A stretch of 64,000 nt of DNA from Curvibacter sp. (lineage in GTDB: Bacteria > Pseudomonadota > Gammaproteobacteria > Burkholderiales > Burkholderiaceae_C). The notes beneath the pieces were generated by a model. It did not search any database, was not told the DNA's origin, and worked only from the letters and a program-made list of their open reading frames with translations. Shown piece by piece: positions 1 through 64,000 of this stretch (the stretch's first letter is position 1; each line of letters begins with the position of its first letter). The position numbers were made by a program, and so were the translations under genes. The DNA lies in NCBI GenBank assembly GCA_020248905.1, contig JADCGR010000018.1, positions 1-64,000 of the forward strand, written 5' to 3'.

Positions 1-68
1 ATGGCCACTTGTGCTTTGAACGCAGGGGTATGCGTGCGCCGTGTACGCCGCGCTGATTTCTTGACCAT
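1..68 (-). CDS. IS3-type transposase OrfA, N-terminal part only
   Basis: Read from an ATG at 66-68 on the minus strand, the frame gives MVKKSARRTRRTHTPAFKAQ and then runs off the window. This is the typical start of IS3-family OrfA helix-turn-helix proteins, a basic segment followed by a THSPAFKAQVAL-like motif. A GGAG ribosome binding site lies 7 bases upstream. In this family OrfA is normally joined to the DDE-domain OrfB by programmed frameshifting, but that part is not visible here. Only about 22 codons are present, so the exact element cannot be named. Confidence 0.65.
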   Translation of the reverse strand, partial: MVKKSARRTRRTHTPAFKAQVA

Positions 69-124
69 CAAAAACTCCTGTCTGCCAGACCATCCTCGGC
101 CCGGCTTTGTGTCTGGAGTTTCCA
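1..124 (-). mobile_element. End of an IS3-like insertion sequence, running off the left edge
   Basis: The left edge carries the 5' end of a transposase OrfA gene on the minus strand. Outside it lies a stretch reading TGGAAACTCCAGACA on the minus strand from about position 124, which begins with the TG typical of IS3-family termini. The outer boundary near 124 is inferred from this resemblance only, because the second end and any target-site duplication lie outside the window. Confidence 0.5.
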
Positions 125-454
125 CTTATAGCGCTGTTCAGATTTGCGGAGCCACTTCTGAACCGCATGCGCAGACCTCCAGATAGCCAGCCCAAAGTAT
201 GGATTTCCCTCGCCCCGACTGTTTAATCAGTGGTCAACCCGAACCTTTGCGTTTTTCGAGCATCTGAATATGGAGTGTTGTGTGAGGGTTTGCGAATTCT
301 CTCTTTTGATTGAATTTCCTTCGCCGTCCGCATGGCTGATCGGGCGCGCGCCCTGGTGGGCCGCGAGGCCTTCAGAAAGACTGGGCGGGCGTTGCGCCAG
401 GCCGGGCACAACAGATTGACAAGCGCGGGGATCGGCAGCGTCTTCTCGCGTCGG
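125..454. other. Intergenic stretch with no recognised gene
   Basis: This 330-base stretch separates the insertion-sequence end from the stop codon of the hydrolase gene. The open frames across it have no recognisable protein character and partly mirror the hydrolase 3' end. The first part is less GC-rich than the surroundings. No clear terminator or RNA is seen. Confidence 0.5.
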
Positions 455-1474
455 TCAGGCCCGTGCCTTGAGGTGGTCCGGGGCGGGCGCGCATCCTGCA
501 GACAGGGGCGTGGCCTGCGTGTAGCGGTCCACGATGTGCCGCCAGTCATCCGGCCAGGCTTGCAGAGCCTGCCCATCGCAGCGGAAGACCACATCGAGGA
601 ACGCCTTGGACAGGCTCGACGTGGCTGCCTTCACCGCAGGGTTGAGTGACGCGCCACCGGTGAGCGTACGGTCGGTGAAGATGCTGTGCGAGCCCTCGCG
701 GAAAACCGCCAGCAGCTTGCGCGGGTCGGCCACGGCATCGAAAATGGCGACGCGGTCTTCCACGCCCGACACATAACCTGGCAGCTGGATCACATCACCC
801 ACGCAGGTGATGTGCAGTGTGGGCACCGCCACGGCCTCCAGCACGCCGGCCACGCTGGGCTCGGTGTAGAACGGCGGCGCCGAGATCAGCACGGCCGCCC
901 GCACCCGTTCGTCGCGGTAAATCTGCGCCGTGCCGTTGCGCACCACGCGCGCGCCGATGGTCAGCATGGCGGTGTTGGCGCCGTAAGAGTGCCCCGCCAC
1001 AGCGATGCGCGTCGCATCCACAGCCGCCGCGTCGCGCCCCGCTGCGCCCGCGAGCACCTGGTCCAGCGCGAAGCGCAGGTCCTGCACCCGGGCTAGCGCC
1101 TCGGCGTCCTGCGCCGCGCTCCTGAGCCGCTCCCCGATGCCCAGGGGGTTGCCGCGCCACAACGCCGAATCGCTGCCCACGTGCTGCACATGCAAGGACG
1201 CCACGCCTTGCGACGACCAGTATTGCCCCAGGTAGCTGTAGCCCAGCCGCGAGCCGCCCAGCCCGTGCGAGAACAGCACCAGTGGCGCCGGCACACCTGC
1301 GCGGCTGTTTGCGGGCCAGTACAGCCGCGCGGGCACGGCCCGCTCGCGCTGCGCGTCGGTCCAGTCCAGATCGGTCACGGTGTAGGCGGCGCTTTGCGCC
1401 CGGGCTTGCGCAAGAGCTGCCGCCAGCGGTGCAGCCAGCAGCATGCGGTTGAAGATACGTCGGCTCGTGGTCAT
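455..1474 (-). CDS. Secreted alpha/beta hydrolase, dienelactone-hydrolase-like
   Basis: The 339-residue protein starts with a basic n-region, a hydrophobic segment and an AQARAQS cleavage site around residues 21-28, so it is probably exported to the periplasm. The alpha/beta-hydrolase fold is marked by an HGLGG oxyanion-hole motif at 70-74, the nucleophile elbow GHSYG with Ser163, and a likely catalytic His263 in an EGSHSIF context. It resembles the predicted dienelactone-hydrolase group. The substrate is unknown; an ester or a plastic/lipid-like compound is possible but not shown. It stands alone, facing away from no obvious partner. The start is uncertain because the ribosome binding site is weak. 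Confidence 0.8.
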   Translation of the reverse strand: MTTSRRIFNRMLLAAPLAAALAQARAQSAAYTVTDLDWTDAQRERAVPARLYWPANSRAGVPAPLVLFSHGLGGSRLGYSYLGQYWSSQGVASLHVQHVGSDSALWRGNPLGIGERLRSAAQDAEALARVQDLRFALDQVLAGAAGRDAAAVDATRIAVAGHSYGANTAMLTIGARVVRNGTAQIYRDERVRAAVLISAPPFYTEPSVAGVLEAVAVPTLHITCVGDVIQLPGYVSGVEDRVAIFDAVADPRKLLAVFREGSHSIFTDRTLTGGASLNPAVKAATSSLSKAFLDVVFRCDGQALQAWPDDWRHIVDRYTQATPLSAGCAPAPDHLKARA

Positions 1475-1635
1475 GGGCAGAGGTTTTGAAATGGCAGATG
1501 AAATGGCTGCTCAGGCTTTCCTTTTACTCCAAGATTCACAACCCGGTGGTGCCTGAGGCTTACGCAACGCCAAGCATGAGGGTGCCCGGCGCAGCGCATG
1601 GCGGTGTCAAGCGCCATGCGCGCTTGACCATGCGA

Positions 1636-2550
1636 TCAAAAGCGGGCCATGTGGCTTGCAAGTACCGCCAGCTTGTCTGTCTCAAGGTTGTTGCTATTGG
1701 CTACAAATGGATTGCCCGCGCCCGCTTGCACAAAGGTGGCTACGGTGAGCGCCACATACGCGGCTGCAAACACCCAGAGCAGCCGTCTGGCGCTAGTGTC
1801 TTTCAGACGCGTCAGCGACACCAACCAGGCGGCCAGGGGCACAAAGTGCATGGCGTGAATACCGAAGAAGTGCGGCACGCGCAAGTCCCCGGCGCTGCGT
1901 GACCAGTTGACGACGGGCAGCCCGCCCGTGTCGGTCACCAGGGCACCCACCAGGTGCCCTGTGGGCTGGGCGCTCATGTACGCGCCAAACCCAAGGCCTA
2001 GAACCCAGGTCAACACCAGGCCCACAACGATACCGAGCTTCACCACCCCAGCCGCCCGATAGCGAACTGAGCGGGCAATCACAGCGGCTAGCACCAGCGA
2101 GGAGGTAGTGAGCAGCGCGGCGCCCACGCCCATGAGTCTGTACATGGCGATATAAAACTCGCTGGAGCGATTGAAGTGAGACGCAAGCCCCAGCATGCCC
2201 TGCCAGCTGATGTACAGCACTTCAAAGACACCGCAAAACACCGCTGTCCGTGCCAGCGTGTGCACCCAGAAGCCGCGGCGCTCGGCCTCGGGCAGCCCCA
2301 TCAGGAAGACGCACAGGGTCAGCAGGTAGATGCCCACGGACACCTGAAACTTCCATGGCTTGAGCCAAACGCTTACCCCCTGGAAGAGCCGCGTGTCCGT
2401 CTGCAGCAGTATGAGTGTGAAACAAGACATCACCAGCAGGGCAACACCCGTCCAGAACAGCGCGGCCGAGGTGTCACGCATTTGCGCGAGCCAGCCTGCG
2501 AGCGTTTTGGGCCATGTATCGCGGCGCGCTGCGTAGGATCGGGTATGCAT
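1636..2550 (-). CDS. Multi-pass membrane protein of unknown function
   Basis: The 304-residue protein has about eight hydrophobic segments, starting near residue 30, and no recognised catalytic motif. The ATG at 2550 has a good AAGGAAG ribosome binding site. It begins 16 bases after the stop of the ABA4-like gene and is probably co-transcribed with it. A GIHAMHFVPL segment with two histidines lies near residue 230 inside the membrane region and might bind a cofactor or metal; this is speculation. I do not recognise the family. Confidence 0.7.
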   Translation of the reverse strand: MHTRSYAARRDTWPKTLAGWLAQMRDTSAALFWTGVALLVMSCFTLILLQTDTRLFQGVSVWLKPWKFQVSVGIYLLTLCVFLMGLPEAERRGFWVHTLARTAVFCGVFEVLYISWQGMLGLASHFNRSSEFYIAMYRLMGVGAALLTTSSLVLAAVIARSVRYRAAGVVKLGIVVGLVLTWVLGLGFGAYMSAQPTGHLVGALVTDTGGLPVVNWSRSAGDLRVPHFFGIHAMHFVPLAAWLVSLTRLKDTSARRLLWVFAAAYVALTVATFVQAGAGNPFVANSNNLETDKLAVLASHMARF

Positions 2551-2566
2551 CAGGCTTCCTTCGCCG

Positions 2567-3076
2567 TCATGCCGCAGCGGGTGACGGGCGGCGCGCCAGG
2601 CGGTAGATGCCGATCAAGAGCAAGAACAGAAGCAGACCGAGCGGTCCGAACAGGAACGTCATTCCCAGGCAAAGCAGCAGGCCGGCCCTCATCCACCAGG
2701 CCCAGCGCGATGCCGCGTCCGCTCTTGTCACTTCGCGCAAGTAGTCCACTTGCCAGCGCCCCAGCCAGAGATCAAAGGCCAGAAAGTGCATCCATCCTGC
2801 CAGCAGCACGCCGCGGGATTCGAACAGGCGTTCTACGTCAGCCAGCGAGCCGAACCCGCCGTTGGCCTGGCCGAACCACTGCCACATGACCAGCCCATAG
2901 CCCAGGCAAAGCAGGATGGGCAGCAAGCGACCCCCCAGCCACAAAGCCCACGGCGCGATACGCCTGGCAGCCGCGAACCGCAAGGACCAGCCTTGCGCAG
3001 CCGCCCCCAGCCACAGCGCCAGCCAGCCCAGCAGGGCGATACGGTTCGCCCATTCAAACCAAAGATCGGGGTTCAT
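2567..3076 (-). CDS. ABA4-like (DUF4281) membrane protein
   Basis: The 169-residue protein has four predicted membrane segments and the signature LLAGWMHFLAFDLWLGRW in the middle, characteristic of the ABA4/DUF4281 family. ABA4 is required for neoxanthin synthesis in plants, but the bacterial role is not established. The ATG at 3076 is chosen over an upstream start at 3217 because a GGGAGGGCAAGCG ribosome binding site precedes it and the upstream part is not membrane-like. It is the first gene of a two-gene unit with the downstream membrane protein. Confidence 0.8.
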   Translation of the reverse strand: MNPDLWFEWANRIALLGWLALWLGAAAQGWSLRFAAARRIAPWALWLGGRLLPILLCLGYGLVMWQWFGQANGGFGSLADVERLFESRGVLLAGWMHFLAFDLWLGRWQVDYLREVTRADAASRWAWWMRAGLLLCLGMTFLFGPLGLLLFLLLIGIYRLARRPSPAAA

Positions 3077-3352
3077 CGCTTGCCCTCCCGGCGGGATACC
3101 ACAGGGATAGGCAGCGGGCTCAGGGGGGGCGGTACAGAACAGTTGGTCATGCGATGGGCCCAATCGTCGGGTGTTGGCGTTGGTGGCAATTCTGCAGGCC
3201 GTGCGCCGCAAAGGCATCGTCCAGATCTACATGAACTGGATTCAGATATGAATGCAGGCCCGGCAAGGGTAAAGCAGGGCGGCAAGCAATACGGGCATGG
3301 CAACACCCGCATGACCCCCTTGCCAGCGGTGCCCGCTACGCTCGGGGTAACT

Positions 3353-4273
3353 TTATCCTGATGCCCCGCTCAGGTAGGCCCGTACCGCGTCCAGCAGGTA
3401 GTCAAACACCCGCCGTATGCGTGCGCTGCGTCGCATGTCTTCGTGGGCGCAAAGCCAGACTTCCACGGGCAGCGCCACCGCCTCGGGGAGGAGCCGTCGC
3501 AGGCCTTGGCGACCCTGCGCCACGGGTACAAAGACAGCGCCCACCCCCACGCCCGCCTCAATCGCCGTCAGCTGGGCTACGTGCGACGTGGATCGCAGGT
3601 GAAAGTCGTCGTAAGTGAGTGGATGCCCCGCCGCCGCTGAGGCTTCCAGCGCCCTTTGCAGATCGACGCCCCCGATGTAGCGACCCTTCAGGTCGGCAAG
3701 TGTTTCGAGCTTGATTGAACGAATGAAGCTCTCATGGGCAAACAGGCCGATCTCGGACTTGCCCACCGAAACGGCAATCACGTCGTCCTGTTTGGGCCGT
3801 GTGAGCCGCACCGCAACGTCTGCCTCGCGCCGGAGCAGGTTTTCAACCTCATCAGTGGCCTGAATCTCGATCTGCAGCAAGGGCTCTGCCAGCAACAGCG
3901 GCCCGATCAATGCGGGCAGCACCAGCGCACCCATCAACTCGGAAGTGGTCACCCGCACGGTGCCTGAGACCAGGTCGTCCTTGGAGGCCACCGCCGAATC
4001 AAAACTGCCGATGCCCTCTTGCAGGGGGCCGAGCCGCGCGGCCAGCGCGATGGCACGATCAGTGGGTTTCATCCGGCCCGGCAGACGGTCGAACAGCGTT
4101 TCACCCAGAAGCAACTCCAGCTCCCGGACATGTCGGCCCAGCGTGGGCTGCGACAGCCCCAGCTCATCCGCTGCCGCTGTGAGCGTGCCCGCCTCATACA
4201 CAGCCAGAAACGACCGCAGTAGATTCCAGTCGGTCAGCCGGGCAGGGGTGTTGGATTCAGTCTTCCGGGGCAT
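3353..4273 (-). CDS. LysR-family transcriptional regulator
   Basis: The 306-residue protein has an N-terminal winged helix-turn-helix around residues 14-72, with the LysR pattern LTAAADELGLSQPTLGRHVRELE. It is followed by a substrate-binding domain of normal length. It is transcribed divergently from the mipA-like gene, and a palindromic ATGCAT pair lies in the shared intergenic region. It may therefore control itself and that gene, which is an inference from LysR gene layout. The start MPRKTES is preferred over an upstream in-frame ATG because the extra residues are not LysR-like. Confidence 0.9.
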   Translation of the reverse strand: MPRKTESNTPARLTDWNLLRSFLAVYEAGTLTAAADELGLSQPTLGRHVRELELLLGETLFDRLPGRMKPTDRAIALAARLGPLQEGIGSFDSAVASKDDLVSGTVRVTTSELMGALVLPALIGPLLLAEPLLQIEIQATDEVENLLRREADVAVRLTRPKQDDVIAVSVGKSEIGLFAHESFIRSIKLETLADLKGRYIGGVDLQRALEASAAAGHPLTYDDFHLRSTSHVAQLTAIEAGVGVGAVFVPVAQGRQGLRRLLPEAVALPVEVWLCAHEDMRRSARIRRVFDYLLDAVRAYLSGASG

Positions 4274-4297
4274 GGTGGTGAAGGGGAGTATGCACGA

Positions 4298-4316
4298 ATG
4301 CATGCGGTCTATGCAT
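4298..4316. promoter_or_regulatory. Candidate LysR operator, paired ATGCAT
   Basis: Two ATGCAT hexamers, at 4298-4303 and 4311-4316, are separated by 7 bases and form an inverted repeat because each is self-complementary. The site lies 25-43 bases upstream of the lysR start and about 107 bases upstream of the mipA-like start. The position suits an autoregulatory site, but binding is not shown. Confidence 0.35.
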
Positions 4317-4422
4317 GACTGGCCCTTCGCATGGGGGCTGAATCTCTGTAGACTCGTCAGCGCAGACGGGCACTGTGCTAGTCTGTACGTTCTGCGAAGC
4401 AACCCACCTGAAAGACCTGACG

Positions 4423-5262
4423 ATGAACACACCTGTTATCTCCATCACGGCCCCGCAAGCTGCGAGCAAGAAACACGCCGTGCGGTACGCTTTGGCCCGC
4501 AGCCTGCTGTTGCTGGCCTCTGCGGTCACCGGCACAGCCGCCCTGGCCCAGGGCGCGCCCAGAGACTTTTTGGGCGTGGGCGCCATTTCTTTACCCGAGT
4601 TCCAGGGCTCGGCCGACAGGGGCGTAGCGCCCTTCGTCGTGGGGCGCTTTGATTTCGGCGACGCGGGCTCGCTGCGGCTCAATGGGGTGAGCGCGCAATA
4701 CAACCTTTTGAGTGCCAAAAGCGCCTGGGCCGCCGGCCCGCTGGTGGCTTTGCGCCCAGCGCGCGATGACGGCGTGACCGATGAAGTCGTCAAAAAGCTG
4801 CGCAAGGTGGACGCCACCGCCGAGCTCGGGGCGTTTGTGCAGCGCGGCTGGGAGAATGTGGCGGGACGCGGAGACAGCTTGGCGCTGGGGGTGGAGGCGC
4901 GGGGAGGCAAGGGCACACAGGTGTCGCTCACAAGCCTGTACCGCGCACCCCGCTCGGGTGCGCTGCAGCTAGGGGCCGATGCGCGCGTGGACTTTGCCGA
5001 CGACAAGCACATGCAAACCTACTTCTCTGTGGATGCCGACAACAGCACGCGCAGCGGCCTGCCCGTGTATGCGGCTGGCAGCGGCGCCAAAAGTGCCAGC
5101 CTGGGCTTCACGGGCATGTATGACCTGAATCGGGACTGGATGCTGATCGGAAGGCTCGGCTACTCGCGCCTGCTCGGCGACGCCAAAGACAGCCCCATCG
5201 TCCAGCGGCGCGGCGAGGCCGGCGCTGTTTCGCTTGGGCTGGCGGTAGGGTACAGGTTTTGA
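4423..5262 (+). CDS. MipA/OmpV family outer-membrane protein
   Basis: The 279-residue protein has a cleavable signal peptide (RSLLLLASAVTGTAALAQG) and then the alternating polar/hydrophobic pattern of an outer-membrane barrel ending in aromatic F (AVGYRF). The early GVGAISLPEFQGS segment and its overall layout fit MipA/OmpV proteins, which are outer-membrane proteins; E. coli MipA scaffolds murein hydrolase MltA. The start at MNTPV places the signal peptide normally; an upstream ATG at 4375 would add a non-hydrophobic extension. It is probably regulated by the divergent LysR protein. Confidence 0.85.
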   Translation: MNTPVISITAPQAASKKHAVRYALARSLLLLASAVTGTAALAQGAPRDFLGVGAISLPEFQGSADRGVAPFVVGRFDFGDAGSLRLNGVSAQYNLLSAKSAWAAGPLVALRPARDDGVTDEVVKKLRKVDATAELGAFVQRGWENVAGRGDSLALGVEARGGKGTQVSLTSLYRAPRSGALQLGADARVDFADDKHMQTYFSVDADNSTRSGLPVYAAGSGAKSASLGFTGMYDLNRDWMLIGRLGYSRLLGDAKDSPIVQRRGEAGAVSLGLAVGYRF

Positions 5263-5339
5263 TGCCCCTTGAGCCTCATGGAGGCTCATAGAGCCCAGGG
5301 TGTGGAGTACGCTGCGCGCTGTTCTTCCACCAGCGCCCG

Positions 5340-6155
5340 TGGCTCTCTGACGTCCACGGCACGCGCTAGGCCAAGCACCTGCGCGTGGCCGGCGCCCGCT
5401 TAGACGGGCGCCAGATGCAGGGGGTACGCCCCGTCATCACCTCCAAGCCCGCCAAATCCGACACCCAAATCCGACACCCATCACTGAGGCGGCCGCATGG
5501 CCAAGCTGCCTGTTGGCGGCCTGATGTTTGGCATGGGCGACGGCAACCACGAGCGCATCGATGCACAGCGCCTGAACAGCCACCTGGGCAAGTTCCTGCG
5601 CATCCAGCCCGACGGTCGCGTGCCCGCCGACAACCCGTTTGTGAACCGCGAGGGCGCGCTGCCCGAGATCGACACCATCGGCCACCGCAACCCGCAGGGC
5701 GTGGTGATGGTGAACGGCGTGCCCTATGCGCACAAGCACGGCGCGCGCGGCGGCGACGAACTCAACCGCCTTGCGCCTGGCGCCAACTACGGCTGGCCCC
5801 TCACTACCGGCGGCGTGGACTACACCTACGCCCTCATCACCCCCTACCGCAGCCTGCCCGGCATCACCGATCCGCTGACGGAGTGGACGCCCTCCATCGC
5901 ACCGGCTGGGCTGGCCTGGTACGACGGTGCGCTATTTTCCGCCTGGCGCGGCAGCCTGCTGGTGGCCGCGCTGGCCGAGCGCAGCGTGCGCCGGGTGCCC
6001 ATGGTTAACGGAACGCCCGGCGCGCAGGAGCTGCTGTTCAAAGGAACTGGGCAAACGCCTGCGCGACAGCGCGCGTGGGGCCGGATGGCGTGGTCTATCT
6101 GCTGAGGGACAGCCCGCAGGGGCGGGTGTTGAGGGTGGTGCCGGCGGTGTTTTGA
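5340..6155 (+). pseudogene. Decayed PQQ-dependent sugar dehydrogenase (Asd/GDH-B-like)
   Basis: Homologous segments continue in changing frames. An upstream piece HLRVAGARLDGRQMQGV is in one frame after an in-frame TAG at 5367-5369. After a shift near 5485 follows the main block from GGRMAKLP, with PDGRVPADNPFV, GHRNPQG, GARGGDELN and NYGWP, all typical of soluble aldose dehydrogenases. Single-base insertions near 6043 and 6070 then move the frame twice before VGPDGVVYLLRDSPQGR and a stop at 6153-6155. The N-terminal third, including the signal peptide, is missing. The gene cannot make an active enzyme. Confidence 0.8.
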
Positions 6156-6188
6156 GTGGCTCCTTCAGGCGCAAAGCGGGCGCCTTGG

Positions 6189-6596
6189 TCAGGTACGCCG
6201 AGAGACGCGCAAGTGCATGCACAGATAAGCTGCACCTAGCCCGGCAGCGGCCAGAATCAAACCCCAGGAGAGCGGCGAACTGAAGGTCGACAGTGGGTCA
6301 CTGGCCAAACGCCAATGTAGCAGCGCATGAATGATGCAGAACACAGCAAATCCTGAGCGGCTCATGCTTTGTACAAGTTCGCTTCGATGATGCGTCAGCA
6401 TGATGAGCGCCCAGAAGAGTGGTATGTGGAGGGCCGTAAACCACCAGCGGCCCTGCTCGTCGCTCAAGCTGCGTAGTACGTAAAGCAGACGCCATTCAGA
6501 CTGGGTCATCGCGTCTAGTTCGTGAGTGAACATGACGGCGAGCATGAGCTGCACAAGAACCTTTGATGCATTCATCTGAAATCTTTCAAGTTGCAT
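6189..6596 (-). CDS. Small membrane protein, probably DUF6713 family
   Basis: The 135-residue protein has four hydrophobic segments and the motif THELDAM followed by EWRLLYVL, then LHIPLFW, which fits my recollection of DUF6713 proteins. No function is known. It is last in a three-gene unit and its start overlaps the previous gene by 11 bases. A second ATG at 6575 (MNASK) is also plausible and would remove the overlap. Confidence 0.6.
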   Translation of the reverse strand: MQLERFQMNASKVLVQLMLAVMFTHELDAMTQSEWRLLYVLRSLSDEQGRWWFTALHIPLFWALIMLTHHRSELVQSMSRSGFAVFCIIHALLHWRLASDPLSTFSSPLSWGLILAAAGLGAAYLCMHLRVSRRT

Positions 6597-6975
6597 AGTC
6601 TGCCCTGAAATGAAGCAACAAGCCGAAACTCAGTAGCAAGGCCGCGCCCACATCAACCCACATGACTCTAGCGACGGGTAGGCCGTGCGCCTGCGAGGCC
6701 GCGATGATGACGAAGCCCGCCATGCTGATCAGCGCGGCGATACCTGCTGGCCACCGCCAATTTGGGACTGCAACTGCTACAAAGCACGCTGCAGCAAGCA
6801 AGCCAAAGAGCAGTGCGCGGTGCTGCATGAGAATTGTCAAATCTTGGCCATCACCCAGCGTCACGCCGTATGCGCGCTCCAGCATGGAGCGCCCTAGCAA
6901 GCCAGTCAGTGGCAGGACATGGATCAGCCCTGTCACTCCAAAGCTGAGACGAATCAGCCATTCACTGATCATCAT
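6586..6975 (-). CDS. Small four-helix membrane protein of unknown function
   Basis: The 129-residue protein starts MMISEWLIRLSFGVTG and has about four membrane segments and an ILMQHRALLFGLL motif. Similar proteins are sometimes listed under the misleading name phosphopantetheine adenylyltransferase, but no nucleotidyltransferase motif is present here. Two adjacent ATG codons, at 6975 and 6972, follow an AAGGAAAAAG ribosome binding site. It starts 2 bases after the upstream gene stops, so the two are probably translationally coupled. Confidence 0.65.
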   Translation of the reverse strand: MMISEWLIRLSFGVTGLIHVLPLTGLLGRSMLERAYGVTLGDGQDLTILMQHRALLFGLLAAACFVAVAVPNWRWPAGIAALISMAGFVIIAASQAHGLPVARVMWVDVGAALLLSFGLLLHFRADYAT

Positions 6976-6977
6976 AT

Positions 6978-7280
6978 TCACGCTTTTTCCTTGCTCATGA
7001 CGAAATACAGCAACGGTCCGAAGGACCCCGCCAAGGGGGTGACCCCGATCCAAGGCCAGATGCTCCTGCCCGCGCTCTTCGCGTCACGCCACATCAAAAC
7101 CAGGACCAAGGCCAGGGCCAGGGCCAGGGCAATCACCAGGTCGGCAGATATCTGCAGGGACCCGTAACTGTGCGAGATGGCCGAGAAAATCCCAGCGAAC
7201 ACCTCCATCCAGGCAGCGCCGGTCATGATGGCTCCGAGCACAAGCAAGGCAAGTATCAGGCGTGGTTTTTTCACAAGCAT
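6978..7280 (-). CDS. Small DUF2834-like membrane protein
   Basis: The 100-residue protein has three hydrophobic segments and ends GSFGPLLYFVMSKEKA. The MWRDAK and GPLLYF segments resemble DUF2834-type membrane proteins, but the assignment is tentative. ATG at 7280 is preferred because the open frame upstream of it is not protein-like. It leads a three-gene unit of small membrane proteins transcribed away from the XRE regulator gene. The palindrome at 7325-7345 lies in the shared control region. Confidence 0.6.
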   Translation of the reverse strand: MLVKKPRLILALLVLGAIMTGAAWMEVFAGIFSAISHSYGSLQISADLVIALALALALVLVLMWRDAKSAGRSIWPWIGVTPLAGSFGPLLYFVMSKEKA

Positions 7281-7324
7281 TCCTTTGCAAGTGCCTGGAG
7301 TTTGTGCGGCGTTCTGAGTCGGTG

Positions 7325-7345
7325 CAATTACCTGGCAGGTAATTG
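7325..7345. promoter_or_regulatory. Perfect 21-bp palindrome, candidate XRE operator
   Basis: Ten-base arms CAATTACCTG and CAGGTAATTG flank a central G with no mismatch. The site lies between the divergent membrane-protein operon (first start 7280) and the XRE regulator gene (start 7377). Perfect symmetry and position suggest the binding site of a dimeric regulator, most simply the adjacent XRE protein. Confidence 0.55.
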
Positions 7346-7376
7346 GAGCAACGGTGCGGTGTGATTCAATTGCGCT

Positions 7377-8180
7377 ATGGAAACCGTCAGTCCAACTCTC
7401 CGCGACACTTTGCAATCCGCTCGCAAATCGAAGCGGATCAGCCAGCTGGAGTTGGCATTGCGCATGGGCGTGTCGCAGCGGCATGTGAGCTTTGTGGAAA
7501 GCGGACGGGCGCAGCCCAGCCGCGAACTCCTGCTCGCCTGGTTGCAGGAGTTGCAGGCGCCCCTGGCGCTACGCAACGTGGCCTTGCAGCAAGCGGGGTT
7601 TGCGCCGGTGTATCGCGACGGTGAGCTCTCGGATGCGGTGCTCGCTCCGGTACGCGAAGCGCTGGGACGATTGCTTGTGGCGCATGATCCGATGCCAGCG
7701 ATGGTCATGGATGCCGCATGGAACGTGTTGCAGATGAATCGGGGCGCGCAGTGGATGGCGCAGACACTCATGCCCTGGACAGCACATTTGCCGCCTGGCC
7801 AAGGAATCAACTTGCTTGACGCCATGCTTCACCCCGATGGCATGACCCGCCTCATGACCAATCTGGAAGAGGTTGCGCCAGCCATACTCGCGCATTTACG
7901 GGATGACGCCGCCGTCGTGCCCGAGCTCTTGCCCCGTGTGGAGCTACTGGCTACCCAAATGCAGAAGCGATTGGGCAAAAAATCACTCCCCCCTTGGCCC
8001 CGTCAAATGGCTCCGGTGCTCACAACCCGCTTTTCTACGGAGCATGGTGAACTAGCCTTTTTCAGCATGTTTTCCACCTTTGGTACACCCCAGGACATTA
8101 CGCTGGCTTCGCTAAGGGTTGAGCATGTATTTGCGGCGGATGAACACACGCGTACAGTGGTTGCGGCCCAAGTGGGTTAA
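7377..8180 (+). CDS. XRE-family regulator with MmyB-like ligand domain
   Basis: The 267-residue protein has an N-terminal helix-turn-helix at about residues 9-65 (KRISQLELALRMGVSQRHVSFVESG). A C-terminal MmyB-type domain follows, recognisable by VMDAAWNVLQMN and the late FFSMFSTFGTPQDITLASLRVE segment. MmyB-like domains in actinobacterial homologues bind fatty-acid-like ligands; here the ligand is unknown. It is divergent from three small membrane protein genes across a perfect palindrome and probably controls them. Confidence 0.85.
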   Translation: METVSPTLRDTLQSARKSKRISQLELALRMGVSQRHVSFVESGRAQPSRELLLAWLQELQAPLALRNVALQQAGFAPVYRDGELSDAVLAPVREALGRLLVAHDPMPAMVMDAAWNVLQMNRGAQWMAQTLMPWTAHLPPGQGINLLDAMLHPDGMTRLMTNLEEVAPAILAHLRDDAAVVPELLPRVELLATQMQKRLGKKSLPPWPRQMAPVLTTRFSTEHGELAFFSMFSTFGTPQDITLASLRVEHVFAADEHTRTVVAAQVG

Positions 8181-8245
8181 GGTCGCGACTAAGCCAAACA
8201 AGGCATATCGAAAGACTGCTTCCGCTGCTTCGAAGTCGTCTACTC

Positions 8246-9040
8246 TCAGACTAACCCCAACAACTTCGCCAGACTCTTCTCATCCCCCGGCGACACCAGC
8301 ATCAGGTGCTCTTCCAGCTCGCGCAGGTGCTGGTCCATGAGCTTCACCGCGCCTTCGGCGTCGCCCTTGGCGATGCAGTCCACGATGCGCTCGTGTTCAT
8401 CGTGCTCGCAGGCCGCATTGCCCGGGGGCTGGTGCACGGCGACGATGAGGGAGCAGCGCGACACAATCTCGGCCAGATAACGCTGCAGGATCTCGTTGCC
8501 CGACAGCTCGGCCAGGCGCAGGTGGTACACGCTGGCCAGCCGGGCCCAGGCGGGCTGGTCGTAGCGGTGCATGGCCTCTTGCTCGGCGCGCAGCTGGGCG
8601 CGCATGCCCTTGAGGTCACGCGCCTTGACCCGGGCCGTTGCCAGGCGCACGATGGTGGCTTCCAGCGCGCGGCGGGCTTCGAAGATCTGGCGCGTTTCCT
8701 CGCGCGTGGGCACAGCCACTATGGCGCCGCGGTTGGGGCGCAGCTGCACGATGTGGTCGTGCGCGAGCTTTTGCAGCACCTTGCGCACCACCGAGCGGCT
8801 CACGCCAAACAGTTCGCACAGCGGGGCCTCGGGCAATTTGGTGCCAGGTTTGAGGCGTTGGCTCATTACGCTTTCGAACACGGCGCGGTAGATGCGCGCT
8901 TCCACGTGGGCGTTGTCGTCCTCTGCGGCCGTGTCTTGCACAGGCGGTGGGGCGGCGCGCTGGCGCCGGGCGGGCGCAAGCCCGGCGGGGCGCGTGCTGC
9001 TGCGGCTCCGGGTGCTACGGGGCGGGGTCGATCTGGGCAT
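8246..9040 (-). CDS. GntR-family regulator, FCD subgroup
   Basis: The 264-residue protein has a Pro/Arg-rich N-terminal tail. A GntR winged helix around residues 48-115 follows (LPEAPLCELFGVSRSVVRKVLQKLA), then an all-helical FCD domain with the ligand/metal histidines in SVYHLRLAEL and EHDEHERIVD. It is the last gene of the minus-strand operon with the amidase and deacetylase genes, and its ATG overlaps the amidase 3' end by 26 bases. The neighbours suggest that it senses a substrate of that pathway. A later start removing the low-complexity tail is possible. Confidence 0.85.
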   Translation of the reverse strand: MPRSTPPRSTRSRSSTRPAGLAPARRQRAAPPPVQDTAAEDDNAHVEARIYRAVFESVMSQRLKPGTKLPEAPLCELFGVSRSVVRKVLQKLAHDHIVQLRPNRGAIVAVPTREETRQIFEARRALEATIVRLATARVKARDLKGMRAQLRAEQEAMHRYDQPAWARLASVYHLRLAELSGNEILQRYLAEIVSRCSLIVAVHQPPGNAACEHDEHERIVDCIAKGDAEGAVKLMDQHLRELEEHLMLVSPGDEKSLAKLLGLV

Positions 9041-10220
9041 GCAGTTGGCGGGCGAGTTGGATCAGGGCCAGGTCGCTGCCGGCGGGGCCCAGCAGCGAGA
9101 TGCCCAGTACGTCACCGCCGGTGGTGCGTACCGGCAGGCTGATCTGCGGCAGGCCGCTGAGGCCCGCAATGCAGGTGATGGCCATGGTGCGCAGGCGCAC
9201 GGCGTCCACGTCAGCCGCGGCTGCATGGCGCAGCGGCGCCAGGCTGGCTGCCGAGGGCAGAAGCAGCAGGCCATCGCTGCCCAGCAGCGTGTGCACGCGG
9301 GCGCGGATCTGAGCCTGCGTGGCACGGGCCGCGGCCGAGGCCTCGGCGCTCACCTGGCTGGCCGCCTTCCAGCGGCCGGCCACGGCGGGCGCAAAGACGG
9401 GCTGGGCCTGGGTGATCCACTCGCCGTGCACCTGCCAGCCCTCATACGCGCCGGCGGTCACATAGGTCTGGCGCCAGGCGGGCAGGCCCGCCTCGCCCGC
9501 AATCCGCAGGGCTTCAGAGGCGCAGCCCAGCTGCTGGGCCAGGGCGTCGCGGGCGCGTTGCAGCGGCGCGTGGAAGAGATCGTCGGCCAGCTCCCAGGCA
9601 TCCATGGGCAGCAGCAGGCGGCGCAGTGTGTTGCTGCTGGCGGGCAGCAGCACACGGCCCACGCGCTCAAACACGTCTGCGTCCTGTGCCAGCCAGGTAG
9701 CGGTGTCAAAGCTGGGGTGCAGGGGCACCAGGCCTTGGGCCGACACCAGGCCGTGCGTGGGGCGCAGACCCCACAGGCCGCAGTAGCTGGCGGGCACGCG
9801 CGTGGAGCCGCCGGTGTCGGTGCCCAGCGCAAAGTCCACCAGGCCGGCGGCCACCGCAGAGGCGGAGCCGCTGGACGAGCCACCCGTCACCCGGTTGGGG
9901 TAGCGGGTGTTGATGGGCGTGCCGTAGTGGGTGTTGTCGCCGTGAAGGCTGTAGGCCAGTTCGTCCGTGATCACCTTGCCCATGAGGGTGGCGCCGGCCT
10001 GCAGCAGTTGCGCCACTACGGGGCTGTGCTGTGTGGGCACGGGGTGGGTGGCCAGCCAGCTGGGGTTGCCCGCGCCGGTGGGATGGCCGGCCACGTCAAA
10101 CAAATCCTTGGCAGCAAAGCTCAGACCGGCCAGCGGGCCGTCGGGCTGGCCCGCAATCGTGAACTTGCCATGCGGCACCCAGGCGCCGACGGTGTCATTG
10201 ATTGGGAAGGGGGCGTTCAT
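9015..10220 (-). CDS. Amidase-signature family amidase
   Basis: The 401-residue protein carries the Ser-cisSer-Lys amidase signature. The Lys lies in FAAKDLFDV near residue 35, the Gly/Ser loop is GGSSSGSASAVAAGL, and the nucleophile loop is GTDTGGSTR. It would hydrolyse an amide bond in the cytoplasm; the substrate is unknown. The start at 10220 gives an ATGA overlap with the upstream deacetylase-like gene, so translation is probably coupled. It is somewhat shorter than many amidases of about 450 residues but no motif is missing. Confidence 0.88.
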   Translation of the reverse strand: MNAPFPINDTVGAWVPHGKFTIAGQPDGPLAGLSFAAKDLFDVAGHPTGAGNPSWLATHPVPTQHSPVVAQLLQAGATLMGKVITDELAYSLHGDNTHYGTPINTRYPNRVTGGSSSGSASAVAAGLVDFALGTDTGGSTRVPASYCGLWGLRPTHGLVSAQGLVPLHPSFDTATWLAQDADVFERVGRVLLPASSNTLRRLLLPMDAWELADDLFHAPLQRARDALAQQLGCASEALRIAGEAGLPAWRQTYVTAGAYEGWQVHGEWITQAQPVFAPAVAGRWKAASQVSAEASAAARATQAQIRARVHTLLGSDGLLLLPSAASLAPLRHAAAADVDAVRLRTMAITCIAGLSGLPQISLPVRTTGGDVLGISLLGPAGSDLALIQLARQLHAQIDPAP

Positions 10221-11134
10221 GCAAAGGCCTCTGGATGCTGGTTTGCGAGCGCGTCCATGTGCTGGCAGATGGCGCCGGGAGTGGTGAACCACACCTCGCC
10301 TCGGGCCGCCACCAGGTGCTGCAGCGCGCGGCGCAGATGGCGCAAGCGGTAGGGCTGGCCGACCAGATAGGGATGCAGGGCAATGCCCATCACCAGCGGC
10401 TGCTGGCGCGACTGATCGAGCATCTCGTCGAAGTTGTCGACGATCATCTGCGCGAAGTCCTTGCCGTCCATCTGGCGGGCCACGATCATCGGGATGTCGT
10501 TGAGCTCCTGCGGGTAGGGGATGGACCACAGGCCTTTGCCGTCGCGCGTCGTCATGCGCACGGGCTGGTCGTCGTGGCACCAGTTGAGGGTGTAGCGGTA
10601 GCCGGTTTCGGCCAGCAGATCGGGCGTGAGCTTGCTCTCGCTGATCCAGGGCGAGAGCCAGCCCGTGGGGGCCACACGGCTGTGGGCTTGCATGCGCTCG
10701 CGGCACAGCGCGAGCAGATCGCGCTCGGAGGCTTCGTCGAGCGCGCTCTGGCGCTCCGCGTTGCTGTGGCCGTGGCCCACCAGCTCATCACCGCGCGCCA
10801 CGCAGGCGGCCACGAGCTCAGAGCAGTGGTCGTAGAGCGCCGTGTTGATGAGGGCCGCCGCAGGCAGCTGCAGCTGGTCGAAAAGCTCCAGGCAACGCCA
10901 GGCGCCTACGCGGTTACCGTATTCGCGCCAGGAGTAGTTGAGCACGTCGGGTTGCGGCGAGGCCGGGCCGATCATGGCGCCCAGGCCCTCGGCAAAAGCA
11001 AAGTGTTCGTGGTTGAGCGCGAGGTACACCGCCAGGCGCGCGCCACCGGGCCAGTGGTAATCGGGGCGCCGCGTGATGGCGCGGTAGGCAAAGCGCCCGT
11101 GGTCGGGCAGGGGACCCGTGTAGACAGCCGGCAT
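10217..11134 (-). CDS. Polysaccharide-deacetylase-fold hydrolase
   Basis: The 305-residue protein resembles the CE4/NodB-type branch that includes allantoinase PuuE. It shows NHEHF, a GHGHSNAER metal-site-like segment, and FDEMLDQS followed by GIALHPYLVG. Members of this branch cleave C-N bonds in cyclic ureides or amides as well as deacetylating sugars. With an amidase and a racemase-like gene beside it, ring opening of a nitrogen compound is a reasonable guess only. Start MPAVYTG at 11134 follows a TAAGGCAGC ribosome binding site, 11 bases after the upstream stop. Confidence 0.75.
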   Translation of the reverse strand: MPAVYTGPLPDHGRFAYRAITRRPDYHWPGGARLAVYLALNHEHFAFAEGLGAMIGPASPQPDVLNYSWREYGNRVGAWRCLELFDQLQLPAAALINTALYDHCSELVAACVARGDELVGHGHSNAERQSALDEASERDLLALCRERMQAHSRVAPTGWLSPWISESKLTPDLLAETGYRYTLNWCHDDQPVRMTTRDGKGLWSIPYPQELNDIPMIVARQMDGKDFAQMIVDNFDEMLDQSRQQPLVMGIALHPYLVGQPYRLRHLRRALQHLVAARGEVWFTTPGAICQHMDALANQHPEAFA

Positions 11135-11145
11135 GGTGCGCTGCC

Positions 11146-11556
11146 TTACAGGGTGGCGAGGCCGGCGCGCACCAGCAGCCATTCGGCGCTGTCATTCCAG
11201 ACGTCCATCTGCGTGATCAGACTGCGGCGCACAACATAGCGGTCGACATAGCGGTTGCCCTCGAACGGCGTACCGTCGGGCCAGACGCCATAGAGCGTGC
11301 CGCGGCTGTAGACCACGGTTTCGTCGTCGGTGCCGCCGGCCACGGTTTCGGTGGCGTCGATCTTCTTCTTCACCCACTGGTAGCGCGTGGCGTTGAAGGC
11401 CGAGCATTCGGCCGGGGCCTTCATGGCGCGGCCACCGGTAAAGCGGATCTGCAGATCGGGCGCGACAAAGCGGCTGGCGGCCGCGGGGTCGGGGATCATG
11501 ATGAGGCGCAGGAATTCGTCGACGATGGCGCCGGGGCTCAGGGTGGTGCTGGACAT
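11146..11556 (-). CDS. SnoaL-like / NTF2-fold protein
   Basis: The 136-residue protein fits the SnoaL-like cone fold: a helical start (IVDEFLRLIMIPDPAAASRFV), then strands with DLQIRFTGG and a long FEGNRYVDRYVVRRSLI segment. Such proteins are small cyclases, isomerases or binding proteins. ATG at 11556 is preceded by AAGGA, whereas the upstream in-frame ATG at 11625 adds a basic non-conserved tail. It is the first gene of the GntR-linked operon. Its precise role is unknown. Confidence 0.75.
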   Translation of the reverse strand: MSSTTLSPGAIVDEFLRLIMIPDPAAASRFVAPDLQIRFTGGRAMKAPAECSAFNATRYQWVKKKIDATETVAGGTDDETVVYSRGTLYGVWPDGTPFEGNRYVDRYVVRRSLITQMDVWNDSAEWLLVRAGLATL

Positions 11557-11651
11557 ATCGGGTTCCTTACGTTTGCGCCCTGCTTTGGTGCTGAATGCAC
11601 GGGCTGGGGCGGCTGGCGGCTCCACAAAAGTGCGTGCAAATAATGTGCCAT

Positions 11652-11663
11652 ATTGTCAACAAT
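11652..11663. promoter_or_regulatory. Candidate GntR operator, ATTGT-CA-ACAAT
   Basis: The inverted repeat ATTGTCAACAAT lies in the shared region between the minus-strand SnoaL/amidase operon and the plus-strand racemase-like gene. Short TTGT-N2-ACAA palindromes are common operators of FCD-type GntR proteins, one of which is encoded at the end of this operon. Confidence 0.4.
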
Positions 11664-11755
11664 CTGAATACCTTAGTGACCACATAATGAAGAAATGGCG
11701 GGGAACACCGTCGCGCCCGGGGTGCGACACTGTGACCTCTTTGCATGGATGCGGT

Positions 11756-12586
11756 ATGCCGGCCCAAGTTCTCATCATCAATCCCAACACCAGTGCCAGC
11801 GTGAGCCGGCTTCTGCACGAACTGGCCTTGCAGCAGATTGGCGCCGAGGTCGCGGTTCGCGTGCAGACGGCCCGCCTGGGCGCGAGCTATATCAGTGACG
11901 AGGTGTCCTACGCGATTGCGGGGCACGCCCTGCTCGATGCCTACGCCTTTGATCGCTCGCAACCGGGGCAGCGCGCGCCCGACGCCGTCCTGATCGGCTG
12001 CTTTGGCGATCCGGGCCTGCTGGCCCTGCGCCAGCTCAGCGAGGCGCCGGTGCTTGGGCTGGCCGAGGCTTCGATGCGTGCGGCGCATGCGCTGGGGCCC
12101 TATGCCGTGGTGACCGGTGGCCGCGCCTGGGTCCCCATGCTGGAGCGCCTGGCGGCGCAACTGGCGCTGGACGACCGGCTGATGGCGGTGCAGGCGGTGG
12201 AAAAGAACGGCGCCCAACTCGCAGCGCAGCCGCAGGAGGCGGCGCAGGAACTTGCAGACCTGTGCCTGCAGGTGCTTGCGGGCGCGCCCGGCTTGCAGAC
12301 CCTGCTGCTGGGTGGCGCGGCGCTGGGTGGCCTGGCCGCGCCGGTGCAGGACCTGCTGGCCCAGCGTGGCGCTCCGCAGGTGCAGGTGCTGGACAGCGTG
12401 CGCAGTAGCCTGGGGGCGCTTGCAGCAGCGGCGCGCCAGCATATTGCGCAGCGCGGCGCCCTTACCACTGCCGCGTCAGACCGCGCCGTCGGAGTGTCAG
12501 GTACAAGCAGCCTGAACCTGTCAACCGAGCTGACACAGCTGCTGGGCCAGCCGTCAGCCGTAAACTGGCAGGTACTGGCACACTAG
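11756..12586 (+). CDS. Asp/Glu/hydantoin-racemase-like protein, one cysteine lost
   Basis: The 276-residue protein begins LIINPNTSASVSRLL and has the first catalytic loop IGCFGDPGL with its Cys near residue 83. It aligns with hydantoin racemases along its length. The second loop, normally GCAGM with a Cys, reads LLLGGAALGGL, so Gly replaces the second catalytic Cys. Two-base racemisation is therefore doubtful; a one-base reaction such as decarboxylation or isomerisation is conceivable. It is divergent from the GntR-linked operon and precedes a Bug transporter protein. The start at 11756 suits the conserved beginning. Confidence 0.75.
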   Translation: MPAQVLIINPNTSASVSRLLHELALQQIGAEVAVRVQTARLGASYISDEVSYAIAGHALLDAYAFDRSQPGQRAPDAVLIGCFGDPGLLALRQLSEAPVLGLAEASMRAAHALGPYAVVTGGRAWVPMLERLAAQLALDDRLMAVQAVEKNGAQLAAQPQEAAQELADLCLQVLAGAPGLQTLLLGGAALGGLAAPVQDLLAQRGAPQVQVLDSVRSSLGALAAAARQHIAQRGALTTAASDRAVGVSGTSSLNLSTELTQLLGQPSAVNWQVLAH

Positions 12587-12644
12587 TTGCTGAGCGATGC
12601 AAGGGGGCCAGCGGGCCATCCCAACATACTTCGAAGGAGCAACC

Positions 12645-13631
12645 ATGAAGCGTCGTGACCTACTTGCCGCCGGTGCGGCATCCCTTGTTGCTGCCCCGGC
12701 CTGGGTGGGCGCACAAAGCGCAGCCTGGCCCACGCGCGGGCCCGTGCGGTTGGTGGCCCAGTTTCCGCCCGGCGGCTTGGTCGACACTGTTTCGCGCCTG
12801 ATGGCGCCCCATCTGGCACAGGCCCTGGGCCAGACCGTCGTGGTGGAAAACCGAGCCGGTGCGGGTGGCCTGATTGGCACCGACTATGTATCCAAGCAGC
12901 CCGCCGATGGCTACACGCTGCTCGTGAGCCATGCCTCGGTGCATGTGTATGCCACCGCCACGCGCCGCGTGATGCCCTTCGATGCGGTCAACGACTTCAC
13001 CCACATGGGCATGCTGGTTGAGGCGCCCATGGTGCTGCTGGTGCGCGCGCAGTCGCCCTTCCAGACGCTGGAGCAGTACGTCACCGCAGCCAAGACCCGC
13101 CCCGTGCGCTACGGCTCCTCGGGCATCGGCTCGGCCAACCACCTGTTTGGCGAGATGCTCAAGCTCGAAGGCAAGGCCCCGCAGCATGACCACATCCCCT
13201 ACCAGGGCAGCGCGCCGGCCATGCAGGACCTGCTGGGTGGCCAGATCGACAGCCTGTTCGATCCCATCACCACCAACGTGCAGACGCTCAAGGCCGGCTC
13301 CCTGCGGGCCCTGGCGGTCTCCACGCCCGCGCGCCTGCCGGCCCTGCCCAACATCCCCACGTTTGCCGAACAGGGCTTCCCCAAGCTCACCGGCTCGCAG
13401 TGGCTGGGTCTGTCGGCACCCAAGGGCCTGCCCGCGTCCATCGCGCAGCGTCTGACCACGCTGATCCCCGAGATTCTGGCCAAGCCCGACATTGCCGCGC
13501 GTCTGGACGAGCTGCAAACCCTGCCGCGCAAGACGCCCGTGCTGGGCAACGATTTCGTGCAGGTCATCAACCAGCAGATCGAGACCTGGCGCGCCGTGGC
13601 CAAGCAGGCCAACGTGGAAGTCATCACCTGA
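12645..13631 (+). CDS. Bug-family periplasmic solute-binding protein (TTT system)
   Basis: The 328-residue protein has a signal peptide with an RR pair (MKRRDLLAAGAASLVAAPAW) that could be Tat-type. Bug-family motifs follow: VRLVAQFPPGGLVDTVSRL, VVVENRAGAGG and YGSSGIGSANHL. These proteins capture carboxylates for tripartite tricarboxylate transporters and are very numerous in Burkholderiales, usually without adjacent permease genes, as here. Placement after the racemase-like gene suggests that it delivers the substrate of that pathway. The ribosome binding site is GAAGGAG. Confidence 0.9.
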   Translation: MKRRDLLAAGAASLVAAPAWVGAQSAAWPTRGPVRLVAQFPPGGLVDTVSRLMAPHLAQALGQTVVVENRAGAGGLIGTDYVSKQPADGYTLLVSHASVHVYATATRRVMPFDAVNDFTHMGMLVEAPMVLLVRAQSPFQTLEQYVTAAKTRPVRYGSSGIGSANHLFGEMLKLEGKAPQHDHIPYQGSAPAMQDLLGGQIDSLFDPITTNVQTLKAGSLRALAVSTPARLPALPNIPTFAEQGFPKLTGSQWLGLSAPKGLPASIAQRLTTLIPEILAKPDIAARLDELQTLPRKTPVLGNDFVQVINQQIETWRAVAKQANVEVIT

Positions 13632-13653
13632 TCTGCGGCCACCGGCACGCAGG

Positions 13654-13705
13654 CCCCCGGCGCACGTCGCCTCCCGATAGGGGGTGGGGTGCGCCGGGGG
13701 TTTTT
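13654..13705 (+). terminator. Rho-independent terminator after the Bug gene
   Basis: A perfect 12-base stem, CCCCCGGCGCAC at 13654-13665 with GTGCGCCGGGGG at 13689-13700, is followed directly by five T residues. It ends transcription from the racemase-like/Bug unit. Confidence 0.85.
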
Positions 13706-13761
13706 CTTGGCAGGCCGGACGTTAAACGCCAGCGCTGCACCGGCGCGCGCTGGCGGTGGTT

Positions 13762-14214
13762 TCAGGCGGTGGCGGCCAGAACCGCCAGCGCGAGCACGGC
13801 ACCGCTGCTCAGGTGCAGGCGCAGCGGTAGGTACCAGGCGGGCAGAGCCATGCGGCGGGCCAGCCGCCAGTCCTGCCCATAGTGCGCTGCAAAGGCCACG
13901 ATGAGCACGAGCGCCGCGAGCGCCATGCCTTGGGGAAACAGCAGCGGCAGCAGCAGCGCGAGCCAGCCAGCGAGCGCCGGCACCACGCTCCAGGCGTAAA
14001 GGCGGCTTGCGGCCGTAGCATCGTCTTCGCGCATGGCCAGGGCCCAGTGCAGGGCACCGACAAAGCTCAGGATGATGGCGCCATAGCTCAGCAGAGCGTG
14101 CTGCCAGACGCTTCGTTGCGTCCCGTCCAGCAGCGCACCCAGTGCGGCGGCGGCAAATGGCAGCAGGCCGCCATAGCCGAGCCAGGCCACAAGCGGTGGT
14201 GTGTGCTGCTTCAC
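13762..14214 (-). CDS. DUF3429 membrane protein
   Basis: The 150-residue protein has four or five membrane segments. LSYGAIILSFVGALHWALAM and YAWSVVPALAGWLALLL are typical of DUF3429. It starts at GTG within a GTGA overlap with the stop of the DUF2237 gene, so it is translationally coupled. It is last in the photolyase operon. Its function is unknown. Confidence 0.82.
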   Translation of the reverse strand: MKQHTPPLVAWLGYGGLLPFAAAALGALLDGTQRSVWQHALLSYGAIILSFVGALHWALAMREDDATAASRLYAWSVVPALAGWLALLLPLLFPQGMALAALVLIVAFAAHYGQDWRLARRMALPAWYLPLRLHLSSGAVLALAVLAATA

Positions 14215-14591
14215 AGGCTGCTCGGGTTGCGCACGTACTCGTGCGCACGCAGGTCTTGCAGGCTCACGTAGTCGAGCGCGCGCGAGTGGGTGCTCTCAAG
14301 CACCACGGGCGGTGCCACGCCGGCGCGCAGGGCCTCGCGCCAGCGCAGGGCGCAAAGGCACCAGCGATCGCCCGCCCTAAGGCCTGCGAAGCGATGCTCG
14401 GGCCGCGGCGTGACCAGATCGTTGCCGCGCGCCACCGAGTGGTCAAGGAACGCCTGGGTGGCGCGGGCGCAGATCACGTGCGAGCCCGTGTCTTGCCAAT
14501 CGGTGTTGCAGCAGCCGTCACGGTAGTAGCCGGTCAGCGGATCGTATGAGCATGGCACCAGCGGGGTACCCAAAACATTCTTCGCGGTCAT
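14211..14591 (-). CDS. DUF2237 family protein
   Basis: The 126-residue protein matches the DUF2237 pattern closely: NVLGTPLVPCS, GYYRDGCC, GNDLVTPRPEHRFAGL, PGD-like GDRWCLCALRW and THSRALDYV. The several conserved cysteines suggest metal or redox chemistry, but no function is assigned. The start at 14591 gives the canonical MTAKNVLG beginning. It lies 36 bases after the photolyase-like gene and overlaps the DUF3429 gene. Confidence 0.9.
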   Translation of the reverse strand: MTAKNVLGTPLVPCSYDPLTGYYRDGCCNTDWQDTGSHVICARATQAFLDHSVARGNDLVTPRPEHRFAGLRAGDRWCLCALRWREALRAGVAPPVVLESTHSRALDYVSLQDLRAHEYVRNPSSL

Positions 14592-14627
14592 GGTCGGTCG
14601 ATGAACAGCAGGTGTTTGCAAGGATAG

Positions 14628-15830
14628 TCAAAAAGCCCCGTCCGCACGCAGGCTGTGGTCTTGCAGAAGCTCGTCTGCACGCCGCAGGCCACGCGTGCTG
14701 CGGGTCCACCATCGCGAGAAAGAGTCGCACCGGACTGGCTGCGGGGCAAAGAGCGGGACTGGCTCGATGGTCTGGGCCAGTTGGCCCAGCCACGGCTGCA
14801 CATGAGGCTCGGCCCAGGCCTGTACCTGCGCTGCGCCGGCCAGCAGGGCCTGCAGGGTGCGAACATCGGCATGGCAGCGCCAGGACGTGAGCTCAGCCAT
14901 GCTGTCGTCGACAAACTGCCAGCGCGCAGCCGACCAGGGCCACTGGCGGTGAAAGTCTGCGAGGTAGACGCCAAGCACCACGGTGTCGGCCGGCAGCTCG
15001 CGCGGCAGGGACAGATGCCAGGGATGCAGCAGCCATACCTTCCGCCCGCGCAGCGCCGGGGCTTCGGGCGCGCGCAGCGCCAAAGCGGCGAGTGCTTGCG
15101 TGTGGCCGGGTGGCTCATCCACGCCGTCATGCCCGGCCGGGCCCGTAGCCAGCACGGCGAGGGCGTCGCCAGCCCAGGCTTGCAGTTGCTCATACGACGT
15201 GTCTACCACGCTGCCCGCACATTGCCAGGCGGCTGGGGCGTAGCGCGCCACGTTCTCGGCATTGAAAAGATAGGGCTGGCGGCTGCCGGTACCGGCCACC
15301 CATTGCCAGCTCAAATGGTTGCTGGCGAGGTCGCCGTCGAGCAGGTGGGTGTAGAGCCAGTCGGCACCGGCGCGCCAGTGTACCTTGCGCAGGTGCACCA
15401 CATAGCTCGCCAGCCACATGCGCGCGTGGTTGTGCAGCGTGCCCGTGGCGTAGAGGGTACGCACGGCCTGATCAATCACGGCTAGCCCGCAGCGGGCTTC
15501 GCGGATGTCTGCCGGTACCTCGCGCGTGTAGACGGCGTCGGGCAGCAGTCCGGCGTGCAGCGACTCCAAGATGCTGTCGCCGCGATGCGCCCACACATGC
15601 CGGAAATATGCGCGCCAGCCGAGCTCGAAAACCAGCTTGTGCTGCACGGGAAGCGGGTTGTGCGCGAGCACCCTGGCCAGGACCTCGGGCAGCTCGAGCA
15701 GGCCGTGCGTGAGATAGGGCGAAAGCCCGGTCACGGCGCCCTCCAGATGGTTGCGCGTGCGCGCGTAGTCGTGTGGCCGAACCGCGGCCAGACGGGCGAG
15801 CGCGGCGGCGCGTCCCGGCGCCACGCTCAT
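14628..15830 (-). CDS. Photolyase-like FAD-binding protein with swapped domain order
   Basis: The 400-residue protein starts directly with the FAD-binding helical region of photolyases (GLSPYLTHGLLELPEV, FELGWRAYFRHVW, RMWLASYVVHLRKVHW, LLDGDLASNHLSWQWVAG). A C-terminal segment from about residue 265 (KVWLLHPWHLSLPRELP, VLGVYLADFHRQWPW) looks like the alpha/beta antenna domain normally found at the N-terminus. The start overlaps the FeS photolyase gene by ATGA, so the two proteins are probably made together. A flavin-dependent repair or light-sensing role is likely; the substrate is unknown. Confidence 0.75.
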   Translation of the reverse strand: MSVAPGRAAALARLAAVRPHDYARTRNHLEGAVTGLSPYLTHGLLELPEVLARVLAHNPLPVQHKLVFELGWRAYFRHVWAHRGDSILESLHAGLLPDAVYTREVPADIREARCGLAVIDQAVRTLYATGTLHNHARMWLASYVVHLRKVHWRAGADWLYTHLLDGDLASNHLSWQWVAGTGSRQPYLFNAENVARYAPAAWQCAGSVVDTSYEQLQAWAGDALAVLATGPAGHDGVDEPPGHTQALAALALRAPEAPALRGRKVWLLHPWHLSLPRELPADTVVLGVYLADFHRQWPWSAARWQFVDDSMAELTSWRCHADVRTLQALLAGAAQVQAWAEPHVQPWLGQLAQTIEPVPLFAPQPVRCDSFSRWWTRSTRGLRRADELLQDHSLRADGAF

Positions 15831-17377
15831 GCGAGCGATCCGATCTCGCCGCTTCGGATGGCCGCTGCGCGCGCGCGGATGGCCTCGCGCTCGGCGTCGT
15901 CGAGGCGCTCAAGGTTCTTGACCTGCAATGCCGTGCGCGGGTTGGCCGCGAGCCGGGCTTCGTGGCGCAGCAGGAAATCCCAGTACAGCGTGGTGACAGG
16001 GCAGGCGCGTTCGCCCGTGCGTTGCGCCGGGTCGTAGCGGCAGCTGCGGCACAGCGGGCTCATGCGATCGATGTATTTGCCGCTGGCAATGTAGGGCTTG
16101 CTGGCCAACAGGCCACCGTCGGCGTACTGGCTCATGCCCAGGGTGTTGGGCAGCTCCACCCATTCCACCGCGTCCACATAGACCCCCAGGTACCAGGCGT
16201 GGACTTCCTTGGGCGTCACACCCATCAGCAGCGCATAAAGACCGGTGACCATGAGGCGCTGGATATGGTGCGCGTAGCCGTGCTTGAGGGTCTGCGTGAT
16301 GGCGTCGTGCAGGCAGGCGAGGTCGGTGCGGCCGTCCCAGTACCAGGCGGGCAGAGGCTGGTGGGCGTCGAGCGCGTTCTCCTGCTGGTAGCCGGGCATG
16401 CGGGTCCAGTAGATGCCGCGCACGTACTCGCGCCAGCCCAGCAGCTGGCGGATGAAACCTTCGGCGCTGGCCAGCGGCACCCGACCTGCGCGGTACGCGG
16501 CCTCGGCGGCGGCGACCACTTCGCGCGGGTTGAGCAGCTTGAGGTTGAGCGCGGCGCCCAGCTGCGCGTGGTAGAGCCAGGGCTCACCCGGCCAGATGGC
16601 GTCCTGCCAGGGGCCGAAGTGCGGCAGGCGTTCGGCGATGAAGGCGTCGAGGGCCTGCAGGGCCTGCTGCCGCGTGACGGGCCAGGCGAAGTGGTCCAGG
16701 GTGCCGGGGTGATCTGCAAAGAGGGAGCGGACCAGGGCCATGACCTCTCGCGTGATGGCATCGGGCTCGAACTGCGGCGGCTGTGGCAGCCACCCCGGGC
16801 CCTTGGGTCCGAAGGGCTGGCGGTTGTCTGCGTCGTAGTTCCACTGGCCGCCCGTAGGCTGGTCGCCGTCCATGAGCACTGCGTGGCGGCGGCGCTGCTC
16901 GCGGTAGAAGTACTCCATGCGCAGGCTCTTGCGGCCCTTGGCATGCGTCGCGAACTCGCGTACGGTGGTGTAGAAGTGGCGGTCCTCCCGGATGTCCAGC
17001 GGCAGGCCGGCCGCATGAGCTGTGGCCTGGAGGGCCTGCAGCACGCGCCAGTCGCCGGGGGCGGTGAGCACCAGCTCACGCGGCTGCAGGTGCGTGAGGT
17101 CGTGGGTGAGCTGCGCGGCAAGACTGCCGCGATTGTCCGGGTCATCCAGCCGGGCGTAGTGCAGAGGGCGCCGTAGTTTCTCCAGCGTCTGCGCGAAGTG
17201 ACGCATGGCGCTCAGGAACAGCGCGATGCGTGCCTGCCCCGACGTGATGTGCGTGGATTCCTCGGCCACCTCGGCCATCCACACAGCGTCCTGCGCCGGA
17301 TCGAAGCCGTCGAAGGCGCTGGACTGTTCGTCCAGCTGGTCACCCAGCACGATGACAAGGCGGCGCAGGCGGCTCAT
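15827..17377 (-). CDS. FeS-type photolyase/cryptochrome (CryB/PhrB class)
   Basis: The 516-residue protein matches the FeS-BCP class: an N-terminal [10 protein letters not shown] start, then the FAD domain with [13 protein letters not shown]. Cys355, Cys443, Cys446 and Cys459 have exactly the spacing (88, 3, 13) of the 4Fe-4S ligands known in Rhodobacter CryB. These proteins are (6-4) photolyases or light sensors. The gene starts within an ATGA overlap with the DUF2256 gene and ends in an ATGA overlap with the second photolyase-like gene. Confidence 0.92.
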
Positions 17378-17535
17378 GCGCCGCCTCGCGCGCGCCGGCA
17401 GGCCTCGGAGCAGTACTTAAGCTGCTCCCAGTTCTTCTCCCACTTCTTGCGCCAGCTCATGGGTCGTCCGCAAACGCTGCATGGTTTGCTGGGCAGGGAC
17501 TGCTTGTTGCCTTTGAAGCCTGTGTGGTTGGGCAT
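17374..17535 (-). CDS. DUF2256 small zinc-finger-like protein
   Basis: The 53-residue protein reads [19 protein letters not shown] and continues with a [18 protein letters not shown] core and CSEACRRAR. The four cysteines in two C-x2-C/C-x3-C pairs suggest a zinc site. DUF2256 genes usually accompany cryptochrome/photolyase genes, and here the stop overlaps the photolyase ATG. No Shine-Dalgarno sequence precedes the ATG; instead a C10A8 tract lies 5 bases upstream. Confidence 0.9.
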
Positions 17536-17540
17536 GTCGA

Positions 17541-17558
17541 TTTTTTTTGGGGGGGGGG
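17541..17558. repeat. Homopolymer tract T8G10 upstream of the photolyase operon
   Basis: Eight T residues followed by ten G residues lie just upstream of the DUF2256 start, where a ribosome binding site would be expected. Tracts this long are prone to slipped-strand mispairing. Confidence 0.9.
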
Positions 17559-17753
17559 ATGGAGAGCGTTGACTCTAACCGGGCTCGCAAGGCCCTGCTG
17601 TCACGCTGGCTGAGGGCGTGTGCTGAACCAGTCCGCACGATGGGCCGATCAAAGGCGTCGTTCGCGGTTCTTGCCACGATCCGCGTCGATTAACATCAAT
17701 GCTTACCGGGCTCCCTGCCATCTTGTGAACCCAGGCGGGACCGGCTGCTGCCC

Positions 17754-20723
17754 ATGTCTGCTCCCGAAGACCAAGACGAGATTGCCCGACTGCGTGCCGA
17801 AATACGCGCAGTACAGGCGCGTCTGGCGCAGCGCGAGCATGACTGGGAGCTGCTGGAGCGTCGCCGACGCTATGCCGAGCGTCTCTTCACGGCCGCCTTT
17901 GAGGAGAGCCCCGAGGCTATCAGCCTGTCTCGCCTCAATGATGGTCTGATTGTGGACGTCAACCGCGAGTGGCTGAGCCTCACGGGATACACGCGCGAGG
18001 AGGTGATCGGCCACACCTCGATCGAGGTCGGTCACTGGCCCGACCAGGCCGCCCGTGACGCGGTTATGAACCGCCTGCGCGATGGCGAGCGGCTGCGCGA
18101 CCAAGACGTGATCATCTACGTCAAGGGCAAGGGCAAGAGTCTGGTGCGCCTCAACAGTACCCTGGTTGATCTTGAGGGCGAGAAGCATATCCTGATGTAC
18201 CTCAAGGACATCACCGCCGAGCGTATGGCCGAGGAGTGCCTGCGCGCGGGTGAACAGGCCCTGGCCGAGAGTAACGAGAGGCTCAATGCCCAGCTAGACC
18301 TCTACGATCTAGTCGAGAACATGGCGCGGGTCGGGCACTGGACGGCGAGCCCCGATGCGAAGACCATCACGTTCTCGCACGGCCTGCAGATGCTTGCGGG
18401 GGAGGACCCCGGCGATGGATCGCGCAGTAACTCGCAGGTGAGCAGCCGCATCCATCCGGACGACCTTCCGGCTTTCGTGGCCGCGCGGCAGAGCATGGAC
18501 GGCCGAGTGTTCGAGTATCGATTCCTGCATCCCGACGGCAGCACGCACTGGCTGCGTTCGCGTATGCACCGGCACCACAATGCGAACGGCAGCGTGACCG
18601 ACCTGGGCGTGGTGCAGGACATTACGCTGGAGCACGAGGTTCGGCGCATTGAGCGGGAAAAGCTGGATTTCATCGAGAAGATCACCAGCCGCGTCCCGGA
18701 CGTGCTCTACCAGTTCCAGTACACCCGCGAGCGCCACGCGCGCTTCCCGTTCGTGAGCGAGAGCGTACGCCAGGTCTTCGGCCTTCAGCCCGAGGACGTG
18801 CGTGCCGACGCTCGCCGTCTATTTGAGCTGATCGATTCCGAGGACCGGCCGGCGCTGTTCCAGTCGATGCGCGACGCATACCGCGACGGCGCGGCCTGGC
18901 AGGGTGAGTTCCGCTTCCGCAATCCCCAGCGCGGCCTGCGCTGGGCCTTGGCCAACTGGATCACGCTGCGCGAGCCCGATGGTGAGCTGGCCTCCTATGG
19001 CGTCGTGCGCGACATCACCGACGCCAAGCTTGCCGAGGCCAGGCTGCAGGAGAGCGAAGCCCGATTCCGCAGCCTGACCGATCTCTCTTCCGACTGGTAC
19101 TGGGAGATTGACGAAAACTTCCGGTTCACCAACTTTGCAGGCTTTCGCGAGGACAAGTCCACCCTCACCCTGGCCGACAGCTTGGGCAAGACACGCTGGG
19201 AACTGGGCGCGCTGAACCTCAGCGAAGAGGACTGGCAGGCACATCGCGCGGTGCTGGAGTCGCACCAGACCTTTCGGGACCTCGAGCTGCAGCGTCTGGA
19301 CTCCAGAGGCCAGGTCTACTGGATCGCAGTCAGTGGGATGCCGGTCTTCGACGCCCACGGCCAGTTCCGCGGCTACCGCGGCATCGGTCGTGACATCACC
19401 CTGCGCAAGCAGGCCGAGGACGAGACCCAGCGTCTGGCCTTCTACGACACGCTCACCGGCCTGCCCAACCGCCGATTGCTCATGGACCGGCTGACCCATG
19501 CCCTGGTGACGAGCGCGCGCAGCCGGCGCTACGGCGCGCTGCAGTTCATCGACCTGGACAACTTCAAGGATCTCAACGATACCCTCGGTCATGACGTGGG
19601 CGACGAGCTGCTGGAGCAGGTGGCCCTGCGGCTGGTGTCCTGCCTGCGCGAGGGCGATACGGCGGCCCGCTTCGGCGGCGACGAATTCGTGGTGATGCTC
19701 GAGGACTTGAGCGACAACAATGCCGAGGCCGTGCGCCAGGCCGAGCTGGTAGGCGAGAAGATCCTGGCGCGACTGAATGCGCCCTACGAGCTGGCCGGTC
19801 GGCAGCACAGCAGCTCGCCCAGCATCGGCATCACGTTATTCAGAGGCGGCGAGCTGAGCTCGGACGAGTTGCTCAAGCGCACGGACGTGGCCATGTACCA
19901 GGCCAAGGCAGCCGGTCGCAACACCCTGCGCTTCTTCGATCCGAAGATGCAGGCCAGCGTGCTGGCGCGTGCCACGATCGACACCGACCTACGCCAGGGC
20001 CTGCAGCAAGGCCAGTTTCTGCTGCACTACCAGCCTCTGGTTGATGGGGCGCGGCATATCGTGGGCTACGAGGCGCTGCTGCGCTGGCGCCATCCCCGGC
20101 GCGGCCTGGTTTCGCCGGGCGAGTTCATCCCGGTTGCCGAGCAGACCGGCTTGATCCTGCCCATCGGGCTGTGGGTGTTGCGTGCCGCCTGCCAGCAACT
20201 GGTGGACTGGGCCAGGCAGCCCGCCACGCGCCAGCTGGATCTGGCGATCAATGTGAGCGTGCGCCAGTTCCGCCAGAGTGGTTTCGTGCAGGAGGTGCTC
20301 ACGGTGCTGGACGAAACCGGAGCCGATCCGCAGCGCCTCAAACTCGAACTGACCGAGAGCCTGCTGCTCGGCGATGTGGAGGACGGGATCCGCAAGATGA
20401 GCGTGCTGCGCGAGCGCGGCGTGCGTTTTGCGCTGGACGATTTCGGTACCGGTTACTCGTCGTTGAGCTACCTCAAGCGTCTGCCGCTGGACCAGATCAA
20501 GGTCGACCAGAGTTTTGTGCGCGACCTGCTGACCGATCCTAACGACGCCGCCATCGTACGCACCATCCTGGCCCTGGCGCAAAGCCTGGAACTGCAGGCC
20601 GTGGCCGAGGGTGTGGAGACGGAAGGGCAGCGCCGCTTCCTGCTCGACAACGGCTGCAACGCCTTCCAGGGCTATCTGTTCGGCCGGCCCGCGCCGCTGG
20701 GTCATCTGACGCTGCCGGCCTGA
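17754..20723 (+). CDS. Multi-PAS GGDEF-EAL cyclic-di-GMP enzyme
   Basis: The 989-residue cytoplasmic protein has a coiled N-terminus and about four PAS domains (starting near residues 40, 180, 300 and 440). A GGDEF domain follows with an intact GGDEF at 641 and an upstream RxxD inhibitory site (REGD). The EAL domain has EALLRW at 773 and DDFGTGYSSLSYLKRLPLDQIKVD. Both catalytic sites look intact, so it could make and degrade c-di-GMP. No membrane segment is seen, so it probably senses redox, gas or a small ligand through PAS. It is divergent from the photolyase operon. Confidence 0.93.
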   Translation: MSAPEDQDEIARLRAEIRAVQARLAQREHDWELLERRRRYAERLFTAAFEESPEAISLSRLNDGLIVDVNREWLSLTGYTREEVIGHTSIEVGHWPDQAARDAVMNRLRDGERLRDQDVIIYVKGKGKSLVRLNSTLVDLEGEKHILMYLKDITAERMAEECLRAGEQALAESNERLNAQLDLYDLVENMARVGHWTASPDAKTITFSHGLQMLAGEDPGDGSRSNSQVSSRIHPDDLPAFVAARQSMDGRVFEYRFLHPDGSTHWLRSRMHRHHNANGSVTDLGVVQDITLEHEVRRIEREKLDFIEKITSRVPDVLYQFQYTRERHARFPFVSESVRQVFGLQPEDVRADARRLFELIDSEDRPALFQSMRDAYRDGAAWQGEFRFRNPQRGLRWALANWITLREPDGELASYGVVRDITDAKLAEARLQESEARFRSLTDLSSDWYWEIDENFRFTNFAGFREDKSTLTLADSLGKTRWELGALNLSEEDWQAHRAVLESHQTFRDLELQRLDSRGQVYWIAVSGMPVFDAHGQFRGYRGIGRDITLRKQAEDETQRLAFYDTLTGLPNRRLLMDRLTHALVTSARSRRYGALQFIDLDNFKDLNDTLGHDVGDELLEQVALRLVSCLREGDTAARFGGDEFVVMLEDLSDNNAEAVRQAELVGEKILARLNAPYELAGRQHSSSPSIGITLFRGGELSSDELLKRTDVAMYQAKAAGRNTLRFFDPKMQASVLARATIDTDLRQGLQQGQFLLHYQPLVDGARHIVGYEALLRWRHPRRGLVSPGEFIPVAEQTGLILPIGLWVLRAACQQLVDWARQPATRQLDLAINVSVRQFRQSGFVQEVLTVLDETGADPQRLKLELTESLLLGDVEDGIRKMSVLRERGVRFALDDFGTGYSSLSYLKRLPLDQIKVDQSFVRDLLTDPNDAAIVRTILALAQSLELQAVAEGVETEGQRRFLLDNGCNAFQGYLFGRPAPLGHLTLPA

Positions 20724-20734
20724 GCCCCGCGGGC

Positions 20735-21625
20735 TTAAGCGCCGTCGCCTGCGTCTTTGCCCATGGGCAGGCTGAGTTTCTCCGCGCGCTGGCGGGCCAG
20801 CGCCTTGTCACCGGCGCCGGCAAACTTGCTGTACTTGTGCAGGATGGGCGCCAGCTGGCCGTAGATGCGCGGGTTGCCGGCCAGGCATTCCTTGTGTTCC
20901 AGAAACTCGGGCTCGCCCGTGAAGTTGCCGACCAGGCCACCGGCCTCGGTGACCAGCAGCGAACCCGCGGCCACATCCCAGGGGCTCAGACCCGTCTCGA
21001 AAAAGCCGTCGGTGTAGCCGGCGGCAACATAAGCAAGGTCCAGCGCGGCAGCGCCTGGCCGGCGCAGGCCTGCGGTGCGCTGCATGACCTCGCCCATCAT
21101 GGCGAGATAGGCCTGGAAGTCGTCACCCTTGCGGAAAGGGAAGCCCGTGGAGATCAGGCACTGCGAGAGCAGGGTGCGCTTGCTCACGCGGATACGGCGC
21201 TCGTTGAGGAAGGCGCCCCGGCCGCGGGTGGCGGTGAAGAGGTCATTGCGCGTGGGATCGTAGACCACAGCCTGTTCGACCTTGCCCTTGACGGCCAGCG
21301 CGATGCTGACGCAGTAGACGGGGAAGCCGTGGATGAAGTTGGTGGTGCCGTCCAGCGGGTCAATGATCCAGACGTGATCCGAATCTTTCGCACCGCGCGT
21401 GCGGCCCGTCTCCTCCCCCCAGATGGCATGGCCCGGGTAGGCGGCAAGCAGGGTTTCGATGATGGTCTCTTCGCTGGCGTGGTCCACCTCGGTCACGAAG
21501 TCGTTCACCTGTTTTTGCGAGACACGGACGGCCTCCACATCGAGCGCGGCGCGGTTGATGATGGCGCCGGCGGCGCGGGCGGCCTTGATGGCCACGTTGA
21601 GCATGGGGTGCAGGTTGGACGACAT
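20735..21625 (-). CDS. suhB: Inositol-1-monophosphatase (SuhB)
   Basis: The 296-residue protein has the metal-site motifs of the IMPase family: [30 protein letters not shown] and, late, [18 protein letters not shown]. Its length is slightly above the usual 265-275 residues because of a basic C-terminal tail. In proteobacteria SuhB also acts in ribosomal RNA antitermination. The start [10 protein letters not shown] at 21625 is supported by the start of homology. It is divergent from trmJ and ends 11 bases from the PAS-GGDEF-EAL stop. Confidence 0.92.
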
Positions 21626-21760
21626 GGATTGTGAGTGCTGGCTGACGCCACAGCATGCGGCAAACGACTTCGCGGGGAGCAGGGCGGATCGCAGGACCCG
21701 GTCACCCGGCGATACGGGCGGCGACAATGGGCGTAATTTTACCCGCCCCGAAGTCTGCCC

Positions 21761-22531
21761 ATGCCCTTCGCCGCCCCGGCCCCCGGTTTCCGCACCCGTT
21801 TCGTCCTGATTCAGACCAGCCACGCTGGCAACGTGGGCGCGGCGGCGCGCGCGCTCATGGTCATGGGATTTGATGAACTGGTCCTGGTGCAGCCGCGCTG
21901 GCCCAATGTGCTGCGGCGCCAGGAAACCATCGAGCGCGCCAGTGGTGCCATTGATGTTCTGGAGCGCGCGCGCATCGTGGATACGCTGGACGAGGCGCTC
22001 GACGGCATGACCCATGTGTGCGCCACGGCCATGACACCGCGTGACTTTGGCCCGCCCACGCGCGCCCCGCGCGAGCACTTCGCGCAGCTGGTGCAGACGG
22101 CCACGCCGGATGTTGCGAGCCAGGGCGTGGCCTTCCTGTTCGGCCCGGAGCGCTTCGGCATGTGCAACGAGGATGTGTACCGCTGCCACGTGTGCCTGAG
22201 CATTCCGACGAATCCGGCTTTCGGTTCGCTCAACCTCGCCGCAGCCGTGCAGCTGGTGGCCTACGACTGGCGCCAGGCCCTGGGGGGATACAGCGTGCAA
22301 CAGGCCACGGCCAACCCGGTGCATGCCGACGCGCCGCAAGTGGCCGGTCTGCTGGCGCACCTGGAGCGGGCACTGGTGGCCGTGGACTTCCTGGACCCCG
22401 CTGCGCCCAAGAAGCTGATGCCGCGCCTCAATGCGCTTTTCAACCGCGCGCAGCTAACCCGGGAGGAAGTCCACATCCTCAGAGGTGTCGCCAAGGCCAT
22501 GCTGGAGACGGCGGGCAAGGCAAAGGGATAG
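21761..22531 (+). CDS. trmJ: tRNA (Cm32/Um32) methyltransferase TrmJ
   Basis: The 256-residue protein is a SPOUT methyltransferase: [20 protein letters not shown] at the start, and the knot motifs [16 protein letters not shown] and [25 protein letters not shown]. TrmJ methylates the 2'-OH of nucleotide 32 in tRNA anticodon loops using SAM. The gene lies 10 bases upstream of cysE and is probably co-transcribed with it. Confidence 0.92.
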
Positions 22532-22541
22532 ACTCGCAAAC

Positions 22542-23315
22542 ATGTTCACGCGCCTGCGCTCCGATATCCGGTGCATCCTTGATCGCGATCCCGCAGCCCG
22601 GAGTGCCTGGGAGGTGCTCACGTGCTATCCGGGTCTGCATGCCATCGTGCTGCACCGCCGCGCGCACTGGTGCTGGAACCATGGTCTTCCCTGGCTGGGC
22701 CGCTTCATCTCGCATCTGAGCCGGTTCCTCACCGGCATCGAAATCCATCCCGGCGCAAAGATTGGCCAGCGGGTCTTCATCGATCACGGCATGGGCGTGG
22801 TGATCGGGGAAACCGCCGAGGTTGGCGACGGCTGCACCATCTACCACGGCGTCACGCTGGGGGGCACCTCTCTGTACAAGGGCGCCAAGCGCCACCCCAC
22901 GCTGGGTCGCGACGTTGTGGTCAGCGCCGGGGCCAAGGTGCTCGGAGGTTTCGAGGTGGGTGATGGAGCCAAGATCGGTAGCAATGCCGTGGTCATCAAG
23001 CCCGTGCCGGCGGGTGCCACCGCCGTGGGTATACCCGCGCGCATCATTCCGTCCAAGGCAGGCGAGAGCGCCGACGTGACCGCGCCGCAGCGCAAGTTCA
23101 CCGCCTATGGCATCACGCAGGAAGACGATCCGCTGTCGCAAGCCATGAAGGGCCTGATCGACAATGCAGATTCTCAGGAGCACCAGATTGCCTTGCTGTG
23201 GCAGGCGATCGAGAAGCTCTCGGCTGGCAAGCCCGCTGCGGACTGCATGCCCGGCGACGCCGCGCGTCAGCATCAGTTTGAGAAAGACAAACTCAGTCAG
23301 CTGATTGGCGAGTGA
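22542..23315 (+). CDS. cysE: Serine O-acetyltransferase
   Basis: The 257-residue protein has the left-handed beta-helix of CysE with hexapeptide repeats ([34 protein letters not shown]) and catalytic His residues in IDHG and YHGVTLGGT. It makes O-acetylserine from serine and acetyl-CoA, the committed step of cysteine synthesis. The N-terminal helical region is short, as in the compact bacterial forms, and the extra C-terminal helix follows ITQEDDPL. The convergent neighbour is an EamA-type exporter. Confidence 0.93.
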
Positions 23316-23348
23316 ACTCCCGGCCCGCCATCTGGCGAGCATGGAGCT

Positions 23349-24224
23349 TCAGGGGTGCCGCGCTCTCGCCCCCAGCACGTTCACCACCAAACCAGCCATC
23401 ACCAGCGCCGCCGCACCGAGCTTCCAGGCCTGCAGCGGCTCGCCCAGCAGCAGCGCCGAGCTGCCCATGCCGAAGACCGGGATCAGCAGCGCCATGGGCG
23501 TGACGATGGCCGCCGGGTGCCGGGCCAGCAGCCAGCCCCAGACGCCGAAGCCAAAGAGCGTGTTGCCCAGCGCCTGCCAGAGCACGGCGGCCCACGCAGC
23601 GAGGCTGGCTTGTGGCAGGATGTCGGCCATGGCTGCCGGCCCCTCGAAGACGAGGCTCAGCAGCAGCAGCGGCGGCATGGCGAAGATGCTGTTCCAGACC
23701 ATGAAACCCAGCATGTCAACTCGACCGATGCTGCGCGAGACGACGTTGGCGCAAGCCCAGCAGAAGGCACCACCGAGGGCGAGGCCCAGGCCCAGGGGCG
23801 TGACGTCGGCATGGGTCTGCGCAAAGCTCTGCCAGGCGATGAGCGCAAAACCTGTGGTGGCCAAGGCCAGGCCCGCGAACTGGATGCGCTGCATGCGCTC
23901 GCCCTGCAGCGCGGCGACGAGCAGCAGCGTCATGAAAACCTGGGACTGCATCAACAGCGACGCTAGGCCGGGCGTGATGTCAGCCCGCATGGAAAGGAAT
24001 AGCAGGCCGAACATGAAGCCCATGAGCACGCCGTAGCCCACGAGGTAGCGCCACGCCACGGCAGGGCGCCGGATGAAGAAGACCCATGGCAGGGCGCTGA
24101 GCGCGAAGCGCAGCGTGGCCAGCAGGAGGGGCGGCAGTTCGGTGAGACCGAATTTGATGACGACGAAGTTGCTACCCCAGACCGCGACCACGGCCAGCGC
24201 GAGCAGCAGGTGCGCCAGCGGCAT
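23349..24224 (-). CDS. EamA-type DMT transporter, possible O-acetylserine/cysteine exporter
   Basis: The 291-residue protein has ten membrane segments in two EamA repeats. Segments such as VWGSNFVVIKFGLTELPPLLLA, TPGLASLLMQSQVF, FCWACANVVSR and FGVWGWLLARHP resemble E. coli EamA (YdeD), which exports O-acetylserine and cysteine. It converges on cysE, whose product would be its substrate. The functional call is inferred from similarity and context. The start at 24224 begins MPLAHLLLAL. Confidence 0.78.
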   Translation of the reverse strand: MPLAHLLLALAVVAVWGSNFVVIKFGLTELPPLLLATLRFALSALPWVFFIRRPAVAWRYLVGYGVLMGFMFGLLFLSMRADITPGLASLLMQSQVFMTLLLVAALQGERMQRIQFAGLALATTGFALIAWQSFAQTHADVTPLGLGLALGGAFCWACANVVSRSIGRVDMLGFMVWNSIFAMPPLLLLSLVFEGPAAMADILPQASLAAWAAVLWQALGNTLFGFGVWGWLLARHPAAIVTPMALLIPVFGMGSSALLLGEPLQAWKLGAAALVMAGLVVNVLGARARHP

Positions 24225-24228
24225 CAGC

Positions 24229-24822
24229 TCAGGGCCTTGGCGCGCGGATCGCCGATTTCGGACGGAAGGCCTTGCAGACCTCGTCGTTGGTTTCCATATA
24301 CGGCCCACCGATCAGGTCCACGCAGTAAGGCACGGCGGCAAAGATGCCGGCGACGATGGATTTCCCCTCCGCATCGCGCAGGCCTTCAAGCGTTTCCTGG
24401 ATGGATTTGGGCTGGCCCGGCAGGTTGATGATGAGGCTCTTGTCACGGATCACGGCCACCTGGCGCGACAGGATGGCCGTGGGCACGAACTTCAGGCTGA
24501 TCTGGCGCATCTGCTCGCCAAAGCCCGGCATCTCCTTGTGCGCCACGGCCAGCGTGGCTTCGGGCGTCACGTCGCGCAGCGCAGGGCCGGTGCCGCCGGT
24601 GGTGAGCACCAGCGAGCAGCCGGCATGCACCAGATCAATCAGCGTGGCGCTGATGCGGTCCCGTTCGTCGGGGATGAGGCGCGGCTCGAAGTTGATGGGG
24701 TTCTTGAGCGCGCGCGTGAGCCAGTCCTGCAATGCGGGCAGGCCCTTGTCTTCGTACACGCCGCTGGAGGCACGGTCACTGATGGAGACGATGCCGATCT
24801 TGATCAGGTCATGAGAGGCCAT
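24229..24822 (-). CDS. mog: Molybdopterin adenylyltransferase
   Basis: The 197-residue protein has the MoaB/Mog fold motifs IGIVSISDRASSGVYEDKG, LVLTTGGTGPALRDVTPEAT and NLPGQPKSI. It adenylylates molybdopterin before molybdenum insertion. The start at 24822 overlaps the end of darP by 14 bases and the stop lies 4 bases from the eamA-like start, suggesting one minus-strand unit darP-mog-eamA. Confidence 0.92.
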   Translation of the reverse strand: MASHDLIKIGIVSISDRASSGVYEDKGLPALQDWLTRALKNPINFEPRLIPDERDRISATLIDLVHAGCSLVLTTGGTGPALRDVTPEATLAVAHKEMPGFGEQMRQISLKFVPTAILSRQVAVIRDKSLIINLPGQPKSIQETLEGLRDAEGKSIVAGIFAAVPYCVDLIGGPYMETNDEVCKAFRPKSAIRAPRP

Positions 24823-25462
24823 GATTTTCCCTGGAATCCGCGGTGTCGACGGTGGCCAGCTGCTCGCGTACCAGTTGGAACACTTCGCGGTAGGCGCGGC
24901 CCTGGCGCGGCGCAAGGCCCTGGGAGACGGCGACCTTGTCCGCGCAAGGCGCATCCTTGCGGGCCTGGCGCACCAGGGCACGCAGCTGCTGGCTGTCGGT
25001 CTGCGGGAAATCGGCCATCCATTGCGCCAGTGCCTCGTCACTGGCAACCAGCCGGTCGCGCCATTGCTCGGCGGTGTGCAACAGCGCTGTTTCGCGCGCC
25101 GAGGGCATGTGCTGCTCGATGAGGGCGGCGCGTGCGGCCTCGCGTACCTCGGGGTCTAGCTGACGCATGAGCTTGCCCACGAACTGCATCTGGCGGCGTT
25201 TGCCTTCGAAGTTGGTGATGCGCCGGGCCTCGGCCAGGGCTTCAAGCAGCTTGTCCGGCAGGTCGAGCCGGGCCATGAGGTCCGAACGCAGGCCCAGCAG
25301 ATCTTCGCCAAGCTCTTGCAACTCGGTGCTCTCGCGCTTGAGATCGGTCTTGCTGATCTCCACGTCACCCTTGAGCTCACGCTTGAGCTCCAGGTCCAGT
25401 TCGCTGCCTTCGGCAACAAACTGGCCGCGGACGTAGTAACCTTTTTTTAGTTTGCGGGACAT
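24809..25462 (-). CDS. darP: Dual-action ribosomal maturation protein DarP (YjgA)
   Basis: The 217-residue protein is a DUF615/YjgA member: SKTDLKRESTELQELGEDLL, RRITNFEGKRRQMQFVGKLMR and FPQTDSQQLRALVRQARKD. E. coli DarP assists assembly of the 50S subunit. The start MSRKLKKGYY at 25462 gives the common basic beginning. It is divergent from pmbA across 58 bases, a pairing common in proteobacteria. Confidence 0.92.
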   Translation of the reverse strand: MSRKLKKGYYVRGQFVAEGSELDLELKRELKGDVEISKTDLKRESTELQELGEDLLGLRSDLMARLDLPDKLLEALAEARRITNFEGKRRQMQFVGKLMRQLDPEVREAARAALIEQHMPSARETALLHTAEQWRDRLVASDEALAQWMADFPQTDSQQLRALVRQARKDAPCADKVAVSQGLAPRQGRAYREVFQLVREQLATVDTADSRENHGLS

Positions 25463-25520
25463 GGGAAATATTTCTGCGGCCCTGGGGCGCGCGGGTATGG
25501 GCAAGTATCATAGCCCCGCC

Positions 25521-26912
25521 ATGAACACACTCGATCCCCGTGCCCACGCCCGCGCTGACAGCGGCTTCAGCTACCGCCGCGAACAATTCGAGGAACTCGT
25601 CGATGCCGCCCTGGCCCATGCCCGAAAGCTTGGGGCCACCGACGCCGGGGCCGAGGCGTCCGAGGGCTGTGGCCTGAGCGTCTCGGTGCGCAAGGGCGAG
25701 CTCGAGAACGTGGAGCGCAACCGGGACAAATCGCTGGGCGTCACGGTCTATCTGGGGCATCGGCGTGGCAACGCCAGCACCTCCGATTTCTCGCGGGCTG
25801 CGATCGAGCAGACGGTGCAGGCGGCCTATGACATCGCCCGCTTCACGGCCGAAGACCCTGTGGCCGGTCTGCCCGACGCTGGAGACATCGTGCGACCCGA
25901 TGAGGCCGGACGCGACCTGGACCTCTTCCATCCCTGGACCATTCGCAGCGGCGCAGCGGCCGAGCTGGCGCGTATCACCGAGGCGGCGGCTTTCGGCACT
26001 GACAGGCGCATCACCAACAGCGAGGGCGCATCGGTTTCGGCCCAGCAGTCGCATTTCTTCAGCGCCCACACGCGCGGTTTTCGCGGCGGCTATGCGAGCT
26101 CGCGCCATTCCATCTCAGTGTCGCCCATTGCCGGCAAGGGTGACGACATGCAGCGCGACTACTGGTACAGCTCGCAACGCCATCCCGCAGACCTGGCCCA
26201 GCCCGAGGCGATCGGACGTTATGCTGCGGAGCGTGCGCTCAGCCGCCTCAAGGCGCGCAAGATCAGCACCCGCGAAGTGCCCGTGCTGTTCGAGTCGCCC
26301 CTGGCCGCCGGCCTTCTGGGTGCGCTGGTGCAGGCGCTGAGCGGCGGAGCGCTGTACCGCAAGAGCTCGTTTCTGCTGGATTCGCTGGGCAAGCAAGTCC
26401 TGTCTGCGCACATCGACCTGGTGGAAGACCCTTTCCAGCTTCGCGGCAAGGGCAGTTCGCCCTTTGACGAAGAGGGCGTGCGCGTGCACAAGCGTCCGGT
26501 CATCGAGGACGGCCGCGTGCAGGGCTACTTCCTGAGCAGCTATTCAGCGCGCAAGCTGGGCATGAAGACCACGGGCAATGCCGGTGGTTCGCACAACCTG
26601 ATCCTGAGCTCACGCCAGACGCATCCGGGCGACGATCTGGATGCCATGCTGCGCAAGCTCGGCACAGGGCTCTTCGTCACCGAGCTCATGGGCCAGGGCG
26701 TCAACTACGTGACGGGCGATTACTCGCGTGGCGCCAGCGGCTACTGGGTGGAGCAGGGCTGCATTGCCTACCCCGTGCAGGAAATCACCATCGCTGGCAA
26801 CATGAAGGACATGCTCATGGGCATTGAGGCGGTGGGTGCGGACGCCTACAACTACGGTGCCAAGACGGTTGGCTCCATCCTCATCAACCGTATGAAAGTC
26901 GCTGGGAGCTGA
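25521..26912 (+). CDS. pmbA: Metalloprotease PmbA/TldE
   Basis: The 463-residue protein has the TldD/PmbA layout: an N-terminal SVRKGELENVERNRDKSLGVTVYLGHRRG and, near the C-terminus, TGNAGGSHNLIL and GNMKDML. With TldD it forms a heterodimeric protease implicated in microcin maturation and CcdA degradation; TldE itself lacks the catalytic zinc motif. The start at 25521 follows an atypical leader with no strong ribosome binding site. The length is normal. Confidence 0.92.
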   Translation: MNTLDPRAHARADSGFSYRREQFEELVDAALAHARKLGATDAGAEASEGCGLSVSVRKGELENVERNRDKSLGVTVYLGHRRGNASTSDFSRAAIEQTVQAAYDIARFTAEDPVAGLPDAGDIVRPDEAGRDLDLFHPWTIRSGAAAELARITEAAAFGTDRRITNSEGASVSAQQSHFFSAHTRGFRGGYASSRHSISVSPIAGKGDDMQRDYWYSSQRHPADLAQPEAIGRYAAERALSRLKARKISTREVPVLFESPLAAGLLGALVQALSGGALYRKSSFLLDSLGKQVLSAHIDLVEDPFQLRGKGSSPFDEEGVRVHKRPVIEDGRVQGYFLSSYSARKLGMKTTGNAGGSHNLILSSRQTHPGDDLDAMLRKLGTGLFVTELMGQGVNYVTGDYSRGASGYWVEQGCIAYPVQEITIAGNMKDMLMGIEAVGADAYNYGAKTVGSILINRMKVAGS

Positions 26913-26916
26913 GGCC

Positions 26917-27156
26917 ATGGGTGCGCGCGGCCCCCTGAAGTGGTCGCGGCTGTTCCAGCCGCGCAACCCGCTGTTCTGGATGATCATGGCCCTCAATGGC
27001 CTTTCGGTGGTGCTTTCGTGGATGGCTCAGAACCAGTCGCTCAACACGCTCGGCTGGATCCTTGTCAGCGTTTTTCTCATCAGCAACGCCCTCATGAGCA
27101 TGTGGCTGGGCTGGCGCTTGCTGCGTGAGGAGCCACCAGGCAAGCAGGACCGGTGA
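26917..27156 (+). CDS. Small two-helix membrane protein
   Basis: The 79-residue protein has two hydrophobic segments (PLFWMIMALNGLSVVLSWMA and GWILVSVFLISNALMSMWLGW) and a charged tail. It starts 4 bases after pmbA and is probably translated from the same message. I do not recognise the family; the length and composition look like a real protein. Confidence 0.6.
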   Translation: MGARGPLKWSRLFQPRNPLFWMIMALNGLSVVLSWMAQNQSLNTLGWILVSVFLISNALMSMWLGWRLLREEPPGKQDR

Positions 27157-27186
27157 GCGGAGCGGCTGAGGCGGCCTCTTGACGGC

Positions 27187-27648
27187 TCAGCCCGCCAGCG
27201 TGGCCTTGACGGCGGCCGACACCTGGCCCATCTCGGCCTTGCCGGCCAGGCGGGTCTTGACGACGCCCATGACCTTGCCCATATCGCCCGGGCCTGCACT
27301 GCGACCCAGTTCAGCGCCTAGTTCCGCCACGATGGCCTTCACCGCAGCCAGCACCTCCTCGGCGCTCAGGCGCTGGGGCAGGTAGGCCTGCAGAACCTGG
27401 ATCTCGGCGCTTTCCTTGTCGGCCAGGTCCTGGCGCGCGGCCTGCACATAGGCGGCCACCGAATCCTTGCGCTGCTTGATCAGCTTGTCGATGATGGAGA
27501 CGACGGCCGCGTCATCCAGCGTGACGCGCTCGTCCACCTCTTTCTGCTTCATGGCGGCCAGCAGCAGGCGGATGGTGCCCAGGCGCTCGCTGTCCTTGGC
27601 GCGCATGGCGGCTTTCATGTCGTCGTTGATCTGGTCCTTAAGTGACAT
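27187..27648 (-). CDS. GatB/YqeY-domain protein
   Basis: The 153-residue protein has the YqeY pattern: MSLKDQINDDMKAAMRAKDSERLGTIRLLLAAMKQKEVDER at the start and an AGPGDMGKVMGVVK segment near the end. The domain resembles the tRNA-binding tail of the amidotransferase GatB; the free-standing protein's role is unknown. It follows rpsU, the usual partner of yqeY in many bacteria, but is separated from it by a terminator. Confidence 0.92.
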   Translation of the reverse strand: MSLKDQINDDMKAAMRAKDSERLGTIRLLLAAMKQKEVDERVTLDDAAVVSIIDKLIKQRKDSVAAYVQAARQDLADKESAEIQVLQAYLPQRLSAEEVLAAVKAIVAELGAELGRSAGPGDMGKVMGVVKTRLAGKAEMGQVSAAVKATLAG

Positions 27649-27663
27649 CGCAAATACTCCGTT

Positions 27664-27704
27664 GCAAAAACAAAACCCGCACCTGGCGTCCCGGGCGCGG
27701 GTTT
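27664..27704 (-). terminator. Terminator after rpsU
   Basis: The stem AAACCCGC (27673-27680) pairs with GCGGGTTT (27697-27704). Read on the minus strand it ends in TTTTGTTTTTG. It separates rpsU from the yqeY-like gene, although partial readthrough is possible. Confidence 0.75.
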
Positions 27705-27733
27705 CCTGATCTGAGGTCCGAGACCCCGGCCGC

Positions 27734-27946
27734 TCAGTACAGTTTCTTGGGCAGCTGCATTGAGCGGATGCGCTTGTAGTTGCGCTTGACGGCGGCGGCC
27801 TTCTTGCGTTTGCGCTCGGAGGTGGGCTTCTCGTAGAACTCGCGGGCGCGCAGGTCGGTCAGCAGGCCCAGCTTCTCGATGGTGCGCTTGAAGCGGCGCA
27901 GGGCCACGTCAAACGGCTCGTTCTCTTTAACACGGATGGTCGTCAT
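27734..27946 (-). CDS. rpsU: 30S ribosomal protein S21
   Basis: The 70-residue basic protein begins [21 protein letters not shown] and ends [13 protein letters not shown], the standard S21 sequence. It is a small-subunit protein near the mRNA anti-Shine-Dalgarno region. It has a good promoter at 28071-28098 and a terminator after the gene. Confidence 0.97.
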
Positions 27947-28070
27947 TACGTAATTCCGAAGTGTGTGGCCAGAGGGTGGGCAGGAAGATCGGGCCTGCTC
28001 GCCGTAAACCGCGATGTGCCCCGCCTGTAACTGGTATTTGGCCGACGGAGCTATGCCAGCGAAATCCGCG

Positions 28071-28098
28071 ATTATAGCGGCTCAGCTGAACCCGGCAA
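28071..28098 (-). promoter_or_regulatory. Sigma-70 promoter for rpsU
   Basis: On the minus strand, TTGCCG (28093-28098) is separated by 16 bases from a consensus TATAAT (28071-28076). The transcript would carry a leader of about 115 bases before the rpsU ATG. Confidence 0.7.
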
Positions 28099-28198
28099 CC
28101 CGGCGTGGCAACCCCAAGGCTCTATGGCTGCCGCAGGCGGCCCGCCCCTGAACGGGGGTCAGCGACCCACTCGAAGTGGGGGGAGCGCAGGGGCGAGC

Positions 28199-28650
28199 TC
28201 AATACGGCCGAAGGTCATGGGCGAGCGCTTCGCTGCAGGCGCGGTCGCCTGCCCAGGACCACTGGAGGTTGTAGCCGCCCAGCCAGCCCGTCACATCCAG
28301 CACCGCGCCAATGAATGCAGACCCGGTTGCCTCGGCGCTTCCAGCGTCTGGGTCAAAGGTTCCCGGGTGTCCACGCCACCCGATCTGACATCGGCCTCGG
28401 CGTAGCCCTCGGTATCCGTGGGCAGCAGTTCCCAGCGGCTGAGCCTTTCGGCCAGCGCGGCCAGTTCGTTGAAGATGAGCTTGCGCGAACGGGCCCTGGC
28501 TTCACTCAGCCGCACGGCCAGGTCTTGCTCGGGCGCCAGGTTGATACGAATGGGCGTGTTTGATTTCCAGTGGCTTGAAATCTGCAGCACGTCCAGGCTG
28601 GACAGGCCTCGGTGCGTGAACAGCAATCCTTCGACAAAGGCCAGGCGTTC
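28199..28650 (-). pseudogene. Remnant of a BaiN/YhiN-type flavoprotein gene
   Basis: The minus strand shows the C-terminal half of an NAD(P)/FAD-dependent oxidoreductase of the YhiN/BaiN type: LLFTHRGLSSLDVLQISSHW, then DTEGYAEADVRSGGVDTRE. A frameshift near 28310 moves the rest to another frame, which reads SAFIGAVLDVTGWLGGYNLQ and ends at a stop at 28199-28201. Roughly the N-terminal 230 residues are gone. The remnant abuts the nasT-like remnant, as if a deletion joined them. Confidence 0.8.
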
Positions 28651-28653
28651 CTG

Positions 28654-29114
28654 TTATTGGCCCCCGTTGCAATTTGCGCCGGCAGAGCCAGCCCGCAGAG
28701 TCCGGCGTAGGGTGGCGACGTAAGGGATGGGGCGGATGCGCTCGGAGGCGAGTCCGGCCGCGATGCAGATCGTCACGCCAGCGGCCACCGCGTCGAGAAT
28801 ATGGGCCGTCTCGCTATCGTTGGTTAACATCACGATGGGGCGCGGTGTATCGCGGGTGGCCATCACGACGTGCTCGGGTGCGTCACGCACGTCGCTATTC
28901 GCATCCACAATGACCGTGTCAGGCTGTAGTTGGGCCAGACGCTCGTTAAGGAAGACTTCGCCAGCAAGCGAGGCGACAAGGTTGAAGTCGTTTTCGAGCA
29001 GGCGCGCGAGCAGGCCGGGCGCTCGCGCATCCTGCTCGCGCGCCTGCTCATCACCCGGGTCGTTGAGGACCGGGGGTCCGAGGCGACCACGACGATGCGC
29101 AAGGCAACATTCAT
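28654..29114 (-). pseudogene. Truncated, frameshifted NasT/AmiR-type response regulator
   Basis: From ATG at 29114 the frame reads MNVALRIVVVASDP. A frameshift near 29072, in a GGGGG run, moves the homology to another frame: LLARLLENDFNLVASLAGEV, RLAQLQPDTVIVDANSD, HVVMATRDTPRPIVMLTNDS and GLASERIRPI. The RNA-binding ANTAR domain that should follow is missing; the reading ends in unrelated GSAGANCNGGQ. NasT-type proteins normally control nitrate assimilation by antitermination. It cannot function here. Confidence 0.8.
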
Positions 29115-29187
29115 GCGCTTCCCCCCTGCAAGCAGCGAACCATAATGCCTGCATCCGGGCCTGTCCCAGGCATGGGCTAAAATCTCA

Positions 29188-29296
29188 ACTGCTCCGGGGT
29201 GTTGTCGGCGTAGGTAGACAGCTGAGATGGTGGGCCAAAGGCCCTGGACCGAACCCGTGAACTTGACTCGGATCATGCCGACGTAAGAAGAGCTGT
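29188..29296 (+). ncRNA. TPP riboswitch (THI element)
   Basis: The conserved core is present in order. P1 pairs ACTGCTC (29188-29194) with GAGCTGT (29290-29296), one mismatch. P2 pairs GGGT (29197-29200) with ACCC (29253-29256). The pyrimidine-sensing GCTGAGA is at 29221-29227, a P3a-type hairpin GGGCC-AAA-GGCCC follows, then TGAACTTGA (consensus TGAACCTGA) at 29258-29266 and GGATCATGCCGACGTAAGAAG. It binds thiamine pyrophosphate and would switch off the operon starting at 29366. A TAAAAT sequence at 29178-29183 could be the -10 box. Confidence 0.9.
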
Positions 29297-29322
29297 CACG
29301 GAGGCCCTTAGCCCCTGCCACA

Positions 29323-29360
29323 CCTTTCGGAGCACGCGCCTAGGCGCACCCAAGGAAAGG
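29323..29360 (+). promoter_or_regulatory. Riboswitch expression platform: Shine-Dalgarno sequestering hairpin
   Basis: CCTTTC at 29323-29328 can pair with GAAAGG at 29355-29360, which is the ribosome binding site of the first gene (AAGGAAAGG, 5 bases before the GTG). The self-complementary GCGCCTAGGCGC lies inside the loop at 29336-29347. No T-rich terminator follows, so control of translation rather than termination is likely. Confidence 0.5.
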
Positions 29361-29365
29361 CAAGC

Positions 29366-30475
29366 GTGGCGCAGCCCCCCCACCCATTGACGCAGCAGAT
29401 CGCGGCAGATCCGGTTCCGGACCTGTTGGGGTTCATCGCGCGAGACGAAGCCAGCGAGGCGGACTTCAATGCCCTGGCCCTGCGTCTGTTCGCGCGCCAG
29501 TTCCAGTACAACCTCGCCTTCCAGAAGTTCTGCCAGCTGCGCGGCCGTACGCCGCGCAGCGTGAAGAGCTGGCGCGACATTCCCGCCGTGCCCATTAATG
29601 GCTTCAAGGACCTCACGCTGAGCTGTGTGCCCACCAGCGATTGCGAACGCGTCTTCCAGACCAGCGGCACCACGCGCGGCGACGTCAAGGGTCGGCACTG
29701 GCATCCGGACCTGCGGGTCTACGACCTGTCGATGACGCGCAACTTCCGCCAGCGCTTCATGGCTGGCCGCGCAAGCATGCGCATGGGCATTCTGTTCCCA
29801 GACGAGCAGCTCATGCCCAACTCCTCGCTCGCGCATTACCTCGCCCTGGCCCTGCAACGCTTTGGCACGCCCGACAGCCGCTACTTCCTCGACGGCACGG
29901 GACTGCAGCTCGACGCGCTGTGCGCCATGCTAGCGCAGGGGCAGCAAAGCGGCGAGCCAATGGCCCTGCTGGGCGCGAGCTACAGCTTTGTGCACCTGAT
30001 GGACGCGCTGCAGGCGCGGGGCCTGCGCTTTGCGTTGCCGCGCGGAAGTCGATTGTTGGATACCGGCGGCTTCAAGGGTCAGTCGCGCGAGATGGACATG
30101 GAGGAGTTCTACGCCACGCTGTCCACCGCCCTGGGTGTGCCGCGCAGCGCATGCATCAATATGTACGGCATGACCGAGCTCAGCACCCAGTTCTACGACG
30201 ACGGCAACCCCGTGCTGCCAGCCGTGAAGTCGGGCCCGCACTGGATCCGTTCCCGCGTGCTGGAGCCGATCACGGGCCAGGAAGTCCCGGCCGGCGAGCG
30301 CGGCATTCTGGCCCACACCGATCTCGGCAATTACAACTCGGTCACCACCATCCTGACCGAGGACGTGGGCGTGGAAGTGGAGGGTGGCTTCCTGCTGCTG
30401 GGCCGAGCCCAGGGTGCGCAGGCCAAGGGCTGCTCGCTCGCGGTGGATGAATTCCTGAAAGTGGCACGCGCATGA
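29366..30475 (+). CDS. LuxE-like acyl-protein synthetase, TPP-regulated operon
   Basis: The 369-residue protein belongs to the LuxE family, which activates a carboxylic acid with ATP and carries it as an enzyme thioester. The ATP-binding loop FQTSGTTRGD is near residue 96, MYGMTELSTQFYD near 265, and a C-terminal KGCSL with Cys356 matches the acyl-accepting Cys region of LuxE. The start is GTG with a strong AAGGAAAGG ribosome binding site. Its stop overlaps the luxC-like start by 4 bases. No luciferase genes are present, so light production is excluded. The acid substrate is unknown; the riboswitch points to a thiamine-related compound. Confidence 0.85.
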   Translation: MAQPPHPLTQQIAADPVPDLLGFIARDEASEADFNALALRLFARQFQYNLAFQKFCQLRGRTPRSVKSWRDIPAVPINGFKDLTLSCVPTSDCERVFQTSGTTRGDVKGRHWHPDLRVYDLSMTRNFRQRFMAGRASMRMGILFPDEQLMPNSSLAHYLALALQRFGTPDSRYFLDGTGLQLDALCAMLAQGQQSGEPMALLGASYSFVHLMDALQARGLRFALPRGSRLLDTGGFKGQSREMDMEEFYATLSTALGVPRSACINMYGMTELSTQFYDDGNPVLPAVKSGPHWIRSRVLEPITGQEVPAGERGILAHTDLGNYNSVTTILTEDVGVEVEGGFLLLGRAQGAQAKGCSLAVDEFLKVARA

Positions 30476-31923
30476 AGGCCATCGCGGGCTACCTGCCGCT
30501 GCCCAATGCAGCCGAGCTGCCGTGGCACACGCTGACGTTTGGTGAGGGCGCGCAGCGTGTCGAGGTGAGCGTGCCCCAGATCACGCCGGCACAGCTTGCT
30601 GCACTGGCGCAGCGTGTGCGTGACCAGGGCGGCGCGCAGATCAGGTCCATGCCCTTGTCGCAGATCATCGCGGCCATCGACCGTGCCATTGAGCGTTTGC
30701 TCAAACCGGACGATCCCTATCGCGCCGAGCTTGACATCCTGCTGCCCCGCATCACCGGCTTTGACGCAGAGATGGTGCGCCTGGGCCTCAACGCCTATCT
30801 CAAGACTTTCCGTGCGCCGCAGCTGCAGCGTTTTGTAGCCGAGGACTTTGCCAATCCGAAGCTGCTTGACGAGTTCCAGCCCCGCCCCAAGGGTGGCATG
30901 GCGCGCGCGTTCGGCCCCGAATTGCTGGCGCATGTCTGGGCGGGCAATGTGCCCGGCCTGCCCTTGTGGAGCCTGGTCTGCGGCCTGCTGGTCAAGGCGC
31001 CATCTGTGGGCAAGGTGGCCAGTGCCGAGCCGATCGTCGCGTCGCTGTTTGCGCGCCTGCTCGCCGAGGTCGAGCCTCGGCTGGCTGAGGCGATAGCCAT
31101 CGTTTGGTTCAAGGGCGGTGATACGGTCAGTGAGCGTGCGCTCTTCGATGAGGCCGATGTGGTGCTCGCCTACGGGGGCAACGGCACACTGGCTGCGCTG
31201 CGCGCGCAGGTGCCCATCACCACGCGCTTCCTGCCGCACGGGCACAAGCTCAGCGTAGGGCTGGTCTCGGCCGCTGCGCTCGATGTGCAGCGGGTGCGAG
31301 CGGTAGCGCGGGCTGCCGCGCTGGACGTAGTGCGTTACGAGCAGCAGGGCTGCTATTCGCCGCATACCTTTTTCGTCGCCCGCAGCGGCCGCGTCACGCC
31401 GCGTGAGTTCGCGCAGGCGCTCGCCGGCGAGCTGGGCGCGCTGAAGGAGCAGTATCCCCGGCGGCCCCTCACGCTTGAGGAGTCAGCCAGTGTGGCGGCC
31501 TGGCGCCAGAGCCTGGAGTTCCGCGCACAGGACGGCGCCAGCGTCGAGCTGCTAGGTGACGCCCGGGCTCCCTGGGCGGTGGCCTATGCCGACGCGGCCG
31601 GGCCGCTACAGCCCGGGGCTCTGAACCGCACGGTGCAGGTGCAGGCGGTCGATGATCTGCACGGGGTGCTGCCCCTGCTGGCTGCTCAGCGCGATGTGCT
31701 GCAGACGGTGGGCGTGGCCGCCGCGCCGGCCGAGCTGCAGGCGCTCGCGGCAGGCCTGGGCGCGGCGGGCGCCACGCGCATCTGTGCCCTGGGCGCGATG
31801 ACGGCCCCCGAAGCCGGCTGGCATCACGACGGGCGCTTCTCTTTGCTGGACCTGGTGCGCATGGTGGAGTTGGAGCAGTCGGCCGAAGACGCGGCCGAGC
31901 ACTTTGCACCCTACCGGGACTGA
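30472..31923 (+). CDS. LuxC-like acyl reductase, TPP-regulated operon
   Basis: The 483-residue protein is a LuxC-family member of the aldehyde dehydrogenase superfamily. It reduces an activated acyl group to an aldehyde with NAD(P)H. The catalytic Cys294 lies in EQQGCYSPHTFFV; ALLAHVWAGNVPGLPLWSL-type and RFLPHGHKLSVGL segments match the family. The start lies within an ATGA overlap with the LuxE-like gene, the partner that would supply the acyl thioester. Length is normal. Confidence 0.87.
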   Translation: MKAIAGYLPLPNAAELPWHTLTFGEGAQRVEVSVPQITPAQLAALAQRVRDQGGAQIRSMPLSQIIAAIDRAIERLLKPDDPYRAELDILLPRITGFDAEMVRLGLNAYLKTFRAPQLQRFVAEDFANPKLLDEFQPRPKGGMARAFGPELLAHVWAGNVPGLPLWSLVCGLLVKAPSVGKVASAEPIVASLFARLLAEVEPRLAEAIAIVWFKGGDTVSERALFDEADVVLAYGGNGTLAALRAQVPITTRFLPHGHKLSVGLVSAAALDVQRVRAVARAAALDVVRYEQQGCYSPHTFFVARSGRVTPREFAQALAGELGALKEQYPRRPLTLEESASVAAWRQSLEFRAQDGASVELLGDARAPWAVAYADAAGPLQPGALNRTVQVQAVDDLHGVLPLLAAQRDVLQTVGVAAAPAELQALAAGLGAAGATRICALGAMTAPEAGWHHDGRFSLLDLVRMVELEQSAEDAAEHFAPYRD

Positions 31924-31935
31924 AAGGGCACGGAG

Positions 31936-32688
31936 ATGAAAGCGGCGTCCTTTCTCGACATGCGCCAGGTCAGCTACACCTTCCCTGGCTGGCCGCCAGT
32001 GGTGCAGGGGGTGGACTGGAACATCGCGCCCGGTGAGTTCCATTGCCTCGTGGGCCGCAGCGGCTGCGGCAAGACTACGCTGCTCAAGCTGGCGGCGGGA
32101 CTGTTGCGCCCGGACCTAGGCGTCGTACTGCTTCAGGGCCAGCCTCTGCCAGCGCCCGGGCCGCACATCGGCTTTGTCTTCCAGCAACCCACCTTGCTGG
32201 ACTGGCTGAGCGTGCTCGACAACGTGCTGCTGCCCCTGAGCCTGCAGTCGGCCCCCGGCTCGCAAGACCGCGAGCGGGCCATCCAGCTGCTGCAACAGCT
32301 GGGCCTGGGCGCGCGTCTGGCGCACCGGCCTCGCCAGCTCTCGGGCGGACAGCAGAGCCGCGTGGCCATTGCGCGCGCGCTGCTGCCCGAGCCTTCCATC
32401 CTGCTCATGGACGAGCCCTTTGCCGCGCTGGACGCGATCACGCGCGAGGAACTGCAGGACGCGCTGCTGGCGGTCTGCCGCGAGCGTGGCACGCCGGTGT
32501 TTTTTGTCACGCACGACATCACGGAGGCCGTGTACCTGGCCGACCGCGTTGCCGTGATGGAGGCGGGCCGCATCCGCCATGAGGTTGGTGTGGACTTGCC
32601 GCGCCCGCGCGAGCGGGACATACGCTACAGCCCGGCCTTCAACGCGCTGTGCGCCGAACTGCGCCACGCCATGGATGCCTTGCCATGA
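31936..32688 (+). CDS. ABC transporter ATP-binding protein (SsuB/TauB/ThiZ-like)
   Basis: The 250-residue ATPase has Walker A GRSGCGKTT near residue 40, Q-loop FVFQQPTLLDW, signature LSGGQQSR, Walker B ILLMDEPFAALD and the switch His in FVTHDITEA. It belongs to the nitrate/sulfonate/taurine/pyrimidine importer group. The gene lies 12 bases after the luxC-like gene with a CACGGAG ribosome binding site, and its stop overlaps the permease start (ATGA). With the binding protein and the riboswitch, a thiamine-precursor importer is the likely role. Confidence 0.9.
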   Translation: MKAASFLDMRQVSYTFPGWPPVVQGVDWNIAPGEFHCLVGRSGCGKTTLLKLAAGLLRPDLGVVLLQGQPLPAPGPHIGFVFQQPTLLDWLSVLDNVLLPLSLQSAPGSQDRERAIQLLQQLGLGARLAHRPRQLSGGQQSRVAIARALLPEPSILLMDEPFAALDAITREELQDALLAVCRERGTPVFFVTHDITEAVYLADRVAVMEAGRIRHEVGVDLPRPRERDIRYSPAFNALCAELRHAMDALP

Positions 32689-33431
32689 CGTCACCGCGCC
32701 TTGTGGCCCTGGGTCTGTTCCTGCTGCTGCTCGCCGCCTGGGAGGCTGCGGTACCGGCCCTGGGCTTTTCCAACCTGGTGCTGCCGGCACCCAGTGTGAT
32801 CGGCGTGGCCCTCTGGCGCGGCCTGGCCACGGGCTATCTGTGGCCGCACATTGCCCAGACCTTGCTGGAACTGGGTCTGGGTCTGGGGCTGGGCGTGCTC
32901 CTCGGCTTTGCAGGTGGCGTGCTGCTGGGCGAGTCGCCCGTGCTGCGGCGGGTGCTCATGCCCTATGTCGTAACCAGCCAGGTGGTGCCCAAGCTGGCTC
33001 TGGTGCCGCTCTTCATCGTCTGGTTCGGCTTTGGCACCACGCCCACGGTGGTCATCACGGCGCTCATCTGCTTCTTCCCGCTGCTGGAAAACACGCTGAC
33101 CGGCATCGCCCAGACGGACCCCGCGCGGCTGGAACTCTTTCGCATGCTAGGCGCGACCCGTTCGCAGACACTGTGGCGGCTCAGGGTGCCTGCGGGCCTG
33201 CCGGCCATCCTGGCTGGCCTGCGCGTGGCCGTGGTGCTGGCCCTGGTGGGCGCGGTGGTGGGGGAGTTCATCGGCGCCAGCAAGGGCCTGGGGGCACTCA
33301 TCATCGCCGCGCAGGGCTCCATGGACACGCCACTCATGTTTGCCGTGCTGCTGGTGATCACCGTCATCGGTCTTCTGCTTTACGAGGCCACGCTGCTGCT
33401 GGAACGCCGGCTGCTGCGGGCCTACACCTGA
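32685..33431 (+). CDS. ABC transporter permease (SsuC/ThiX-like)
   Basis: The 248-residue protein has six membrane segments. The cytoplasmic EAA-like loop (LFRMLGATRSQTLWRLRVPAGLPAILAGLR) contacts the ATPase. It belongs to the binding-protein-dependent permeases of the nitrate/sulfonate/taurine/FAPy class. ATG at 32685 overlaps the ATPase stop, so the start is firm. Confidence 0.9.
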   Translation: MTSPRLVALGLFLLLLAAWEAAVPALGFSNLVLPAPSVIGVALWRGLATGYLWPHIAQTLLELGLGLGLGVLLGFAGGVLLGESPVLRRVLMPYVVTSQVVPKLALVPLFIVWFGFGTTPTVVITALICFFPLLENTLTGIAQTDPARLELFRMLGATRSQTLWRLRVPAGLPAILAGLRVAVVLALVGAVVGEFIGASKGLGALIIAAQGSMDTPLMFAVLLVITVIGLLLYEATLLLERRLLRAYT

Positions 33432-33464
33432 CCTATTTCTTTTCAGTTCAACGAGGACCTCACC

Positions 33465-34463
33465 ATGAAACGCAATTTCCTGCGCACCCTGCTGGCCTGC
33501 ACCGTGGCGGGCCTGACCGCCACGGCCGGCACGGCCTGGGCCCAGGCCAAACTCGACAAGGTCACCGTGGCCAGCTGGGGCCGCGCGATCAGCGAGGTCA
33601 CCAATCTGCTGGTGGAAGAAGAAAAAGGCTTCTTCCGCGCGCGCGGCATCGAGTTGGTCTACCTGCCCGGCGCCGGTGGCGGCGACGCCGTGCGCAACCT
33701 GCTGAGCGGGCAGGGCGACGTGGCCTTCACCGATCCCGGCTCTTTCTACATCGCGTTGGACAAGGGTGAAAAGCTGCGCGCCATCTACGACGTCTACCCG
33801 CAGAACATCTTCAACGTGGTGGCGCTGAAGTCCAGTGGCATCAGCAAGCCGGCCGACCTCAAGGGCAAGAAAATTGGTGTCTATAGCCTGTCCAGCGGAA
33901 CGCGCACCAGTCTGCAGGTGCTGCTGCACGGTGCTGGCCTGTCCGAGAAGGATGTAACGCTCGTGCCCACCGGGCTGCTGAACTTCGCGCCGCTCATGCA
34001 GGGGCAGGTGGACGCCTCCGCTGCCACTGACACCGGTCTGCTCGTGGCGCGTGCGCGCGGCGTGGGCGAGGTCAACGTGATGGAGGCGCGCGACTCGCTC
34101 AATATGTCGAGCGACCTCTTCGTCGTACGCGAGGAAACCTGGCAGCAGCGCAAGGATGTGCTGCGCCGCTTTCTTGCCGCCTACCGCGACAGCGCGCAGT
34201 GGATGATCGACAACCCGCAGGAAGCGGCCCGGCTGGCCGTCAAGCGTGCCATCGACGGTCAGAACGAAGCCGTCAACCTTGAAGTCATCAAGCTGCGCAA
34301 TGCCTCCAGCGTCTCGCCGTTGACCCGCAAGGAGGGCCTGGGCGCCATTGACATCGACGCACTGCAAAAAGGCGCAGACACCTGGAAGAAGATCGGCCTG
34401 ATCCAGAACGATCTGCGCATGAGGGATGTGGTCAGCGGCGAGTTGCTGCCGGGGCGCAAGTAA
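33465..34463 (+). CDS. NMT1/THI5-type periplasmic binding protein (ThiY-like)
   Basis: The 332-residue protein has a signal peptide ending in AWAQA near residue 27, then the NMT1/SsuA-type fold: SWGRAISEVTNLLVEEEKGFF, a GAGGGDAVRNLLSGQGDVAFTDPG loop and DLKGKKIGVYSLSSGTRTSL. This class binds taurine, sulfonates, nitrate or thiamine pyrimidines. The TPP riboswitch upstream favours a thiamine-related ligand. The gene follows the permease by 33 bases. The ligand residues cannot be confirmed by eye. Confidence 0.87.
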   Translation: MKRNFLRTLLACTVAGLTATAGTAWAQAKLDKVTVASWGRAISEVTNLLVEEEKGFFRARGIELVYLPGAGGGDAVRNLLSGQGDVAFTDPGSFYIALDKGEKLRAIYDVYPQNIFNVVALKSSGISKPADLKGKKIGVYSLSSGTRTSLQVLLHGAGLSEKDVTLVPTGLLNFAPLMQGQVDASAATDTGLLVARARGVGEVNVMEARDSLNMSSDLFVVREETWQQRKDVLRRFLAAYRDSAQWMIDNPQEAARLAVKRAIDGQNEAVNLEVIKLRNASSVSPLTRKEGLGAIDIDALQKGADTWKKIGLIQNDLRMRDVVSGELLPGRK

Positions 34464-34465
34464 TC

Positions 34466-35245
34466 ATGAGCTTCCACGGTAAGGTCATCCTCGTCACCGG
34501 CGCCAGCCGCGGCATCGGTGCGGCGATTGCGCGTGCCTTCGCGGCTGAAGGCGGCTTTGTGGTCGTCAACTATCTTGGCAACGACGCCGCGGCCGAGGCC
34601 GTGGTGGCTGACTGCAAGGCCGCCGGGGCTGCTAAGGGCGGCGATGCCTGGGCCATCCGCGCCGACGTGACGGACGAGGCCCAGGTCCAGGCCCTGGCGG
34701 CGCAGGTGCAGGCCGAGCTCGGCCGTATCGACGTGCTGGTGAACAACGCTTTCGCGCCCTATCGCTTCGACCCCGAGCAGCGCAAGCGTTTCTGGGAGAC
34801 CGGCTGGGCCGATTACCTGGCGCAGTTCGACGGTGCCGTGCAGGCGACTTTCAACGTGTGTCAGGCTGTGCTGCCTGGCATGCGCCAGCGCGCGCAGGGC
34901 TGCATCGTGAACCTGGTGTCCGACCTGATCGAGCGGCCCGTGGTGCCCTACCACGATTACACGACCGCCAAGTCCGCCCTGGTGGGCTTCAGCCGCAATC
35001 TCGCGGCGGAGCTGGGGCCACTGGGCATCCGCGTCAACTGCGTGGCGCCAGGTTTGGTCTATCCAACGCACGCGAGCCGCGCCACCAAGGAGGACGTGAA
35101 AGAGGCCATCGTCGCGCAGACGCCCTTGCGCCGCATCGCGCGGCCCGAGGATGTGGCAGGGCCGGTGCTGTTTCTGGCCTCGGACTGGAGCCGCTTCGTC
35201 ACGGGGCAGACGCTGGTCGTCGACGGCGGCCTCGTGATGAAGTGA
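34466..35245 (+). CDS. SDR-family oxidoreductase closing the TPP-regulated operon
   Basis: The 259-residue protein has the classical SDR pattern: TGASRGIGAAIA for NAD(P) binding, NNAFAP in place of the usual NNAG, catalytic Ser in NLVSD, and Tyr/Lys in YHDYTTAKSAL. A DGGLVMK end is present. It resembles 3-oxoacyl-ACP reductases by sequence, but its place in the operon suggests aldehyde/alcohol interconversion of the LuxC product. It starts 2 bases after the binding-protein stop. tsaD follows 17 bases later. Confidence 0.85.
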   Translation: MSFHGKVILVTGASRGIGAAIARAFAAEGGFVVVNYLGNDAAAEAVVADCKAAGAAKGGDAWAIRADVTDEAQVQALAAQVQAELGRIDVLVNNAFAPYRFDPEQRKRFWETGWADYLAQFDGAVQATFNVCQAVLPGMRQRAQGCIVNLVSDLIERPVVPYHDYTTAKSALVGFSRNLAAELGPLGIRVNCVAPGLVYPTHASRATKEDVKEAIVAQTPLRRIARPEDVAGPVLFLASDWSRFVTGQTLVVDGGLVMK

Positions 35246-35262
35246 TCCCCTAAACTCCGTGC

Positions 35263-36342
35263 ATGTCTGACACCGCGCCGCTCATTCTCGGCATCGAATC
35301 CTCCTGCGATGAGACGGGCGTGGCCCTGGTGCAGACCCGTGAGGGCGAGCTTCCAGTCCTGCTCTCCCACGCGCTGTACAGCCAGATCGAGATGCACCAG
35401 GCCTATGGTGGTGTGGTGCCCGAGCTTGCCAGCCGTGACCATATCCGCCGGGTGCTGCCACTCACCCAAACCGTCATGGCCGAAGCTGGCAAGACACTGA
35501 AGAACATCGACGTGGTGGCCTACACGCGCGGCCCCGGCCTGGCTGGTGCGCTGCTGGTGGGCGCGGGCGTGGCTTGCGCCCTGGGCGCTGCGTTGGGCAA
35601 GCCCGTGCTGGGCGTACACCACCTTGAAGGGCACCTGCTTTCGCCCTTTCTCAGTGCCGATCCGCCTGAGTTTCCCTTCGTGGCCCTGCTCGTCTCCGGC
35701 GGCCACACCCAGCTCATGCGGGTGGACGGGGTGGGTCGCTACGAGATGCTGGGCGAGACCATCGACGACGCTGCGGGCGAAGCCTTCGACAAGTCCGCCA
35801 AGCTCCTGGGGCTGGCTTATCCGGGTGGCCCGCTGCTGGCGAGGCTGGCGGAGCAGGGCGACGGTGCGGCCTACAAGCTGCCGCGCCCGCTGCTGCACAG
35901 CGGCAACCTCGATTTTTCGTTTGCCGGCCTCAAGACGGCGGTGCTTACACAGGTGCAGAAGATATCTGCCGTTCGGGCTGAGCCTGTCGAAGCTTGGCCC
36001 TCGACTTTGCGCGCCGATCTGGCCGCCTCCACGCAGGCCGCCATTATTGAAGTACTGGTGAAGAAATCACTCGCCGCGCTAGAGCTGACCGGCATGAAGC
36101 GCCTGGTCGTGGCCGGCGGCGTCGGTGCCAACAAGCTGCTGCGTGAGCAGCTCAACGCCGCCTGCGCGACACGCAGGGTGCACGTGCACTACCCCGAGCC
36201 GCACCTGTGCACCGACAACGGCGCCATGATCGCCATGGCCGCCGCCATGCGCCTTCAGGCCGGCCAGCAGGAAGCGGCGCGCGCCTATACCTTTGAAGTG
36301 AAGCCGCGCTGGCCGCTGGATGCGATCAGTCAGGCGGTGTGA
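35263..36342 (+). CDS. tsaD: tRNA t6A37 threonylcarbamoyltransferase TsaD
   Basis: The 359-residue protein has the Kae1/TsaD motifs: [27 protein letters not shown], metal ligands in [32 protein letters not shown] and a late [10 protein letters not shown]. It transfers threonylcarbamoyl to A37 of ANN-decoding tRNAs with TsaB and TsaE and is essential in most bacteria. A dispersed repeat is inserted in frame at residues 236-245, adding [10 protein letters not shown] to a surface loop between LKTAVLTQ and RADLAAS. Confidence 0.96.
35969..35995 (+). repeat. Dispersed repeat inserted in frame within tsaD
   Basis: The sequence CCGTTCGGGCTGAGCCTGTC and the following GAAGCTT match the REP-like unit, TTCGACAGGCTCAG on the other strand, that is scattered in many proteobacterial genomes. 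Here it lies inside tsaD and is translated as VRAEPVEA. Confidence 0.75.
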
Positions 36343-36357
36343 TCCGTTGCAAAGAAG

Positions 36358-36382
36358 AAAGGCCGCGAGGTTCGCGGCCTTT
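36358..36382. terminator. Bidirectional terminator between tsaD and hsp20
   Basis: AAAGGCCGCGA (36358-36368) pairs perfectly with TCGCGGCCTTT (36372-36382) around a 3-base loop. Both convergent genes, tsaD and the minus-strand hsp20, can use it. Confidence 0.85.
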
Positions 36383-36401
36383 CCTGGTTGAAGCGGCGAG
36401 A

Positions 36402-36761
36402 TCAGTTGATCGCCAGCTTCACCGCCTTGCTCTCCGGCAGCACCTTGGCGAGCTTGAGCGTGAGCACGCCGTTTTCCAGCTTGGCTTCGCTCTTACTTAC
36501 GTCGATGTCCTGCGGCAGCTCGTAGGCGGCCTTGTACTGGCGCCGGGCTTCGGGCAGGGTCTCGATGCGGATCACATTGCCTTCGATGCCGATGGACAGC
36601 TGCTCGCGGCTCACGCCGGGTACGTCGAAGGTCAGTTCGTAGGCTTTGTCTTCCACGGTGGTGGTGGACTGTTCGACGGGTGTGCTGTCGCCGAAGAAGC
36701 GGTCGAAGGCGCGCAGCGAGGGGACAAAAGCGGAACGGCGGATGACGGGGACAAACAGCAT
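36402..36761 (-). CDS. Small heat-shock protein, Hsp20/alpha-crystallin
   Basis: The 119-residue protein has the alpha-crystallin domain: YELTFDVPGVSREQLSIGIEGNVI and near the end AKLENGVLTLKLAK. It is short compared with typical Hsp20 proteins of 140-150 residues and lacks a C-terminal IxI tail of normal length, ending KAVKLAIN. It is an ATP-independent holdase. A heat-shock-type promoter lies upstream at 36821-36851. Confidence 0.92.
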   Translation of the reverse strand: MLFVPVIRRSAFVPSLRAFDRFFGDSTPVEQSTTTVEDKAYELTFDVPGVSREQLSIGIEGNVIRIETLPEARRQYKAAYELPQDIDVSKSEAKLENGVLTLKLAKVLPESKAVKLAIN

Positions 36762-36820
36762 GGTCGGACTCCTTGAAAGTTGACTCGGGCCTGGGAGCGG
36801 GTGCTTCGTCGGCCGTGGGG

Positions 36821-36851
36821 ATAGCTGGGCGCATGCCCTAAGTTTTTCAAG
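36821..36851 (-). promoter_or_regulatory. Candidate sigma-32 promoter for hsp20
   Basis: On the minus strand, CTTGAAA (36845-36851) matches the sigma-32 -35 consensus and is followed, after 15 bases, by CCCAGCTAT (36821-36829), close to the CCCCATNT -10 box. The leader to the hsp20 ATG is about 55-60 bases. Confidence 0.55.
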
Positions 36852-36978
36852 GGTGGTGTGGGCCGGGAAATTTTTTCGTCGCCCGCTCTTGAAATGGCTG
36901 GGGTCAGCGCTATTTCCCAGCGCCCAGGGCCGGCGCGTGGCGGCACAATGTATGGCTGCACAGTTCCATTTCTGCTCT

Positions 36979-38142
36979 ATGCGTCAAGTCATCCAAGACC
37001 TCGAAGAATCCAAGATCCGTGAAGTGGCCAATGCCGGTCTGGGCCGTAGCGACGTGCTCGCCTTCTGGTTCGGCGAGGGCGACGAGGCCACGCCGGACTT
37101 CGTACGCCAGGCGGCCATCGACTCGCTGCACAGGGGCGAGACCTTCTACAGCCACAACCTGGGCCTGCCCGAGCTGCGGGCGGCGTTGGCCCTGCACCTG
37201 ACCCACCTGCATGGCACGGTGGCCCCCGACCGCCTGGCCGTCACTTCAGGCGGCGTCAACGCCCTCATGATCGCCATGCAGGCCCTGCTGGAGGCGGGCG
37301 ACGAGGTGGCCATCGTCACCCCGGTCTGGCCGAATCTCACGGCGCAGCCGCGCATCCTGGGCGCGAAGCTCAAGCCCGTGCCGCTCAAGCCCATTGCTGG
37401 GGCCTGGACGCTGGACCTCGAAGCCTTGCTGGCGGCCGTGACACCGGCCACCCGGCTGCTGGTGCTCAATGCCCCGAGCAACCCCACGGGCTGGACGCTG
37501 ACGCGCGCGGAGCAGCAGCGCATCCTGGATCACTGCCGCCAGACCGGCACCTGGATCCTGGCCAACGAGGTCTATTTGCAGCTCTATTACGAAGACGACA
37601 CCCCCAATCAATGTGCGCCGAGTTTCCTCGACATTGCGTCGTCCGAAGACCGGCTGGTGGTCGTCGGCAGCTTCTCCAAGGCCTTCCTGATGACGGGCTG
37701 GCGCCTGGGCTGGCTGGTGCTGCCACCGGCCATGACGCACGATGTGGGCAAGCTCATCGAGTTCAACACCTCGTGTGCCAGCGTGTTCACCCAGCGCGCC
37801 GCGCTGGCGGCGCTGCAGCGCGCGGATGAGATCACCCCCCGGGTCGTGGCACATCTCAAGACCTGCCGCGACACACTGGTGCCCCTGCTGCAGGCTATGC
37901 CCGGGGTGGAACTGGCGACGCCCGCAGCCGGCATGTACGCCTTCTTCCGGCTGTCGGGCTATCCGGACGCGGTGGACACGGCCAAGCGCCTGGTGCGCCA
38001 GGCTGGCCTGGGTCTGGCGCCCGGCGAGGCCTTCGCCCGGGAGGCGGCAGGCTGGTTGCGCTGGTGTTTTGCTTCCAAAGACCCGCAGCGCATGGCGCAG
38101 GGGGTGGAGCGGCTGCGTGCCTGGCTGGGGCGTGCGAAGTAA
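36979..38142 (+). CDS. PLP-dependent aminotransferase, class I/II
   Basis: The 387-residue protein is a fold-type I aminotransferase: TSGGVNALMIAMQALLEAGDE, NAPSNPTGW, NEVYLQLYY and the PLP-binding Lys234 in GSFSKAFLMTGWRLGW. The substrate arginine lies in a late FRLSGYPD / WLRWCFASKD region. It transfers amino groups between amino and keto acids; the substrate cannot be told from sequence. The start MRQVIQDLEESKIREVA is preferred over an upstream ATG at 36853, which would add a non-homologous leader overlapping the hsp20 promoter. Confidence 0.88.
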   Translation: MRQVIQDLEESKIREVANAGLGRSDVLAFWFGEGDEATPDFVRQAAIDSLHRGETFYSHNLGLPELRAALALHLTHLHGTVAPDRLAVTSGGVNALMIAMQALLEAGDEVAIVTPVWPNLTAQPRILGAKLKPVPLKPIAGAWTLDLEALLAAVTPATRLLVLNAPSNPTGWTLTRAEQQRILDHCRQTGTWILANEVYLQLYYEDDTPNQCAPSFLDIASSEDRLVVVGSFSKAFLMTGWRLGWLVLPPAMTHDVGKLIEFNTSCASVFTQRAALAALQRADEITPRVVAHLKTCRDTLVPLLQAMPGVELATPAAGMYAFFRLSGYPDAVDTAKRLVRQAGLGLAPGEAFAREAAGWLRWCFASKDPQRMAQGVERLRAWLGRAK

Positions 38143-38170
38143 GTAGCTGCTCGCAGATTCGAGGATGGGC

Positions 38171-38176
38171 TATAAT
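38171..38176 (+). promoter_or_regulatory. -10 box of the rpsO promoter
   Basis: A consensus TATAAT lies 135 bases upstream of rpsO, immediately after the aminotransferase gene. The -35 region is weak. The long leader is in keeping with the translational autoregulation known for rpsO, although no matching pseudoknot was worked out here. Confidence 0.5.
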
Positions 38177-38310
38177 CTGCGGGTTTTGCAGCCTGCAAGG
38201 GCCCGCGAAGCGCACGCCGGCAGCAGTTCCAGCCACCGGCGCAAGTTGTCAAACCTGGGACGCCCCGGCCGAAAGCGGCTGGCCCCGTCCCGCACCACAG
38301 GAAAATCAAA

Positions 38311-38577
38311 ATGATCGCATCCAGCGTCAAGGCCGAGGTTGTCAAGGCCAATGCCCGTTCCGCTGCCGACACCGGCAGCCCGGAAGTCCAGGTCGCATTG
38401 CTGACCGCCCGCATCAACGAGCTGACCCCCCACTTCAAGCAAAACGCCAAGGACCACCACGGTCGACGCGGCCTGCTGCGCATGGTGAGCCGTCGACGCA
38501 AGCTGCTGGACTACCTGAAGTCCAAGGACGCCGATCGTTACACCGCGCTGATCACCAAGTTGGGCCTGCGCAAGTAA
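38311..38577 (+). CDS. rpsO: 30S ribosomal protein S15
   Basis: The 88-residue protein has the S15 core: [57 protein letters not shown]. It binds 16S rRNA helices 20-22. It precedes pnp, as in most proteobacteria, with a hairpin between the two genes. Confidence 0.98.
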
Positions 38578-38598
38578 GCGTGCACCGTTTATGAATCG

Positions 38599-38633
38599 AG
38601 GCGCCTGAGTTAGCACGACTGGCTCAGGCGCCT
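38599..38633 (+). terminator. Hairpin after rpsO
   Basis: AGGCGCCTGAG (38599-38609) pairs perfectly with CTCAGGCGCCT (38623-38633). The following bases, TGCACTT, are only partly T-rich, so it may attenuate or protect the rpsO message rather than stop all transcription into pnp. Confidence 0.65.
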
Positions 38634-38671
38634 TGCACTTCGGAGTAGACAACAACAGAGCGAAGCTGTGT

Positions 38672-38725
38672 CATTCCAGAGGAAATTGGGCTTGCGGCCA
38701 TCACTTTCCGATCTTCTCTGGAATG
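38672..38725 (+). promoter_or_regulatory. Long hairpin in the pnp leader
   Basis: CATTCCAGAG (38672-38681) pairs perfectly with CTCTGGAATG (38716-38725) about 80 bases before the pnp start. In E. coli the pnp leader hairpin is cut by RNase III and then used by PNPase for autoregulation; the same role is inferred here from position. Confidence 0.5.
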
Positions 38726-38805
38726 GCATCGTGTTCTGTGATGTGTGCACCGGGCCCAAGGGGAGGCGGCTGAGACCTCCCTTGATCCGAACAGGAGAAC
38801 CATAC

Positions 38806-40932
38806 ATGAGCATGTTCAACAAAGTCAGCAAGACATTCCAGTGGGGCCAGCACACGGTCACCATGGAAACCGGCGAAATCGCACGCCAATCCAGCGGTGC
38901 CGTGATGCTGGACATTGACGGCACCGTGGTGCTGGCCACCGTGGTGGCCAAGACCGATGCCAAGGCCGGCCAGGACTTCTTCCCCCTGACCGTCGACTAC
39001 ATCGAGAAGACCTATGCTGCCGGCAAGATCCCGGGCAGCTTCTTCAAGCGTGAAGGCCGCCCCAGCGAGCTGGAAACCCTGACCAGCCGCCTGATCGACC
39101 GTCCGATCCGCCCGCTGTTCCCCGAAGGCTTCTTCAACGAGGTACAGGTGGTGATCCACACCCTGTCGCTGAACCCGGAAGTCGACGCCGACATCGCAGC
39201 CATGATCGCCACCTCGGCGGCCCTGTCGGTCTCGGGTATTCCCTTCAACGGTCCCATCGGCGCCGCGCGCGTGGGCTATATCAACGGTGAATACGTCCTG
39301 AACCCGGGCCAGACCAAGCGCAAGGACAGCCAAATGGATCTGGTGGTCGCCGGCACCGAAGCTGCCGTGCTGATGGTGGAATCCGAAGCCCAGCAACTCT
39401 CCGAAGAGATCATGCTCGGCGCCGTGGTGTTCGGCCACCAGCAGGGTGCGATTGCCATCAACGCGATCCATGAACTGGTGCGCGAAGCCGGCAAGCCGGT
39501 GTGGGACTGGAAGGCCCCCGCCAAGGACGAGGCCCTGATCGCCAGGATCGACGCGCTGGCCAAGGCCAAGCTCGAAGCGGCCTACCAGATCCGCAACAAG
39601 CAGGCCCGCACGCAAGCGTGCCGTGCCGCCTATGCCGACGTGTTCGCTGGCCTGAAGGCCGACGGGGTGGAATTCGACGGCGTGGCCGTTGAAGGCCTGT
39701 TGTTCGAAATCGAAGCCAAGATCGTGCGTGGCCAGATTCTGGCCGGCGAGCCCCGTATCGACGGCCGCGACACTCGTACCGTGCGCCCCATCGAAATCCG
39801 CAACGGCGTGCTGCCCCGTACCCACGGTTCCTCGCTGTTCACGCGCGGCGAGACCCAGGCCCTGGTGATCACCACCCTGGGCACCGAGCGCGACGCTCAG
39901 CGCATCGACGCGCTGGCTGGCGAGTTCGAAGACCGCTTCATGCTGCACTACAACATGCCCCCCTTCGCCACCGGCGAGACGGGCCGCGTGGGGTCACCGA
40001 AGCGCCGCGAGATCGGTCACGGCCGCCTGGCCAAGCGCGCCCTGGTGGCCTGCCTGCCGACCAAGGAAGAGTTCCCCTACACCATGCGTGTGGTCTCCGA
40101 GATCACCGAGTCCAACGGCTCCTCGTCGATGGCTTCCGTCTGCGGCGGCTGCCTGTCGCTGATGGACGCCGGCGTGCCGATGAAAGCCCACGTGGCCGGC
40201 ATCGCCATGGGGCTGATCAAGGAAGGCAACCGTTTTGCCGTGCTGACCGACATCCTGGGTGACGAAGATCATCTGGGCGATATGGACTTCAAGGTGGCCG
40301 GTACCACCAACGGCATCACCGCCCTGCAGATGGACATCAAGATCCAGGGCATCACCAAGGAAATCATGCAGGTCGCCCTTGCCCAGGCCAAGGAAGCGCG
40401 CATGCACATCCTGGGCAAGATGCAGGATGCCGTCGGCGAAGCCAAGTCCGAGGTGTCGCAGTTCGCGCCGCGCTTGTACACCATGAAGATCAACCCCGAG
40501 AAGATCCGTGACGTGATCGGCAAGGGCGGCGCCGTAATCCGTGCGCTGACCGAAGAGACCGGCACCCAGATCGACATCGCGGAAGACGGCACCATTACCA
40601 TTGCCTCCACCGACGGCGCCAAGGCCGACGAGGCCAAACGCCGCATCGCGGAGATCACGGCCGAAGTGGAAATCGGCAAGGTCTACGAAGGTCCGATCAC
40701 CAAGATCCTGGACTTCGGCGCACTGGTCAACCTGCTGCCCGGCAAGGATGGTCTGCTGCACATCAGCCAGATCGCCCACGAGCGCGTGGAGAAGGTGACC
40801 GACTATCTGTCCGAGGGCCAGATCGTCAAGGTCAAGGTGCTCGAGACCGACGATAAGGGCCGTGTGAAGCTGTCCATGAAGGCCCTGCTGGACCGTCCGG
40901 CCCATGGCGAACAACAGCAGCAACAGCAGTGA
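38806..40932 (+). CDS. pnp: Polyribonucleotide nucleotidyltransferase (PNPase)
   Basis: The 708-residue protein has two RNase PH domains ([12 protein letters not shown] near the start, then the catalytic half with [20 protein letters not shown]), a KH domain with [15 protein letters not shown] near residue 560, and an S1 domain from about 620 ([33 protein letters not shown]). It degrades RNA 3'-to-5' by phosphorolysis. The start MSMFNKVSK at 38806 follows ACAGGAGAACC. The Gln-rich end EQQQQQQ is common in this family. Confidence 0.97.
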
Positions 40933-40941
40933 TGGAGGGTT

Positions 40942-40975
40942 GAGCGTTCGGCGTCAATATCAACGCCCAACGCTC
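40942..40975. repeat. Imperfect inverted repeat between pnp and the quinone reductase gene
   Basis: GAGCGTTCGGCGT (from 40942) and ACGCCCAACGCTC (to 40975) form a 13-base hairpin with one mismatch. Its CAACGCCCAACGC core (40961-40973) recurs exactly at 52288-52300 upstream of nuoJ, so it belongs to a small family of intergenic hairpins. Confidence 0.6.
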
Positions 40976-40983
40976 GACGAACG

Positions 40984-42003
40984 ATGAAAGCCATCGAAAT
41001 CATTTCCCACGGCGCGCCTGAGGTGCTGCGTCTAGGCCAGCGCCCGGACCCGGTGCCCGCGCTCGGCGAGCTGCTGATCCGCGTGGCCGCCAGCGGCATC
41101 AACCGGCCAGACGTGTTCCAGCGCACCGGCAACTATCCGGTTCCGCCGGGGGCTTCCGACATTCCGGGCCTGGAGGTCGCGGGTGAGGTCATTGGCGGCA
41201 ACATTGCCGAGCTGGCCGCCGCCGGTTTCAAGCTGGGCGACAAGGTCTGTGCCCTTGTGGCGGGCGGCGGTTACGCCGAGCTGTGCACGGCGCCCATCGC
41301 GCAGTGCCTGCCTTACCCCAAGGGCCTGAGTGATGTCGAGGCGGCCTCGCTGCCCGAGACTTTCTTCACGGTCTGGAGCAATGTGTTCGACCGCGGCCGC
41401 CTGCAGGCCGGCGAGACGCTGCTGATCCAGGGTGGGTCCAGTGGCATCGGCGTGACGGCTATCCAGTTGGCCAAGGCCTGGGGTGCGACGGTCATCGTCA
41501 CGGCCGGCAGCGACGACAAATGCGCCGCCTGCCTGAAGCTCGGCGCCGACCATGCCATCAACTACAAGACGCAGGACTTCAAGGAAGAGGTCAAGCGCCT
41601 GACCGATGGCAAGGGTGTGGACGTGATCCTTGACATGGTGGGGGGCGAGTACGTCGCGCGCGAGGTCGAGAGCCTGGCCGAGGACGGGCGCATCGTCATC
41701 ATCGCCGTACAGGGCGGCACCAAGAGCAGCTTCAATGCCGGTCTGGTGCTTCGTAAGCGCCTGACCATCACGGGCTCTACGCTGCGTCCGCGTCCCGTGG
41801 CCTTCAAGACCGCCATCGCGCAGGCCTGCCTCAAGCACGCGTGGCCGCTCATCGAGTCCGGCAGGATCAAGCCCGTGATCCACAGCACTTTCGCCGCAGT
41901 GGATGCCAAGGAAGAGACGGGCAGCGGTGCCGCGAAGGCACATGCCCTGATGGAATCGAACCAGCACATCGGCAAGATCGTGCTGACCTGGGGCGTCAAG
42001 TGA
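40984..42003 (+). CDS. NAD(P)H-quinone oxidoreductase, PIG3/QOR2 type
   Basis: The 339-residue zinc-free medium-chain dehydrogenase has [33 protein letters not shown], the nucleotide-binding [19 protein letters not shown], and a C-terminal [18 protein letters not shown]. These motifs fit the PIG3-like NAD(P)H quinone oxidoreductase group. It reduces quinones or other electrophiles. Its stop overlaps the tpiA GTG start by 4 bases, so the two are co-translated. Confidence 0.9.
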
Positions 42004-42743
42004 CGAAGAAACTGATCGCTGGCAACTGGAAGATGAATGGCGGCCTGGCCGCCAACCAGGCCCTGCTGAACAGCATTCTTTCGGGCCTCAGGGGGCCAGC
42101 CTGCGACGTTGCCGTCTGCGTGCCGGCCCCGTATTTTGCCCAGTGCCAGCCGCTGCTGGCGCAGGGGCCCGTGGCGCTGGGTGCGCAGGACGTTTCGGCC
42201 CATGAGACCGGCGCCTACACGGGCGAGGTTTCGGTGGCCATGCTCAAGGACTTTGGCGTGCGTTACGCCATCGTCGGTCATTCAGAGCGCAGGCAATACC
42301 ACGGCGAGAACGATGCCCTGGTGGCCTCCAAGGCCCAGCGTGCGCTGGCCGGCGGCGTGACGCCGATCGTCTGTGTGGGCGAGACGCTGGCCGAGCGTGA
42401 AGCCAATCGGACCGAAGAAGTGGTCAAGCGCCAGCTCGCCGCGGTCATCCATCTAAACGGTCACTGCATCAGCGAGATCGTCGTGGCCTACGAGCCCGTC
42501 TGGGCCATCGGCACCGGCAAGACCGCCACGCCCGAGCAGGCGCGGGACGTGCATGGCGTGCTGCGCGCGCAACTCAAGGCGGCCACGCCGCATGCCCAGC
42601 GCGTGAAGATTCTCTACGGCGGCAGCATGAACGCGGGCAACGCCGCGCAACTGCTGGCCCAGCCCGACATCGATGGCGGGCTTATCGGTGGCGCCTCGCT
42701 CAAGGCCCCGGATTTTCTGACCATCATTGCCTCGGCTGCCTGA
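42000..42743 (+). CDS. tpiA: Triose-phosphate isomerase
   Basis: The 247-residue protein has the TIM motifs: [12 protein letters not shown], catalytic His in [14 protein letters not shown], catalytic Glu in [16 protein letters not shown], and phosphate-loop [10 protein letters not shown] with GLIGGASL. It interconverts dihydroxyacetone phosphate and glyceraldehyde-3-phosphate. The start is GTG at 42000 within a GTGA overlap; an ATG further upstream lies inside the preceding gene. secG follows. Confidence 0.97.
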
Positions 42744-42779
42744 GGCCGCATCGGGAACTCTAAGAACTTAGGAGTGAAC

Positions 42780-43181
42780 ATGAGTTTTGTCGTATCCATC
42801 CTCATCACCGTGCAGATCATCGCGGCCGTGGCCATGATTGGTCTCGTGCTGGTCCAGCATGGCAAGGGCGCCGACATGGGTGCCGCCTTCGGCAGCGGTT
42901 CCTCGGGCAGCTTGTTTGGCGCCTCGGGCAGCGCCAACTTCCTCTCACGCACGACAGCTGTGCTGGCCACCGTCTTCTTCGCCTGCACCTTGATGCTGGC
43001 TTACGTAAGCAATGCCAAGCCGGCTAGCAGCGGCAGCGTGCTGGAAAACCCCGCTGCGGTGGCGCCGGCGGCCCCCGAAGCGGCCTCGCAGATCCCGGGC
43101 ACCTCGCCCATGGGCACCGTACCTGCTCCGACCGCGCCGGCGCCCGCCACGCCCGGCCCAGCGCAGATTCCTGCGCGATGA
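42780..43181 (+). CDS. secG: Preprotein translocase subunit SecG
   Basis: The 133-residue protein has two membrane segments, with FVVSILITVQIIAAVAMIGLVLVQ followed by the conserved HGKGADMGAAFGSGSSGSLFGASGSANFLSRTTAVLAT. A Pro/Ala-rich tail of about 45 residues extends into the periplasm. It supports SecYE-mediated protein export. ATG at 42780 is used because GGAG lies 6 bases upstream. Confidence 0.95.
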   Translation: MSFVVSILITVQIIAAVAMIGLVLVQHGKGADMGAAFGSGSSGSLFGASGSANFLSRTTAVLATVFFACTLMLAYVSNAKPASSGSVLENPAAVAPAAPEAASQIPGTSPMGTVPAPTAPAPATPGPAQIPAR

Positions 43182-43293
43182 TCTGAGTCAAGATTTTCCG
43201 AATCTCTCCCCGGGAGGAGGAGGTGATTCGGGGTAAACTCCGAGGCTGCTGGTGGAGCGAAAACCTCATGCAAAACCGGCAGACAGAGACCTA

Positions 43294-43378
43294 GCCGTCG
43301 TGGTGAAATTGGTAGACACGCTATCTTGAGGGGGTAGTGGCGAAAGCTGTGCGAGTTCGAGTCTCGCCGACGGCACCA
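43294..43378 (+). tRNA. tRNA-Leu (anticodon GAG)
   Basis: The 85-base class II tRNA has a 7-bp acceptor stem (GCCGTCG with CGACGGC), a D-loop with the tRNA-Leu pattern GTGAAATTGGTAGACAC, and an anticodon stem CTATC/GGTAG with loop TTGAGGG, which gives anticodon GAG at 43328-43330. A short variable arm and T-loop GTTCGAGTC follow. CCA is encoded at 43376-43378. It reads CUC/CUU leucine codons. Confidence 0.95.
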
Positions 43379-43386
43379 GACAAACG

Positions 43387-43411
43387 ACCGCCCGGGCCTC
43401 CCTCGGGCGGT
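43387..43411 (+). other. Hairpin between tRNA-Leu and nuoA
   Basis: ACCGCCCG (43387-43394) pairs perfectly with CGGGCGGT (43404-43411). No T-run follows, so it is more likely a processing or partial attenuation structure than a full terminator. The nuoA start is only 22 bases further on. Confidence 0.5.
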
Positions 43412-43433
43412 CCCACGGTGATCAGCATTCAAG

Positions 43434-43793
43434 ATGAGCCTCGATCAGTACCTCCCCGTCCTTCTGTTCATCTTGGTCGGCATTGCTGTCGGCGTGCTCC
43501 CCCAGGTCATCGGCTACATCCTGGGGCCCAACCGCCCCGATCCCGCGAAGAATTCCCCCTACGAGTGCGGCTTCGAAGCCTTCGAAGACGCGCGCATGAA
43601 GTTCGACGTGCGCTACTACCTCGTGGCCATCCTCTTCATCCTGTTCGATCTTGAGATCGCCTTCCTCTTCCCCTGGGCCGTGTCCCTGCAGGAGGTGGGC
43701 GCGGTTGGATTCTGGGCCGCGATGGTCTTCATTGCCATTCTGGTCGTGGGCTTCGTCTACGAGTGGAAGAAGGGCGCTCTGGACTGGGAATAA
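43434..43793 (+). CDS. nuoA: NADH-quinone oxidoreductase subunit A
   Basis: The 119-residue membrane subunit has three helices and the conserved NPYECG-like [41 protein letters not shown]. It sits at the membrane-arm junction of complex I near the quinone site. First gene of the nuo operon, 55 bases after tRNA-Leu. Confidence 0.97.
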
Positions 43794-43831
43794 GCGCAAC
43801 AGCGTGAACAGAAACTTCGAGGACGACAGCC

Positions 43832-44311
43832 ATGATTGAAGGTGTATTGAAGGAAGGCTTTGTCACCACGAGCTACGACACTGTAGTGAACTGGGCCAAG
43901 ACCGGTTCGCTCTGGCCCATGACTTTCGGCCTGGCCTGCTGCGCGGTGGAAATGATGCACGCTGCCACGGCTCGCTACGATCTGGCGCGTTTCGGTGCCG
44001 AGGTCTTTCGTGCCAGCCCGCGCCAGTCTGACCTGATGATCGTGGCCGGCACGCTGTGCAACAAGATGGCGCCCGCGCTGCGCAAGGTCTACGACCAGAT
44101 GAGCGAGCCGCGCTGGGTGATTTCCATGGGCTCGTGTGCCAACGGCGGCGGCTACTACCACTACAGCTATTCGGTCGTGCGCGGCTGCGACCGTATCGTG
44201 CCCGTCGACGTCTATGTGCCGGGCTGCCCGCCGACGGCCGAGGCGCTGATCTACGGAATCATCCAGCTGCAGCAGAAGATCCGCCGCACGCAGACGATCG
44301 CGCGCGCCTGA
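43832..44311 (+). CDS. nuoB: NADH-quinone oxidoreductase subunit B
   Basis: The 159-residue peripheral-arm subunit carries cluster N2. The four Cys ligands are in [10 protein letters not shown] (adjacent Cys pair), [15 protein letters not shown] and [10 protein letters not shown]. It passes electrons to the quinone. The gene lies 38 bases after nuoA. Confidence 0.98.
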
Positions 44312-44322
44312 AGGAACCCCAG

Positions 44323-44934
44323 ATGACTGCCATTGCCCCTGCTCCCGAGACCCTCAAGGACACCGTTGTTGCCGCGCTGGGCACCCTGGTGCGGCGCATC
44401 GACGTGCGCCTGGGCGAGGTGACCGTCGAGGTCGCCCCCCAGGGCTATCTGGCTGCAGCCCGCATACTGCGTGACGCACCTGGCTGCCGCTTCGAAACCC
44501 TGGTTGATTTGTGCGGCCTGGACTACTCCGCTTACGGCGACGCCGTCTGGGAGGGTGCACGCTACGCCGTGGTTTCGCATCTGCTGTCGGTCAGCCTCAA
44601 CCAGCGCCTGCGCCTGCGCGTTTTTGCCGCCGACGACGCCTTTCCTGTCGTGGATACCCTGACCGACGTCTGGCGTGCCGCCAACTGGTACGAGCGCGAG
44701 GCCTTCGATCTGTATGGCATCGTCTTCGAGGGTCACGACGACCTGCGACGCATCCTCACCGATTACGGTTTCATCGGCCATCCCTTCCGCAAGGACTTCC
44801 CGCTGTCGGGCCATGTCGAGATGCGTTACGACGCTGAGCTACGGCGCGTGGTGTACCAGCCGGTGAGCATAGAGCCCCGCGAGATCACGCCGCGCATCAT
44901 CCGTGAAGACAACTATGGAGGACTGCAGGGATGA
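44323..44934 (+). CDS. nuoC: NADH-quinone oxidoreductase subunit C
   Basis: The 203-residue 30-kDa-type subunit contains the conserved RWWPSANWYERE-like [55 protein letters not shown]. It is separate from NuoD here, as in most betaproteobacteria. ATG at 44323 follows an AAGGAACCCC leader. Confidence 0.97.
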
Positions 44935-44980
44935 CCCGAAGCCTCGCTTTAATGAACCGCATTCTTCAAGCGAATACCGC

Positions 44981-45046
44981 AGAACCGGCTTCGCCGGGCT
45001 GCTGGTGTTGTCCCCTTGAGGGGGAGGCGGCCAAAGGACGCTTCGG
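44981..45046 (-). repeat. Comamonadaceae-type intergenic repeat, copy A
   Basis: Read on the minus strand, it has the palindromic CCCCTCAAGGGG followed by CAGCAGCCCGGCGAAGCCGG (44985-45004). It is the same family as the copies at 46462, 53278 and 58725 but in opposite orientation. Confidence 0.7.
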
Positions 45047-45060
45047 AGAGGAGATTTGAT

Positions 45061-45186
45061 ATGGCCGAGATCAAGAATTACACGCTGAAGTTTGGCTCCG
45101 GCCGCGCGCTGCGCGCGCTTGACCTCGCTGGCGCGAAGTCAGCCTGCGCCGAAATTCAGCGCGGCGCTTGTGCGCGAGAGGTTTGA
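45061..45186 (+). CDS. 41-residue mini-ORF copying the nuoD N-terminus
   Basis: The frame begins [12 protein letters not shown], nearly the same as nuoD ([12 protein letters not shown]), then diverges into an Arg/Ala-rich segment (SGRALRALDLAGAKSA) and ends at TGA 45184-45186, 3 bases before the nuoD ATG. Of the first 39 bases, 35 match nuoD, and the upstream ribosome binding region is duplicated too. It is a partial tandem duplication. It could act as a leader peptide coupled to nuoD, or be a harmless by-product. No independent function is known. Confidence 0.6.
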   Translation: MAEIKNYTLKFGSGRALRALDLAGAKSACAEIQRGACAREV

Positions 45187-45189
45187 GAG

Positions 45190-46443
45190 ATGGCTGAGAT
45201 CAAGAATTACACGCTGAATTTTGGTCCCCAGCACCCGGCCGCGCACGGCGTTCTGCGCCTGGTACTTGAGCTTGACGGCGAGGTCGTCCAACGCGCGGAC
45301 CCGCACATCGGTCTGCTGCATCGCGCCACCGAGAAGCTGGCCGAGAGCAAGACCTATATCCAGTCGCTGCCCTACATGGACCGCCTGGACTACGTGTCCA
45401 TGATGTGCAACGAGCAGGCCTACTGCCTGGCCATCGAGAAGCTGCTGGGCCTTGAGGTACCGCTGCGGGCCAAGTACATCCGCACCATGTTCGGCGAGAT
45501 CACGCGCCTGCTCAACCACCTGATGTGGCTGGGCTCGCACGGCAATGACTGCGGCAGCTCCACCATTCTGATCTACACCTTCCGCGAGCGCGAGGACCTC
45601 TTCGACATGTACGAGGCCGTCTCCGGCGCGCGCATGCATGCGGCCTACTTCCGTCCGGGTGGCGTGTACCGTGACCTGCCCCACGCCATGCCCCAGCATA
45701 AGGCCAACAAGATCCGCAACGCGAAGGCGATTGCCGAGCTCAACGCCAACCGCCAGGGCTCCCTGCTGGACTTCATCGACGATTTCTGTGCGCGCTTCCC
45801 CAAGTGCGTGGATGAGTACGAGACCCTGCTCACCGATAACCGCATCTGGAAGCAGCGCACCGTCGGCATTGGCGTGGTGACCGCCGAGCGCGCCATGAAC
45901 CTGGGCATGACCGGCCCCATGTTGCGTGGCTCGGGTGTGGCCTGGGACTTGCGCAAGCAGCAGCCCTACGACGCCTATGACCGAGTCGACTTTGACATCC
46001 CGGTGGGCAAGACCGGCGACAGCTACGACCGCTATCTCGTACGCGTGCAGGAGATGCGCGAGTCCAACCGCATCATCAAGCAGTGCGTGCACTGGCTGCG
46101 TGCCAACCCCGGCCCCGTCATCACCGACAACCACAAGGTTGCGCCGCCGACGCGCGAGTCGATGAAGTCAAATATGGAAGAGCTGATCCACCACTTCAAG
46201 CTCTTCACCGAAGGCTTCCGCGTGCCGGCGGGGGAGGCCTATGCCGCCGTGGAACATCCCAAGGGCGAGTTCGGCATCTACATAGTGAGTGATGGCGCCA
46301 ACAAGCCTTACCGTCTAAAGATCCGTGCCCCGGGCTTCGCCCACCTCGCCACGCTGGATGAGCTTGCCCGCGGCCATATGCTGGCCGACGCCGTGGCCAT
46401 CATCGGGACGCTCGATATCGTGTTTGGAGAGATTGATCGATGA
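45190..46443 (+). CDS. nuoD: NADH-quinone oxidoreductase subunit D
   Basis: The 417-residue 49-kDa-type subunit resembles the large subunit of NiFe hydrogenase without its Cys ligands. Markers are [56 protein letters not shown] and a late [24 protein letters not shown]. It forms the quinone pocket with NuoB. Its 5' end is duplicated upstream at 45061. The true start is supported by a GAGAGG ribosome binding site and full homology. Confidence 0.98.
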
Positions 46444-46461
46444 ACATGGCTCCTCCCCGCG

Positions 46462-46530
46462 GCGCCTGCGGCGCCTCCCCCTTCCAGGGGGCAACGGCAG
46501 TGGCCCAGCCGAACTGGTTCCGCGGCGTTC
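46462..46530 (+). repeat. Comamonadaceae-type intergenic repeat, copy B
   Basis: It fills most of the 130-base gap between nuoD and nuoE. It has GCGCCTGCGGCGCCTCCCCC, a diverged CTTCCAGGGGG, and CAGTGGCCCAGCCGAACTGG. It is a more diverged copy of the family seen at 44981, 53278 and 58725. Confidence 0.6.
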
Positions 46531-46573
46531 GCCTGCTTGGGTCGTCTCTCTCGGTAGCGGTCGGAGTATTGGA

Positions 46574-47065
46574 ATGAGTTTGAGTGAACAAACGCGTACA
46601 CGCTTCGCCAAGGAAGTCGCGAAGTACCCCCCGGACCAGAAGCAGTCGGCCGTGATGGCCTGCCTGGCCATCGTGCAGCAGGAGCAGGGCTACGTCAGCA
46701 ACGACAGCGAGGCCGGCATCGCGGCCTACCTGGGTATGCCGGCCATGGCGGTGCATGAGGTCACCACCTTCTACAACATGTACAACCAGCGGCCGGTGGG
46801 CAAATATAAGCTCAACGTCTGCACCAATCTGCCATGCCAGCTGCGTGATGGGCAGAAAGCCCTGCGCCACCTCGAGCAGAAGCTGGGTATCGCCATGGGT
46901 GGCACCACAGCCGACGGCCTGTTCACCCTCCAGCAGAGCGAGTGCCTTGGCGCCTGCGCCGACTCGCCGGTGATGCTCGTCAACGACCGCACCATGTGCA
47001 GCTTCATGAGCAACGACAAGCTCGATCAGCTGGTCGACAGCCTGCGTGCTGCGGAGGGTAAGTGA
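46574..47065 (+). CDS. nuoE: NADH-quinone oxidoreductase subunit E
   Basis: The 163-residue peripheral subunit carries 2Fe-2S cluster N1a, with ligands in [10 protein letters not shown] and [11 protein letters not shown]. The conserved [17 protein letters not shown] segment is present. ATG at 46574 follows TCGGAGTATTGGA. Its stop overlaps the nuoF ATG by one base (TGATG). Confidence 0.97.
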
Positions 47066-48405
47066 TGAAGGCTGAAAAGATCCTCGCGCAGTTCGCAGCC
47101 ACTGGCGTGCAGACCTGCTTTCATGACCGCCATATCAACCCCCAGATCTATGCCAGCCTTGATGGCAGCAACTGGCGTCTCCAGGACTACGAAGCGCGCG
47201 GCGGCTACCAGGCGCTGCGCAGGATACTGGGCAGGGACGGCGGTGAGGGACTCACTCAGGACCAGGTGATCGCCACTGTCAAGGAATCCGCGCTGCGCGG
47301 CCGAGGCGGCGCTGGCTTCCCCACGGGCCTCAAGTGGAGCTTCATGCCGCGCCAGTTTCCCGGCCAGAAGTATCTGGTGTGCAACTCGGACGAGGGCGAG
47401 CCCGGGACCTGCAAGGACCGCGACATCCTCATGTACAACCCGCACATCGTGATCGAGGGCATGGCCATCGCGGCCTACGCCATGGGCATCACGGTGGGCT
47501 ACAACTACATCCACGGCGAGATATTCCAGGTCTACGAGCGCTTCGAGGAGGCGCTGGAAGAGGCGCGTGCGGCAGGCCTGCTGGGCAACAACATCCTGGG
47601 CAGTAGCCTCAGCTTCCAGCTCCATGCCTTCCATGGATTTGGCGCCTACATCTGCGGGGAAGAGACCGCGCTGCTGGAGTCGCTCGAAGGCAAGAAGGGC
47701 CAGCCCCGCTTCAAGCCGCCGTTTCCGGCGAGCTTTGGCCTGTACGGCAAGCCCACCACCATCAACAACACCGAGACCTTCGCGGCGGTGCCCTGGATCA
47801 TCCGCAATGGCGGCCAGGCTTATCTTGAGTGCGGCAAGCCCAACAATGGCGGCACCAAGATTTTCTCGGTGTCCGGTGACGTCGAGAAGCCCGGCAACTA
47901 CGAGATCCCGCTGGGTACGCCCTTTAGCAGGCTGCTGGAACTCGCAGGTGGCGTGCGCGGTGGGCGCCAGCTCAAGGCCGTGATCCCTGGCGGCTCTTCT
48001 GCGCCGGTGCTGCCCGCCAGCATCATGATGGACTGCACCATGGACTACGACTCCATCGCCAAGGCCGGCTCCATGCTGGGCTCGGGGGCCGTGATCGTCA
48101 TGGACGAGACGCGTTGCATGGTTGAGTCGCTGCAGCGACTCTCCTACTTTTACATGCACGAGTCGTGCGGCCAGTGCACCCCCTGCCGCGAGGGCACGGG
48201 CTGGCTGTCGCGCGTGGTCGACCGCATCAAGGCGGGCCAAGGTCGCGCGGGGGATCTGGAACTGCTCGACAACGTGGCCGAGAACATCCAGGGCCGCACC
48301 ATTTGTGCGCTGGGCGACGCTGCGGCCATGCCCGTGCGCGCCATGATCAAACATTTCCGTCACGAATTCGCGGCCATGATCAAGGACGAGACCGTCCGGG
48401 CCTGA
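47065..48405 (+). CDS. nuoF: NADH-quinone oxidoreductase subunit F
   Basis: The 446-residue subunit binds FMN and NADH and holds cluster N3. The NADH site is [16 protein letters not shown], the flavin region [15 protein letters not shown], and the cluster ligands [15 protein letters not shown] plus a late Cys in GRTICALGD. It oxidises NADH. The start at 47065 overlaps the nuoE stop. Confidence 0.98.
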
Positions 48406-48420
48406 AGCGGGAAGAGCACT

Positions 48421-50526
48421 ATGGTTGAAATCGAACTCGACGGCAAAAAGGTGGAGATCCAGGAAGGCAGCATGGTCATGCATGCGGCCGAGAAGGCTGG
48501 CGTCTACATCCCGCACTTCTGCTACCACAAGAAGCTCAGCATTGCGGCCAATTGCCGCATGTGCCTGGTCGATGTGGAGAAGGCGCCCAAGCCCATGCCG
48601 GCCTGCGCCACGCCTGTCACACAGGGCATGATTGTGCGCACCAAGACTGACAAGGCCCTCAAGGCGCAGAAGTCGGTCATGGAGTTCCTGCTCATCAACC
48701 ACCCGCTGGACTGTCCCATCTGCGACCAGGGTGGCGAATGTCAGCTCCAGGATCTGGCGGTGGGCTACGGCGGTTCTGCCTCGCGCTACCAGGAAGAGAA
48801 GCGCGTGGTCTTCCACAAGAACGTTGGCCCGCTGATCTCTATGGAAGAGATGAGCCGCTGCATCCACTGCACGCGTTGTGTGCGCTTCGGCCAGGAGATC
48901 GCTGGCGTCATGGAGCTTGGCATGAGCCACCGTGGCGAGCACTCCGAGATCGAGACCTTTGTGGGCCACAGCGTAGACTCCGAGCTCTCCGGCAACATGA
49001 TCGACATCTGCCCCGTCGGCGCGCTCACCAGCAAGCCCTTCCGCTACCAGGCCCGGACCTGGGAACTAGGCCGGCGCAAGTCCATCTCCCCGCACGATTC
49101 GACGGGTGCGAATCTGATCATGCAGGTCAAGAACAACCAGGTCCTGCGCGTCGTGCCGCTGGAGAACGAGGCGGTCAACGAGTGCTGGATCGCCGACCGT
49201 GACCGTTATTCGTACGAGGCCCTCAACCGCGCGGATCGCCTGACCACCCCCATGCTCAAACAGGGCGGCGAGTGGAAGGCCATCGACTGGCAGACCGCGC
49301 TGGAGTATGTGGCCAACGGGCTCAAGGGTGTCAAAGACCAGCACGGCGGCGAAGCCATCGGCGCCCTGGTCAGCCCGCACAGCACGCTGGAAGAGCTGTA
49401 CCTTGCTGGCGGCCTCGTGCGCGGCCTGGGTAGCGACAGCATCGATCACCGCCTGCGCCACTCCGAGTTCACCCAGGCCGAGGGCGTGCGCTGGCTCGGC
49501 CTGCCCATTTCCGCGCTCTCCCAACTGCAGCGCGTGCTGGTTGTCGGCTCCAACCTGCGTAAGGACCACCCGCTGTTTGCCCAGCGTATCCGTCAGGCGG
49601 TACGCCATGGCGCGCAGCTCAGCGCCATCACCTCAAAGGGCATGCTCAAGGACAACGACGCCTGGGCTATCCGCCTCGCCAGCGCCGTCGTGACTGACGC
49701 TGGCCAATGGGCCCAGGCCCTCGCCAATGTGGCTGGGGCTGTTGCGGCTGAAAAGCGCGTGAGCGCCCCGGCTGCCGGCCCGGCTACTCCTGAAGCCCAG
49801 GCCATCGCCAAGTCCCTGCTGGGCGGCGAGCGCAAGGCCGTGCTGCTGGGCAATGCCGCTGCGCACGCTGCCAACGCCTCCAGCCTACTGGCCCTGGCCA
49901 ACTGGATCGGTGCGCAGACTGGCGCCAGTGTCGGTTATCTGACCGAAGCTGCCAACACCGTGGGCGCGCAGTGGGTGGGTGCCCAGCCGCAGGGCCGTGG
50001 CCTGAACGCGGGCCAGATGCTGGCCGGTGGCATCAAGGCGGCTTTGCTGCTCAACGTCGAGCCTGAGGACACGGCCGCGGGAGGCGCTGCGGTAGCTGGC
50101 CTGGACCGTGTCGAGATGGTCGTCACCCTGAGCCCCTTCAAGACCAATCTGGCTTTCAGCGATGTGCTGCTGCCCATCGCGCCTTTCAGCGAGACCTCAG
50201 GCAGCTTTGTCAACGCCGAGGGCCGCGTACAGAGCTTCCACGCGGTGGTCAAGCCGCAGGGCGAGGCCCGCCCCGCCTGGAAGGTACTGCGCGTGCTCGG
50301 CAACCTGCTGGGCGTGAGCGGCTTCGACTTCGAGTCGTCGCAGGAAGTGCTGGCAGCCGCGACCGCCAAGGCGCCGAACCTGGACAATACCACGCAAGCA
50401 GCGATCAGCCTGGCCGCGCCCGCCGCGGCGCCGGTGTCGGCGTCCATCTATCAACTCGACGGCCTGGTCCGTCGCGCGCCGTCGCTGCAGCTGACGGCCG
50501 ATGCCCGTGGAGGGGTGTCCGCATGA
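48421..50526 (+). CDS. nuoG: NADH-quinone oxidoreductase subunit G
   Basis: The 701-residue subunit has an N-terminal 2Fe-2S domain ([21 protein letters not shown] with PACATPV), the His-Cys3 cluster ([18 protein letters not shown]), a 4Fe-4S cluster in [16 protein letters not shown] and a molybdopterin-oxidoreductase-like body without molybdenum. A variable Ala-rich region lies around 440-560. It overlaps nuoH by ATGA. Confidence 0.97.
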
Positions 50527-51605
50527 TTGACGCGTTCTACAACGGCGGCCTGAACCTCCTGACTGCCAGCTGGTGGGCCGAGTTGGCCTGGCCTGTGATC
50601 TGGAACCTCATCAAGATCGTCTGCGTGCTGGCACCGCTCATGGGAGCTGTGGCGTATCTGACGCTGTGGGAGCGCAAGCTACTGGGCTTCATGCAGGTGC
50701 GGCTCGGCCCCAACCGCGTGGGCCCTTTCGGCCTGTTGCAGCCCATTGCCGACGCTCTCAAGCTGCTGACCAAGGAAATCATCCAGCCCTCGGCCGCAGC
50801 AAAGGGCCTGTTCGTACTTGGCCCCATCATGGCCATCATGCCGGCGCTGGCTGCGTGGGTTGCGATACCCTTCGGCCCGGATCTCGCGCTGGCGAATGTC
50901 AACGTCGGACTGCTGCTGGTCATGGCCATCACCTCCATTGAGGTCTACGGCGTCATCATCGCGGGCTGGGCGTCCAACTCCAAGTACGCATTCCTGGGCG
51001 CGCTGCGCGCCTCGGCGCAGATGGTGAGCTATGAGATCGCCATGGGCTTTTGCTTCTTGGTGGTGGTCATGGTCTCGGGCAGCATGAACCTGACCAAAAT
51101 CGTGCTGGGGCAGGGAGAAGGCTACTTTGCCGACATGGGGCTGGGCTTCCTGTCATGGAACTGGCTGCCGCTGCTGCCCATCTTCCTTGTCTACCTGATC
51201 TCCGGTGTGGCCGAGACCAACCGCCATCCCTTTGACGTGGTCGAGGGCGAGGCCGAAATCGTGGCCGGTCACATGGTCGAGTACTCGGGTATGGGCTTTG
51301 CCATCTTCTTTCTGGCCGAATACGCCAGCATGTGGCTGGTCTCCATCCTTGCGGTCATCATGTTCATGGGCGGCTGGCTGCCTCCCATCGACAGCGCGGT
51401 GTTCAACGCGATTCCGGGATGGATCTGGCTGGGTCTCAAGACTTTTATCGTGGTGTCCATGTTCATCTGGATCCGCGCCACCTTCCCGCGTTTCCGCTAC
51501 GACCAGATCATGCGTTTGGGCTGGAAGATCTTCATCCCGGTCACCCTGGTGTGGCTGCTTGTGGTCGGCATCTGGATGCAGACGCCGTGGAATATCTGGA
51601 ATTGA
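50523..51605 (+). CDS. nuoH: NADH-quinone oxidoreductase subunit H
   Basis: The 360-residue membrane subunit has eight helices. The conserved loop [31 protein letters not shown] and [29 protein letters not shown] carry the charged residues of the quinone/E-channel. It links the peripheral arm to the proton pumps. The start is firm because of its ATGA overlap with nuoG. Confidence 0.98.
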
Positions 51606-51616
51606 ACATGCGCCCC

Positions 51617-51690
51617 CACGCTCATCACTTCGTGTATTTGCTGCCCCCCGAGGGGGTGCCGGCTGCCCTGGGGCGGCCCGGCGGCAGCCG
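51617..51690 (+). repeat. Intergenic repeat-like element, copy C
   Basis: The nuoH-nuoI gap holds a CCCCCCGAGGGGG palindrome followed by GGGGCGGCCCGGCGGCAGCC. It has the same two-part layout as copies A, D and E but is strongly diverged. Confidence 0.4.
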
Positions 51691-51702
51691 AGGAGCAGGA
51701 CT

Positions 51703-52206
51703 ATGACCACCGCATCCGCCTTTTCCGTCAAGGACTTCTTCAGGAGCTTCATGCTTGTGGAGCTTTTCAAGGGCATGGCCCTGACGGGACGCTACGCCTT
51801 TGCACGCAAGGTCACGCTGCAGTATCCCGAAGAAAAGACGCCTCTGTCGCCGCGCTTTCGCGGCCTGCACGCCCTGCGCCGCTATGAGAACGGTGAGGAG
51901 CGCTGCATCGCCTGCAAGCTTTGCGAAGCCGTTTGCCCGGCCATGGCCATCACCATTGAGTCCGAGGTGCGTCAGGACGGCAGTCGCCGCACGACGCGCT
52001 ACGACATCGATCTGACCAAATGCATCTTCTGCGGCTTCTGCGAGGAAAGCTGCCCGGTGGACTCCATCGTTGAGACGCACATCCTTGAGTACCACGGCGA
52101 GAAGCGCGGTGACCTGTACTTCACCAAGGACATGCTGCTGGCCGTGGGCGACCGCTACGAGACCGAGATCGCTGCCGCGCGCGCGGCAGACGCGAAATAC
52201 CGATGA
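51703..52206 (+). CDS. nuoI: NADH-quinone oxidoreductase subunit I
   Basis: The 167-residue ferredoxin-like subunit has two 4Fe-4S motifs, [16 protein letters not shown] and [16 protein letters not shown] (clusters N6a and N6b). It relays electrons from NuoG to NuoB. ATG at 51703 follows AGGAGCAGGACT. Confidence 0.98.
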
Positions 52207-52227
52207 GGAGAGGTTCAGTGTTCAGCG

Positions 52228-52316
52228 TTCAGCGTTGAGCAGGGAAGCCACGAATACCCTCTTGATTACCGGTCCACGCTCAACTCACAACGCCCAACGC
52301 AAAACGCAAAACGATT
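52228..52316. repeat. Intergenic hairpin element upstream of nuoJ
   Basis: The 110-base gap holds tandem CAGCGTTCAGCGTTGAGC and, towards nuoJ, CTCAACTCACAACGCCCAAC and CGCAAAACGCAAAACG. GTTGAGC and GCTCAAC form a stem. The CAACGCCCAACGC core at 52288-52300 is identical to 40961-40973 after pnp. Confidence 0.55.
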
Positions 52317-52961
52317 ATGGACATCCAGACCGGCTTTTTCTTTCTGTTCTCGATCGTGCTGATCTTTTCGGCGCTTCGGGTCATCATGGCGCGTAACCCT
52401 GTGCATGCCGTGCTTTACCTCATGCTGGCCTTTTCCCAGGCATCGGCCATCTGGCTGCTGCTTGAGGCCGAGTTCCTCGCTGTAACCCTGGTCCTGGTCT
52501 ACCTTGGCGCGGTCATGGTGCTCTTCCTTTTCGTCGTCATGATGCTGGATATCAAGATCGACCAATTGCGCCGTAGTTTCTGGAAGCATATGCCGCTGGC
52601 CGCGACGCTGGGCGCCATTGTGGTCTTCGAGATGGGTCTGGTACTGCTCACCGGCTTTCGCGTCACCGACGAGCCTGTGGTGGCGCAGGCCATCGGGCAG
52701 ACGGTTGAAGTCGACAACGCCAAAGCACTGGGCATCCTGCTCTACACCGAGTACGTCTACCCGATCCAGATCGCCGCGGCCATCCTGCTGGTGGCCATGA
52801 TCGCCGCCATCGCGCTCACGCTGCGCGAGCGCAAAGACAGCAAGGCCATCGACCCGGCCATCCAAGTGCGTGTGCGCGCTGCCGACCGCCTGCAGGTGGT
52901 ACAGGTGGAACCCACGCGTACGCGCGAGCCACCCGCTGCGCGGCAGGAGAACAAGTCATGA
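52317..52961 (+). CDS. nuoJ: NADH-quinone oxidoreductase subunit J
   Basis: The 214-residue membrane subunit has five helices with the characteristic third-helix [52 protein letters not shown]. It takes part in the coupling of quinone reduction to proton transfer. A basic cytoplasmic tail of about 50 residues follows the last helix. Its stop overlaps nuoK by ATGA. Confidence 0.97.
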
Positions 52962-53266
52962 CGCTGACCCTCGGTCACTACCTCACGCTTGGCGCCGCGC
53001 TGTTTGCCATCGCGGTCGTTGGTATCTTCCTCAACCGCAAGAACCTCATCGTACTGCTCATGGCCATCGAGCTCATGTTGCTCGCGGTGAACCTGAACTT
53101 TGTCGCGTTCTCCCATTTCCTGGGTGACATGCATGGCCAGGTCTTTGTGTTCTTCATCCTCACCGTGGCCGCGGCTGAATCCGCCATTGGCCTGGCCATC
53201 CTGGTGCTGCTGTTCCGCAACAAATCCAGCATCAACGTGGACGAACTTAACGAGCTCAAGGGTTGA
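52958..53266 (+). CDS. nuoK: NADH-quinone oxidoreductase subunit K
   Basis: The 102-residue membrane subunit has three helices, with two conserved membrane glutamates in [19 protein letters not shown] and [19 protein letters not shown]. It resembles MrpC of multisubunit antiporters. Confidence 0.98.
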
Positions 53267-53277
53267 ATATGAATCAC

Positions 53278-53361
53278 CCCCGAAGCGCCTTCTGCGCCTT
53301 CCCCTCAAGGGGGCGCCATCAGCGGCCCGGCGAAGCCGGTCGCGCGGTGTCCCTCGGCCAT
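53278..53361 (+). repeat. Comamonadaceae-type intergenic repeat, copy D
   Basis: This copy fills most of the nuoK-nuoL gap. It has CGAAGCGCCTTCTGCGCC, the palindrome CCCCTCAAGGGG and CAGCGGCCCGGCGAAGCCGG (53320-53339), the cleanest representative of the family in the window. Confidence 0.75.
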
Positions 53362-53378
53362 GAACTGCGTACGTCACC

Positions 53379-55415
53379 ATGAGTCAAATCCTCAACGCCT
53401 CCACCTTGCTGGCCGTTCCGCTGGCGCCGCTGGCCGGTGCCATCCTCGCTGGCATCCTGGGCACCAAGATCGGCGGCAACTGGATCGGCCGTCGCTGGTC
53501 GCATGCGCTGACCATTCTCGGTGTGCTGATCGCCTTCATCCTCTCGGCCATGACGCTCAAGGATGTGATTGGTGGCGCACGCTTCAACGCCACGATCTAC
53601 GAGTGGATGGTGATCGGCGGCCTGAAGATGGAAATCGGATTCATGGTGGACGGCCTTACCGCCATGATGATGTGTGTGGTGACCTTCGTCTCGCTCATGG
53701 TGCACATCTACACCATCGGCTACATGGAAGAGGACGAGGGCTACAACCGCTTCTTCGCCTACATCTCGCTGTTCACGTTCTCCATGCTCATGCTGGTCAT
53801 GAGCAACAACCTGCTGCAGCTCTTCTTCGGCTGGGAAGCGGTGGGCTTGGTGTCTTACCTGCTCATCGGCTTCTGGTTCAACAAGCCCACGGCTGTCTTC
53901 GCCAACATGAAGGCCTTCCTGGTCAACCGCGTGGGGGACTTCGGCTTCATCCTGGGCATCGGCTTGATTGCCGCCTACACGGGCAGCCTCAACTACACCG
54001 AGGTTTTTGCCAGAACCGAAGAGCTCGGCAAGCTGATCTTTCCGGGCACCGACTGGCTGCTCATCACCGTCATCTGCATCTGTCTCTTCATCGGCGCCAT
54101 GGGCAAGAGCGCGCAGTTCCCGCTGCACGTCTGGCTGCCCGACTCGATGGAGGGCCCCACGCCCATCTCCGCGCTGATCCACGCCGCCACCATGGTGACC
54201 GCCGGCATCTTCATGGTGGCGCGTATGTCGCCTCTCTACGAGCTGTCCGATGTGGCGCTCAACTTCGTCATGGTCATTGGCGCCATCACGGCGCTGTTCA
54301 TGGGATTCCTCGGCATCATCCAGAACGATATCAAGCGTGTCGTGGCCTATTCCACACTCTCGCAGCTGGGCTACATGACGGTCGCTCTCGGTGCCTCGGC
54401 CTACTCGGTGGCGGTGTTTCACCTGATGACCCACGCCTTCTTCAAGGCGCTGCTGTTCCTCGCGGCTGGCTCGGTCATCATGGGCATGCACCACAACCAG
54501 GACATCCGCTGGATGGGTGGGGTGCGCAAGTACATGCCCATCACCTGGATCACCTCGCTGCTAGGCTCGCTGGCCCTCATCGGCACGCCGCTGTTCGCCG
54601 GCTTCTATTCCAAGGACAGCATCATTGAGGCCGTGCATTTCAGTGACCTGCCGGGCGCAGGCTTCGCCTCGTTCGCGGTGCTGGCGGGCGTCTTCGTGAC
54701 TGCCTTCTATTCTTTCCGCATGTACTTCCTGGTCTTCCACGGCAAGGAGCGCTACGACCAGAACCCCGACGCGCATCACGACGACCATCACCATGACGAC
54801 CACGGCGACGGCAAGCCGCATGAGTCGCCCTGGGTGGTCACGGTGCCGCTGGTGCTGCTGGCTATTCCCTCGGTAGTGGTCGGCTATCTCACGCTCATGC
54901 CCATGCTCTTCGGTGATTTCCTCAAGGATGCGATCACCGTCAACAGCGCTGCGCACCCCGCCATGGCCAAGCTCGCCGAGCTCATCCACGGCCCGCTGGC
55001 CATGGCCGCCCACGCCTTCAGCACGCCGCCACTTTGGCTGGCGCTGGCGGGTGTTGCCACCGCCTGGTACATGTACATGGTCAATCCAGCCCTGCCTGCC
55101 GCCATCAAGCGCATCGCCCAGCCCCTCTGCACCCTGCTCGAAAACAAGTACTACATGGACTGGATCAACGAGAACATCCTGGCGCGCGGCGCTCGTTTGC
55201 TGGGCGTGGGCCTGTGGAAAGGCGGTGACCAGGTCGTCATCGACGGCATTCTGGTCAACGGGTCCTGGCGGGTGGTGGGCTGGGTGGCCAAAGTTGTGCG
55301 CAGGTTCCAGTCCGGTTTCCTGTATCACTACGCCCTGGCCATGATTCTGGGCATCGTGATTCTCATGACGTATTTCGTGACCTGGCCCATGCTGGCCGGA
55401 TGGCTCAGCCGCTAA
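53379..55415 (+). CDS. nuoL: NADH-quinone oxidoreductase subunit L
   Basis: The 678-residue antiporter-like subunit has about 16 helices: FMVDGLTAMMMCVVTFVSLMVHIY, the proton-channel Glu in FFGWEAVGLVSYLLIGFW, and GPTPISALIHAATMVTAG with Lys and His residues. The C-terminal lateral helix region is present. An unusual His/Asp-rich cytoplasmic loop (HHDDHHHDDHGDGKPHE) lies near residues 463-480. It is the distal proton pump of complex I. Confidence 0.98.
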   Translation: MSQILNASTLLAVPLAPLAGAILAGILGTKIGGNWIGRRWSHALTILGVLIAFILSAMTLKDVIGGARFNATIYEWMVIGGLKMEIGFMVDGLTAMMMCVVTFVSLMVHIYTIGYMEEDEGYNRFFAYISLFTFSMLMLVMSNNLLQLFFGWEAVGLVSYLLIGFWFNKPTAVFANMKAFLVNRVGDFGFILGIGLIAAYTGSLNYTEVFARTEELGKLIFPGTDWLLITVICICLFIGAMGKSAQFPLHVWLPDSMEGPTPISALIHAATMVTAGIFMVARMSPLYELSDVALNFVMVIGAITALFMGFLGIIQNDIKRVVAYSTLSQLGYMTVALGASAYSVAVFHLMTHAFFKALLFLAAGSVIMGMHHNQDIRWMGGVRKYMPITWITSLLGSLALIGTPLFAGFYSKDSIIEAVHFSDLPGAGFASFAVLAGVFVTAFYSFRMYFLVFHGKERYDQNPDAHHDDHHHDDHGDGKPHESPWVVTVPLVLLAIPSVVVGYLTLMPMLFGDFLKDAITVNSAAHPAMAKLAELIHGPLAMAAHAFSTPPLWLALAGVATAWYMYMVNPALPAAIKRIAQPLCTLLENKYYMDWINENILARGARLLGVGLWKGGDQVVIDGILVNGSWRVVGWVAKVVRRFQSGFLYHYALAMILGIVILMTYFVTWPMLAGWLSR

Positions 55416-55427
55416 GGAGAACAAGAA

Positions 55428-56903
55428 ATGGGTTTGCTGAGCCTCGCCATCTGGTTGCCGATCGCTTTCGGCGTGTTGCTGCTCGTGCTCGGACGCGATG
55501 AACAGTCGCACGTCGTGCGCTGGGTCGCGCTCATTGGCGCGCTGGTCAGCTTCCTGGTGACCCTCCCGCTTTACGCCGGCTTTGCGCTAGGTACCGCAGA
55601 GATGCAGTTCGTCGAGAAGCTGGTTTGGATGGAGCGCTTCAACGTGCACTACCACCTGGGGGTGGACGGCATCTCGCTGTGGTTCGTGCTGTTGACGTCC
55701 TTTATCACTGTCATTGTGGTCATCGCCGGCTGGGAGGCCATCACCAGCCGGGTGAACCAGTACATGGGCGCCTTCCTGATCCTCAGCGGCCTGATGATCG
55801 GTGTCTTCGCTGCGCTTGATGGCCTGCTGTTCTACGTCTTCTTCGAGGCGACGCTCATCCCCATGTACCTGATCATCGGGGTGTGGGGCGGGCCCAATCG
55901 CATCTACGCGGCCTTCAAGTTTTTCCTCTACACGCTGCTGGGCTCGCTGCTGCTGCTGGTTGCGCTAATTTATTTGTTCGTCAAGTCCGGTGGCAGCTTT
56001 GACATTGCCGCCTGGCACACTCTTCCGCTGGACGGCAGCACCCAGACGCTGATCTTCTTTGCCTTCTTTGCGGCCTTTGCCGTGAAAGTGCCCATGTGGC
56101 CTGTCCACACCTGGCTGCCTGACGTGCACGTCGAGGCGCCCACCGGCGGCTCCGCCGTGCTGGCGGCCATCATGCTCAAGCTCGGCGCCTATGGGTTCCT
56201 GCGCTTCTCGTTGCCCATCGCGCCTGACGCAGCCCGCGAGTGGGACTGGCTCATGATCATGCTGTCACTTGTGGCCGTCATTTACGTGGGCTTGGTCGCC
56301 ATGGTTCAGCAGGACATGAAGAAGCTAGTGGCCTACTCTTCGGTGGCACACATGGGCTTTGTCACCCTGGGCTTCTTCATCTTCAACGATCTCGGCGTGG
56401 CTGGCGGCCTGGTGCAGATGATCGCCCACGGATTCGTCTCAGGCGCCATGTTCCTGTGCATCGGCGTGCTCTATGACCGCGTTCACTCCCGCGAAATCGC
56501 GAGCTACGGTGGCGTGATCAACACCATGCCCAAATTCACGGCGTTCGCACTGCTGTTCGCCATGGCCAATTGCGGCCTGCCTGCCACCGCTGGTTTTGTG
56601 GGCGAGTGGATGGTCATTCTGGGTGCGGTCAAGGCCAACTTCTGGCTGGGTCTGGCGGCCGCCACTGCCCTGATCTTCGGTGCGGCCTACACGCTGTGGA
56701 TGTTCAAGCGCGTGTACCTCGGTCCCGTGGCGAACGACGCTGTCAAGGGCCTGCAGGACATCAACAGCCGCGAGTTCCTCATGCTCGCGCTGCTGGCCAT
56801 CGCCGTGCTGTGGATGGGCATCCATCCCAAGCCCTTCACCGACGTGATGGATAGCTCGGTGGCCGAGCTGCTCAGGCACGTGACGCAGTCCAAGCTCAAC
56901 TGA
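55428..56903 (+). CDS. nuoM: NADH-quinone oxidoreductase subunit M
   Basis: The 491-residue antiporter-like subunit has 14 helices: GVDGISLWFVLLTSFITVIVV, the channel Glu in FFEATLIPMYLIIGVWGG, FAVKVPMWPVHTWLPDVHVEAPTGGSAVLAAIMLKLG and VAYSSVAHMG. The gene lies 12 bases after nuoL with an AAGGAG ribosome binding site. Confidence 0.98.
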   Translation: MGLLSLAIWLPIAFGVLLLVLGRDEQSHVVRWVALIGALVSFLVTLPLYAGFALGTAEMQFVEKLVWMERFNVHYHLGVDGISLWFVLLTSFITVIVVIAGWEAITSRVNQYMGAFLILSGLMIGVFAALDGLLFYVFFEATLIPMYLIIGVWGGPNRIYAAFKFFLYTLLGSLLLLVALIYLFVKSGGSFDIAAWHTLPLDGSTQTLIFFAFFAAFAVKVPMWPVHTWLPDVHVEAPTGGSAVLAAIMLKLGAYGFLRFSLPIAPDAAREWDWLMIMLSLVAVIYVGLVAMVQQDMKKLVAYSSVAHMGFVTLGFFIFNDLGVAGGLVQMIAHGFVSGAMFLCIGVLYDRVHSREIASYGGVINTMPKFTAFALLFAMANCGLPATAGFVGEWMVILGAVKANFWLGLAAATALIFGAAYTLWMFKRVYLGPVANDAVKGLQDINSREFLMLALLAIAVLWMGIHPKPFTDVMDSSVAELLRHVTQSKLN

Positions 56904-56933
56904 CGCGGCTGAACCGAATCAAAGAGAAACACG

Positions 56934-58421
56934 ATGACAGACCTAATCAGCTGGATCGCAGTCTTCCCCGAGGTGATCCTCCTCGTCATGGCCTGCGCAG
57001 TGACGCTACTGGACCTGCTTGTCAAGAGCCGCCTGCGAACAGGCACCTATGCGCTGACGCTCGTCACCCTGGCCGTCGTGGCCGGGCTCCAGGCCTTCTA
57101 CGCCATGACTGGTGGCACGATCTACGGCCTCAACAATATGGTGGTCAGCGACCCGATGGGCAACTGGCTCAAGTGCTTTGCCACTGCGGCCACAATGGTG
57201 ACCCTGGTCTACAGCCGCCCCTACGCGGGCGACCGCGACATGCTGCGCGGCGGCGAGCTCTTCAGCCTGAGCCTGTTCGCGCTGCTGGGCATGTTCATCA
57301 TGATCTCGGGCAACAATTTCCTGATGATCTACCTGGGCCTGGAGCTGTTGACGCTCTCCAGCTATGCCCTGGTTGCGCTGCGTCGCGACCACGCGCAGGC
57401 TACCGAAGCCGCCATGAAGTACTTTGTGCTGGGCGCGCTGGCCTCGGGTTTCCTGCTCTACGGCCTGTCCATGATGTACGGTGCCACCGGCACGCTCGAC
57501 ATCAACCGCGTCTTCGACGCCATCTTCGGCGGGCAGATCAACGCCCAGGTCCTGACCTTCGGCACCGTATTCGTCGTGGCGGGCCTGGCCTTCAAGCTCG
57601 GCGTCGTGCCTTTCCACATGTGGATCCCCGACGTCTACCAGGGCGCGCCCACGGCCGTCACGCTCATGATTGGTGGCGCGCCCAAGCTGGCGGCCTTTGT
57701 CATCGTGATCCGCCTGCTGGTCGAAGGCATGCTGCCGCTGTGGTTCGACTGGCAGCAAATGCTCATGCTGCTCGCCATCGCCTCGCTGCTGGTCGGCAAC
57801 CTGGCTGCCATTATGCAGACCAACCTCAAGCGCATGCTGGCCTTCTCCACCATTGCCCAGATGGGCTTTGTGCTGCTGGGCCTGATCTCGGGCGTGGTCG
57901 ATGGCAACATCAACTCGATAGTGGATGCCTACAGCTCCGCCATGTTCTACGTCGTCACCTATGTGCTGACCACGCTGGCCGCCTTTGGCGTCATCCTGCT
58001 GCTCGCGCGCGAAGGCTTTGAGAGCGAAGAGATTTCCGACTTCGCCGGCCTCAACCAGCGCAGCCCGCTGTATGCCGCGATCATGGGCATCTGCCTGTTC
58101 TCGCTGGCTGGCATCCCGCCCATGGTCGGCTTCTACGCCAAGCTCTCCGTGCTGCAGGCCCTGATCGGCACGGGCCAGACCCTTTACATCGGCCTGGCCG
58201 TGTTTGCCGTCATCATGTCGCTGATCGGCGCCTTCTACTACCTGCGCGTCGTCAAGGTCATGTACTTTGACGAGCCCATCACCGCCACCACGGTCTCGGC
58301 GCCCATGGACGTGCGTGCGGTGCTGTCGGTCAACGGCCTGCTGGTGCTGGTCCTGGGCATGCTGCCCGGCGGTCTGATGGCGCTGTGCGCCCAGGCTGTG
58401 GCGGCCATGATCACGACCTGA
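56934..58421 (+). CDS. nuoN: NADH-quinone oxidoreductase subunit N
   Basis: The 495-residue antiporter-like subunit has 14 helices: LELLTLSSYALVALRRD with the channel Glu, FKLGVVPFHMWIPDVYQGAPTAVTLMIGGAPKLAAFV, and AFSTIAQMGFVLLGL. It completes the 14-subunit set nuoA-N. DUF2818 follows 4 bases later. Confidence 0.98.
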   Translation: MTDLISWIAVFPEVILLVMACAVTLLDLLVKSRLRTGTYALTLVTLAVVAGLQAFYAMTGGTIYGLNNMVVSDPMGNWLKCFATAATMVTLVYSRPYAGDRDMLRGGELFSLSLFALLGMFIMISGNNFLMIYLGLELLTLSSYALVALRRDHAQATEAAMKYFVLGALASGFLLYGLSMMYGATGTLDINRVFDAIFGGQINAQVLTFGTVFVVAGLAFKLGVVPFHMWIPDVYQGAPTAVTLMIGGAPKLAAFVIVIRLLVEGMLPLWFDWQQMLMLLAIASLLVGNLAAIMQTNLKRMLAFSTIAQMGFVLLGLISGVVDGNINSIVDAYSSAMFYVVTYVLTTLAAFGVILLLAREGFESEEISDFAGLNQRSPLYAAIMGICLFSLAGIPPMVGFYAKLSVLQALIGTGQTLYIGLAVFAVIMSLIGAFYYLRVVKVMYFDEPITATTVSAPMDVRAVLSVNGLLVLVLGMLPGGLMALCAQAVAAMITT

Positions 58422-58425
58422 GCTT

Positions 58426-58725
58426 ATGTCGCAAACGAGCGCCACCTGGGCCGTTATCGTGTTTGCTCTCGTGGCGGCGAATCTGCCCTTTCTCAACGAC
58501 CGCCTGTTGGCCGTTGTTCCGCTGAAGTTCACGAAGAACCTTGCCATTTGCCTCGTCGAGCTGGTGCTCATGTACTTCCTGGTGGGCGGCCTGGGCCTGC
58601 TGCTGGAACAGCGCGTGGGCCGCGTCGCGCCGCAGGGCTGGGAGTTCTATGCCATCACGGCATCATTCTTCCTGACGCTGGCCTTCCCTGGTTTCGTCTA
58701 CCGCTATCTGCTGAAGCACCCCTGA
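58426..58725 (+). CDS. DUF2818 membrane protein following nuoN
   Basis: The 99-residue protein has three membrane helices and ends in QGWEFYAITASFFLTLAFPGFVYRYLLKHP, typical of DUF2818, a small family that regularly follows nuoN in Burkholderiales. An accessory role for complex I is often assumed from this position but not shown. It starts 4 bases after the nuoN stop. Confidence 0.93.
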   Translation: MSQTSATWAVIVFALVAANLPFLNDRLLAVVPLKFTKNLAICLVELVLMYFLVGGLGLLLEQRVGRVAPQGWEFYAITASFFLTLAFPGFVYRYLLKHP

Positions 58726-58797
58726 GGCGCTACGCGCTATCCCCTCAAGGGTACGCACCCAGTGGCCCGGCAAAGCCGGTTCCACGGCTGCCCGAGC
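58725..58797 (+). repeat. Comamonadaceae-type intergenic repeat, copy E
   Basis: Between DUF2818 and the NUDIX gene, the sequence has GAGGCGCTACGCGCTATCCC, CCCCTCAAGGG and CAGTGGCCCGGCAAAGCCGG (58760-58779), two bases different from copy D in the core. Confidence 0.7.
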
Positions 58798-58809
58798 TAA
58801 AGTCCACCC

Positions 58810-59400
58810 ATGACCACGGATGACAAACATCTGATCGAAGTGCGCGAGAGCAGCACCGAGCTGCTCAAGGGCCATTTCCTGCACGCCTTTCGCGACCAGG
58901 TGCGCCTGCCCGACGGCAGCCTTACCGTGCGGGAGTATGTGCGCCATCCAGGCGCGGTGATGGTCATTCCGCTGCTGGGCGAGGGTGCTGATCTGCGCGT
59001 GGTCATTGAGCGCCAGTACCGCTACCCCGTGCAGCAGGTGATGATCGAGTTCCCCGCTGGCAAGCTCGACCCGGGCGAGGACATCCGCGCCTGCGCGCAG
59101 CGCGAGCTGCACGAGGAAACCGGCTACCGCGCTGCCGAATGGGCCCGCGCCGGTGTGTTGCACCCGGTCATTTCGTATTCCACCGAGTTCATCGAGATCT
59201 GGTTTGCCCGCGGCCTCACGGCCGGCGAGCGCCAGCTTGATGCGGGCGAGTTCCTCGACGTAGCCACCGCCACCGTCCCCGAGCTGCTGCAGTGGAGCCG
59301 CGAGGGTCGGCTCACCGATGCCAAGACCCTCACGGGCCTGCTCTGGCTGCAGAACGTCCTGTCGGGGGCATGGTCTCTGGACTGGAAGCCGGCAGCCTGA
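58810..59400 (+). CDS. NUDIX hydrolase, ADP-ribose diphosphatase type
   Basis: The 196-residue protein has a complete NUDIX box, GKLDPGEDIRACAQRELHEETGY (Gx5Ex7REUxEExGU), near residue 82 and the preceding YRYPVQQVMIEFPAGKLD typical of NudF-like ADP-ribose diphosphatases. It cleaves ADP-ribose or related nucleotides. ATG at 58810 lies shortly after the repeat element. Confidence 0.92.
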   Translation: MTTDDKHLIEVRESSTELLKGHFLHAFRDQVRLPDGSLTVREYVRHPGAVMVIPLLGEGADLRVVIERQYRYPVQQVMIEFPAGKLDPGEDIRACAQRELHEETGYRAAEWARAGVLHPVISYSTEFIEIWFARGLTAGERQLDAGEFLDVATATVPELLQWSREGRLTDAKTLTGLLWLQNVLSGAWSLDWKPAA

Positions 59401-59425
59401 GCCGCGTGCTGCCAAGATACATCCC

Positions 59426-59887
59426 ATGAAAGTCTTCAACCTCCAGTGCAGCGCCTCGCACCGCTTCGAAGGCTGGTTTGCGTCCGAGGAAGACTACGCC
59501 AGCCAGACGCAGCGAGGCCTGCTGGAATGCCCGCTCTGTGCCGACAAGGCCGTGCAGAGGCTGCCGAGCGCACCACGCCTGAACCTCGGTGCGGGCGAGC
59601 CGCAGGCGGCGCCGTCCCCGTCAGAGGGTGCACAGGAGCTGGTGGCCGGCGACGCCGCCCAGGCCCTGCAGGCGGCCTGGCTGCAGCTGGCGCGGCGTAT
59701 CGTGAATCAGACCGAAGACGTTGGCGAACGTTTTGCCGAAGAGGCTCGCAAGATCCACTACGGCGAGCGCGAGGAGCGCGGCATCCGCGGCCGTGCCTCG
59801 AGTGAGGAGACGCGCGAGCTGCTGGAGGAGGGCATTGCGGTGCTGCCGCTGCCCATGCCTGATGGGCTCAAGGGGCCACTACAGTAA
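59426..59887 (+). CDS. DUF1178 family protein
   Basis: The 153-residue protein begins MKVFNLQCSASHRFEGWFAS and has an ECPLCADKAVQRLPSAPRL zinc-ribbon-like segment, then VGERFAEEARKIHYGERE and ending with AVLPLPMPDGLKGPLQ, all typical of DUF1178. Its function is unknown; the Cys pairs suggest zinc binding. It has a terminator behind it. Confidence 0.92.
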   Translation: MKVFNLQCSASHRFEGWFASEEDYASQTQRGLLECPLCADKAVQRLPSAPRLNLGAGEPQAAPSPSEGAQELVAGDAAQALQAAWLQLARRIVNQTEDVGERFAEEARKIHYGEREERGIRGRASSEETRELLEEGIAVLPLPMPDGLKGPLQ

Positions 59888-59908
59888 AGAATGTGTCTGT
59901 TCCAATAA

Positions 59909-59940
59909 GGAAGCCCGGTACGCCGGGCTTCCTTTGTATT
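59909..59940 (+). terminator. Rho-independent terminator after DUF1178
   Basis: GGAAGCCCGG (59909-59918) pairs perfectly with CCGGGCTTCC (59923-59932) around the 4-base loop TACG. TTTGTATT follows. Confidence 0.85.
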
Positions 59941-59973
59941 CATCGTCGATCACAGTGTTCAAACTGATTTCCA

Positions 59974-60405
59974 TTGCTTGCGCGATTCAATGAGCACTTT
60001 CGTACGAACGGCCGCACCGTTGCGGACGATATTCACCGGGTTAGTCCTGGGAAGCTTCGTGAGGTATTTGGTGCAGATTCCGCTCTTTACATTGAAATCA
60101 CAGACTACGGCACTCGATACTTCGTTGTTGGTAGTGCATCAATCGTTTCCGCTGAGGCTAGGCTGGTAGACCTCCGAACTGGTCAGCAGCTATGGACCGG
60201 GCGTGCTACGGCAAGTAGTGAGGAAGGTCAGAATAACCAAGGGGGGCTGGCCTCTTTGTTGATCGGTGCCTTGGTCAAGCAGATGGTTGGTACCGTTGCA
60301 GATCAAAGCTACACGGTTTCGAAAATCACTGCAGTGCGCCTTCTTTCCGCGAATTCGCCGGGGGCATTGTTGCCAGGACCTCGCAGTCCCAACTACAAGA
60401 AGTAG
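59974..60405 (+). pseudogene. 5'-truncated DUF799 (GNA1162-like) lipoprotein gene
   Basis: The open frame reads MLARFNEHFRTNGRTVADDI, then KLREVFGADSALYIEITDYG, a VDLRTGQQLWTG segment, EEGQNNQGG and GPRSPNYKK, matching the C-terminal two thirds of DUF799/GNA1162 lipoproteins. The signal peptide, lipobox and first 70 or so residues are missing, and the only possible start is a TTG without a ribosome binding site. Intact genes normally sit in a CsgG-DUF4810-DUF799 operon, absent here. Lower GC content than the neighbours suggests a transferred remnant. Confidence 0.75.
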
Positions 60406-60622
60406 TCTGAACCGGTTACGGATGAAGGGTGGGGACGCTGGTGATAGCTTCCCCGACTTTTTCCCTTCTAGCCTCGGTAGTCTCGCTCGTTGGGCTCAAT
60501 GAATGAGCCCGTGCCTCCAAGTTAGAGTCACCCGGGGCGCTCTAAGAATTGAATTGCAGCGCTGCCAGCCGCGCATATGGGCCATTTACCGCAAGCATAA
60601 CCGGCAGCGTGTCGTCCGCGGC

Positions 60623-61573
60623 TCATCGCTGCGACAGCACTTCGCGCATCTTGTCGGCCAGCTCGTCGATGTGGAACTTGGCGATATAGGCGTCGGCGCC
60701 CGCGCTCTGGGCCTGCAGCTCGCTGGCGCTGCCGGTGAGCGAGGAGTAGACCACCACCGGGATAGGGCTGGTCTGCAAGTCGCCCTTGACCTGGCGGGTG
60801 AGCGTGAAGCCGTCCATCTCGGGCATCTCCAGGTCGGTCAGCAGCAGGGCGACCTTGTCCTTGACGCTCTTGCCCTCGGCCCGGGCCTGTGCGGCCAGCG
60901 CCTGCAGGCGTTCCCACGCCTCCTTGCCGGTCTTGGTCATGACGTAGGGCACGCCCATGCTTTGCAGGCCTTTTTCAATGATGCCACGGGCCATGGCCGA
61001 GTCGTCGGCGGCCAGTACCACGCTGCCCGGGGGCACGCTGAGCCGGCCGCCGGACGTGTGCAGCCTCTGGGCGCCGTCGGGCAGGATGTCGGCCAGGATG
61101 CGCTCGACGTCCAGCACCTGCGCCAGACGCGAGTCCTCGGCGTCACCATCGACGCGCGCGATGCTGGTCACCAGCTCGCCGCCATGACTCTCTGCCGATA
61201 GCACGTGCTTCCAGTCCACCTGAACGATCTCGGTCACCTCCTCCACGGCAAAGCCCTGGGTGGTGCGGGCGAACTCGGTGACAAGCAGGATGCGCGCGCC
61301 GTCTTTGCGCGGCGTGCAGCCGGCAATGGCCGGCAGGTCAATGACATTGATGATCTGGCCGCGGATATTGGCGACGCCCAGCACATGTGGCGGCGCATTG
61401 ACCATGCCGGTGATCGTGGGCATGACCATGATCTCGCGCACCTTAAAGATGTTGATACCGAAGAGTTCGTGCTGGCCGGTGCCTGCGGCCTCGCCCAGGC
61501 GGAAGAGAAGCAGCTCAAAACGGTTGGTGCTGGCGGCGGCGTGGGAGGCGTGGGACTTCTTGGCGGTGTTCAT
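60623..61573 (-). CDS. Chemotaxis protein CheV (CheW-REC), paralogue 1
   Basis: The 316-residue protein has a CheW domain (FELLLFRLGE, GINIFKVREIMVMPTITG, VLGVANIRGQIINVIDLP) and a receiver domain. In the receiver, VVLAADDSAMARGII carries the acidic pair and LLLTDLEMPEMDGFTLTR the phospho-acceptor Asp; the YSSLTG threonine position follows. CheV links receptors to CheA and adapts by phosphorylation. It is a close paralogue of the gene at 62659 and diverges from the EamA-type gene. Start MNTAKKSH at 61573. Confidence 0.93.
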   Translation of the reverse strand: MNTAKKSHASHAAASTNRFELLLFRLGEAAGTGQHELFGINIFKVREIMVMPTITGMVNAPPHVLGVANIRGQIINVIDLPAIAGCTPRKDGARILLVTEFARTTQGFAVEEVTEIVQVDWKHVLSAESHGGELVTSIARVDGDAEDSRLAQVLDVERILADILPDGAQRLHTSGGRLSVPPGSVVLAADDSAMARGIIEKGLQSMGVPYVMTKTGKEAWERLQALAAQARAEGKSVKDKVALLLTDLEMPEMDGFTLTRQVKGDLQTSPIPVVVYSSLTGSASELQAQSAGADAYIAKFHIDELADKMREVLSQR

Positions 61574-61715
61574 GCGCAGGCGGGGCCTTATGGTTTGCAG
61601 AGCGTAGCGCCTTCGCGCCTGCGCGGCAAGCTGTTGAAGGGGAGAATTACAGGGGTCATGCAGCACTGTTCTGCCGCTGCAGCCTTTGTGCGGCCGCAAA
61701 GTGCGCAACAAAAGG

Positions 61716-61740
61716 GCTGGCACCACAATGTGGTGCCAGC
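61716..61740. promoter_or_regulatory. Perfect 25-bp palindrome before the EamA-type gene
   Basis: Twelve-base arms GCTGGCACCACA and TGTGGTGCCAGC flank a central A. The site ends 11 bases before the ATG at 61752, so it could be an operator or, as RNA, a hairpin near the ribosome binding site. It lies between divergent cheV and transporter genes. Confidence 0.6.
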
Positions 61741-61751
61741 ACAATCGCACT

Positions 61752-62633
61752 ATGCCTTTTGCCAGCCTGATCCAGCTTCTTCTGCTCGCCGCCATCTGGG
61801 GCTCGTCCTTCCTTTTCCTGCGCGCGACCGTGCACCTACTCGGGCCGGCCTGGCTCATTGAGCTGCGGGTCCTGCTGGGCGCCCTCTTCCTTTGGGTCGT
61901 GGCGCGCTGGCTGCGCCAGCCCCTGGCTTGGCGCGGCCAGGCCCGCCATTACGCGGTGCTGGGCCTCTTCAACACGGCGCTGCCTTTTCTGCTGTTTGCG
62001 TATGCAGCGCGCACGCTACCGGCTTCGCTGCTGTCCATCCTCAACGCCACGGGTCCGATCTGGGGTGCCCTGATCGCGGCGGTCTGGCAGCGCACGCCGC
62101 TGCGCCCCCGGGCCGCCCTGGGCATGGTGCTGGGTGTGGGCGGCGTGGTGCTGCTGCTGGGCCTGGATGCGGCGGCGCTGCAGTTCGGGGCAGGCTGGGC
62201 GATTGCGGCCACCCTGGGTGCGACTGCCTGCTATGGGCTCGCAAGCAACTATGCGCGCGTGGCTCCGACGCAGGGACCGCTGGCCAACGCCCGCGGCAGT
62301 ATGTGGGCTGCGGTGCTCTGGGTGCTGCCGCTGCTGCCGTGGCAGTCCGTGCCTGCCGTTCCCGCCCCGCAGGCGCAGGCCATGGTGCTGGTGCTGGGCC
62401 TGCTGTGCACTGGCGTGGCCTATCTGCTGTACTTCCGGCTCGTGGCCGACATTGGAGCGGCGCCTGCGCTGACCGTGGGTTTTCTCATTCCGCTGTTCGG
62501 CGTGCTCTGGGGCTGGCTCTTCCTGGACGAGGCTGTGGGCTGGCACACGCTCGCCGGCGCAACGGCGGTGATCACGGGTACGGCGCTGGTAGCGGGCTTC
62601 AAGCCCCAGACGCTGTGGACGCGCCGACCATGA
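61752..62633 (+). CDS. EamA/DMT-family transporter
   Basis: The 293-residue protein has ten membrane helices in two EamA repeats: LLLAAIWGSSFLFLRATVHLLGPAWLIELRVLLGALFL and, in the second half, LGLLCTGVAYLLYFRLVADIGAAPALTVGFLIPLFGVLWGWLFLDE. It is a drug/metabolite-type exporter or permease of unknown substrate. No clear Shine-Dalgarno lies before the ATG; the palindrome occupies that region. It is flanked by two cheV genes on the other strand. Confidence 0.88.
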   Translation: MPFASLIQLLLLAAIWGSSFLFLRATVHLLGPAWLIELRVLLGALFLWVVARWLRQPLAWRGQARHYAVLGLFNTALPFLLFAYAARTLPASLLSILNATGPIWGALIAAVWQRTPLRPRAALGMVLGVGGVVLLLGLDAAALQFGAGWAIAATLGATACYGLASNYARVAPTQGPLANARGSMWAAVLWVLPLLPWQSVPAVPAPQAQAMVLVLGLLCTGVAYLLYFRLVADIGAAPALTVGFLIPLFGVLWGWLFLDEAVGWHTLAGATAVITGTALVAGFKPQTLWTRRP

Positions 62634-62658
62634 GGCCGGCGCCCGGAGGCGCCGGCCT

Positions 62659-63621
62659 TCAGCGCTGTGGGAGTGCGGCGCGCAGCGCCTGCGCCAACTC
62701 GTCGATGGCGAACTTGCCCACATAGCCGTCGGCCCCGGCGTTTTTGACCAAGGCCTCGTTGGTGGTGCCAGTGAGCGAGGAGTGGATCACCACGGGAATG
62801 CCCGTGAAGCGCTGGTCGGTCTTGATGTTGCGGGTGAGGCTGAATCCGTCCATCTCGGGCATCTCCAGGTCGGTCAGCACCAGCGCGATCCTGTCGCGCA
62901 CCTTAAGGCCCTCTTTTTGCGCCTGATCGGCCACCACCTGCAGGTGTTCCCAGGCTTCCTTGCCGGTTTTGGTCATTGTGAAAGGGACGCCCAGGGACTT
63001 GAGGCCCTTCTCAATGAGGGCCCGTGCCATGGCTGAATCGTCCGCGGCCAGCACCGTGGTGCCCGCCGGCAGTTTGACGTGCGCGCCATCCTCCTCGTTC
63101 TTCTCGAAGCGCAGCGCGTTGGGCAGCACGTCCTGCAGGATGCGCTCCACATCAAGCACCTGCGCGAGACGTGAGCTTTCGGTGTCCCCGTCGATGCGCG
63201 CGATGCTGGTTACCAGGCCGCTGCCGTGGCCTTCGGCCGAGAGCACCTGCTTCCAGTCCAGCCGCACGATGTCGGACACCTCTTCCACCGCAAAGGCCTG
63301 AATGGTGCGCGCAAACTCGGTCACGAGCAGGATGCCGTTGCCCTTCTTCGGCCTGCAGCCCACCACCGAGGGCAGGTCGATCACGGTGATGATCTGGCCC
63401 CGGATGTTCGCCACGCCCAGCACATGGCGCGGCGCGTTGATCATGGCGGTGATGGGTTGCATCACCAGGATCTCGCGTACCTTGAAGACGTTGATGCCGA
63501 AGATCTCGCGCCGTTCAGAGTCTGCAGCCTCGCCCAGCTGGAATAGCAGCAGTTCGAACTTGTTGCTGCCGGTCAGATTGGCCCGCTCGTCGATTTCGCG
63601 CAGGGAGTTGGCTTGGTTCAT
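62659..63621 (-). CDS. Chemotaxis protein CheV (CheW-REC), paralogue 2
   Basis: The 320-residue protein has the same CheW-receiver layout as the gene at 60623, with near-identical blocks (FGINVFKVREILVMQPITAMIN, VLAADDSAMARALIEKGLKSLGVPFTMTKTGKEAWEHL, LTDLEMPEMDGFSLTRNIK). Differences concentrate in the linker (LPNALRFEKNEEDGAHVKLP). All receiver active-site residues are intact, so both copies may work. A duplication with the EamA-type gene between the copies is the simplest reading. Confidence 0.93.
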   Translation of the reverse strand: MNQANSLREIDERANLTGSNKFELLLFQLGEAADSERREIFGINVFKVREILVMQPITAMINAPRHVLGVANIRGQIITVIDLPSVVGCRPKKGNGILLVTEFARTIQAFAVEEVSDIVRLDWKQVLSAEGHGSGLVTSIARIDGDTESSRLAQVLDVERILQDVLPNALRFEKNEEDGAHVKLPAGTTVLAADDSAMARALIEKGLKSLGVPFTMTKTGKEAWEHLQVVADQAQKEGLKVRDRIALVLTDLEMPEMDGFSLTRNIKTDQRFTGIPVVIHSSLTGTTNEALVKNAGADGYVGKFAIDELAQALRAALPQR

Positions 63622-63805
63622 GGGGTTCGCCGCCGGATGTCGAGGGGGTCCAGCGTAGCCGTTTCCGGCCCTCTCGGCAAGCTGCGGTCCCGGCAGACGT
63701 TTGCGGGTTGGAGGCCGGCAACCAGCCAGACGTACGCATCCCTATCTGAGCAGTTTCGCAAGAACCGGGTGGCGCAGGGCGCGCAGTAGCCCTCAGAATG
63801 CAGGC

Positions 63806-64000
63806 ATGCCGATGACCGAGTCTCCCACCACCGATGTGGAAACCCCCTTGCGCCAGTACGAACTGGTGGCACGCGCCATCCGCTACCTGCGCGCCCATGC
63901 CCGCCAGCAACCCGGCCTGGCCGAGCTGGCCGCAGCCGTGCACCTGAGCGAGCACCACCTTCAGCGGGTCTTTGCTGCGTGGGCCGGCATCTCGCCCAAG
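63806..64000 (+). CDS. AraC/Ada-like regulator or methyltransferase, partial
   Basis: The frame starts MPMTESPTTDVETPLRQYEL (or at the second ATG, 63812) and continues with AIRYLRAHARQQPGLAELAA, AVHLSEHHLQRVFAAWAGIS and PK. This is the first AraC-type helix-turn-helix of Ada-like proteins, which usually carry an O6-methylguanine methyltransferase domain behind it. The C-terminal part lies beyond the window, so a plain AraC regulator cannot be excluded. Confidence 0.7.
   Translation, partial: MPMTESPTTDVETPLRQYELVARAIRYLRAHARQQPGLAELAAAVHLSEHHLQRVFAAWAGISPK

Follow-up and report, generated by a model that had tools for sequence, protein, structure and literature searches.

A TPP riboswitch-led LuxE-LuxC-SDR operon that may recover the thiamine pyrimidine from a carboxylate in Curvibacter and other bacteria

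The DNA analysed here, referred to as the window, is a stretch of 64,000 nt from Curvibacter sp. (GCA_020248905.1, JADCGR010000018.1, positions 1-64,000, forward strand). Between positions 29185 and 35245 of the plus strand, a TPP riboswitch leads genes for a LuxE-like and a LuxC-like enzyme, the ATPase, permease and binding protein of an ABC importer, and an SDR, in this order:

29185..29306, plus strand: TPP riboswitch aptamer (THI element); RF00059, 53.8 bits, E 9.1e-10
29366..30475, plus strand: putative LuxE-like acid-activating enzyme; PF04443, 67.6 bits; 7xc6 LuxE, E 1.5e-16
30472..31923, plus strand: putative LuxC-like acyl reductase; PF05893, 288.7 bits; 7xc6 LuxC, E 2.9e-18
31936..32688, plus strand: ABC importer ATPase; PF00005, 112.1 bits
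32685..33431 (ORF listed from 32649), plus strand: ABC importer permease; PF00528, 112.1 bits
33465..34463, plus strand: NMT1/THI5-type substrate-binding protein; PF09084, 166.5 bits, and predicted fold
34466..35245, plus strand: SDR; PF13561, 208.2 bits

For the permease, the ATG at 32685 is the likelier start, judging from the sequence, because it overlaps the stop of the ATPase gene. The riboswitch and six-gene module described in the earlier note is real, as borne out by the RF00059 match, the Pfam assignments and a gene order that is kept in relatives.

The riboswitch match covers the full covariance model (positions 1-105) and was also recovered in a covariance search of the whole genome, which harbors only two TPP switches. 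Its score lies 0.5 bit under the gathering score of RF00059 that defines membership (53.8 vs 54.3), which is why a scan at default thresholds listed no riboswitch. Examples of orthologous leaders before luxE in other genus members exceed 54.3 bits (58.9 in G010, the best within the genus, 57.8 in G011 and 57.7 in G025), as do further operon leaders (L204, 67.6; L208, 66.6). In all of 20 selected genomes, an Rfam TPP match lies upstream of the operon, and the switch precedes it in 20 of the 21 operon-bearing genomes of the genus, the 21st being cut by its contig. Using a TPP model built without any lux leader, we found the switch upstream of 77 of 80 related loci; at the remaining three, the contig begins no more than 209 bases from luxE. 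This model (R1) comprises 12 base pairs only, as leaders of the thiC and thiO types could not be aligned well. Two loci, L169 and L180, match it weakly (E 0.0017 and 0.015), and their switches rest on Rfam scores of 63.6 and 52.9 bits; the L151 match is truncated where its contig begins, and an extra match in L160 (E 0.29) was discarded. The earlier note had proposed a covariance search of the leader, and had held that its reading would fall if the model failed to score the leader or if homologous operons mostly lacked the switch; the leader does score, just under the cut-off, and the switch is a regular companion of the operon, so that neither of these two tests refutes the reading. Folding (z 0.47) and a terminator scan of the window switch gave nothing usable as to an expression platform. 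Matches to microRNA families near 29000 were below cut-off and were taken as chance.

The conserved order of switch, luxE, luxC, ABC genes and SDR that the earlier note had suggested looking for was indeed found, with all six genes in identical order at 69 of the 80 loci. Nine of the other 11 run off their contig, and two (L165, L181) have no recognisable ATPase. At 12 of the 80 loci thiD, the HMP kinase gene, is located immediately upstream of luxE, and one such copy scores 316 bits, where the cut-off is 205. Gene-neighbour clustering was swamped by shadow ORFs and served as a pointer only. The trio of luxE, luxC and SDR gene, together with the TPP switch, occurs in Burkholderiales, Azospirillum, Pantoea and Bacillota including lactobacilli, partly on plasmids. 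Contamination is an unlikely origin of the Bacillota copies: operon and flanks have similar GC contents (0.51 vs 0.49 in L169; 0.46 vs 0.39-0.41 in L180), a switch precedes both of these operons, and a Priestia plasmid carries the full operon.

The LuxE-like and LuxC-like enzymes belong to the LuxE and LuxC domain families, with scores well above the curated Pfam cut-offs of 24.9 (PF04443) and 21 bits (PF05893). Presumed catalytic positions are invariant among relatives: Cys356 of the LuxE-like protein in 84/84, Cys294 of the LuxC-like protein in 85/85, and Tyr165 and Lys169 of the SDR in 77/77. The two cysteines align with those of LuxE and LuxC in 7xc6, which we take to be the acyl-carrying residues. 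PLSDB annotates the luxE-type gene as long-chain fatty acid--CoA ligase. This label and the Pfam domains would fit a reductase for fatty acids or for an unrelated acid that came under a TPP switch by happenstance, but we give this explanation next to no credence. The proteins fall far short of the NCBIfam equivalogs NF052244 (Long-chain-fatty-acid--protein ligase LuxE, 60.2 vs 550 bits) and NF052251 (Long-chain-fatty-acyl-CoA reductase LuxC, 86.3 vs 750 bits), and the constancy of the switch, the linkage to thi genes and the ThiY-like or nucleobase transporters would all be unaccounted for. The folds closest to the LuxE-like protein are those of aryl-acid ligases.

The transporters point in the direction of thiamine as well. 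The binding protein combines an NMT1 domain with a ThiY-type fold; its predicted structure is nearest to the thiamin-bound 4nmy, and then to the FAMP-binding 3ix1 (TM-score 0.77 by query length). Sulfonate-binding proteins rank close behind in this comparison, and the score for the SsuA family of sulfonate-binding proteins, TIGR01728, is below its cut-off (109.7 vs 163.5 bits). On lactobacillus plasmids, the switch and luxE-luxC-SDR are kept while an NCS2 nucleobase permease substitutes for the ABC importer; the same replacement is seen in Niallia, where the operon additionally contains ThiW, presumably a thiazole transporter. NCS2 permeases are nucleobase carriers.

Which half of the vitamin is concerned can be approached through the thiamine genes of the hosts. 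The window genome (99.87% complete) encodes ThiG, ThiO, ThiD and ThiE, and neither ThiC nor TenA was found in it. ThiG is present in all of 50 other operon-bearing genomes, whereas ThiC is present in 31 and missing from 19, and the ThiC state has changed at least 9 to 10 times on the LuxE tree. Within the genus, ThiG is retained in 26/26 genomes (5 of these without the operon), and ThiC is kept in 12 of the 21 operon bearers. In a sample of the family (n=160), the operon was found in 4/8 genomes with ThiG alone, 11/108 with both, 0/42 with neither and 0/2 with ThiC alone, such that all 15 bearers retain ThiG; among the 145 operon-free genomes, 4 have ThiG without ThiC and 42 are without both. 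Overall, the operon is no commoner in family genomes lacking ThiC (4/50) than in those having it (11/110), and the genus contrast (9/10 ThiC-less vs 12/16 ThiC-bearing genomes) is non-significant at p 0.34 in Fisher tests that treat genomes as independent and compare unmatched groups. A role as general replacement of ThiC is ruled out by this family comparison and by the 31 bearers that keep the enzyme. In ThiC-less hosts, including that of the window, the operon is probably a main source of pyrimidine, while in hosts with ThiC it would act as a supplement. One genome, G016, has ThiG and lacks ThiC, TenA and the operon, so that either another pyrimidine source exists or this organism is an auxotroph.

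We therefore favour the pyrimidine as the target, since ThiC is often missing and ThiG never, thiD can precede luxE, and lactobacilli use a nucleobase permease. With a probability of roughly 0.7, we propose that this is a TPP-switched operon that salvages the pyrimidine moiety of thiamine by importing an acid and reducing it to HMP (4-amino-5-hydroxymethyl-2-methylpyrimidine). The switch, the gene families and their order, the invariant residues, the thi-gene linkage and the ThiC/ThiG pattern were observed directly; ligand, reactions and direction of regulation are deduced. At low TPP, the leader would permit expression, as is expected from its family. Uptake would then run through the ABC importer and its binding protein of ThiY/THI5 type, and the imported compound would be a pyrimidine precursor in oxidised form, in the simplest case 4-amino-2-methylpyrimidine-5-carboxylate, or else a close relative. 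The LuxE-like enzyme would adenylate the acid and hold it in thioester linkage to Cys356, from where the acyl group would pass to Cys294 of the LuxC-like enzyme for reduction to the aldehyde, and the SDR would turn the aldehyde into HMP, which ThiD and ThiE could join to the thiazole built with ThiO, ThiS and ThiG. The core idea of the earlier note, a TPP-controlled import and ATP-driven reduction of a thiamine-precursor carboxylate, thus is the reading best supported by the genomic evidence, with the substrate as its deduced element. It is unlikely, but conceivable, that the trio makes HMP from a different pyrimidine acid or conjugate, imported or internal: the ThiC/ThiG pattern and the thiD linkage indicate the pyrimidine half without naming the acid, but conversion of the C5 acid via the aldehyde to the alcohol should yield HMP with no step left over.

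The earlier note had offered two targets, of which the pyrimidine carboxylate is favoured by the frequent absence of ThiC, the thiD linkage and the NCS2 permeases, while the constant presence of ThiG speaks against thiazole acetate. In the latter case, 4-methylthiazole-5-acetate would be imported and reduced to hydroxyethylthiazole (HET), which is chemically just as fitting and would go with ThiW in the Niallia operon. We regard this as quite improbable, because the bearers examined often lack ThiC but always keep ThiG, the linked kinase found is thiD and not a HET kinase (thiM was outside the search), and nucleobase carriers would be odd partners. Even less probable is a repair of the whole vitamin, in which thiamine acetic acid, a metabolite of thiamine in rats according to a reference title in PMC7575681, would be imported and directly reduced to thiamine. 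Though the nearest fold of the binding protein is a thiamin-bound one, ThiC-less hosts would then not need ThiG, nor would thiD be expected in the operon. As main readings, both were rejected on account of ThiG in every operon-bearing genome examined.

It seems fairly probable that bacteria regain the thiamin pyrimidine via LuxE-LuxC-SDR from its carboxylate, in a seemingly undescribed branch of thiamine metabolism marked by recurrent ThiC absence and transporter changes; the carboxylate would in that case be a real B1 currency. The earlier note knew of no such pathway, and in the papers searched (RegPrecise, subscription journals and the supplements of PMC3766115 lay outside the search) we likewise found no description of operon or route; the excerpted portion of the gene list in PMC10881298 contains no such enzyme. 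If true, a widespread gene group labelled in databases as fatty acid or bioluminescence enzymes would have a function, an acid-reduction route would be added to known thiamine salvage, and there would be an explanation of how the many bacteria of fresh water and soil that have ThiG and lack ThiC may come by the pyrimidine. Calls of B1 auxotrophy made from genomes and resting on ThiC, ThiY, ThiV, CytX and TenA would miss the operon. Furthermore, the pyrimidine carboxylate would be a measurable vitamer, so far unmeasured, in soil, water and fermented food.

Several known systems share parts of this arrangement. The homologous LuxC/LuxE pair of the luciferase fatty acid reductase (7xc6) has the conserved cysteines in common with the operon enzymes, which differ from it by their low fatty-acid family scores and by keeping company with a TPP switch, a thiamin-type transporter and an SDR instead of luciferase (luxA, luxB and luxD were outside the search). 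Salvage of FAMP (formylaminopyrimidine) proceeds by deformylation and amine hydrolysis. Like the operon, the ThiY/ThiXYZ and TenA system that performs it brings in a pyrimidine vitamer of thiamin through an ABC importer, in keeping with the similarity of the binding-protein model to 4nmy and 3ix1, but the operon would activate and reduce an acid, and the window genome is devoid of TenA. ThiV of SAR11 also mediates TPP-controlled pyrimidine uptake, but imports HMP itself and has no reductase; according to PMC11452348 and PMC10881298, such TPP-switched HMP importers allow life without ThiC. Finally, the NMT1 fold of the binding protein is that of the yeast HMP synthase THI5, described in PMC10848271 as an enzyme of a single turnover, in which PLP and histidine are the sources of the pyrimidine, whereas the gene of the binding protein in the operon has ABC genes as its neighbours.

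In the window, the Rfam covariance model finds a full-length TPP riboswitch (53.8 bits, 0.5 bit below the Rfam cut-off; E 9.1e-10), and six tightly packed genes lie 3' of it. The luxC start lies inside the luxE stop and the likely ATG of the permease overlaps the ATPase stop, both as in coupled operons. Folding and a terminator scan found no expression platform for the switch. The features of the locus and its flanks are:

28654-29321, minus strand: upstream stretch with two overlapping frames that by eye resemble an ANTAR-type regulator
29185-29306: TPP riboswitch
up to 35245: the six genes, from luxE to the SDR gene
35263-36342, plus strand: tsaD (PF00814), 17 bases 3' of the SDR gene and on the same strand

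It might be that tsaD is cotranscribed under the TPP switch. Neither piece of the upstream stretch matches Pfam, and it looks like a decayed gene; an intact ANTAR-type regulator (PF03861) stands beside the operon in locus L122.

The association of switch and enzymes is conserved. A LuxE ortholog is present in 21 of the 26 genus genomes, and a TPP match lies just upstream of luxE in 20 of these 21, including a partial one (34.3 bits) at a contig start in G006; in the remaining genome, G022, luxE is truncated by the contig start. In named genomes, 371 relatives were found, and among the best 80 of these, taken as loci, the full gene order is found in 69. Nine of the other 11 run off their contig, and two (L165, L181) have no recognisable ATPase. 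The Rfam TPP switch was found upstream in 20/20 genomes picked for spread, with thiD between switch and luxE in one of them (L164). Furthermore, a TPP model built from 19 thiC- and thiO-operon leaders, with lux operons excluded, matches upstream in 77 of the 80 loci; in the three others (L152, L162 and L166) the contigs begin within 4, 41 and 209 bases of the luxE match. In genome G005, a gene for a TctC-type binding protein (PF03401, carboxylate receptors; L120:8506-9603) interrupts the operon, standing between its own binding-protein gene and the SDR gene. In the metagenome-assembled genome (MAG) G009, the LuxC match is split over two overlapping frames (L122:4194-5583), through either a sequencing error or disruption of the gene.

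Our literature search, which covered neither RegPrecise nor most subscription journals, found no description of the operon, and an earlier annotation is possible. The word "reductase" is absent from the main text of a survey of riboswitch regulons (PMC3766115), and no acid reductase was found among those B1 genes listed in PMC10881298 that were examined.

The catalytic residues are invariant or nearly so among aligned relatives: Cys356 of LuxE in 84/84, Cys294 of LuxC in 85/85, and Tyr165 and Lys169 of the SDR in 77/77, of which 64 have Ser and 13 have Thr at position 152. The two lux proteins can be aligned to the LuxC-LuxE complex of known structure (7xc6), and both score far below the NCBI cut-offs for fatty-acid LuxE and LuxC. 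The folds nearest to the LuxE model (pLDDT 90.4) are PaaK-type aryl-acid ligases; since the LuxE of 7xc6 is absent from the 50 fold matches listed, this likeness is only a hint that the substrate may be aromatic. Elsewhere, the window genome encodes two further LuxE-like proteins, distant paralogs with 25% and 27% identity (L024 on contig C16, L025 on C35). By family chemistry, an acid would be activated with ATP, a thioester transfer would come next, and the thioester would then be reduced to the aldehyde and on to the alcohol. 4-Amino-2-methylpyrimidine-5-carboxylate is a mammalian thiamine metabolite, and the net reaction would convert it to 4-amino-5-hydroxymethyl-2-methylpyrimidine (HMP) with no step left over.

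This pyrimidine reading agrees with the gene neighbours, because the predicted product of the three enzymes, HMP, is the pyrimidine alcohol on which ThiD acts. Within the flanks examined, thi genes occur in 23 of the 80 loci. In 12 (ten of them named Ramlibacter), thiD lies directly 5' of luxE on the same strand, and the switch precedes thiD in 11/11 of those with upstream sequence; the ThiD of L164, at 316 bits, clears the HMP-P kinase cut-off (205). Downstream of the SDR gene, 9/12 have a thiE-like gene (Pfam-confirmed in L164 and L177), and thiO, thiG and thiE lie downstream in 10 other loci. The transporter evidence likewise agrees: the nearest folds to the binding-protein model (pLDDT 91.3) are 4nmy, with bound thiamin, and 3ix1, which binds formylaminopyrimidine, then 3qsl and yeast THI5, with sulfonate binders close behind.

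On plasmids, the importer varies. Six of 27 plasmid records were examined in detail for operon layout; a seventh, from Pseudomonas, has only a partial LuxE match. Three of the six have a nucleobase permease:

L204:1390-6321 and L205:2947-7878: plasmids of 10.3 and 21.2 kb from lactobacilli of two genera; TPP switch (67.6 bits), then NCS2 nucleobase permease, LuxE, LuxC and SDR, with no ABC genes
L207:6754-8974: Niallia megaplasmid; two tandem TPP switches, thiW, NCS2 permease, LuxE, LuxC and SDR

The two lactobacillus operons are nearly identical, with 2 differences over 4932 positions, and the unit would be a mobile cassette for vitamin salvage in food bacteria. On the Pantoea plasmid, the switch, LuxE, LuxC and SDR occur without an immediately adjacent transporter gene, and the Priestia and Azospirillum plasmids carry a switch (49.0 and 59.6 bits) with the complete set of six genes. 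Thus, switch and enzyme trio are the constant part and the importer is the variable one. ThiW in the Niallia operon does not fit, as it suggests that this operon also serves thiazole uptake.

ThiC is the known bacterial pyrimidine synthase. A search of the whole window genome (99.87% complete) found neither ThiC nor TenA. The genome has thiD and a thiO-thiS-thiG-thiE cluster, whose thiS is, by eye, a 65-residue frame ending in GG; thiazole synthesis is therefore possible, while the known pyrimidine synthase is missing. Its two TPP switches precede the lux operon and this cluster. In the region L104:4763-5803 (contig C35), about 0.9 kb separates the second switch from the thiO downstream of it, and thiD occupies this gap on the opposite strand, such that the switch's leader would be antisense to thiD; the second switch of L143-L145 instead stands between thiD and thiO. 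Within the genus, ThiG is present in 26/26 genomes, and the operon in 9 of the 10 without ThiC and in 12 of the 16 with a ThiC match, a contrast that alone is not significant (p 0.34) and includes several incomplete MAGs. G016 does not fit, since it lacks ThiC, TenA and the operon, yet has ThiG and one TPP switch.

The picture is clearer in a larger sample of 160 family genomes of at least 97% completeness, with the operon called by a LuxE match at E <= 1e-60; 15 have the operon, 110 ThiC and 116 ThiG. The operon occurs in 4/50 genomes without ThiC versus 11/110 with it, and is therefore not tied to ThiC absence as such. Instead, it is tied to absence of ThiC with ThiG kept: it is found in 4/8 ThiC-/ThiG+ genomes (among them G199, which has 8% contamination), 11/108 ThiC+/ThiG+, 0/2 ThiC+/ThiG- and 0/42 ThiC-/ThiG-. 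A second set, 30 isolates and 20 MAGs that bear the operon, was reached through the named loci (59 genomes had been chosen initially); by gene coordinates, at least four of these 50 are also in the family sample. All 50 have ThiG and 31 have ThiC; that most operon-bearers still carry ThiC does not fit. The ThiC-/ThiG+ state is far commoner with the operon (19/50) than without (4/145; Fisher p 1.2e-9), also for isolates only (8/30 lacking ThiC; p 9.5e-5), with genomes taken as independent and the groups unmatched, as the 50 include Alcaligenaceae and Bacillota and the 145 all come from a single family. A LuxE tree of 69 rows requires 10 changes of the ThiC label, at least nine of these forced by well-supported branches, and the pattern is thus not a single event, though MAG gaps contribute.
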